Source: a virus. Taken from it: DNA of 32,083 nucleotides. The DNA is taken from positions 1-32,083 of IMG/VR virus record IMGVR_UViG_3300025889_000548. One strand, written 5' to 3'. Below, piece by piece: positions 1 to 32,083 of the stretch. Made by a program: the position numbers and the translations under genes. Each line of letters begins with the position of its first letter. The first letter of the stretch is position 1. The notes below the pieces were generated by a model. That model saw only the letters and a program-made list of their open reading frames with translations. It made no database searches and was not told the origin of the DNA.

Positions 1-83
1 TGTCCGCAGATTCTACAAAAGAATTCCCAACCATCTTGGGTGAGCACTCTACGGGATAAATGTTGTTCAAATTGTTTTTTCAT
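1..83 (-). CDS. Zinc-finger-like small protein, N-terminal fragment cut by window edge
   Basis: The start codon (reverse complement at 81-83) and the first 27 codons of a minus-strand gene are present; the rest lies off the left edge. The sequence is identical to the N-terminus of the complete gene at 30752-31129, including its FCRICG motif, so this is the same gene seen at the overlapping contig end. It is transcribed away from the replication module. Confidence 0.85.
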   Translation of the reverse strand, partial: MKKQFEQHLSRRVLTQDGWEFFCRICG

Positions 84-88
84 TTTTG

Positions 89-120
89 TTTGACTTAATG
101 TTTTTATTATTCTATAATTG
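89..120 (+). promoter_or_regulatory. Promoter of the replication module
   Basis: TTTG at 89-92 is followed after exactly 20 nt by TATAATTG at 113-120, which fits the Bacteroidota primary-sigma layout (TTTG, N19-21, TAnnTTTG with one mismatch). It also reads as a classical TTGACT, 17 nt, TATAAT promoter. It points at the gene at 180 and is repeated intact at 31135-31166. Confidence 0.7.
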
Positions 121-121
121 T

Positions 122-137
122 GATTGTGGGAACAACC
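122..137. promoter_or_regulatory. Operator-like inverted repeat, left variant
   Basis: GATTGT, GGGA, ACAACC forms a 6-bp inverted repeat with one mismatch just downstream of the promoter, over the expected transcription start and between two divergent genes. The right-hand copy (31168-31183) is perfectly symmetric. The helix-turn-helix product of the next gene is an obvious candidate binder, but that is inference. Confidence 0.35.
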
Positions 138-179
138 TACATAATTAAATATAAGTTAAACTAAAAAAAAATTAAAGAA

Positions 180-497
180 ATGGGCAAACAAAAATTAACC
201 CCAAGAATGGTGAGAACAATCATTGAATTGTTGCTCGAAGGCAATTTAACACATCAAAAAATTGCAGACAAAATTAATCACAGTCTATTGTCTAACAGAA
301 CCAGTCAATTAAGACCAGCTAAAAGAATTGAAAGAAGTATGATTACAAAAATTAATTGTACTTTAAGAAACAAAGCAAAATCAGCTCATCGTTGGACTGA
401 TGTTATTGAAGACTATCTTCACGAAAATCCCGAAGCAAGACAAAAACTTGAAGGTGAGCTTGATTTAAATGAAATTTTTAAAACAACAGAACTATGA
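180..497 (+). CDS. Helix-turn-helix DNA-binding protein, 105 aa
   Basis: This is a small basic protein. Residues about 8-35 (TPRMVRTIIELLLEGNLTHQ then KIADKINHS) read as a helix-turn-helix of the kind that begins with a growth-and-recognise motif, and the middle is rich in Arg/Lys (RPAKRIERS, LRNKAKSAHR). The C-terminus is acidic and helical. It is first in the plus-strand replication operon, and its last 4 nt overlap the next gene, so the two are translationally coupled. A second, diverged version lies at 31226-31543; the differences concentrate in the last 25 residues. It could be a repressor of the divergent promoter region or an origin-binding partner of the next gene. The exact family is not recognised. 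Confidence 0.75.
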   Translation: MGKQKLTPRMVRTIIELLLEGNLTHQKIADKINHSLLSNRTSQLRPAKRIERSMITKINCTLRNKAKSAHRWTDVIEDYLHENPEARQKLEGELDLNEIFKTTEL

Positions 498-1528
498 GTG
501 ATTATGTAGTTAAAAGTTATACTTGGTATCCTGATGATTGGACATCAAGTGATGCTGTATTTTCACTATCTCTATGTGAACGAGGTTTGTATAGAGAACT
601 GATTGATTTGGCAATGAGAAATAACAATTCAGTTCAAATGAATATTCCTATTTGGTGGAGAAAGTTTAATTCAACCGTTGAAGAAATTACTGAGACAATT
701 AACAAATTAGAGTTACTTAATTTAATCATCGTTGAAGATGGTTATTTAAGAATCCCGTCTTGTGAAAAGAGATTGGATAAGATACTTTTTGCAAGTGAAA
801 ATGGTAAAAAAGGTGGTGCACCAAAAGGAAATTCTAATGCAACTAAACAACTAAACAACCCAAAAACAAGCGAAAATCAAACTCAAATACAAAAGCAAAA
901 GCAAATAAATAAAACAAAAACAAAAGCAAATACAAATAAACAAGAGGTTGATTTGGATAATCAACCCATTGAGTCGTTGGGTTCTGTGGAAACCTTTGGG
1001 GTTTCCATCGACACCCAATCTCCTCAAGGGTTTCTACCCAAAGGTTATGTTGATATAACCGATGAGGTTGCTTCCAAAGGATATTCCAAGTTTTTGGAAT
1101 CGTTCCCTGAAAACAAAAGGAGACATTCTGACGAGAGTTTGGAAATCTGGAATTCTCTATCTCAATCTGACAAGCAGATGTTGTTTAAACATCTCAAATC
1201 TCAACTATCCAAGTACAAATTGGAAGGAAAAGAGCAATTCTTCAAGAATAGTGAGAATTATTTGAAAGCTGGTGAATGGAAAGATATGGTTCAACGAAAT
1301 AACACAAATAAGTCAAAATCCCTATCTGGCAAATATTTGAATAAACCTGGTATGATTGATTACAATTTCTATTCGTTCTACCATACCCAATTGGGGATAT
1401 TCAAAACAATTGAGGAATCTATGAAAGACTTTAAAGCACTTCCAACGAAAGAACAGAATGAGTGGGAAGAACTATACCTTGATATCCAAAATGAGCGCTT
1501 AACTAAACTCCAACAACAAACAAACTGA
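494..1528 (+). CDS. Phage replication protein, DUF1376-like N-terminus, 344 aa
   Basis: The N-terminal about 110 residues (VVKSYTWYPDDWTSSDAVF, GLYRELIDLAM, then GKKGGAPKGNSNA) look like the DUF1376 family, winged-helix proteins found in phage replication modules. A low-complexity linker rich in Asn, Lys, Thr and Gln follows (about 115-155). The C-terminal part (FPENKRRHS, then LSQSDKQMLFKHLKSQLSKY and YLKAGEWKDM) resembles the C-terminal helical domain of phage initiator or helicase-loader proteins. It probably loads the host replisome at the phage origin, since the genome encodes no polymerase. Its start overlaps the preceding stop. The strain variant at 31546 keeps the part from residue about 156 onward but has an unrelated N-terminal domain. 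Confidence 0.7.
   Translation: MSDYVVKSYTWYPDDWTSSDAVFSLSLCERGLYRELIDLAMRNNNSVQMNIPIWWRKFNSTVEEITETINKLELLNLIIVEDGYLRIPSCEKRLDKILFASENGKKGGAPKGNSNATKQLNNPKTSENQTQIQKQKQINKTKTKANTNKQEVDLDNQPIESLGSVETFGVSIDTQSPQGFLPKGYVDITDEVASKGYSKFLESFPENKRRHSDESLEIWNSLSQSDKQMLFKHLKSQLSKYKLEGKEQFFKNSENYLKAGEWKDMVQRNNTNKSKSLSGKYLNKPGMIDYNFYSFYHTQLGIFKTIEESMKDFKALPTKEQNEWEELYLDIQNERLTKLQQQTN
977..1018. repeat. Nested palindrome at the domain-swap boundary
   Basis: TGGAAACC (987-994) pairs perfectly with GGTTTCCA (1000-1007), and outside it TTGGGT (977-982) pairs with ACCCAA (1013-1018). The element is inside a coding sequence, is visibly more G+C-rich than its surroundings, and is copied unchanged in the right-hand variant, where identity resumes 19 nt upstream. 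It may be a recombination hot spot or a small palindromic insertion that became a linker. Confidence 0.6.
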
Positions 1529-1533
1529 TTAGA

Positions 1534-1857
1534 ATGGTTAAAATACTTGCAGAAACACACCAAATTTCAATTATCGGGTATGGATTGGTAGTGGATATCC
1601 ACCCGAGCGATTTTAATCGATTTAAAGAGAATTTAGAGGAGTTCAGATATTCAAAGAGCGACCCCAATAAAATTGTGGAGCGAAGACAATTGAAGGTTGA
1701 AGATTTGGACAGAGTACATTTGAATTGTTTGTATTGGTATTTGAAAACAAATCACAGACCGAGATATAACGATTTGGATAGATGGCACCTTGATGTTGAA
1801 AAGATTTATTTATCTTGTGACTACAGGGTAAGGACGATTGACCGGGAAATTGAATAA
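1534..1857 (+). CDS. Unrecognised protein of the replication operon, 107 aa
   Basis: It begins 5 nt after the replication protein and is followed directly by a strong terminator, so it is the last gene of the operon. The product is soluble and highly charged, with many aromatic residues (LNCLYWYLKTNHRPRYNDLD) and no membrane segment or signal peptide. I do not recognise the family. Its position suggests a role in replication or early regulation, but the sequence does not show one. Confidence 0.7.
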   Translation: MVKILAETHQISIIGYGLVVDIHPSDFNRFKENLEEFRYSKSDPNKIVERRQLKVEDLDRVHLNCLYWYLKTNHRPRYNDLDRWHLDVEKIYLSCDYRVRTIDREIE

Positions 1858-1861
1858 ATAA

Positions 1862-1899
1862 TTCCCCCCAAAATTTTAGAGGGGGGAAAATATTTTTTT
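1862..1899 (+). terminator. Intrinsic terminator of the replication operon
   Basis: TTCCCCCC (1862-1869) pairs with GGGGGGAA (1881-1888) across an 11-nt loop, and is followed by an A/T stretch with a run of eight T. It lies 4 nt after the stop codon at 1857. Confidence 0.85.
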
Positions 1900-1930
1900 T
1901 ATTTTGAAAAAAAAAATAATTTTTTTTCCT

Positions 1931-1976
1931 GAATTTTTTGGTGAATTTTTTCGTGAATTTTTTGGGTGCTCAAAAA
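1931..1976. repeat. Three 12-bp tandem repeats plus a dispersed 30-bp repeat
   Basis: GAATTTTTTGGT, GAATTTTTTCGT and GAATTTTTTGGG follow one another at 1931-1966. The 30 nt at 1947-1976, which end in TGCTCAAAAA, recur at 30613-30642 with a single mismatch. On the circular map the two copies flank the replication module and the variable gene. Confidence 0.65.
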
Positions 1977-1980
1977 GATG

Positions 1981-2020
1981 AGCAGTGGCTAAGTGCCCAT
2001 TTGGGCACTGGCTAACTGCT
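1981..2020. repeat. Long interrupted inverted repeat (cruciform candidate)
   Basis: AGTGCCCA (1992-1999) pairs with TGGGCACT (2002-2009) around a 2-nt loop. AGCAGT (1981-1986) pairs with ACTGCT (2015-2020), leaving a symmetric internal loop of GGCTA on each side. No T-tract follows, so it is not a terminator. It lies in noncoding DNA (1858-2145) beside DnaA-like repeats, and could be a replication or protein-binding structure. Confidence 0.55.
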
Positions 2021-2060
2021 TAACAAAGTAAGCAGCGCATAACAAATTGGACGGGGGTAA

Positions 2061-2082
2061 TTGTTGATAACTTGTTGATAAC
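2061..2082. repeat. Tandem 11-bp repeats resembling DnaA boxes
   Basis: TTGTTGATAAC occurs twice back to back. On the minus strand each contains TTATCAACA, one base away from the DnaA-box consensus TTATNCACA. An A/T-rich tract follows. This may be a secondary initiation or regulatory site; the better origin candidate is at 3738-3942. Confidence 0.4.
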
Positions 2083-2109
2083 TTTTTATTAAAAAAAAAT
2101 CAAAAAAAA

Positions 2110-2141
2110 GTTGGTTTAATAGAATAGTCTTTGTATATTTG
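2110..2141 (+). promoter_or_regulatory. Early promoter
   Basis: GTTG at 2110-2113, 20 nt, then TATATTTG at 2134-2141, a full match to the Bacteroidota -7 element. The next start codon is only 4 nt further on, so the transcript would be leaderless or nearly so. Confidence 0.6.
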
Positions 2142-2145
2142 AAGT

Positions 2146-2313
2146 ATGAAAACAGAAACACAAATCCCCACTATTGAGGTACCTGAAGGGTATTCAATTA
2201 CCGACTTTGTTAAGTTGGTATCCACTTATTTAGACAAGAACTACGGCTCGCATTTATTTGAAAGGTTCCAGCAAGAAATAAAAGATAACTTGCAGAAACT
2301 TGACAATAAATAA
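2146..2313 (+). CDS. Small unrecognised early protein, 55 aa
   Basis: The reading frame is open from ATG 2146 to TAA 2311-2313, begins with MKTETQIPTIEVPEGYS, and has a charged helical C-terminus. It starts 4 nt after a perfect -7 promoter element and ends exactly where the next promoter begins, which supports it as a real gene. No known domain was recognised; there is no membrane segment. Confidence 0.65.
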   Translation: MKTETQIPTIEVPEGYSITDFVKLVSTYLDKNYGSHLFERFQQEIKDNLQKLDNK

Positions 2314-2345
2314 TTTGAAATATCAAAATCTTTTATTTATCTTTT
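2314..2345 (+). promoter_or_regulatory. Early promoter with conserved A-rich leader
   Basis: TTTG at 2314-2317, 20 nt, then TATCTTTT at 2338-2345. The leader that follows (2346-2377) starts AACTAACAAAAACAAAAA and ends AACACTT before ATG. The same promoter and leader recur before the gene at 2595. Confidence 0.65.
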
Positions 2346-2377
2346 AACTAACAAAAACAAAAACAAAAAAAACACTT

Positions 2378-2536
2378 ATGAAAAACTTTGTAAAAATCAT
2401 CATCGCACTTGGTAAGAAATACGGACATAATAGTCCCGAACAAATGCGGGCTTGGGGTTGTGAAACACAAGAACAATTAGACACCTACGCTGAAATCTTT
2501 TTGGGTTCTAACTATGTAAAAAATCTTTCAAAATAA
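2378..2536 (+). CDS. Small unrecognised early protein, 52 aa
   Basis: ATG 2378 to TAA 2534-2536 begins with MKNFVKIIIALGKKYG and continues with PEQMRAWGCETQEQLDTY. It has its own promoter and a 32-nt A-rich leader and no Shine-Dalgarno sequence. There is no recognised domain. The short hydrophobic N-terminus is not long enough to be a clear membrane anchor. It is one of a row of small genes that share promoter and leader cassettes. Confidence 0.65.
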   Translation: MKNFVKIIIALGKKYGHNSPEQMRAWGCETQEQLDTYAEIFLGSNYVKNLSK

Positions 2537-2568
2537 TTTGGCAGTATAAAATATTTGACTTATCTTTG
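2537..2568 (+). promoter_or_regulatory. Early promoter with conserved A-rich leader
   Basis: TTTG at 2537-2540, exactly 20 nt, then TATCTTTG at 2561-2568, matching the Bacteroidota consensus at every defined position. The leader (2569-2594) repeats AACTAACAAAAACAAAAA and AACACT from the upstream unit. Confidence 0.75.
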
Positions 2569-2594
2569 AACTAACAAAAACAAAAAACACTATT

Positions 2595-2810
2595 ATGAAA
2601 TACACAGAAATTGAACTAACAGAACCCATCGTAAAGATGTTGGCACACGCTTACCGCACAAATGACAGGAGCAAGGACATTTATCTTAACTTTATGAACA
2701 AGTACTATGACGAGATTGAAGCCGAAGGCAGTATCTCCTGGTACGAAGATGAATACGATAACTTTTTCTATACCATCTGCGACTTAGACGAAGAACTAAA
2801 TAAAAAATAA
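2595..2810 (+). CDS. Small acidic early protein, 71 aa
   Basis: An acidic, Tyr-rich protein (YYDEIEAEGSISWYEDEYDN near the centre) with no recognised family. It has a consensus promoter and A-rich leader. Its N-terminal MKYTE matches that of the gene at 3327, and the matching DNA extends into the leader, so the two may have exchanged 5' ends. High acidity in small early phage proteins often accompanies host-protein binding or DNA mimicry, but nothing here proves that. Confidence 0.75.
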   Translation: MKYTEIELTEPIVKMLAHAYRTNDRSKDIYLNFMNKYYDEIEAEGSISWYEDEYDNFFYTICDLDEELNKK

Positions 2811-2837
2811 CAAAAACAAAAAACAAAAAACACTAAT

Positions 2838-3314
2838 ATGAAAAACACATTAACAAAAAACGAACTACAAAAACTGGCAGTTATTTTTGATAACTCCACC
2901 ACTTCACCCTTTAATCTGTTATCTTTGATGATTGAAATGCATACCCTTGGCATAAGGGCACAGGAAACAGATAACAACTGGACCTACTGGCATCAATATG
3001 TTAAACCACAAATTGACCAAGCGTTGGTTGTCAAAACATACGATGGAAGCAAAACTCCCAGATACAGCGCCTGGCTTGAAACAAAGTTAAACCAGTTCGC
3101 ACAAGAAATTATACAACCCTGGTTTATAGAAACCTTTAAAGTAGTCAGTGATAAAATAACCACAGCAGGATATGACTATGACGAAGATAGTTGTGTTGAC
3201 TTTAGAGACTATGTAGGGGCTATTCAGGATATTCTTATTGATGACCTCCTATCAGAAGAAACAACCTATCTTAATACCTTTTTCTTTTTCGGTATTGAAG
3301 TAAACGAACAATAA
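2838..3314 (+). CDS. Unrecognised early protein, 158 aa
   Basis: A soluble, mostly helical protein (begins MKNTLTKNELQKLAVIF; acidic C-terminal third with YDYDEDSCVDFRDYVGAIQD). It has no membrane segment and no motif I recognise. It lies 27 nt after the previous gene, behind another copy of the A-rich leader ending in AACACTAAT but with no new promoter, so it is probably cotranscribed from 2537. Its codons end in C more often than those of the late genes, as in the rest of this early block. Confidence 0.75.
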   Translation: MKNTLTKNELQKLAVIFDNSTTSPFNLLSLMIEMHTLGIRAQETDNNWTYWHQYVKPQIDQALVVKTYDGSKTPRYSAWLETKLNQFAQEIIQPWFIETFKVVSDKITTAGYDYDEDSCVDFRDYVGAIQDILIDDLLSEETTYLNTFFFFGIEVNEQ

Positions 3315-3326
3315 AAAAATACTAAT

Positions 3327-3506
3327 ATGAAATATACAGAAACAGAACCCACAACTAAACCCGAATACTACTACAGAAATAAAAATGGGCTACTATCTAA
3401 ATACTATACCAACTGTCTTTATAGTAACACAGAAATAGAAAAAGACTACTGGTATAAAAAGTATATTATACTACTATCTAAACTACAAGAAGATGAAACC
3501 TATTAA
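3327..3506 (+). CDS. Small Tyr/Lys-rich early protein, 59 aa
   Basis: ATG 3327 to TAA 3504-3506, with MKYTETEPTTKPEYYYRNKN at the start and a composition rich in Tyr, Lys and Thr. It follows the previous stop by 12 nt with an A-rich leader (ACTAATATG) and overlaps the next gene by 14 nt, which supports coupling. The function is not recognised. The N-terminus repeats that of the gene at 2595. Confidence 0.6.
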   Translation: MKYTETEPTTKPEYYYRNKNGLLSKYYTNCLYSNTEIEKDYWYKKYIILLSKLQEDETY

Positions 3507-3729
3507 ACTATATGATACCTCTATCCAACCTAAAAATGGACCTGGAACTGTAGCACCACGACTAATAGGACACTCCCCCAGACCTGAACCAGAAAAAAAG
3601 ATACCAAAGTTTAAAAATAAACCAAAAATAGAAAGACCTGTGGGTAACCCTGAAGGTGGTAAAGATATCTTTGACTTTGTATTCGTCTGTTTCATCGTAT
3701 ATCTCCTACTAATACCACTGTTATACTAA
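3493..3729 (+). CDS. Small tail-anchored membrane protein, 78 aa
   Basis: The N-terminal about 55 residues are Pro-, Lys- and Gly-rich and likely disordered. Residues about 58-78 (DIFDFVFVCFIVYLLLIPLL) form one hydrophobic segment at the very C-terminus, so it is probably a tail-anchored inner-membrane protein. The start lies inside the preceding gene. It is last in the early plus-strand block, directly before the noncoding origin region. Possible roles are membrane attachment of an early function or lysis timing; neither can be shown. Confidence 0.6.
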   Translation: MKPIKLYDTSIQPKNGPGTVAPRLIGHSPRPEPEKKIPKFKNKPKIERPVGNPEGGKDIFDFVFVCFIVYLLLIPLLY

Positions 3730-3737
3730 AAAAAGGG

Positions 3738-3806
3738 GGGTATAACTATACACAGAATAAGGTTATAACAATATACAAAATAAGGTTATAACTATACAGG
3801 GAAGGG
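3738..3806. repeat. Three tandem 23-bp iterons
   Basis: Units start at 3738, 3761 and 3784 with a strict 23-bp period and the core GGTTATAACTATACA (variants GGGTATAACTATACA and GGTTATAACAATATACA). The spacing of about two helical turns puts successive sites on the same DNA face, as in iteron origins. TTATAA inside the core is itself symmetric. Confidence 0.75.
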
Positions 3807-3854
3807 GGGTTGGAGGCTGTGAACCCACGCAACTCCTACCCCACCTCTCGCGTA

Positions 3855-3890
3855 TGACAATTTGTCAGTGTCAATCTGTCAGTGTTAATA
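3855..3890. repeat. Palindrome and 14-bp direct repeat in the origin region
   Basis: TGACAATTTGTCA (3855-3867) is a perfect inverted repeat around one base. It runs into two direct copies of TGTCAGTGTYAAT at 3863-3875 and 3877-3889, 14 bp apart. These are likely protein-binding sites. Confidence 0.5.
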
Positions 3891-3903
3891 ATAAACCCCT
3901 AAT

Positions 3904-3942
3904 TGTGGATAACTTTTTCTTTTGTGTATAATTTGTGGATAA
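3904..3942 (-). other. Cluster of three DnaA boxes
   Basis: On the minus strand, TTATCCACA occurs at 3904-3912 and 3934-3942, and TTATACACA at 3923-3931. All three fit the consensus TTATNCACA, have the same orientation, and are separated by A/T-rich DNA. Three perfect sites in 39 nt is far more than expected by chance and points to host DnaA recruitment. Confidence 0.7.
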
Positions 3943-4040
3943 ATTTAAGGGGGGGATAACTGGATTTTGCAGTGAAAAAAGTGGGGGGAGGGGTAAGGCA
4001 TCCTTCTCCGCAAAATATAATATCTCTCGAGCCTGATATA

Positions 4041-4065
4041 GGGGGGATAAATCCCCCCAATTTTT
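4041..4065. terminator. Hairpin between convergent gene blocks
   Basis: GGGGGGAT (4041-4048), a 2-nt loop, and ATCCCCCC (4051-4058) form a perfect 8-bp stem, followed on the plus strand by AATTTTT. It probably ends plus-strand transcription leaving the early block or origin. The T-tract is short, so strength is uncertain. Confidence 0.6.
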
Positions 4066-4086
4066 AAGGTGTGTATTAAAGGGTGG

Positions 4087-4206
4087 TTAATAGGTTATCG
4101 AACCAGAAATCCAAGTCGTAGTATCTACTATTTGTTCCTTTATCACCTTGTTTTTTAGTTCTTTTAGTTTTTCCGCACTATCGGCATTGTATAAATGTTG
4201 TTCCAT
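4087..4206 (-). CDS. Small protein at the end of the methyltransferase operon, 39 aa
   Basis: The minus-strand frame from ATG (4204-4206) to TAA (4087-4089) begins MEQHLYNADSAEKLKELKNK and is helical and charged. It starts 3 nt after the stop of the upstream gene, so it is probably translated by coupling. No family is recognised and it is close to the size limit for calling a gene. Confidence 0.5.
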   Translation of the reverse strand: MEQHLYNADSAEKLKELKNKVIKEQIVDTTTWISGSITY

Positions 4207-4209
4207 AAA

Positions 4210-4650
4210 TCAATTTAATAAATTTTTATTTGACCAGTTAAAGATTGTTTCGGATATGAAATCAGATTTTTCAATTTCATCAAAATCAATTGCTAATCTA
4301 TCGCAGAATTCTTCAAATATTTGTATTGGGGATATTTCAGAAATTTCTTCAAAAATCTCTTCGAGTTCCTCATAGATATCTTCTTCTAATTCAAATTTTA
4401 GATTATCTAACCAGTTGGATATTTCAGGTTGAGGTTGAATCAAATGTAGATAAAATTTCTCATCAAATTCAAAATGGTACAAATAACCTGATGGTAGGTT
4501 TTCCAAGTAGAAAAAAGAATTTCCAAATTCCTTTTCAAGCCAGGCCTCATACGCCTGACAGTGCAAGTTTTGTTCAAGAGATATTCTTCCCTGATGATAT
4601 AGGTGAAGAATTTCAGATAATTCGTTTTGTGTTAATTCAATATTTTTCAT
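4210..4650 (-). CDS. Acidic unrecognised protein, 146 aa
   Basis: A strongly acidic protein, especially in the C-terminal half (NLKFELEEDIYEELEEIFEE), with several aromatic residues and no membrane segment. Its start codon is 1 nt after the methyltransferase stop, so the two are cotranscribed and probably coupled. Such acidity could suit a DNA mimic or a partner that masks a DNA-binding protein. That is inference; no family is recognised. Confidence 0.75.
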   Translation of the reverse strand: MKNIELTQNELSEILHLYHQGRISLEQNLHCQAYEAWLEKEFGNSFFYLENLPSGYLYHFEFDEKFYLHLIQPQPEISNWLDNLKFELEEDIYEELEEIFEEISEISPIQIFEEFCDRLAIDFDEIEKSDFISETIFNWSNKNLLN

Positions 4651-4651
4651 T

Positions 4652-5650
4652 TTAATCTTTTTTTGCTAATTTCCAAATATATCCGCCCCTACTTTGAAAC
4701 TTGGTACGGTTATAAGTTCTCATAATATCCCCCGATTCAACTCCAGTCGCTCGTGATGCTTCATCTCTATTTTTCCAACAACCAATAAGATTGTCTTCCA
4801 AATCATAGGCACATACCAACCACTCTTCAAGTTCTTCACCATTTAATCTTTTCTTGCTAAACTCTGCGTATTTCTCATTTAGTTCAAACCCTATGTAGTT
4901 TCTATTTGTGTCTCTACAAGGCAAACCTGTTGTCCCAATACCACTAAAGACATCAAGAACAACATCACCTTCATCTGTTAAAAAGTTAATAAAGTATTCT
5001 GGTAGTTTTCTATTAAAGGGTGCTGGATGTCTAATGGTATTGTCTCTTTCTGTTGAGGCTGTTGGAAATCTAAATACATTATCAGGTCTAACTTTATCAG
5101 GGAGTTTAACAATATCCTTCTTATCGCTTCTTGCACCATCTTTTATTATTCCGTGCCCTTTTATATTCCAGGGGTATTTTGCTCTATCACTTGTTGCTTT
5201 AGATTGTTCTTCCATCACCCTTTCCATATAAAACTTTAACTCCTTTTGGTTTTTAACAAAATGGAATATAAACTCTGTATTGTTTCTAAATCTTTTTGGT
5301 GAGCCATTGGGAATGCCGTTTAATTTATGCCAAATATAAGTGTCATAAAACTTTAGTTTGGTTTCCTTCTGTGAGCGATGTATTAGTTCAAAGATATATG
5401 GATTTCTCAATCCATTTGAGCAATTATCGTTAATGTTAAGTATGAAACTACCACTTGGTTTAAGAACCCTGTGTATTTCAACAAATAATGGTAATAACCA
5501 ATCAACATATTCTTTTGGTTTTTTTATTGATATATTTTTTCCGTAGTTAACAATATCTGCGTATGGAGGACTTGTTACCACTAAATCAACAGAATTATCT
5601 GGTAAGTCCTTAATCAATTCAAAACAATCCCCTGTTCTAATATCTATCAT
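4652..5650 (-). CDS. DNA methyltransferase (N4-cytosine/N6-adenine, beta class) with NUMOD1-like C-terminus, 332 aa
   Basis: It transfers a methyl group from S-adenosylmethionine to an exocyclic amino group in DNA. Motif IV is TSPPY at residues 26-30, and the SAM-binding motif I is DVFSGIGTTG at 233-242; motif IV before motif I is the beta-class order. SPPY is most common in N4-cytosine enzymes, so m4C is favoured, but m6A cannot be excluded. After the catalytic fold, residues about 277-330 (CAYDLEDNLIGCWKNRDEAS, then SRGGYIWKL) resemble a NUMOD1/IENR1 DNA-binding module typical of homing endonucleases. No restriction endonuclease is adjacent, so it probably protects phage DNA or regulates genes. 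It is first of a three-gene minus operon. The start is fixed because the fold begins at once (DIRTGD). Confidence 0.88.
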   Translation of the reverse strand: MIDIRTGDCFELIKDLPDNSVDLVVTSPPYADIVNYGKNISIKKPKEYVDWLLPLFVEIHRVLKPSGSFILNINDNCSNGLRNPYIFELIHRSQKETKLKFYDTYIWHKLNGIPNGSPKRFRNNTEFIFHFVKNQKELKFYMERVMEEQSKATSDRAKYPWNIKGHGIIKDGARSDKKDIVKLPDKVRPDNVFRFPTASTERDNTIRHPAPFNRKLPEYFINFLTDEGDVVLDVFSGIGTTGLPCRDTNRNYIGFELNEKYAEFSKKRLNGEELEEWLVCAYDLEDNLIGCWKNRDEASRATGVESGDIMRTYNRTKFQSRGGYIWKLAKKD

Positions 5651-5655
5651 CTATA

Positions 5656-5686
5656 CAAAGATAAGAACTATTTATAAAAGGACAAA
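5656..5686 (-). promoter_or_regulatory. Promoter of the methyltransferase operon
   Basis: On the minus strand, TTTG (complement of 5683-5686), 19 nt, then TATCTTTG (complement of 5656-5663), a full consensus match. Only 5 nt separate it from the start codon at 5650, so the mRNA should be leaderless or nearly so. Confidence 0.75.
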
Positions 5687-5709
5687 TAAATTATCAAAAT
5701 TTAATAATT

Positions 5710-5871
5710 ATGACAAAAGACAAATGGTATTCAATTATCCGTCACACATTAACCTTCGTTGGTGGTATCTTGGTGATGAAGGGCACAATAGATGAAAGTG
5801 TCGCAGAACAAATAATCTCTGGTATAATGACTTTAACAGGTCTTATTTGGGGTCAAGTTGATAAAAAATAA
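5710..5871 (+). CDS. Holin-like small membrane protein, 53 aa
   Basis: ATG 5710 to TAA 5869-5871. The sequence (RHTLTFVGGILVMKGTIDES, then IISGIMTLTGLIWGQVDKK) has two short hydrophobic helices joined by an acidic turn. That layout and the GGILV...KG...W...DKK pattern resemble the Pam3 gp28-type small phage holin family. Holins permeabilise the inner membrane to release the lysin. It is divergent from the methyltransferase and upstream of the late block. No endolysin is adjacent. A second small membrane protein near the end of the late block (30095) is an alternative holin. Confidence 0.6.
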   Translation: MTKDKWYSIIRHTLTFVGGILVMKGTIDESVAEQIISGIMTLTGLIWGQVDKK

Positions 5872-5887
5872 AATATTGATATATTTA
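5857..5887 (+). promoter_or_regulatory. Candidate promoter for the small RNA or late block
   Basis: GTTG at 5857-5860, 19 nt, then TATATTTA at 5880-5887: one mismatch in each element. A start 4-6 nt downstream would fall at the left base of the hairpin at 5889. It overlaps the end of the holin-like gene. Confidence 0.35.
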
Positions 5888-5888
5888 T

Positions 5889-5963
5889 AATAGGAGCCTG
5901 TTAGTTTTTCTTATTATTTCAAGCGACATCTATTTCTCTGTAATTTGGCTCCTATTTTTTTTT
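5889..5963 (+). ncRNA. Possible small structured RNA closed by a 10-bp stem
   Basis: AATAGGAGCC (5889-5898) pairs perfectly with GGCTCCTATT (5947-5956) around a 48-nt loop, and nine T follow directly (5955-5963). A candidate promoter sits at its left edge. It could be an independent RNA of about 70 nt, a terminator with a long loop, or a 5' regulatory leader of the late operon. No open frame fits it. Confidence 0.35.
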
Positions 5964-5994
5964 ACCCCAGCTGCGTTTCAGTGGCTGGGGTTTT
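5964..5994 (+). terminator. Strong intrinsic terminator before the late block
   Basis: ACCCCAGC (5964-5971) pairs with GCTGGGGT (5984-5991) across a 12-nt loop, followed by TTTT. Its right arm overlaps the perfect 14-bp palindrome GGTTTTATAAAACC (5989-6002), which may be a binding site. It separates early and late transcription. Confidence 0.75.
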
Positions 5995-6011
5995 ATAAAA
6001 CCTTATAATCT

Positions 6012-6263
6012 ATGGATAGTGAAGATTTGATAAAACAATATTTTAAATTGAATGCTGATGAAAAAGATGTATTATTAGGTCAGATAGTCAGAAGATATTT
6101 TGATTTAAATCTTAACAGAGGATTTTCTATTGAACAAATTTGTAATGCTATTGATGGGATAATAGAACAAGCCAATAAAGATGAAAATTATGAATGGAGT
6201 CAGGCTTTTCTTGATATAAAACTTGAAATTATTAAAGTTATAGAAAAATATAATGGGTTGTAA
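6012..6263 (+). CDS. First late-block protein, unrecognised, 83 aa
   Basis: A small acidic helical protein (MDSEDLIKQYFKLNADEKDV at the start; a central QICNAIDGIIEQANKD helix). It begins just after the terminator and palindrome and overlaps the next gene by 11 nt. It precedes the terminase genes, where small packaging or regulatory proteins are often found, but no family is recognised. Confidence 0.7.
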   Translation: MDSEDLIKQYFKLNADEKDVLLGQIVRRYFDLNLNRGFSIEQICNAIDGIIEQANKDENYEWSQAFLDIKLEIIKVIEKYNGL

Positions 6264-6525
6264 TTGTGGAAATAAGAAAAAGGTTATTAATAATTTGAAT
6301 TCACCTGTTCATCTTGAACAAGCAAAAATAAGCTTTCAAGAGGTAAATTCCAAAGAAATTTCAGAATTGGATGATTTTGATAAAATGGAAATAAATAGGA
6401 TATATTTATCATTATATCCAAATTCAAATGGCATTCCAAGTTTGGAAGGTCAGATAAGAGATATAAAAGACGCATTAGAAATATATGATAGAAGATATAG
6501 AATATCCAGAAATAAAGTATCCTAA
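6253..6525 (+). CDS. Small Cys-motif phage protein, 90 aa
   Basis: It begins MGCNCGNKKK. A CxC motif followed by Lys at the extreme N-terminus recurs in small proteins near the terminase of Bacteroidota phages, and the rest is acidic and helical. The two cysteines could bind metal or act as a lipid or thiol handle, which is unproven. It overlaps the gene before by 11 nt and the terminase small subunit by 41 nt, consistent with tight coupling. Confidence 0.7.
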   Translation: MGCNCGNKKKVINNLNSPVHLEQAKISFQEVNSKEISELDDFDKMEINRIYLSLYPNSNGIPSLEGQIRDIKDALEIYDRRYRISRNKVS

Positions 6526-6931
6526 AGGAGGAGCTGGAAAAAAAGCAGAAGATAGATTTCCTGAAAATTGGAAAGAAATTATAATTGACTTGGGAAAACA
6601 AGGTAAACATCTATCAGCAATCTGGATTGCTTTAAGAATTTGCAAAGATACTCACTATGAGTTATTGAAAAGAAATGAAGAATATGATGCAACCTACCAG
6701 GAATATCTGAAGTATTGTGAAGATTGGTGGTTTGAACAAGCAAGAGAATCTATAGTTATGGGAAAATCTAAAATGTTTAACCAACATCTATGGACAAATG
6801 TAATGAAAAATAAGTTCAGAGAGAATTGGAAAGACGAATCACAGTTGGATGTTACTACCAACGGCGAAAAAATAGTTAATGCTGAGCCAATTAAAATCGA
6901 AATTATTCGTTCCGAAAAAAATGGAGATTAA
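6485..6931 (+). CDS. terS: Terminase small subunit (probable), 148 aa
   Basis: This is the DNA-recognition part of the packaging motor. Residues about 10-25 are a basic Gly-rich segment (KYPKGGAGKKAEDRFPENW). A helix-turn-helix-like stretch follows (LGKQGKHLSAIWIALRICKD then THYELLKRN), and later W-rich helices with MKNKFRENWKDE. The position directly upstream of, and sharing one base with, the large subunit supports the call. The start at 6485 lies inside the previous gene; no better downstream ATG keeps the N-terminal basic segment. Confidence 0.75.
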   Translation: MIEDIEYPEIKYPKGGAGKKAEDRFPENWKEIIIDLGKQGKHLSAIWIALRICKDTHYELLKRNEEYDATYQEYLKYCEDWWFEQARESIVMGKSKMFNQHLWTNVMKNKFRENWKDESQLDVTTNGEKIVNAEPIKIEIIRSEKNGD

Positions 6932-8085
6932 TGGCTACAGTAAAAACTACTGTTATTTTTGATGAAATTCTTAAATCCGATGAGCTTGGAAAGAGAATTG
7001 TCATTGCTCAAGGTGGTGCTCGTTCAGGAAAAACATTTAACATTTTAATTTATTGGATTTACCGTTTATTACAAGAGAATGGCAAAACTTTATCTATTGT
7101 TAGAAAAAGTTTGCCGTCTCTTAAAAATTCTGTGCTCAAAGATTTATTTGAGGTATTGGAATTATTTGGTGTATATGACCCAGCAAATCTTCATAAACAA
7201 GATGGTTGGTATAGATTGGGAAATAATGTAATTAATTGGTTTTCTGTTGACGAGCCACAAAAATTAAGAGGTTCAAAAAGAAATTATTTATATTGTAACG
7301 AAGCAAATGAATTGCGAATAGAAGATTGGAACCAATTAATTTTTAGAACAAGTGATAAAGTAATTTTGGACTTTAACCCATCTGAAATTAATAGTTGGGT
7401 ATATGACTTGGAAAAAAGGGAAGATAGTTTTTTCTTTCAAAGTACTTGGAGAGATAATCCGTTTATTGAAAAATCAATTGTAGACGAATTGGAAGCACTT
7501 AAAGATAAAGATGATAACTTATATCGTGTTTATGCTTTGGGTGAAAGAGGCACACCACAACAACTTGTATTCAATAAATTTTATCAGATAGATAAAGTAC
7601 CACCATCTTCTAAATTATTAGCAAGAGGAATTGACTGGGGTTTCAATTCACCAACTGCATTGGTTGAAGTGTATAAAGAAGATGATAATTTATACATAAA
7701 TGAGAAATTATATGTTCGTGGTATGACAGTTCCTGACATTATTAGCAGAATGGAGACTTTTAAAATTGATAAAACTGATACAATTTGGGCGGATTCTGCT
7801 CTTCCACAGAATATTGAAGAGTTAAGAAGGTCTCGTTGGAATGTAAAACCTGTTAAAAAGAAGCCAATTATGCACGGATTAGACTTAATTCGTAGACATA
7901 AAATTTATATTACCAAAAATTCACATAATATTATTAATGAATTCTCTACTTATAAGTATAAAGAAGACAAAGATGGTCAATTATTAGATGTGCCAGAGGA
8001 CGAAAATAACCACGCAATCGACGCATTACGCTATGTATTGGAGTCAGAACTAACAAAACGAACAGGAAAAATAACGATTTTATGA
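6931..8085 (+). CDS. terL: Terminase large subunit, 384 aa
   Basis: ATPase and nuclease of the DNA packaging motor, which docks on the portal. The Walker A loop is GGARSGKT at residues 28-35. The Walker B-like acidic segment is YLYCNEANEL near 125. The C-terminal RNase H-fold nuclease has acidic residues at D235 (RGIDWGF), D288 (WADSA) and D364 (NNHAIDALRY). The length is slightly short for the family but both domains are complete. It resembles the Terminase_3 group used by many siphoviruses. It overlaps its neighbours by 1 and 4 nt. Confidence 0.95.
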   Translation: MATVKTTVIFDEILKSDELGKRIVIAQGGARSGKTFNILIYWIYRLLQENGKTLSIVRKSLPSLKNSVLKDLFEVLELFGVYDPANLHKQDGWYRLGNNVINWFSVDEPQKLRGSKRNYLYCNEANELRIEDWNQLIFRTSDKVILDFNPSEINSWVYDLEKREDSFFFQSTWRDNPFIEKSIVDELEALKDKDDNLYRVYALGERGTPQQLVFNKFYQIDKVPPSSKLLARGIDWGFNSPTALVEVYKEDDNLYINEKLYVRGMTVPDIISRMETFKIDKTDTIWADSALPQNIEELRRSRWNVKPVKKKPIMHGLDLIRRHKIYITKNSHNIINEFSTYKYKEDKDGQLLDVPEDENNHAIDALRYVLESELTKRTGKITIL

Positions 8086-8893
8086 TAAAAATTACATTAG
8101 ATGAAGATGTTGTTGAGGTTAAAGATTATATGTCCATATCTCAATACCAAAAGTTTGTAATAAACGAAGAACTTTATAAAAAAAATCCAGCAGAATTGCT
8201 GTCTTTATGGTTAAATGTTCCAATGAATCAGATTAAAGATTTGCCGTTGGAAGAGGTAAAGTTTGTTGAAAACTATTTAACACAGGAAATTACCAAAGAA
8301 TTTAACGAAGATAAATTATATGAGAGTTTTGAATTTGATGGTGTTGAATATGGATTGGAAAATGACTGGTCAAAATTGGCTTGGGGAGCTTGGGTAGATT
8401 TTCAGGTTTTATGTGCTGATAATATTCAGGGAAATATTCATCAGTTGATGGCAATTTTATATCGTCCAATTATATCAAGAGATAAAAGGGGAAAATATAA
8501 AATAGCACCATATAAGGCAGCAGAAATTCAGGATAGAGCAGATTTATTCTTAAAATTACCAATTCACTATTGGTTTGGCGCCGCTAATTTTTTTTTTCTA
8601 ACATCAATAATATACACCAACAATATAAAGAATTCTTTGAACTTGACGATGTCAGTAAACAACAAGGCGATGATGGGGTACAAGATACTACCAAGTTGGA
8701 TAAAACGCAAAATATCATCAGATTTTATTTTGCCGTTACATTTCAATTGGCAAAAGAAGATATTACCAGGTTTGAGCAAATGGATGAAGTAAATGTATAT
8801 TTAGCTTTAAATGCGGCTTCTTTATTAAAAGAGAGACGAATTAAAGAAGAGGAGGAACTAAAAAAACTCCAACAAAAAAGTAAAAGAAAATAA
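8082..8893 (+). CDS. Tail-assembly-chaperone-like protein, two frames joined by a probable -1 frameshift
   Basis: The zero frame starts at ATG 8082 and runs through residues like [13 protein letters not shown], a motif I associate with phage tail assembly chaperones. It enters ten T at 8588-8597. Reading on in zero frame gives 65 unlikely residues to a stop at 8792. Slipping back one base on T TTT TTT gives [20 protein letters not shown] and continues as a charged helical protein to TAA 8891-8893, which overlaps the next start. The joined product would be about 270 aa. Tail assembly chaperones commonly use programmed -1 frameshifts, so this could be real. A one-base error in the T run would look the same. 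It sits between terL and the tail genes, five genes before the tape measure. Confidence 0.7.
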
Positions 8894-10830
8894 TGCTACA
8901 ATATATTTCATATCATAGAATAATTGATTTATTTGAACAATATCAGAAATCGCAAGAAGGAATTGGCTTAAATAGTTTTGGGCACGGAAATCTTGTGATG
9001 TTCGGTCAAACAGATTCTGGAATGACTCCAACATATCCTATGATGTTTGTTACGCCACAAGCTGTGGAATATTTGGAAAATACAACCAATTGGACAATCC
9101 AAATATTATTTGCTGATAGAATTAATGATGATATGTCAAATGAAATTGATGTAATTTCTGATATGTCAATTCAATCCAAAAGATTTGTTTCTTATATCAA
9201 AAGAGGATTTGACCAGACTCCACCACTTTACAATTATATGGATTGTAATTTGCCAGTTACATCTATTCCATTTTTGGAAAGATTTAATGACTATGTTGGA
9301 GGAATTGCTTTAACTGTTGTATTGCAGGTATTTGAAGATATTAATGCTTGTGATTATTATGATTTTGATGTATCCCCAACTCAAACTCCAAGTAGCACTC
9401 CAACCCCAACACCAACACCAACAAATGCCGTTTTAAATATTGTTTCTTATGTTGACCCAGGCTCAATTGATGTGAGATTTGAAGGACATCTTAATCATAC
9501 AATTAACGACAATATCAATCTAACAATTGAACAAATACTTGATATAACAACTGGTGGTACTTATACAGCTTTAACAGGATTAACAATACCATCAGGTTCC
9601 ATTTCAGGTTCAAGTTCAGTTTATTTAGCAGATGCTAATTTTGATGCTTTATCAAGAACAAGCACATTTGGAATTACGGGAGCAACAATTGATGTTACTC
9701 CAACAACTGTTTTTGCCACTCCTACACCAACACCAGGATTTACACCAACACCAACATCTACGCCAACTCAAACAGCAACGAGCACTCCTACACCCACACC
9801 TACTAACACACCAACTCAAACACAAACACCAACGCCTTCTACATCGATGGGTGCCACACCAACGCAAACACCTTCTAATACCCCAACTGAAACTCCAACA
9901 GCAACTCCAACCAATACAGCGACACCAACAACTACGCAAACACCTACAAACACTTCAACACCAACTAATACTTCAACACCTACAAACACTTCAACACCAA
10001 CGACAACGGCAACACCTACCAATACTTCAACACCAACTAATACACCAACTCCATCTTCAACCACTTTACCGTCAGGAACAACAGAAGCAAATAATTATTT
10101 AAATGCTGTCGTTAGTGCTGGAGGAACTTTATCTGAAACAATTTCAGCGGCAACTATAACATTATTTACAACACTTGTATCAAATAATCTTTGGGATAAG
10201 CTTACACAATTCTATCCTTTATTAGGAGGTATTGGAGCCTCTACAGCAATTGAAGGAAAATCTGCAACCTCAAAGATTACCTGGAATGGTGGAATGACAT
10301 TTAGTTCTTTAGGTGCAAAATCAAACGGAACAAATGCATATGGAGAAATTGATTACAACGATAATACTTTAGGAACTACTAATTCTTATCACCATTCGTT
10401 CTATTCAAACCAAGCAACTGCTGCAGACGCAGGATATTCTTTGGGTGTATCTCAAGGAGGTCATCAAAATGCTTTGTATATTTTTGATAATACATCAAGT
10501 TTGGCGGGTGGAAGAATTCAAACAAGTGGAACCTCTATGTTCTCAACCGCATTGGCAAATAGTTTGGGATATTTTATTCAACAAAGAAATAACGCAACTG
10601 ACCAAAGAGTATACAAAAATGCAGTTGATATTACTAATGGTGGAAATGCGGTTGCATCAAGTGGAAGACCAAATGCTAATTTGTGGGTATTTGCTCGTAA
10701 TCCACTTGGTAACTATACAAATAAACGATGTGCGTTTATCACAATTGGTTCTACTCTTTCTGCGGGTGATAGAACAAATCTACAAAATGCGGTTCACACA
10801 TTTAACACAACATTAGGACGAAATTACTAA
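8893..10830 (+). CDS. Tail-completion-like anchor fused through PT linkers to display domains, 645 aa
   Basis: Residues 1-160 ([45 protein letters not shown]) resemble the about 160-aa tail-completion/terminator proteins of Bacteroidota phages. A Pro/Thr linker (162-177) leads to a small beta-rich domain (178-275), then a long Pro/Thr linker (275-388). The last about 250 residues resemble a phage-associated concanavalin/LamG-like domain ([31 protein letters not shown]). I infer a structural anchor that displays a sugar-binding module on the virion surface. The long linker DNA is repetitive and may vary in length. It overlaps the previous stop by 1 nt. Confidence 0.7.
9718..10055 (+). repeat. 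Pro/Thr-coding repeat tract
   Basis: About 340 nt of ACN-CCN-type repeats encode alternating Pro and Thr with Ser, Asn and Gln (units such as [11 protein letters not shown]). The same kind of DNA occurs at 24187-24422 and 25987-26190, all on the plus strand and in frame, so unequal recombination among them is possible. Confidence 0.85.
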
Positions 10831-10832
10831 AA

Positions 10833-11399
10833 ATGGACCCAGAAATATTAGCACAAATTAGTGAAATTTTTAGACAGGCTGTATTTGAATCTTATAGTCA
10901 AAGAAGAGCTATACGTTCTTATGATGGAAGACAAAAAACAATTGGTGGCTCAAAAGTTTTTGGAAATGCAATTGCCACAGGAAAACTCGCTAATAGTTAT
11001 ACCGCAGAATGGATTACCCCAATTGATGGTGGACAACCTCAATTAGAAATTTCACCCCCACTTGGTTCAGAAGAATGGTACTATGCTTATTTTGTAGAAA
11101 ATGGAAGACTGCCTTCGATTGGAAGAATGCCTCCTTTAAATAAAATATCAAAATGGGCACAAGCAAAATATCAAGCAGGTGGTTTATTTTGGAGAAATGA
11201 AAAAGGAAAATTCACAAAAGCACCATCTCCATTACAGAGAGTTTTTGCTTACGCTAAATCAATTGAAAAATATGGTTTTGCGGGATATCCATTTATTGAT
11301 AAAGCAATTGACATTGCGTTACCACGAATAATTGAACAATTGGGAGATGAGGCCGCTCAATATTTCCAAAATCAAATAAATAATATACCAAGCCAATGA
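10833..11399 (+). CDS. HK97 gp10-like minor tail/neck protein (tentative), 188 aa
   Basis: The N-terminal helix is followed by RRAIRSYDGRQ and a basic core, then YYAYFVENGRLPSIGRMPPL and a helical C-terminus. The FVENGR...PPL segment recalls the conserved FVE-G motif of gp10-like neck/tail-completion proteins, which sit at the head-tail joint. It has no membrane segment. It begins 2 nt after the previous stop and overlaps the next start by 4 nt. The family call is by resemblance only. Confidence 0.5.
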   Translation: MDPEILAQISEIFRQAVFESYSQRRAIRSYDGRQKTIGGSKVFGNAIATGKLANSYTAEWITPIDGGQPQLEISPPLGSEEWYYAYFVENGRLPSIGRMPPLNKISKWAQAKYQAGGLFWRNEKGKFTKAPSPLQRVFAYAKSIEKYGFAGYPFIDKAIDIALPRIIEQLGDEAAQYFQNQINNIPSQ

Positions 11400-13030
11400 G
11401 TATTAATATAGTTCATCAACCACCTTCATTTCAACCAGTTTTAACAAATGGGTTGTTTTATACACTTTCTGCTGATACAACAACCAAATATAAATTTAGA
11501 TATACCTATGATATCTATGTTGAAAATCAATTAATTTTTCAGGGAAAATCTACACCAAATCCTTATGATTTGGGAGTAATTGATATATCAAGAATTCTTA
11601 AAACCTATTGTGAAAATAATCCAATTGCTGTGTGGGATACAACCCCTATTTATACACATCAAACTTTTCCATTTAGCCGTCCCTATTTAGATGAGGTCAT
11701 TAATTATCAAACTTATTTTGGATATGAATATTCTGACACCTCAACTGGAGATGTTACTGGTTTTACTGGTAACGGAAATGTAGTTGGGGGACCTGGTGTT
11801 GAAACACCATTAAAGAAAACATTCCATTCAACTATGGGTGTTAATCCAAGAGCAACTCAACAGGATTTTGATATGAGTCCATTTGTTTTGTCAGGAGCAC
11901 CTGTTGGTACAAATCCAACAACAACTGGTTTATTCTTAACCAACTCTCCAAGAACAAGAGATATACAGGAAACAGAATGGTATACATTGGCATTTACCAA
12001 TTATTATTTAGATACCGAAACTCTATCAGAGCCATATTATGTTGAATATAATTTTTATGACGAAGATGGTATATTTTTAGCTACTCAAAGAATAGATAAT
12101 ATTCTAACAAATGGTGGAGGTCCAAGAGCAGATTGTTTAGATGTTTATCCTGCATTACCTTTAATCATACCTTCAGGTGGTACAAACTATAATACCCTTT
12201 ATGTAGGTGCTGGTGTTAAAAATATTGAGGATATTATGCCAGCAAATACAAAACAATATACGGTTCAATTGTTTGGAAAATTCACAGGTGAGACATCACC
12301 AATTCAACCCACTCCCACTCCTACGCCTACACCATCGCAAACACCAACATTCTGTTCTTGTGAAGAATATGAGGTAGTTAATCCATCTTTGGAAGCACAA
12401 GCAATTTTATATTATAGAGATTGTTTTAATGTTCCACAAGTTTTGGTAGTTAACCCTGGTGAAACCTTCTATGTTTGTATATGTAATTTGGGTGATTATA
12501 CAGTCTCTGGTGTATTAAATGTTACTCATCAGGGTTCTTGTCTACCACCTGTTTGTATTTGTACCAGCTTTGAAATTTACAATACTGGAGATGAATCACA
12601 ATTATATGTTCAGTGGTTTGATTGTGATTCTATTCAACAGAATACCTTACTTGACCCTGGATTGGGAATGTCCATTTGTGCTTGTTATGGAACCGTTAGT
12701 GCTTCAGGTTCGACATATTCAATTGTTGATACAGGACCTTGTGGCGGAGCAACTCCAACACCAACACCAACTCCAAGTTCAACACCTGAATGTTTACCAG
12801 AACTCATCTATGAGTGTACAGGACTATGTGTAGGTGGTGAGTGCTTCTGTGATAATCCAACTCCAACTTATATCTATATGGCACCTGGTGATTTACCAAG
12901 TGATATTGGTAAGACAATATACGCTGATTGTGGATTGACCACGCCTTGGTATGGAGACTATGAATATGGTGGACAAATCTACACAGCATCACCAATTGTA
13001 AATTATTGTACACCTGGACAACCTTGTTAA
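11396..13030 (+). CDS. Tail protein with PT linkers and Cys-rich display modules, 544 aa
   Basis: Residues 1-300 (KYKFRYTYDIYVENQLIFQG, DLGVIDISRILKTYC) resemble the N-terminal part of a tail protein common in Bacteroidota phages. A short PT linker (about 304-318) is followed by two similar modules with paired cysteines (FCSCEEYEVVNP, VCICTSFEIYNTG; each with a G-x-YVCIC or CAC segment). A second PT linker (452-464) precedes a C-terminal module with LTTPWYGDYEYGGQIYTASP. The gene ends with a double stop. The part that in relatives would follow appears to be the next gene, so the protein may have been split by insertion of the linker and modules. Confidence 0.6.
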   Translation: MSINIVHQPPSFQPVLTNGLFYTLSADTTTKYKFRYTYDIYVENQLIFQGKSTPNPYDLGVIDISRILKTYCENNPIAVWDTTPIYTHQTFPFSRPYLDEVINYQTYFGYEYSDTSTGDVTGFTGNGNVVGGPGVETPLKKTFHSTMGVNPRATQQDFDMSPFVLSGAPVGTNPTTTGLFLTNSPRTRDIQETEWYTLAFTNYYLDTETLSEPYYVEYNFYDEDGIFLATQRIDNILTNGGGPRADCLDVYPALPLIIPSGGTNYNTLYVGAGVKNIEDIMPANTKQYTVQLFGKFTGETSPIQPTPTPTPTPSQTPTFCSCEEYEVVNPSLEAQAILYYRDCFNVPQVLVVNPGETFYVCICNLGDYTVSGVLNVTHQGSCLPPVCICTSFEIYNTGDESQLYVQWFDCDSIQQNTLLDPGLGMSICACYGTVSASGSTYSIVDTGPCGGATPTPTPTPSSTPECLPELIYECTGLCVGGECFCDNPTPTYIYMAPGDLPSDIGKTIYADCGLTTPWYGDYEYGGQIYTASPIVNYCTPGQPC

Positions 13031-13054
13031 TAAATTGACTAATAAATTAAATAT

Positions 13055-13591
13055 ATGAGCGTAGCACCACAACCAGTTCCTGATACCTATTCGGTTGGAG
13101 TATGCACAGGATATACACCAGTGAGTGAAATATTCACATTCAATATTGAGAAAAATACTTGTAGAGCAGGTGATGATATTCAAAGACAATTGATGTGGAA
13201 AAATAGATACGGACACTACGATTATTATACCTTCAAAGCAGGAAAGGCTGAAGGATTGGCAATTGAGCGTCAGTCCTATAAATCTTGGCAAAATGATTGG
13301 GGTTCAGATAATCCATCTGTTCAACAATATGCAAGAGGAATTACAGATTTTCAGGTAAGTATGGTTCAAACAAATATAATAAATTCAGGATTTTTAAATC
13401 AACCTGACTTTATGTATTTGCAAGAATTATACACAGCAGATGAGGTATATGAAATTAGAACCGATGGAGGATTAAGTCCAATAAATATTTTATCATCTGA
13501 ATTTGTAATTAAAAATAGAGGTAATAGAGAAATTACAAATATTGAATTAACTTATGTTTATTCTAATAACTTGAGTTTATTGTATAGATAA
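13055..13591 (+). CDS. Tail protein, probable C-terminal half of a split family, 178 aa
   Basis: The core IFTFNIEKN, QLMWKNRYGHYDYYTFKAGK and DEVYEIR matches a pattern I know as the C-terminal region of the same Bacteroidota tail protein whose N-terminal part is the preceding gene (xNRxGxxDYYTF). Here it has its own ATG 24 nt after the previous stop, behind an A/T-rich leader. It shares one base with the next gene. I infer that the two products still assemble together; no catalytic motif is visible. Confidence 0.6.
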   Translation: MSVAPQPVPDTYSVGVCTGYTPVSEIFTFNIEKNTCRAGDDIQRQLMWKNRYGHYDYYTFKAGKAEGLAIERQSYKSWQNDWGSDNPSVQQYARGITDFQVSMVQTNIINSGFLNQPDFMYLQELYTADEVYEIRTDGGLSPINILSSEFVIKNRGNREITNIELTYVYSNNLSLLYR

Positions 13592-16167
13592 TGGATACAG
13601 AATTACTTGTTAATTTAAATAACCAATGGCAACTAATTGATTTGTATGAGGGAATTCCAATTACGGTTATGATTCAGGAAATGGATTTAACCGCATTGGA
13701 TGAAAGAAAATCATATTATTCAAAACAATTTGTTGTTCCAAATACATCAAATAATGCCATTATTTTTGAGCATTATTTTGAGGTAAATGGAATTGATTTT
13801 AACCCTCTAACAAAGATTGAATGTGTGGTTCAATATAGGGGTGTTGATATTTTTGTTGGATTTTTAAGATTACAAGCAGTCATAGAAAACCCCAATTATA
13901 CTGACTATGAGCTATACATTATGGGCTCGGTTGGTGATTTTGCTTCAGAAATCCGTGATTTAACCCTTCAGGATTTAAGATGGGATGACTTACAACACGA
14001 GTTAAGTTATAGTGCAATCACTCAATCCTGGTATGCAGATTCAACAGAAGTGAATGGATTGTTTGGGGGTAAAATAATATATCCTCTTATCAATTATGGA
14101 TTGCCATATCAATCAAATGGAGACCCTGTTTTTACATATACATTTGGTGAGACATTTTCATTTGACCAAGCATCAAATCCTGTCCCTGAAAATACATTTA
14201 AACCAGCTGTTAGACTTAAAGAAATCATCAATAGGATTTTTGAAAAAACAAATTATACAGTATCATCAGAGTTTTTTGAAACAGAAAACTTTAAAGCCAT
14301 TTATACTGATACTTTTCAAAATGGACAATTAGGAGTTACTGTAGCATCAGCCGTAACAAATCAAAATATTTTTAGAGTTTATACAAGAAATCAAATATTA
14401 TGGGAAAAAGCAACAGGACAAAAAGATTTTCTGTGTAATACTTTGGGATTAGATGGGTATGACCCATTAAACAATTTTGTTTTGGGTACAACTTACAATT
14501 ATGCAAACCCTTCAAACCAAAGAACAGCAGGTTATTTTATAGCTCCTTATACTGGTCAATACGGATTTAATGTTAAGTTCAATTATGATGATGGGGGAAC
14601 CTGTGGAGGAAATATAAAATTCCAATTGGTTATGAGAAAATCAACCAATTTGGCAGGATTACAAAATGGACCGATAATAGCATCATCTCAACAATATGAA
14701 TTACCAACTTGTGGAGCAGTTGAAAATATAAATTGGTTTCCACAAGCAACATTATCTCCTGGTGAATATGTTAAAGTTTATATCTTAATTAATCAAAATA
14801 ATAATAACAAAGCCAATTTAAGAATATTACCATATTCAAATTATGGTATTACAACTCCTGCTCCGATGTGGGATTTATATGAATCGCCCGAATTACAGGG
14901 CACACAAATTGTTGATTTGAGTTTGGGATTTCAACAAATAAATTGTATAGATTTTTTGAAGGCTCTAATCACAATGTTCAATCTTGTTGTGGTTCAGGAT
15001 GAGGTAAATAAAACAATAATAATTGAACCATTTAACTGGTATTTTAATGAAGCGGATAGACAAGAAAAAGACTGGACTCAAAGACAAGATTTATTATCAT
15101 CTTATAGAACTGAACCACTTTCATTTGATTTACCTAAAGAGATTAATTGGACATATACTAAAGGCTCTGAAGAATATTTAAATAAATTATTTGAAGATAA
15201 AAATGCCTACAATTATGGGAGGTATAAATATGTTTCAAACAATAATATTTTAATTGGAGAACAAACTTATGAGTTACCATTTGCTGCCACTCCAACAACC
15301 GTTGTTAATGGTTCTGATAACTTTATTATGCCTGCGGTTTATAGAGAAATTGACGGAACAAATCTACAACCATATTCCAACAAACCACATTTATTTTATT
15401 GGGTAGGAAATAGATATGCTTATCTTGACCAATATAAGAATTTTCCAGGGTATTGGTATTTAACATCTGGTACAACACCAGTTGAACAAACAACTTATCC
15501 TTGTGTATCTCATTTAAGTTCGTTGGATATCTACTTAACAAGTCTTGTATCTGATTTAAATTTCCAATCCACATTTGATTTTTTTGGTAATTACAATACT
15601 CAAATTCCCCAATTTACACAATACAATTTGTATAATTCTTATTGGAAGGATTATATTGATAATAACTTTTCACCAGAAACCAGAAGATTAAATGGAAGAT
15701 TTATTTTAAAACCTGATGATATTTATGATATAAGTTTAACAGATAAGATATTTGTTAAAGATAGTTTTTGGAGAATTGAAAAGATTACTGAAGCAAGTTT
15801 AAATGAATACAAATCTACAGAAGTATCATTAATAAAAGAAAGAACTGGTTATTATAAAATAGTTCAACCAGGTCCTTATTATGGTATTAGTCCAAATGCC
15901 CCCTATCCAGGAACAATAATCACAGGAAGCACAAATATAGATTGTTATACAGGTACAACCGCATATCCTGTCTGTCAGTCATTATCTGCGACAGGGACAG
16001 TACTTTCTATATCCTCTGTTGTTTTGGCTCCTAATATCCTTGTTTATGGGGATTATGGAACCTATGTGGCACCACTTCCATTGGGGACATTTATCAAATC
16101 GATATCTGGCGGAGATACTTATGTGGTAATAAATAATATTGGGGAAATAATACCCTATAACTGTTAA
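13591..16167 (+). CDS. Large tail hub/baseplate-like protein, 858 aa
   Basis: A large beta-rich protein. Near the N-terminus it has LDERKSYYSKQFVVPNTSNN and IECVVQYRGVDIFVGFLRLQ, which suggests a tail-hub-like beta fold that receives or stores other chains. A central LKEIINRIFEKTNYTVSSEF segment is shared with large tail proteins of Bacteroidota siphoviruses. Later CIDFLKALITMFNLVVVQDE and IEPFNWYF resemble a hub domain. The C-terminal about 100 residues look like an added small Cys-containing module (NIDCYTG, GEIIPYNC). Its position beside the tape measure supports a distal tail role. The exact family is uncertain. Confidence 0.65.
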   Translation: MDTELLVNLNNQWQLIDLYEGIPITVMIQEMDLTALDERKSYYSKQFVVPNTSNNAIIFEHYFEVNGIDFNPLTKIECVVQYRGVDIFVGFLRLQAVIENPNYTDYELYIMGSVGDFASEIRDLTLQDLRWDDLQHELSYSAITQSWYADSTEVNGLFGGKIIYPLINYGLPYQSNGDPVFTYTFGETFSFDQASNPVPENTFKPAVRLKEIINRIFEKTNYTVSSEFFETENFKAIYTDTFQNGQLGVTVASAVTNQNIFRVYTRNQILWEKATGQKDFLCNTLGLDGYDPLNNFVLGTTYNYANPSNQRTAGYFIAPYTGQYGFNVKFNYDDGGTCGGNIKFQLVMRKSTNLAGLQNGPIIASSQQYELPTCGAVENINWFPQATLSPGEYVKVYILINQNNNNKANLRILPYSNYGITTPAPMWDLYESPELQGTQIVDLSLGFQQINCIDFLKALITMFNLVVVQDEVNKTIIIEPFNWYFNEADRQEKDWTQRQDLLSSYRTEPLSFDLPKEINWTYTKGSEEYLNKLFEDKNAYNYGRYKYVSNNNILIGEQTYELPFAATPTTVVNGSDNFIMPAVYREIDGTNLQPYSNKPHLFYWVGNRYAYLDQYKNFPGYWYLTSGTTPVEQTTYPCVSHLSSLDIYLTSLVSDLNFQSTFDFFGNYNTQIPQFTQYNLYNSYWKDYIDNNFSPETRRLNGRFILKPDDIYDISLTDKIFVKDSFWRIEKITEASLNEYKSTEVSLIKERTGYYKIVQPGPYYGISPNAPYPGTIITGSTNIDCYTGTTAYPVCQSLSATGTVLSISSVVLAPNILVYGDYGTYVAPLPLGTFIKSISGGDTYVVINNIGEIIPYNC

Positions 16168-16169
16168 CG

Positions 16170-19100
16170 ATGGCAAATAAAACAATTGGTTTAACTATAC
16201 AACTTAATGGTGTTACTGGCACCGTTAAAGATATTCAAACTCTTGAAAATGAAATTAAAAAAGCCAGACAAGACCTTAAACAACTTGAAATTGGTTCTGA
16301 TTTATTTAATCAATTATCAAAAGAAATTGGTTTGGCTGAAACTCAATTATTATCTTTAATTCAATCAACCAAACGATTAACAAGAGAAAGAGAAATTGAA
16401 GGTATTGGAAAACTTGGACAAGGTATTGCGTCGTCTTTTGCTGCCGCTCAATCAGCGGTTGCTTTGTTTGGAACTGAAAGTGAAGAGGTAACAAGAGCCG
16501 CAACTGCGGCACAAAACTTATTAACATTGGCATTATCTGCAAGAGGTATTGCTGAGGTTAAATTGGGTGCTGAATTGGTTGCAAGGACAATTGCACAAAG
16601 AGCATTAACAGCTGCTGAATTAACTGAAATTAAAGTTCTTCAAAGATTATTTGCCGTAATAGCTGCAAATCCATATACAGCATTATTGGTTGTATTAGGC
16701 TCATTGGTTGCTGCGTATGCTGCTTTTGGAGATAGTGAAGAAGAGGTTACAGAAAAAACAAAAACTCTTAATGAGGTAATGGCGGAAAATAATGTAGAGG
16801 CTCAAACTACAATTACAAAATTACAAATATTACAAAAACTATACGATTCAGAAACCACTACATTAGAAGCTAAAGCCGCCGCTCTAAATGAAATTAATAA
16901 ACTTTTACCAGGTATTAATAAATTACAAGGAGACGATACAAAGATTCAACAAATTAGAAATACAGCAATTGAAATTGAAATTGAATTAATAAAAGAAAGA
17001 GCAGCTCTCAAAGCTTTAGAATCTGTTTATACTTCCCAACTTGAACAAGCTCTTAAAGAAGAAAATAAGAAAAGAGAAAAAAGGATAGAGTTATTAAGTG
17101 AGGAAACCCTTTTAGAAAAAACAAAAGCAATTTTGGCAAAACTTTATTATGGTTATGAATTAAAAAATCAGGCGGTAATAAGAAATCAAAAAGAAATAAA
17201 TGACTTAAAACAAGAAACCGTTGTTACTGATGAACAAATTACTGAGCAAACTGCAAAAGTATTAGAGTTACAAGGTCAGTTAGATGCTTTATTAAAACCA
17301 TATACAACTAAAAAAGGAAAAGCATTAAAAGAAGAAAAGGCTAATTATAGTGCTTTGCGTGAAGAACTTGAAAAACTTATTGAACTTGAAAATGAAAGAT
17401 TACTTATTCAATTTAAATTAGGTGGATTTGAAGCATTTATTATTAATGAATTAGAGCAACGAACCAAAAAAACTGAAGACCTCGTTGAGTCGACAAACAA
17501 ATTAAAAACCGCTCAAGAATTATTAAAAGAAATTAATGATAAAATTGTTGGTCAGAAAGATGATATTGGGAAATATTATAATGATATTTTAACAGGTGTA
17601 AAAAATACAACTGACGCTATAAATAAATTAACAACCACAGGAGATGTTCGAAATGCTCAAATCTTTGCCTTTTTAAATGCATTTAAACAACAAGTATTGG
17701 GCATATCAACAATTGAAGGTTTAGCTGATGAGTATAAAAATGAATTTCGTCAAATAGCTTTTCTTGTTGAAAATAATGTAAAAATATTAGAAAAGGTTTT
17801 TAAGATTTCACCAGAATTTCCTGTAGAAGAATGGGAGAAAGCAGTAATAAATTTTGCATTGAAGACGGGTGATTTGCTTAGCGACCCATTACAAAGAACA
17901 TCAGATGAGTTAATTTCAATTCTTATAAATTCTGAAACAGAATATAACAATATAAAAGATAAATTTTTAACAACATTTTTAGAAAAAGAAAAAGCGGCAA
18001 AGGCTGCGACTTTTCAAACTTTGGAAGATGAAAAAAACAAATATAAAGAAGGAACCAAAGAAAGACTTAAAGCTCAAGAGGAAATTGATAAAGCAGAAGA
18101 AAGTATTAGAAAAACTGGTGAAAAACTTTTTGAAACTTTATACAAAAATACAGTTGAATTTCAAAAAATGAAAGCTGCGGTGGCAGATGTCTCAAAAGAG
18201 GTTACGGATTTAAATGAAAAATTAAAAGAACAACAACCTGAAGCATTATTGGGTTATATTGTTGATAATGCTGCTGAGTTTGCAAAACAATATAGAGGAT
18301 TTTTTAAAGATGTTACTATTGATAGAGAATTATTATCAGATTTGAATGAAAAACTTGCAAGAAAAGATTTTTCAACTGATAAAAAATATGCTAAATTATT
18401 ATCTCAATTACAATCGAAATTAGATGCAGAGCTTACATTTATTGATTCAGAAGGTAATGTAAAAAGAATTGATATTACAAGACTTTCGTATGAAGAAAGA
18501 CTCGCATTACTTGCTAAATTTTTAGAAGCAGAAGTAGATTTGATAGAAGACGCTGAAGCTAAAAAACAAAAGAAAAGAAAAAAAACTCAAGATGCTTGGG
18601 TTGAGGGACTTAAAGTATTTGCAGATGCTATTGCTCAAATTGCTTCACTTGAAGCCCAATATACTCAATTAAGATTAGATAAATTGGAGCAGGAATATAA
18701 TAAAACTTTAAATAATATTATTGGTGATAGTGAAGAGGCGTCAAAGAAAAGATTAGATTTGGAAAAAGAATATCAAGCAGAAAAAGCGGCTATTGAAAAA
18801 GCAGCATTAATTAAGAGTTTGAAATTACAATTATTACAAACAACTGCTGATGTTGCTCAAGCAATTGCTTCCAATCTTGAAAACCCTGTTGTTGCTGCCA
18901 TCGCAGGAATTGCTGGAGCATTCCAATTGGATATTATTAGAAGACAATTACAACTTGCACAAGCCGCTGCTGGTGGTATGTTAGTTAAGGGTAGAAGACA
19001 CGAATACGGAGGTGTTAGAGCAAGTGGAGGACTTGAATTGGAGGGTGGTGAGGCAATCATCAATAGAGTTGCTACAATCAATTACCAGGGACTTTTAAGT

Positions 19101-19286
19101 TCAATAAATCAAAGTGGTGGGGGACAGGCTTTGGTAGCCAACGCATCCAATTCTCTTATGGAAGAAAGATTGATGCAAGCCATAGCCAAACAAAGACAAG
19201 AACCAATTAGAGCTTATGTATTAAGTTCTGAAATACAAAATGCACAAGCTATAAATAAACGACTCAGTGAATTAAGTACTTTATAA
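16170..19286 (+). CDS. Tail tape measure protein, 1038 aa
   Basis: This sets tail length and is ejected with DNA. It is long and mostly coiled coil (IQTLENEIKKARQDLKQLEI and many Lys/Glu heptads), with hydrophobic segments at about 165-185 (ALLVVLGSLVAAYAAFG) and near the C-terminus (VVAAIAGIAGAFQLDIIRRQ). The end (GGMLVKGRRHEYGGVRASGG, EGGEAIINR) is the typical C-terminal signature in Bacteroidota phage tape measures. At about 0.15 nm per residue it predicts a tail near 150 nm, i.e. a siphovirus. It starts 2 nt after the hub gene and shares a base with the next. Confidence 0.9.
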   Translation: MANKTIGLTIQLNGVTGTVKDIQTLENEIKKARQDLKQLEIGSDLFNQLSKEIGLAETQLLSLIQSTKRLTREREIEGIGKLGQGIASSFAAAQSAVALFGTESEEVTRAATAAQNLLTLALSARGIAEVKLGAELVARTIAQRALTAAELTEIKVLQRLFAVIAANPYTALLVVLGSLVAAYAAFGDSEEEVTEKTKTLNEVMAENNVEAQTTITKLQILQKLYDSETTTLEAKAAALNEINKLLPGINKLQGDDTKIQQIRNTAIEIEIELIKERAALKALESVYTSQLEQALKEENKKREKRIELLSEETLLEKTKAILAKLYYGYELKNQAVIRNQKEINDLKQETVVTDEQITEQTAKVLELQGQLDALLKPYTTKKGKALKEEKANYSALREELEKLIELENERLLIQFKLGGFEAFIINELEQRTKKTEDLVESTNKLKTAQELLKEINDKIVGQKDDIGKYYNDILTGVKNTTDAINKLTTTGDVRNAQIFAFLNAFKQQVLGISTIEGLADEYKNEFRQIAFLVENNVKILEKVFKISPEFPVEEWEKAVINFALKTGDLLSDPLQRTSDELISILINSETEYNNIKDKFLTTFLEKEKAAKAATFQTLEDEKNKYKEGTKERLKAQEEIDKAEESIRKTGEKLFETLYKNTVEFQKMKAAVADVSKEVTDLNEKLKEQQPEALLGYIVDNAAEFAKQYRGFFKDVTIDRELLSDLNEKLARKDFSTDKKYAKLLSQLQSKLDAELTFIDSEGNVKRIDITRLSYEERLALLAKFLEAEVDLIEDAEAKKQKKRKKTQDAWVEGLKVFADAIAQIASLEAQYTQLRLDKLEQEYNKTLNNIIGDSEEASKKRLDLEKEYQAEKAAIEKAALIKSLKLQLLQTTADVAQAIASNLENPVVAAIAGIAGAFQLDIIRRQLQLAQAAAGGMLVKGRRHEYGGVRASGGLELEGGEAIINRVATINYQGLLSSINQSGGGQALVANASNSLMEERLMQAIAKQRQEPIRAYVLSSEIQNAQAINKRLSELSTL

Positions 19287-21370
19287 TGTATAAAATAATA
19301 GAATTAGATATTGATGGAGAATTAACGGGGGATACTCGAATAGAAGAAATCGCCTTGACGAGCCTACCTGCGATTGAGCAAGGGTTCATATATTTTGCAA
19401 AAGAACAATCTTTTATTGTTCCTCAATCTGTTGCAGCAAATGCCTGCAAAGTTAAGAAATATAAAGAAGAAAATGGTTCATCTTGTGGAACTCAAGTTGG
19501 TTGGACAAGAGCATCTCAATTATGTGATAGAAAACCAATCTCATTAGAAACCGTTAAAAGAATGTATTCTTATTTTTCAAGACATAAAGTTGATTTGGAG
19601 ACATCTAAAGATTATGAAACTCTTTGCGGAAAACAAATGTGGGATGCTTGGGGTGGTGATGAAGGTTATAAATGGGCAAAAAGTATATTAGATAGATACG
19701 AAGATTTAAGTGCTGAAGTAGAAGAATTTATTGAGAAAAGAGCTGATGAAACCAAAGATGATTATCTTGCCAGATGTATTGCTTACCATATAAAAGAAAA
19801 AGGTTGGAAAGAAGACCAAGCAACTGCTGTTTGTTATAAACAAATGGAAGAGGCTTTTACAATTGGATTGAAAGTTTCATTTGACTATGATAAAGTATTA
19901 ACAACAGCACGAGGAGTTGGGTTATTATTACACGAATTAAATACAAAATCTGATGTTTATATTGTTTCAGCAAGACACAATAAAAAAGCAATTGAAAATT
20001 GGGCTGAAAAATATGGTATTCACTCATCAAAAATATTTGCAACTGGTTCAAACAAACAAAAAGTTAGAAAGATAAAACAACTCAATATTCAAAAACATTA
20101 TGACGATAACGAAGATGTAATTGAAGAATTGGGAAGAGTTGGTGTTCAATTTAATTGTCCCTGTTTGGATGAATTTATTGATGATAAATTTACTGAAGAT
20201 TTTAATTTGGTGAATTTTGAGGATTCAGAACCAGTCTTTGATACACCAGAAGAGGCAATACTATATGGAGAAAATGTTAAAGGATGTAAGTCTTACCACG
20301 TTCATACAGATGAAGATGGAAATGAGGTTTATATGGCTTGTAATATTGAAGAAATGTCTGAGCAAAAGTTTTCAATTAATATTGATGATTATGCTGAAGA
20401 TGAAATTGAAGCTGCTAAATTATTATATTGGTTAAAAGAAAATGACTATCAAAAATTTGAATCTGTTATTCAATCTTTAAGAGGTAGAAGCAAAGAAGAA
20501 ATTATTAAATTAAATCACAAAAAACCAACTGCATATTTTCAATATGCAAGAAAAGTAGATGGATTTCCCGATAGAGATTTTTGTACTGATTTAGAAGGAA
20601 GATATTTTAGAAGATTGGAGATTGATTTATTGAAGGATTCAAACACTGAATTTGGGCATAATAGAGAACCATATTCGAAATGGTTATACAAAGGGGGTCC
20701 ATTATGTGTTCACGCCTTTAGAAAATACCTTGTACAGGGAAAAGATTTTGCTGATATGGGATATGTCGAAGGCAAACCAGGAACAGCCCCAAGAGAAGGT
20801 GGTGTTCATTTTCCTTACTATGGTTACTATAATGAAGAGTCATTTTTGAAAAGCCCATTTGGTAGAAAAATGTCTCAAAACTTGAGCAAACAAATGTTCA
20901 AATCAGATGATGAAAAAAGGATGATATATTCTCCACTTATGATACCTAATATTTTAATTCCTCGATTGGATGATAATAAAGAAAAATATTATGTGAAATT
21001 TACCCCAAAAAGCATAGAGAAAATGCAACAACTTTATATGTTAGAAAAGAGATTGGATAAAACCAACTATGAACATTCAAATAAAAAATTACCATCTGTG
21101 GTAATGGTTGAATCCTGGATTGTTTCTGGCGAAAAAGATAAAGCATTTGAACTTGGATTTGATAGGGATAATATCCCCAACGGAACCTGGATGGGTGGCT
21201 TCAAAGTATTAGAAAGTCCAGAAGGAAATGACTTGTGGAATAATTTTATTAAGACAGGTAAATTAAAAGGATTTTCAGTTGAGGGGGAATTTATAATGAA
21301 TTTTTCCCGACAAGAAAATGATGAGTATTTATTATCCGAAATCATAAACATAATAAACAAAATAAATTAA
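19286..21370 (+). CDS. Prohead protease-type protein (XkdF-like) with internal HAD-phosphatase-like domain, 694 aa
   Basis: The N-terminus (EIALTSLPAIEQGFIYFA) and the C-terminal about 90 residues (VVMVESWIVSGEKDKAFELG, NGTWMGGFKV, LKGFSVEGEF) resemble XkdF-type putative prohead serine proteases, which process scaffold and capsid. In between are a Cys-containing module (CKVKKYKEENGSSCG, GWTRASQLCDRKPISLETVK, MWDAWGG) and a short helical CxxH...C repeat-like segment (about 155-190). From about 195 to 290 lies a HAD-like domain: D200-Y-D202 (VSFDYDKVL), S228 (VYIVSARH), and DDNED at 273-277. The first two Asp and the DDNxD acid motif are kept, so it may be an active phosphatase. The order protease, scaffold, capsid supports the main call. 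Confidence 0.75.
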   Translation: MYKIIELDIDGELTGDTRIEEIALTSLPAIEQGFIYFAKEQSFIVPQSVAANACKVKKYKEENGSSCGTQVGWTRASQLCDRKPISLETVKRMYSYFSRHKVDLETSKDYETLCGKQMWDAWGGDEGYKWAKSILDRYEDLSAEVEEFIEKRADETKDDYLARCIAYHIKEKGWKEDQATAVCYKQMEEAFTIGLKVSFDYDKVLTTARGVGLLLHELNTKSDVYIVSARHNKKAIENWAEKYGIHSSKIFATGSNKQKVRKIKQLNIQKHYDDNEDVIEELGRVGVQFNCPCLDEFIDDKFTEDFNLVNFEDSEPVFDTPEEAILYGENVKGCKSYHVHTDEDGNEVYMACNIEEMSEQKFSINIDDYAEDEIEAAKLLYWLKENDYQKFESVIQSLRGRSKEEIIKLNHKKPTAYFQYARKVDGFPDRDFCTDLEGRYFRRLEIDLLKDSNTEFGHNREPYSKWLYKGGPLCVHAFRKYLVQGKDFADMGYVEGKPGTAPREGGVHFPYYGYYNEESFLKSPFGRKMSQNLSKQMFKSDDEKRMIYSPLMIPNILIPRLDDNKEKYYVKFTPKSIEKMQQLYMLEKRLDKTNYEHSNKKLPSVVMVESWIVSGEKDKAFELGFDRDNIPNGTWMGGFKVLESPEGNDLWNNFIKTGKLKGFSVEGEFIMNFSRQENDEYLLSEIINIINKIN

Positions 21371-21374
21371 AATT

Positions 21375-22145
21375 ATGAATGCTACAGAAGCAATTAATAG
21401 TATCGTAAATCTATTGGGCTTGCAATTTAAAAAGGAGACATTCGTATCAGTTCTTTTGGTTGATGGTGAAACACAAGTTACCAACAACCTTGATAACGAT
21501 TTTGATACAGGTCAAACTCTTTATATTGTTTCTGATTCAACTTTAAAACCAGCCCCTCCAGGTGAACACGAAACACAGGAAGGTAAGTTGATTACAGTTG
21601 ATGAAGAATCCACAATCATTGCGATTGCTGAAAAGGGTGCTGAAAGTGAAGAAGAAAAAGAGGTTGCTGAGGAAGAAATGACTCAAGCGAAATCTTATGA
21701 CGGAGACATTTTGGAATCCAAAACTTTTGATGTAGGTGAAGAAATTTATCAGGTTCTTGAAGATGGTTCAAAAGAACCAGCTAAAGATGGTGAATATGAA
21801 ATTACATTAAAAGACAGCAAAGACAATGAGGTCAAAATCAGACTTATTGTTAAGGACGGTAAGATTGAGCAAAGAGACAATGTGGAAGAAATGTCAGAGA
21901 AAAAAATGGACTCTGATTTCGCACAGGATATTGCAGATATTAAACAATCAATTCAACAATTATTAGAGGTTGTTGATTCCTTAAATGGAAAATTCAAAAC
22001 CGAAGTGAATTCATTAAAGACGGATTTTGAATCCTTCAAAAACAGTCCAGAAAGAAAACCAATTGATGAGAAAAAAACTTATTCAGAATCGTTTGGTGAT
22101 TACAAATTGGATTTAATTAAATCTATGAGACATTTATCTCGTTAA
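21375..22145 (+). CDS. Capsid scaffold protein (probable), 256 aa
   Basis: A highly acidic and repetitive-charge protein. An N-terminal beta-like part (FVSVLLVDGETQV) precedes Glu-rich helices (EKGAESEEEKEVAEEEMTQA). A C-terminal coiled coil follows (IADIKQSIQQLLEVVDSLNG, VNSLKTDFESFKNS), ending in a basic tail. This composition and the place between protease and capsid genes are typical of scaffolds that fill the prohead and are cleaved away. The SPERKP-like segment before the tail could be a cleavage or capsid-binding region, which is unproven. Confidence 0.75.
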   Translation: MNATEAINSIVNLLGLQFKKETFVSVLLVDGETQVTNNLDNDFDTGQTLYIVSDSTLKPAPPGEHETQEGKLITVDEESTIIAIAEKGAESEEEKEVAEEEMTQAKSYDGDILESKTFDVGEEIYQVLEDGSKEPAKDGEYEITLKDSKDNEVKIRLIVKDGKIEQRDNVEEMSEKKMDSDFAQDIADIKQSIQQLLEVVDSLNGKFKTEVNSLKTDFESFKNSPERKPIDEKKTYSESFGDYKLDLIKSMRHLSR

Positions 22146-22187
22146 AAAACTAAAAATTAATAAACTAAAAAAAACAAATTAAATAAA

Positions 22188-23114
22188 ATGGAAAATACTA
22201 AAAAGTTTTCGTTCGCTTATGATTTATCTGGTTTGCCAGCATATGAGGCATATGCTTCCGACCAGTTGATTAAAGCAGTATTAGGTCTTACGCTTCCAAA
22301 ATATAGCACACAAAGACCGAATTTGCACGGTACAACAACTAATGTTGGTTGGTTGGAAAATGATGTATATTTGCAAGATATGTCTTGTGGATTTAATTCA
22401 TCAGGAACAACAGACCAGAACATAATCACAATTGATATTTGCAATAAAAAGGTCAATCAAACTCTATGTCCAACGGACCTCTATGATACCTATTTAGCGA
22501 TGCAATTATCTAACTCAAATCTTCCTGAAACAGTTCCTTTTGAAGAGTTAATCTTAACAGATATTTCAAATAGAATTGCTAACAAAGTTGAGTTACAATT
22601 ATTCAACAATACAATTGCTGGTGGTGATTGTTTTGATGGAATGAGCGCATTAATTACATCAGGAAATGGAGCTACACAAATCGCATATTCTGCAGCAACT
22701 GCTGATAATGGTTTGGATGTATTCTCTAAAATTTATGAGTCAATACCACAGAACGTTTTACACAGAGATGACTTGGTTATTTACTGTTCATACGCTAACT
22801 ACAGAGGTTTGGTTGCAAGTATGAGAAAATCTTCATACATCAATATGTTCACAGACCCAACAGGAAATGCAACTCAAGGTCCAGATTGGTCATTGACACT
22901 ACCTGGTTCGAATGTCAAGGTAATTCCAACTGTCGGAATTAATACCAATGTATACTACGCTGGTCCAAGCAAATATGTACAATTTGGAATGAATTCTTCC
23001 ATAATGGAAACCAAGAGTTTGTGGGACCCATTTGAGCAAATCATCAAAATCTACTCTACTGTATCTTATGGTTTGGGTGTATTTGATGTAGCTTCTTGGG
23101 CTATCTGCAAATAA
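22188..23114 (+). CDS. Major capsid protein (probable HK97 fold), 308 aa
   Basis: The length and composition fit a major capsid protein: few charged runs, many Asn/Thr/Ser, a central helix (FEELILTDISNRIANKVELQ) with the features of the HK97 spine helix, then a GMSALITSGNGA loop, an N-VLHRDDLVIYCSYANYRGLV segment typical of the A-domain, and a C-terminal GLGVFDVASWAIC strand. It follows scaffold by 42 nt with an A-rich leader, as expected for a strongly translated gene. Low sequence similarity to known capsids makes this a context-supported call. Confidence 0.75.
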   Translation: MENTKKFSFAYDLSGLPAYEAYASDQLIKAVLGLTLPKYSTQRPNLHGTTTNVGWLENDVYLQDMSCGFNSSGTTDQNIITIDICNKKVNQTLCPTDLYDTYLAMQLSNSNLPETVPFEELILTDISNRIANKVELQLFNNTIAGGDCFDGMSALITSGNGATQIAYSAATADNGLDVFSKIYESIPQNVLHRDDLVIYCSYANYRGLVASMRKSSYINMFTDPTGNATQGPDWSLTLPGSNVKVIPTVGINTNVYYAGPSKYVQFGMNSSIMETKSLWDPFEQIIKIYSTVSYGLGVFDVASWAICK

Positions 23115-23125
23115 TAATTTAGAAT

Positions 23126-23152
23126 GATGTTCTTCACAAAAAGGGGAACATC
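23126..23152 (+). other. Stem-loop after the capsid gene
   Basis: GATGTTC (23126-23132) pairs with GAACATC (23146-23152) over a 13-nt loop. An A-rich tract, not T-rich, follows, so it is not a good terminator. It may stabilise the 3' end of the capsid message. Confidence 0.45.
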
Positions 23153-23195
23153 TTCTTAAAAAAAATAAACTAAAATAAAATAAATAATATAAATT

Positions 23196-23993
23196 ATGGC
23201 AAGTTGTTATATTTCGACAGGTTATACTTTGGATTGATTCTATAGTCCAATTAAAATCGGGTGAATTGCTGGAAACTCTGGAGACAGACAATCAGCAGCC
23301 AAGCCTCCCAAGAGAATAAAAGTAGGGGGAAGGTTCAACGACTAACAGGTGAGTATCTCAAACAATAAACCTGACACGAGTGCCCGACAACAGAAATGTT
23401 GATGATATAGTCTGAACACTACGAATAATCTAAAGAAGGTAGTGAAGTAGAGGATAAAGAGCCTCTTCGATAACAAAATGTGTAGAACCTCAAGTACCGG
23501 CGGAATTTCGCAAATGTGGATTCTAGGTGGTCTTGGTAATTCAATCACAGGTTATACTGTAACAAATTCGATGGTTTCCGCTATCGGAGGAACTGGTACT
23601 TGGTTCAATTTCCAATTACCAAAACAATCAGCATCTTTGACTGAAACTTTGGGTGTAAATGATGTAGCACAATCAGTTACATTCCAACCAGAGTTGGTTG
23701 TTAATTTACCTAAACTTGATACTACTTTGCGTGATGTCTTTGTTGATTTAGTATCCCAAAATGAAATCTTTGTTTTGGTTGAGGACAACAACACAAGATA
23801 TTGGTTGGTAGGTCTCGATAATGGATTGCAAGTTACTGCAGGTTCTCTACAAACAGGTCAGGCTTATACTGATTTGAATGGAGCGTCAGCGATTACAATG
23901 ACTGGTGGTGAACCAACCAGCATCAGACAGGTTGAAGTAACTACCACAATTGCAGCTGTATTCACTGCAGGTGGTTTCACTTTTGAAAGTTAA
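23196..23993 (+). CDS. Tail-tube-like virion protein, gene split by a group I intron (exons 23196-23234 and 23481-23993)
   Basis: Exon 1 is 13 codons (MASCYISTGYTLD). The intron begins with an in-frame TGA, so unspliced mRNA would give only that peptide. Joining 23234 to 23481 gives a continuous 183-aa protein reading TGYTLD/CRTSSTGGISQMW across the junction, a Cys-Arg...Gly-Gly-Ile motif I recognise from N-termini of Bacteroidota phage virion proteins. The rest (FNFQLPKQSASLTETLG, LPKLDTTLRDVFVDLVSQNE, VEDNNTRYWLVGLDNGLQVT) is beta-rich and fits a major tail (tube) subunit in that group. It follows the capsid gene and precedes a terminator. The ATG at 23478 belongs to the intron end and is not the start. 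Confidence 0.85.
23235..23480 (+). ncRNA. Group I self-splicing intron, 246 nt, no endonuclease gene
   Basis: P1: exon TTGGAT (23229-23234) pairs with GTCCAA (23245-23250), ending in the required U-G pair at the 5' splice site. P10: TTCTATA (23238-23244) pairs with exon-2 TGTAGAA (23481-23487). P3: TCGGG (23257-23261) with CCCGA (23383-23387). P4: TTGCTG (23266-23271) with CAGCAG (23293-23298). P7: GACTA (23340-23344) with TAGTC (23408-23412), inside the classical GGTTCAACGACTA and GATATAGTCTGAAC sequences. P8: CAACA-GAAA-TGTTG (23388-23401). A hairpin CAGGT/ACCTG (23346-23350, 23369-23373) between P7 and P3 suggests subgroup IA. P9-like: AGAGG/CCTCT (23449-23466). The last base is G23480. 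Confidence 0.93.
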
Positions 23994-24007
23994 AAATTAA
24001 ATTTTAT

Positions 24008-24038
24008 GTGGGGGGTTAAACCCCCCCACTTTTTTTTA
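24008..24038 (+). terminator. Intrinsic terminator after the intron-containing gene
   Basis: GTGGGGGG (24008-24015) pairs with CCCCCCAC (24022-24029) across a 6-nt loop and is followed by nine T. It probably reduces transcription into the appendage cassette relative to capsid and tail-tube genes. Confidence 0.85.
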
Positions 24039-24059
24039 TAAATTCTATGACAATTTAAT

Positions 24060-24518
24060 ATGGGATATAAATTCCGTCGCAAGAAATTTTCTAATTATTT
24101 AGGGGAAGAAAGAGCTATTGATGACATCATAGAATCTTTTGTGCCTGATGGTGCATTGTTATGTGATTTCACATATACAATAATCCCTCCAACACCAACA
24201 CCAACAAGTAGCCCAACAAGCACTCCAACTCAAACACCAACAAGTACTCCAACAAGCACACCGACAAATACGCCAACAACCACTCCAACTAATACGAGCA
24301 CTCCAACAACTACACAAACGAGCACTCCAACTAATACGAGCACTCCAACAACCACTCCAACTAATACAGTTACGGCAACTAATACACCAACCCCAACTAA
24401 TACATTAACACCAACCCCAACTGGAACTATATTACCTGAAACATTTTACATTCAAGCCCAAAACGGGAATAATATATTAACCGAAAGTTCTGTTTATATT
24501 GAAATAGAACATACATAA
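24060..24518 (+). CDS. Short PT-linker virion protein, 152 aa
   Basis: A basic N-terminal segment ([19 protein letters not shown], about 42 residues) is followed by about 78 residues of Pro/Thr repeat (43-121). It ends with a short tail, [20 protein letters not shown]. That tail is related to LAETFYLMTEDSEPILDENS in the gene at 25780, so the two share a module. The N-terminus probably binds the capsid or tail and the repeat projects outward. It is first in the appendage cassette, after a terminator. Confidence 0.7.
24187..24422 (+). repeat. Pro/Thr-coding repeat tract
   Basis: In-frame ACN-CCN-type repeats with units such as STPTNTPT, about 236 nt, similar to 9718-10055 and 25987-26190. Confidence 0.85.
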
Positions 24519-24531
24519 AAATTAAATAAAA

Positions 24532-25776
24532 ATGTCAAATTCATTAATCTCTCAATTACCAACTTGGACAGGTACCACTGCTGACCAGGGATGGTTTATT
24601 TATAACAACAGTGGTGAATCAGAGACATTTAAACAATCAGGATATACCGCACAATACATTCCTGGAACAGGTCAATATTCGATTAGACACTTCACCAATT
24701 CTGCAGCGTATGCGAGTGGAACTTATGCTGCAACTTTTGGAGACCCTACAAACCGTGTAACCGCAAATTATGGATTTGTTGGTGGTGGATATAACAACTA
24801 TGTTGATGGTGCATACGGTGCGACTGCAGGTGGTCAACAACATACATCAGGATATAGATGTTTTGTTGGTGGTGGTTGGAATAATTCTGCAAATGGTAAT
24901 GGTGCTGCAATTGTTGGAGGTGAATCTAACACTTGTAGTAATGTTTCAGGAGGTGGAATATTTGGTTCTGGTGGTTCAAAAATATATGGTGCAAATGATA
25001 CGGGATATGGTATTTTTGCAGGTTATGCAAACATTGTTTCATCAAATGGTTCACAGGGATTATTTGTAGTCGGTGGTGCTACTAACAAAGTTTCAAACTT
25101 TAGGTCCACAGGAGATTCTGGAAGATACAATTATGGTGGAATAATTGGTGGATTACAAAACTATATTGGTGGAAATAGAAGTGAAGGTGCAGGTTCAAGT
25201 TCAGGTCAAAACGCATATCCTCTTATTTTGGGTGGTTATTACAATACCATCTTGGGTAACATTGATGGATTGGGTGACCCTAACTATTATTCTGCGATTA
25301 TTAACTCCAATACCTGTTCAATATCAGGAGCATCAACAGGAACAACAATAATTAGTTCACAAAACTCAATTGCTGCAGGTAAAACAAACGCTGTTTTACT
25401 CGGATTAAGTAGTAGAACTGTATCAGAAAACTATACTACTTATACTGAAAATCTGTATTCTTACGGACAACAATATACCAATACAACCTCACAAACAGGT
25501 TCAACACTTACCGTTGATTTAAGTCAGGGAAATATCCATTATATTGAGGTAGATAATCCTTTGGATTTGACTCTAACCAACCTTAAGAACGGTGGTAAAT
25601 ATTCTATCTTGGTTCAAACAACAGGTAACTATACTATTAATTCTTTAACAACCTCTGGATTTACACAAAAGAAAAGTTCATCGTTTGACGCTTTGATTAA
25701 TACTGGTTTTGTTGAATTAAACTTTGTTTGTGTATCTGGATTTATTACTTGTAGTAGTGTTCAATTAACCGCATAA
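24532..25776 (+). CDS. Adhesin-like appendage protein with Gly-rich repeats, 414 aa
   Basis: The N-terminal ISQLPTWTGTTADQGWFIYN and SGYTAQY segment is shared with the gene at 26941, marking a common attachment domain. Residues about 75-300 are repeats of the kind VGGGxNNxxxGxxGxxxGG (GFVGGGYNNYVDGAYGATAG, FVGGGWNNSANGNGA), resembling YadA-type left-handed beta-roll heads. The C-terminal about 90 residues (LTVDLSQGNIHYIEV, TSGFTQKKSS) look like a beta-sandwich. It is probably a trimeric fibre or host-binding protein on the virion, starting 13 nt after the previous stop. Confidence 0.7.
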   Translation: MSNSLISQLPTWTGTTADQGWFIYNNSGESETFKQSGYTAQYIPGTGQYSIRHFTNSAAYASGTYAATFGDPTNRVTANYGFVGGGYNNYVDGAYGATAGGQQHTSGYRCFVGGGWNNSANGNGAAIVGGESNTCSNVSGGGIFGSGGSKIYGANDTGYGIFAGYANIVSSNGSQGLFVVGGATNKVSNFRSTGDSGRYNYGGIIGGLQNYIGGNRSEGAGSSSGQNAYPLILGGYYNTILGNIDGLGDPNYYSAIINSNTCSISGASTGTTIISSQNSIAAGKTNAVLLGLSSRTVSENYTTYTENLYSYGQQYTNTTSQTGSTLTVDLSQGNIHYIEVDNPLDLTLTNLKNGGKYSILVQTTGNYTINSLTTSGFTQKKSSSFDALINTGFVELNFVCVSGFITCSSVQLTA

Positions 25777-25779
25777 TAT

Positions 25780-26916
25780 ATGTCAACAACAATAGAAATA
25801 TCAAGTGCTAACTTTAATGGGCAATCTGCCAATATAACATTTTATCCTTGTACGGGTGGTGTAATTAATTTGGGAACACAAACAATTCCTTTTCAATACA
25901 CAGCTACAGATTATGAAGGAGATTATGAAATTTATATTATTGCTTTTGACCAGACTTGCTACTTGAATATTCCTTGTCTTACTTTGACTCCAACCCCAAC
26001 TCCAACAGCAACATTAGAAGTAACACCAACCTCAACTCCAACCAATACTGCAACTGCAACCCCAACAGTTACTCCAACCAATACTGCTACTCCAACATAT
26101 ACATCTACACCTACAAATACTCAAACCCAAACTGTAACTCAAACAGCAACGCCGACAATCACATCTACACCAACTAATACACCAACACCTACTTTAGCAG
26201 AAACATTCTATTTAATGACTGAAGATAGTGAACCTATTTTGGATGAGAATAGTGATAATCTTGAACCTGATGGATACACTCCTCCTCCAACTCCAAGTCC
26301 AACACCAACCTCAACTCCAGCACCATCATTATTATCGTTTGATGTATTCTATGGTGAGAGCAGATACTTGGCTTGTACTGAAGCAAATCCAACTAAATTA
26401 TATGCTCAGGATTTAGGAAATTGTGGAGGTTGTTCTCCTTTAAATTGTTGGGCTTGTTTAACAACAGCACAACCAATTTATAGTAATAGTGGAGGAACAA
26501 TATTAGCAACAACAGGATATTATATGAACTATATGATACCACCATCAAGTCAACCTGCAACTTTGTATATTTATAACGGATACATAGTTGGAGGAACATT
26601 TAATGGTGGTTGTGTTCCAAGTCCTTCACCAACACCATCACCGCCAGCAAGTCATCCTTATAGTTGGACTGGTTATACATCACCAGATGGATATTGTGAA
26701 GCGTATAGTGGAACGAATAGAACTTTAATAACACTTTATGGTGATAACTCTGTATATGATTTGAACACTGTATTCTATGATTCTGCAACAAATGGAAATA
26801 GTACTGACTTATTTGGTGGTTATGCGGTAGATGCAGGTTATGCTGAAATAGGTTCTTTGTTAGATTACGATGGTAGAGTTATTGGTTATTGGCTTTTACC
26901 CGACAATTGTCCCTAA
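25780..26916 (+). CDS. PT-linker display protein with small Cys modules, 378 aa
   Basis: An N-terminal beta-like domain (SSANFNGQSANITFYPCTGG, about 65 residues) is followed by a Pro/Thr linker (70-137), then LAETFYLMTEDSEPILDENS (shared with 24060). A second short linker (168-182), a Cys-rich module (FYGESRYLACTEANPTKLYA, CGGCSPLNCWACL), a third linker (279-288), and a final module (SWTGYTSPDGYCEAYSGTN, LPDNCP) complete it. The alternation of rigid linker and small domains suggests a beads-on-a-string surface fibre. It lies 3 nt after the previous gene. Confidence 0.65.
   Translation: MSTTIEISSANFNGQSANITFYPCTGGVINLGTQTIPFQYTATDYEGDYEIYIIAFDQTCYLNIPCLTLTPTPTPTATLEVTPTSTPTNTATATPTVTPTNTATPTYTSTPTNTQTQTVTQTATPTITSTPTNTPTPTLAETFYLMTEDSEPILDENSDNLEPDGYTPPPTPSPTPTSTPAPSLLSFDVFYGESRYLACTEANPTKLYAQDLGNCGGCSPLNCWACLTTAQPIYSNSGGTILATTGYYMNYMIPPSSQPATLYIYNGYIVGGTFNGGCVPSPSPTPSPPASHPYSWTGYTSPDGYCEAYSGTNRTLITLYGDNSVYDLNTVFYDSATNGNSTDLFGGYAVDAGYAEIGSLLDYDGRVIGYWLLPDNCP
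25987..26190 (+). repeat. Pro/Thr-coding repeat tract
   Basis: About 200 nt of in-frame ACN-CCN-type repeats; related to the tracts at 9718 and 24187. Confidence 0.85.
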
Positions 26917-26940
26917 AAATAAATAAAAAATAATAATAAA

Positions 26941-27933
26941 ATGAATGTAAAAATATCACAATTACCTACTTGGACTGGTACCTCCGCAGACCCAAGATGG
27001 TTCGTAATGAATAATCAGGGGGAAACAACTACATACAAATATAGTGGATATACATCTGGTTTGTTAAATGGTACTGGAACTGATTCAATTCAATCGGCAT
27101 CTTTTTTAACAAATTTAGGAACAACTGCAAGTACTCAAAGTGCAATAGCAATTGGTGATGGAGCGGAGGCAACCTCTCAATATAGTATTGCTATTGGATA
27201 CAGAGCATATAATACTAACAGAGATGGAAACCGAGAGGGTTATATTACTATTGGACATCAGGCTCAATCAGTTCAATATGGTGTTTCTGTAGGTTATAAT
27301 TCAAGTGTTCTTGGTGCAGATGCGATTTCAATTGGAACTGCCGCTGTTACCGCTGGTAATGGTGCAGTATCAATCGGTAAAAACTCTCACTCTTATTCTA
27401 CGGCTGGTGTTGCTATAGGAAATGCTGCTGGTGAAAGTTCAAACAATTTTGGTATCGTTATTGGAACATCTAACAATAATAATGATTATGGTGTTTCTAT
27501 TGGATATGGAAATACAAACAACCATAATGATTCAGTTGTTATTGGTAAAAATATTACAAGTGAATATACAGCAACAACCCACACAACAAGTTTAAATGTA
27601 TCAAAAATCCTTAGTGTGGATACAGTCACCGCAAGTGGTGTTTCTGGTGCTGTTGATTTTGACTTAAGTCAAGGTAGTCAGTTTCAAACGACATTAAGTG
27701 GTAATTCATCAGTCAACTTTATCAATTGGAGAGAAGGACAGATTTTATCTTGGTGGGTGTATAATGATGGAACAAATACCATAAGTGCTATGACTATTTC
27801 TGGTGGTGGTTCGGTTTATTGTCAAGGTGGTTCACTCCCTAATCCAACTAATAATGGATATTCATATTATACTGGAACTATCTATAATGGAAATCTTATA
27901 TTATTAGAACACTTAAACTTCCAAGCGGTTTAA
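26941..27933 (+). CDS. YadA-head-like adhesin/fibre protein, 330 aa
   Basis: The attachment domain (ISQLPTWTGTSADPRWFVMN, YSGYTSG) is paralogous to that of the gene at 24532. Residues about 60-210 are clear YadA-head-type repeats: AIAIGDGAEATSQYSIAIGY, AVSIGKNSHSYSTAGVAIGN, and others of the form xSxAIGxxAxxxGxx. These form a trimeric left-handed beta-roll in bacterial adhesins. The C-terminal about 100 residues (VDFDLSQGSQFQTTLSGNSS) form a beta domain. I infer a trimeric fibre. Confidence 0.75.
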   Translation: MNVKISQLPTWTGTSADPRWFVMNNQGETTTYKYSGYTSGLLNGTGTDSIQSASFLTNLGTTASTQSAIAIGDGAEATSQYSIAIGYRAYNTNRDGNREGYITIGHQAQSVQYGVSVGYNSSVLGADAISIGTAAVTAGNGAVSIGKNSHSYSTAGVAIGNAAGESSNNFGIVIGTSNNNNDYGVSIGYGNTNNHNDSVVIGKNITSEYTATTHTTSLNVSKILSVDTVTASGVSGAVDFDLSQGSQFQTTLSGNSSVNFINWREGQILSWWVYNDGTNTISAMTISGGGSVYCQGGSLPNPTNNGYSYYTGTIYNGNLILLEHLNFQAV

Positions 27934-27944
27934 AATTAATTAAA

Positions 27945-28376
27945 ATGATAATATTAAATGAAGGTAATAATTTAGCAGCCGCTACCTGTTCAAGAAACAA
28001 ACAATTGACAGGTTCTGTGTGTTATTTATGGTCTTTAAAGCATAAACTTTCAGGACAAACTTGGCGTTTCGTTCCATATCAATTACCAACTGATGTGAAT
28101 TATGCGCCAGGTTACGACTTCTTTAGTATTAAAATTGATAACAACGAACCTGAATTTTTGACAGGTGCAACTATGACTGGACAAACAAATGTTCATTTAA
28201 TAGATGGAGAATATTATGTTAAGATTTGGGAACAATCTTCTTCAATATGTAATAACCTCAACCCAAATTATGCTTATGATGTAGTTTATGAAACAATTGG
28301 AATTGTTAATTATGCAATTCCTGAACCTGTAAGCTACTCTGGCACAACAAATATTTATAAGATATACGAAGGATGA
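27945..28376 (+). CDS. Small beta-rich virion protein, 143 aa
   Basis: A beta-rich protein (SVCYLWSLKHKLSGQTWRFV, FFSIKIDNNEPEFLTGA, GEYYVKIWEQSS) with paired cysteines and no membrane segment. It has the look of small Ig-like or capping proteins near fibres in Bacteroidota phages. It lies 11 nt after the YadA-like gene and overlaps the portal start by 4 nt. It may cap or attach the fibres; the family is not recognised. Confidence 0.55.
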   Translation: MIILNEGNNLAAATCSRNKQLTGSVCYLWSLKHKLSGQTWRFVPYQLPTDVNYAPGYDFFSIKIDNNEPEFLTGATMTGQTNVHLIDGEYYVKIWEQSSSICNNLNPNYAYDVVYETIGIVNYAIPEPVSYSGTTNIYKIYEG

Positions 28377-29443
28377 TTAATATAGAAAAAATACAATTCA
28401 GTCAAAATACGCTAACAAACTTTAATGAGGTTGTTAGTAGAAATGCTCCATTTATATTTTGGGGTGCAGATAATCTTTTTGTTGATGAACTTTATAGATT
28501 AGTTGACGCTTCCCCAATTCATAATGCTTGTGTTAGAATGAAAGTAGACACTTGTGTTGGAGCAGGTTATGTAAATGATTATAGAATTAATACAAGACAG
28601 ACATTAAATGATGTCTCAAAACAAATGTATTTTGAATTAATTACAACTGGTAATTTATTCCTTGAGGTTGTATTCAAAAATTCAAGAGCAGATGGTTTAG
28701 CAGGGTTTTATGTAATTCCCTCAAAATATATGAGAGTAGGAAAACCTGATGAGTGGGGAAGACCTGCAACCAAATATTATTATTGCCGAGAATGGGTTAA
28801 CTGGCGTAAAGCAGGTATTATTGAATTCTCTGAATTTGACCCAATGAATACAACTCATCGTCAGATTGTTCATATTCGTTTATATCAACCAGGATATGAA
28901 TATTATGGTAGTCCTGATTATTTATCCGTAATTAATGATATTAAATTAAATCACCAAATTACCGTTTATAATTTATCAAATTTAATTAATGGCGCCAATC
29001 CCAGTCTTTGGGTGCATTTCAATACACCTTCACCAGATTCAGAAGCTGAACAAAATGCAATTTTAAGGAATATAGAACAACGATATCAGGGAGCGGAAAA
29101 CGCTGGTAGAGTAATTGTTTCTTATGGTGATTCAAGTGAAAAACCTGATATTACACAAATTGAATCCAACTTAAAACAGGGATTTTATGCTGAGGTTTTT
29201 GAACTTGTACAAAAACAAATTTTATCAGGTCATCGTGTGGTTGATGGTTCATTAATAGGATTACCAAATCCTGGTGGATTTACTTCAAGTGCTGACCAAT
29301 TAAACACAGCTTATAATTTATTCTTAAAGACATCTATTGGACCGATGCAAGTATTTATGAACAGACATTTACAAGATGTTTTCCAATTAATGTATCCAAA
29401 TGAAGAAATTAATTTGGCTATAACTCAACAAGCAATACTATAA
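28373..29443 (+). CDS. Portal protein, 356 aa
   Basis: This is a dodecameric ring at the capsid vertex through which DNA enters. It has the usual portal layout: an N-terminal LVDASPIHNACVRMKVDTCV segment, ELITTGNLFLEVVFKNS, then VIPSKYMRVGK, a central VHIRLYQPGYEYYGSPDYLS loop, a long clip/stem helix (NAILRNIEQRYQGAENAGRV) and C-terminal FTSSADQLNTAYNLFLKTSI. It resembles PBSX/HK97-type portals. Its place near the end of the late block, far from the terminase, is unusual. Confidence 0.85.
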   Translation: MINIEKIQFSQNTLTNFNEVVSRNAPFIFWGADNLFVDELYRLVDASPIHNACVRMKVDTCVGAGYVNDYRINTRQTLNDVSKQMYFELITTGNLFLEVVFKNSRADGLAGFYVIPSKYMRVGKPDEWGRPATKYYYCREWVNWRKAGIIEFSEFDPMNTTHRQIVHIRLYQPGYEYYGSPDYLSVINDIKLNHQITVYNLSNLINGANPSLWVHFNTPSPDSEAEQNAILRNIEQRYQGAENAGRVIVSYGDSSEKPDITQIESNLKQGFYAEVFELVQKQILSGHRVVDGSLIGLPNPGGFTSSADQLNTAYNLFLKTSIGPMQVFMNRHLQDVFQLMYPNEEINLAITQQAIL

Positions 29444-30093
29444 TGATTTATAATGTATTATTAATATCCGAACAGAAATTAAAAGATAACACTCCAATTA
29501 ACGAAAATGTTGATTCGAGTGAATTAAGATTTTGCATTTCTCAAGCACAAAATATTCAAATTCAGGAATCACTTGGAACTAATCTATATGAAAAAATATT
29601 AGAATTGGTAGATACTGGTGATATTGAATTACCAGCAAATTTAAATTATAAATTATTATTGGATAATTTTATTCAACCAACACTAATTTCTTTTGCATAT
29701 TATCTTGGGCTTGATAATTTTTTTCTCAAATTTATAAACATTGGATTGGTTCAAAATCGTTCAGAGCAAGGAGCTCCAATTGATTTAAAAACTTTGCAAT
29801 GGTATAAATCAAATGCAAAAAATCAGGCAGAGTTTAATGACCAGTTATTGAGAAGACATCTATTGTTTAGAAGCTCTTGGTATCCTGAATTTATGTCAGG
29901 TCCATATAACAACGGACAATTACCACCACAAACAAAAACAGCATTTAACTCACCAATCACTTTACCAGGTATAGGATATTATTGGAACTCTCCAAGATAC
30001 AATAGAATGTGGGGAGCACCAAATACGGTAACAGCATTATATTGTGAAGATTCTGGTTTCCCTGTGTGGTATGGACACCCAAACAATTCTTAA
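29443..30093 (+). CDS. Head-tail adaptor-like protein (DUF6712-type), 216 aa
   Basis: The N-terminal (LLISEQKLKDNTPINENVDS, FCISQAQNIQIQESLGTNLY) helical bundle is the typical start of the DUF6712-type proteins beside the portal in Bacteroidota phages, thought to join the portal to the tail. The middle has LLDNFIQPTLISFAYYLGLD. The C-terminus is Pro/Gly/Tyr-rich and looks extended. It shares one base with the portal stop and is followed by a holin-like gene. Confidence 0.75.
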   Translation: MIYNVLLISEQKLKDNTPINENVDSSELRFCISQAQNIQIQESLGTNLYEKILELVDTGDIELPANLNYKLLLDNFIQPTLISFAYYLGLDNFFLKFINIGLVQNRSEQGAPIDLKTLQWYKSNAKNQAEFNDQLLRRHLLFRSSWYPEFMSGPYNNGQLPPQTKTAFNSPITLPGIGYYWNSPRYNRMWGAPNTVTALYCEDSGFPVWYGHPNNS

Positions 30094-30094
30094 T

Positions 30095-30268
30095 ATGGAG
30101 ACGAAAGATACAGTAGCAAATGCCACAACGGCAGCAGGTGTTTTATCTTATCTAATGCAATTTCAGGGTGAGTTGACAATACTATTATTAATTACAGGTT
30201 TGGCTTTGAACTTAATAAGAATATACGACAGGTTCAAATCAAAAAAGGATTCCCAAGATACAAATTAA
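30095..30268 (+). CDS. Second holin-like small membrane protein, 57 aa
   Basis: ATG 30095, 1 nt after the adaptor stop, is preferred over an upstream ATG at 30044 that lies within the adaptor gene. The sequence has a polar N-terminus (METKDTVANATTAAGVL), one strong membrane helix (LTILLLITGLALNLIRIY) and a basic tail (DRFKSKKDSQDTN), a single-helix holin-like layout. It is the last gene of the late block, followed by a terminator. It may be the holin, with the gene at 5710 as a partner or the reverse. Confidence 0.6.
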   Translation: METKDTVANATTAAGVLSYLMQFQGELTILLLITGLALNLIRIYDRFKSKKDSQDTN

Positions 30269-30270
30269 AA

Positions 30271-30290
30271 GGGGATAATTTCTTATCCCC
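30271..30290. terminator. Bidirectional terminator ending the late block
   Basis: GGGGATAA (30271-30278), loop TTTC, TTATCCCC (30283-30290): a perfect 8-bp stem between convergent genes, flanked by A-rich DNA on the left (a T-tract for minus-strand transcription) and A/T-rich DNA on the right. Confidence 0.75.
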
Positions 30291-30321
30291 CTAATTAAAA
30301 AAATATGAACCAATAAATATT

Positions 30322-30537
30322 TTAACCCTTGTATTGGGTTTCAATATATTTATCCACTTTATCCATTCGTTCAGCCAATTCTTTGCTGTAACCATTCTCA
30401 ACATAATCTACGAGTACCACAGAAATACTCATAATGTCTTTTAAAGTCATTTTGTAATTGTTGTTTGATGCCCATTCCTGAACTAATTTCAAGGTGCTCT
30501 GTGATGCAATTTGTCTGTCTTTTGATTGTTGTGCCAT
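30322..30537 (-). CDS. Small unrecognised early protein, 71 aa
   Basis: A helical, charged protein (QSTLKLVQEWASNNNYKMTL, VENGYSKELAERMDKVDKYI) with no membrane segment. It has its own consensus promoter and a 19-nt A-rich leader, and is convergent with the end of the late block. Its last helix may be a coiled coil for dimerisation. No family is recognised. Confidence 0.7.
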   Translation of the reverse strand: MAQQSKDRQIASQSTLKLVQEWASNNNYKMTLKDIMSISVVLVDYVENGYSKELAERMDKVDKYIETQYKG

Positions 30538-30556
30538 AATTTATTTCTCTTTTTAT

Positions 30557-30588
30557 AAAATATACGAAAAGGTTTTGAAAAAAACAAA
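30557..30588 (-). promoter_or_regulatory. Early promoter
   Basis: On the minus strand, TTTG (complement of 30585-30588), 20 nt, then TATATTTT (complement of 30557-30564). One mismatch in the last base of the -7 element. Confidence 0.6.
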
Positions 30589-30612
30589 TTTGGTGAATTT
30601 AAAAAAAACATT

Positions 30613-30642
30613 TTTTTCGTGAATTTTTTGGATGCTCAAAAA
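30613..30642. repeat. Dispersed 30-bp repeat, second copy
   Basis: Matches 1947-1976 at 29 of 30 positions, ending TGCTCAAAAA. The two copies have the same orientation. On the circular map they flank the minus-strand Zn-finger gene and the whole replication operon, including the part that differs between strain variants. Confidence 0.65.
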
Positions 30643-30663
30643 ATTGGACTATGGTAAAAAAAG

Positions 30664-30697
30664 AAAAGGATTGTTGGACAGAGACAACAACCCTTTT
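30664..30697 (-). terminator. Terminator of the Zn-finger gene
   Basis: AAAAGG, A, TTGTTG (30664-30676) pairs with CAACAA, C, CCTTTT (30685-30697) with one mismatch and an 8-nt loop. On the minus strand it is followed by a T-rich run, downstream of the gene at 30752. Confidence 0.6.
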
Positions 30698-30751
30698 ACA
30701 AGAAAACAAAAAAACACTCGTTTGAGATACTATAAATATACAAAGAGAAAA

Positions 30752-31129
30752 TCACATTGACAACTTTTTTTTCAGTTTTCTTAAACTTTTTTCATCCTCC
30801 TTTATTTTAACCCTCTCCATAAATTGTTCGTGTATTGGTAACTCATCGGGTCCAAATGTATAATTTAGAGCTTCTAATATTCGTTGAACTCCAATAAAGT
30901 CTTCTTCCCTGATTGGATTGAATTTAATATAGTCGTATTCATCACTCTCTTCCTCTCTGTTAATCTTTTTGTAGTGTATCTTACACTTGGTATCAATTCC
31001 CCATTTAGTCTTCTTAGAACGATAAAAATCATCTTCAGGTTTATATTGTCCGCAGATTCTACAAAAGAATTCCCAACCATCTTGGGTGAGCACTCTACGG
31101 GATAAATGTTGTTCAAATTGTTTTTTCAT
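30752..31129 (-). CDS. Zinc-finger-like small protein, 125 aa
   Basis: Residues about 22-55 contain FCRICGQYKPEDDFYRSKKT, then DTKCKIHY. The CxxC...KPxxxFY...KxG...CxxH pattern is a zinc-ribbon-like module common in phage and HNH-associated proteins. The C-terminal two thirds are acidic then basic helices (EEESDEYDYIKFNPIREEDF; EDEKSLRKLKKKLSM), with no HNH catalytic motif visible. It is divergent from the helix-turn-helix gene across the promoter and operator region, so the two may be cross-regulated. The N-terminus is repeated at 1-83. Confidence 0.75.
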   Translation of the reverse strand: MKKQFEQHLSRRVLTQDGWEFFCRICGQYKPEDDFYRSKKTKWGIDTKCKIHYKKINREEESDEYDYIKFNPIREEDFIGVQRILEALNYTFGPDELPIHEQFMERVKIKEDEKSLRKLKKKLSM

Positions 31130-31134
31130 TTTTG

Positions 31135-31166
31135 TTTGACTTAATGTTTTTATTATTCTATAATTG
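31135..31166 (+). promoter_or_regulatory. Promoter of the replication module, right copy
   Basis: TTTG at 31135-31138, 20 nt, TATAATTG at 31159-31166; identical to the left copy. Confidence 0.7.
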
Positions 31167-31167
31167 T

Positions 31168-31183
31168 GATTGTAGGAACAATC
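31168..31183. promoter_or_regulatory. Operator-like perfect inverted repeat
   Basis: GATTGT, AGGA, ACAATC, perfectly symmetric, at the expected transcription start. The left copy differs here, so the two strain variants may differ in operator recognition. Confidence 0.4.
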
Positions 31184-31225
31184 TACATAATTAAATATAA
31201 GTTAAAATAAAAAAAAATTAAGGAA

Positions 31226-31543
31226 ATGGGAAAGCAAAAATTAACCCCAAGAATGGTGAGAACAATTATTGAATTGTTGCTCGAAGGCAATTTAACACAT
31301 CAAAAAATTGCAGACAGAATCAACCACAGTCTATTGGCTAACAGAACCAGTCAATTAAGACCGGCTAAAACAATTAAAAGGAGTTTGATTACAAAAATTA
31401 ATTGTACTTTGAAAAACAAAGCAAAATCAGCTCATCGTTGGACTGATGTTATTGAAGATTATCTTCACGAAAATCCAACAGTAAAAAAGAGACTTGATGG
31501 AACAACTAATTTGGATGAAATCTTTAAAACAACAGAACTATAA
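31226..31543 (+). CDS. Helix-turn-helix DNA-binding protein, variant copy, 105 aa
   Basis: The same length and N-terminal half as the gene at 180. Differences are scattered (K31R, S38A, R49T, E51K, M54L, R63K) and then dense in the last 25 residues (NPTVKKRLDGTTNLDEIF). Its stop is 2 nt before the next start, whereas the left copy overlaps its neighbour by 4 nt. A divergent C-terminus beside a swapped partner domain suggests that the two proteins touch each other. Confidence 0.75.
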   Translation: MGKQKLTPRMVRTIIELLLEGNLTHQKIADRINHSLLANRTSQLRPAKTIKRSLITKINCTLKNKAKSAHRWTDVIEDYLHENPTVKKRLDGTTNLDEIFKTTEL

Positions 31544-31545
31544 AA

Positions 31546-32083
31546 ATGATTGAAATGAAAGATAAAGACTCATTTATATTCCATCTTCGTTGGAGTAGTA
31601 TTTTCAAACAATTAAATGACGAACAATCAGGAAAATTAATTAAACATATTATTTCTTATTGTTCAGATGAAAATCCAGAAACAGAAGAATTCTGGTTGAA
31701 TATTGCGTTTGCTCCTATCAAAGATAAGTTGAAAGAAGATTTGCAAACTTGGAAAACCATATGTGAACGAAATAGTCAAAATGGTAAACAAGGAGGGGCA
31801 CCAAAGGGTAACCAAAACGCTCGTAAAGCACCTCAAAATAACCAAAATAATAAAACAACCAAAACAACCCAAAACAACCCAACTAACCCCAAACAAGCCG
31901 ATAATGAATATGAATATGATTATTCTAAAAATAATCATAATGAATATTCATTATCTACTGGGATTGTTAAGGGTAATCAACCCATTGAGTCGTTGGGTTC
32001 TGTGGAAACCTTTGGGGTTTCCATCGACACCCAATCTCCTCAAGGGTTTCTACCCAAAGGTTATGTTGATATAACCGATGAGG
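31546..32083 (+). CDS. Replication protein variant with DUF6291-like N-terminus, partial (179 codons shown)
   Basis: From ATG 31546 (an ATG at 31555 is an alternative) the product begins with KDSFIFHLRWSSIFKQLNDE and QSGKLIKHIISYCSDENPE, the pattern of the DUF6291 family of small phage replication-module domains. GKQGGAPKGNQNA follows, the same linker motif as in the left copy, then an Asn/Thr/Gln-rich linker. From NQPIESLGSVETFGV the protein is identical to the left copy, in the same frame, until the window ends. It is therefore the same gene with a different N-terminal domain. The C-terminal part is off the edge. Confidence 0.75.
   Translation, partial: MIEMKDKDSFIFHLRWSSIFKQLNDEQSGKLIKHIISYCSDENPETEEFWLNIAFAPIKDKLKEDLQTWKTICERNSQNGKQGGAPKGNQNARKAPQNNQNNKTTKTTQNNPTNPKQADNEYEYDYSKNNHNEYSLSTGIVKGNQPIESLGSVETFGVSIDTQSPQGFLPKGYVDITDE

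Follow-up and report, generated by a model that had tools for sequence, protein, structure and literature searches.

What separates the first 13 codons of a tail-tube-like gene from the remainder, and how did the interruption come to lie in this phage? The question is raised by the IMG/VR record IMGVR_UViG_3300025889_000548, analysed over its whole length of 32,083 nt (the window), for which a plain ORF caller lists the gene as a 171-codon ORF with a wrong start codon and the loss of 13 conserved residues. The single Rfam match in the whole window was to the group I intron model RF00028, at 23185-23435 on the plus strand with 78.3 bits (E 1.7e-18; curated gathering score 50 bits) and covering model positions 1-253 of 253. 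Exon 1 (23196..23234, plus strand) comprises the first 13 codons of the gene (MASCYISTGYTLD), which join the CR... of the second exon directly in intronless homologues; the intron (23235..23480, plus strand) has 246 nt, contains no ORF and ends with a terminal G at 23480; exon 2 (23481..23993, plus strand) holds 170 codons plus the stop of the tail-tube-like protein (phrog_19091, no assigned function). Joined in silico, the exons encode a protein of 183 aa split after codon 13. The first in-frame codon of the intron is TGA. An IMG/VR scan with the exon 2 protein yielded 116 relatives, and the best 80 of these 116 were analysed: 76 are intronless and read ...GYTLD|CR... (or GFTLD) exactly at the predicted junction, among them one without a normal exon 1 (L079). 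The original prediction, made from the letters and their open reading frames, had placed a group I intron here, and its positions proved right almost to the base, as did the splice at TLD/CRT, the 13-codon first exon, the opening TGA and the size of 246 nt without an endonuclease gene. Homologues in which the 246 nt are translated would have spoken for a coding insert; none was present among the homologues, which favours an intron.

The conserved structure was examined in an alignment of eight introns, four from this position in the tube gene (site A) and the remaining four from two further positions (sites B and C). The counted structure comprises P1, P3, P4, P5, P6, P6a, P7, P7.1, P8, P9 and P9.1 and was derived from the same eight sequences. 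Its 57 pairs were formed in 97.4 % of the cells, 19 pairs showed double changes, and neither figure was reached in any of 500 shuffles. When the partners were slid by 1-3 columns, the pairing fell to 27-45 %, a comparison in which the derivation from the same sequences favours the unslid structure. Direct double changes were found in P1, P3, P6a, P8, P9 and P9.1, while P4, P6 and P7 are invariant across the eight introns and thus neutral for covariation. All helices lie on the plus strand. P1 (23229..23250) pairs the exon sequence UUGGAU (23229-23234) with GUCCAA of the intron (23245-23250) and has the U-G pair at the 5' splice site, kept in all eight aligned introns and accompanied by the terminal G before exon 2; P1 co-varies with its target across the three sites (GUGGAU/GUCCAC, GUCCGU/GCGGAC). 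The 5' strand of P10, UCUAUA (23239..23244), pairs with the opening bases of exon 2, UGUAGA (23481-23486), with six of six pairs in all four complete site A introns aligned; the site B and site C introns of the same alignment showed no evident P10. P3 (23257..23387) joins UCGGG (23257-23261) to CCCGA (23383-23387) and shows a double change from C-G to U-A in L027 and L041. P4 (23267..23297, UGCUGG/UCAGCA) encloses P5 (UCUG-GAGA-CAGA, 23277-23288), and P7 (23340..23412), formed by GACUA (23340-23344) and UAGUC (23408-23412), makes a pseudoknot with P3. Between the 5' strand of P7 and the 3' strand of P3 lies a P7.1-like hairpin (CAGGU/ACCUG) with double changes; an extra pairing at this place, P7.1, is a hallmark of subgroup IA. 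P8 (23388..23401, CAACA-GAAA-UGUUG) has A-U, U-A or C-G as its middle pair in the relatives, and double changes mark both P9 (CACUAC/GUAGUG, 23417-23422 with 23439-23444) and P9.1 (GUAGAGG/CCUCUUC, 23447-23453 with 23462-23468). All elements named beforehand, P1 with its terminal U-G, P10, P3, P4, P7 and P8 with a GAAA loop, were present on inspection. The minimum-energy fold was ordinary (z -1.46), such folding being unable to represent the P3/P7 pseudoknot. A chance resemblance is excluded by the E-value to RF00028, the covariation that no shuffle reached and the exact junctions of the intronless homologues. On sequence grounds, 23235-23480 is a compact group I intron in its identity, boundaries and conserved structure.

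The structure model of an intronless homologue of the interrupted gene's product (mean pLDDT 71.8) is suggestive of a tail-tube-like protein. It resembled the tail tubes of Mu (Z 7.4), lambda V (7.1) and SPP1 (6.4), and most rows with Z of at least 5 were tail tubes or their kin; the safe level of the tool is Z 8, and a Z of about 7 may mean only a common arrangement. This moderate resemblance is in keeping with the predicted tail-tube-like nature of the gene. A sequence match to the tube protein was not present in the PDB, and the window's own protein had no match among named phages. Two homologues used as queries, L170 and L233, gave distant matches among named phages, and Nonlabens phage P12024S, a phage of Persicivirga, carries a distant tube-gene homologue. 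The upstream capsid-like gene (phrog_11320; 22188..23114, plus strand) is intronless in the window. Its product gave a poor model (pLDDT 40.8); the P12024S homologue weakly matches a major head protein family and adjoins a homologue of a head maturation protease. Just after the tube-like gene lies a strong intrinsic-terminator-like hairpin (24008..24036, plus strand) of 8 pairs followed by TTTTTTTT. The terminase shares about 35 % identity with those of Flavobacterium phages, and a genome-contig scan of cellular genomes for host assignment found no relative. The phage group likely infects Bacteroidota, as had been proposed; the terminase and the P12024S homologue support this assignment, though indirectly. 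Elsewhere in the window, two far-apart genes (8893-10830 and 24060-24518) match the same profile region of phrog_15511, as if they had a shared or duplicated domain, and a DNA N6/N4 methyltransferase gene (4652-5650, minus strand) lies on the strand opposite to the virion genes.

At site A the intron was found at the same base in four of the best 80 relatives (L027, L041, L048 and L057). A fifth same-site carrier, L007, was found through its intron, which is 99.2 % identical to that of the window, while the introns of L027 and L041 are 91 % identical to it. The same-site intron of L233 is partial, lying at the end of its contig; its 98 nt are 98 % identical and adjoin an exon of 48 % amino acid identity. 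In L349 the same-site intron is 85 % identical and the exon identity 50 % at the amino acid level; L233 and L349 are both far more distant phages. L011, to which the window is most closely related (91 % protein identity), is intronless. In L079 (2900-3120) the capsid-like gene is fused directly to GYTLD|CRT of the tube-like gene, a junction such as a deletion or a chimaeric assembly would leave.

Related phages hold the same intron lineage in the capsid-like gene. Site B (SCG-F-DPTG) is occupied in L062 and L063, and site C (CP-Y-DLY) in L063, L089, L170, L295, L316 and L329; both are filled in L063, and site C is empty in L062. These introns are 78-87 % identical to that of the window over the full length and 85-91 % over the aligned core. 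Each of the two sites splits a codon, and removal of the intron restores the residues of intronless relatives in a conserved frame. The site C intron is what sets L089 apart from L088; on its two sides these contigs are 98.1 % and 95.5 % identical. By comparison of these sequences, one endonuclease-less lineage is present at three or more sites, spread over two adjacent virion genes, in an uncultivated phage group.

Guanosine-initiated self-splicing would join UUGGAU to UGUAGA and restore the 183-aa protein, and unspliced RNA would stop at once at the UGA that opens the intron. The intron is presumably catalytic in the cell, and the tube-like protein may be an abundant virion protein whose production would be strictly controlled by splicing, as the original prediction held. 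Base pairs by themselves are no proof of catalysis, and an in-frame ATG (23478) does precede exon 2, so that the element might be read as a degenerate, non-splicing remnant in a broken gene, with exon 2 translated alone. This is hardly credible: the core helices are all intact and carry compensatory changes across relatives, and intronless relatives conserve the residues of exon 1. As a conserved internal start the ATG at the 3' splice site was rejected, since L027 has TTG there and the site B and site C introns have the ATG in a different frame from exon 2. The comparison with L007 bears on the age of the intron at this locus. The two introns differ at 2 of 246 nt (intron blocks 96-100 % identical), whereas most of the 30-nt blocks outside reach 46-90 % identity, with nearly no shared flank, and only 24 of 57 fourfold codon sites match. 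In the exon tree, a single clade of the four tested carriers was rejected (AU p 0.0007), while a grouping of the window with L007 stayed compatible (AU p 0.088). This surviving pair is what an old, vertically inherited site A intron with many precise losses would allow, the near-identity to L007 being ascribed to ribozyme constraint, and the difference between L088 and L089 could equally be a recent loss or a recent gain. We regard such an inheritance as improbable, although one old gain followed by many losses may account for part of the pattern. A divergence of about 9 % in the same-site introns of L027 and L041 reveals a sequence that is free to change, so that one old gain with later losses is a poor account of near-identity in L007, despite its diverged fourfold sites, and in L233 beside a protein of 48 % identity. 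Since the intron is near-identical across diverged hosts and its presence is patchy, it seems to have reached this phage or its close kin recently by horizontal transfer. This would be a well-resolved natural intron transfer, with near-identical introns, hosts at 48-80 % protein identity and a closest relative without the intron. Taken jointly, that a self-splicing intron interrupts the gene between codons 13 and 14, belongs to an endonuclease-less lineage at three or more sites and entered horizontally in recent time is a reading in which we have very high confidence.

The intron-encoded endonuclease that characterizes mobile group I introns is absent (246 nt, no ORF). For the recent transfer, the simplest route would be recombination in a mixed infection, perhaps aided by an endonuclease encoded elsewhere. 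Collaborative homing of the trans-endonuclease kind is established for other phages, and a homing endonuclease acting in trans, e.g., a free-standing HNH enzyme of a co-infecting phage, is a tentative possibility of some weight that is compatible with the transfer. Among 13 records examined, most of them fragments, HNH_3 was present in two, L098 (the contig of L027) and L105 (the contig of L057), both of carriers; it was not found in the window, L007 or L233, and GIY-YIG was absent from all 13. The intronless L045 also encodes HNH_3. The free-standing HNH genes lie at L098:3770-4270, L105:2514-2909 and L045:1552-2049, thus in carriers and non-carriers. A general endonuclease partner was rejected, with HNH_3 in just two of the 13 records plus one intronless relative. 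The lineage might instead spread guided by its RNA, through reverse splicing, reverse transcription and recombination, with re-targeting to adjacent virion genes by changes of the guide. The guides have indeed changed to match their targets at the three sites, and window and L007 share nearly no flank. The best target, TTGGAT|TGTAGA, is present in all five carrier lineages with a known exon 1, as against 6 of the 54 different junctions that lack the intron; these counts give a hypergeometric p of about 1e-4, with relatedness ignored. However, this association could also stem from co-conversion of the flanks, which would give the same target pattern, and we consider the RNA-guided route rather unlikely. 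The locus opens to experiment the old question of how phage introns that lack an endonuclease of their own are spread.

Group I introns in comparable genes have been described. In Staphylococcus phage Twort they interrupt orf142, later identified as the tail-tube protein gene (PMC11878797); Twort shares with the window an intron in a tail-tube(-like) gene and differs in the host phylum and in its multiple introns with reported exon skipping. The mycobacteriophages BAKA and Optimus carry a 265-bp endonuclease-less intron in a minor tail gene and LittleE an intron in its capsid gene, with efficient splicing reported for these tail and capsid introns (PMC3706429). Like the lineage described here, they reside in tail or capsid genes, that of BAKA being small and endonuclease-less, and are patchy among relatives, but copies at three sites in two adjacent genes, none with an endonuclease gene, set the present lineage apart, and the host of the window phage would not be a mycobacterium. 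In Bacteroidota phages, group I introns are known from crAss-like phages, including the major capsid gene (PMC7886860), and in thousands, with a mean of about 206 nt, from the Bacteroides Jug phages (PMC12363816); those genomes are large and intron-dense, whereas the window record has 32 kb and one intron. An intron by a Sak4-like gene of the Flavobacterium phages FpV21 and Fpv1 has 71 % DNA identity over the window's intron core, but sits in a different host gene and is followed by a homing-endonuclease ORF (phrog_314). In FpV21 (L002:2480-3300) this intron relative is unannotated and the endonuclease-family ORF after it is annotated only as a hypothetical protein. The intron core is common, with at least about 120 contigs in each of two pattern scans. 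A size of 246 nt is ordinary, and introns in tail-tube, capsid and tail genes and in Bacteroidota phages are already published kinds. The proposal that the combination of target, host, small size and 13-codon first exon was unusual is weakened by these reports, small endonuclease-less tail-gene introns included. The present locus adds a clear case of recent mobility in which an endonuclease-less lineage has come to occupy three sites of two neighbouring virion genes.

Several further contigs were rich in group I introns. L003-L010 carry several each (e.g., L010:6092-10118, L004:4115-6099), up to six of them above the gathering score within about 4 kb in L010, and PhotoRC-II RNA lies near the introns in L006, L008, L009 and L010, which suggests intron-dense photosynthesis genes of cyanophages. 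The 279-kb contig L173 as well as L202 and L283 each match the 3'-end pattern of the lineage in three to five places and are probably intron-rich phage genomes.
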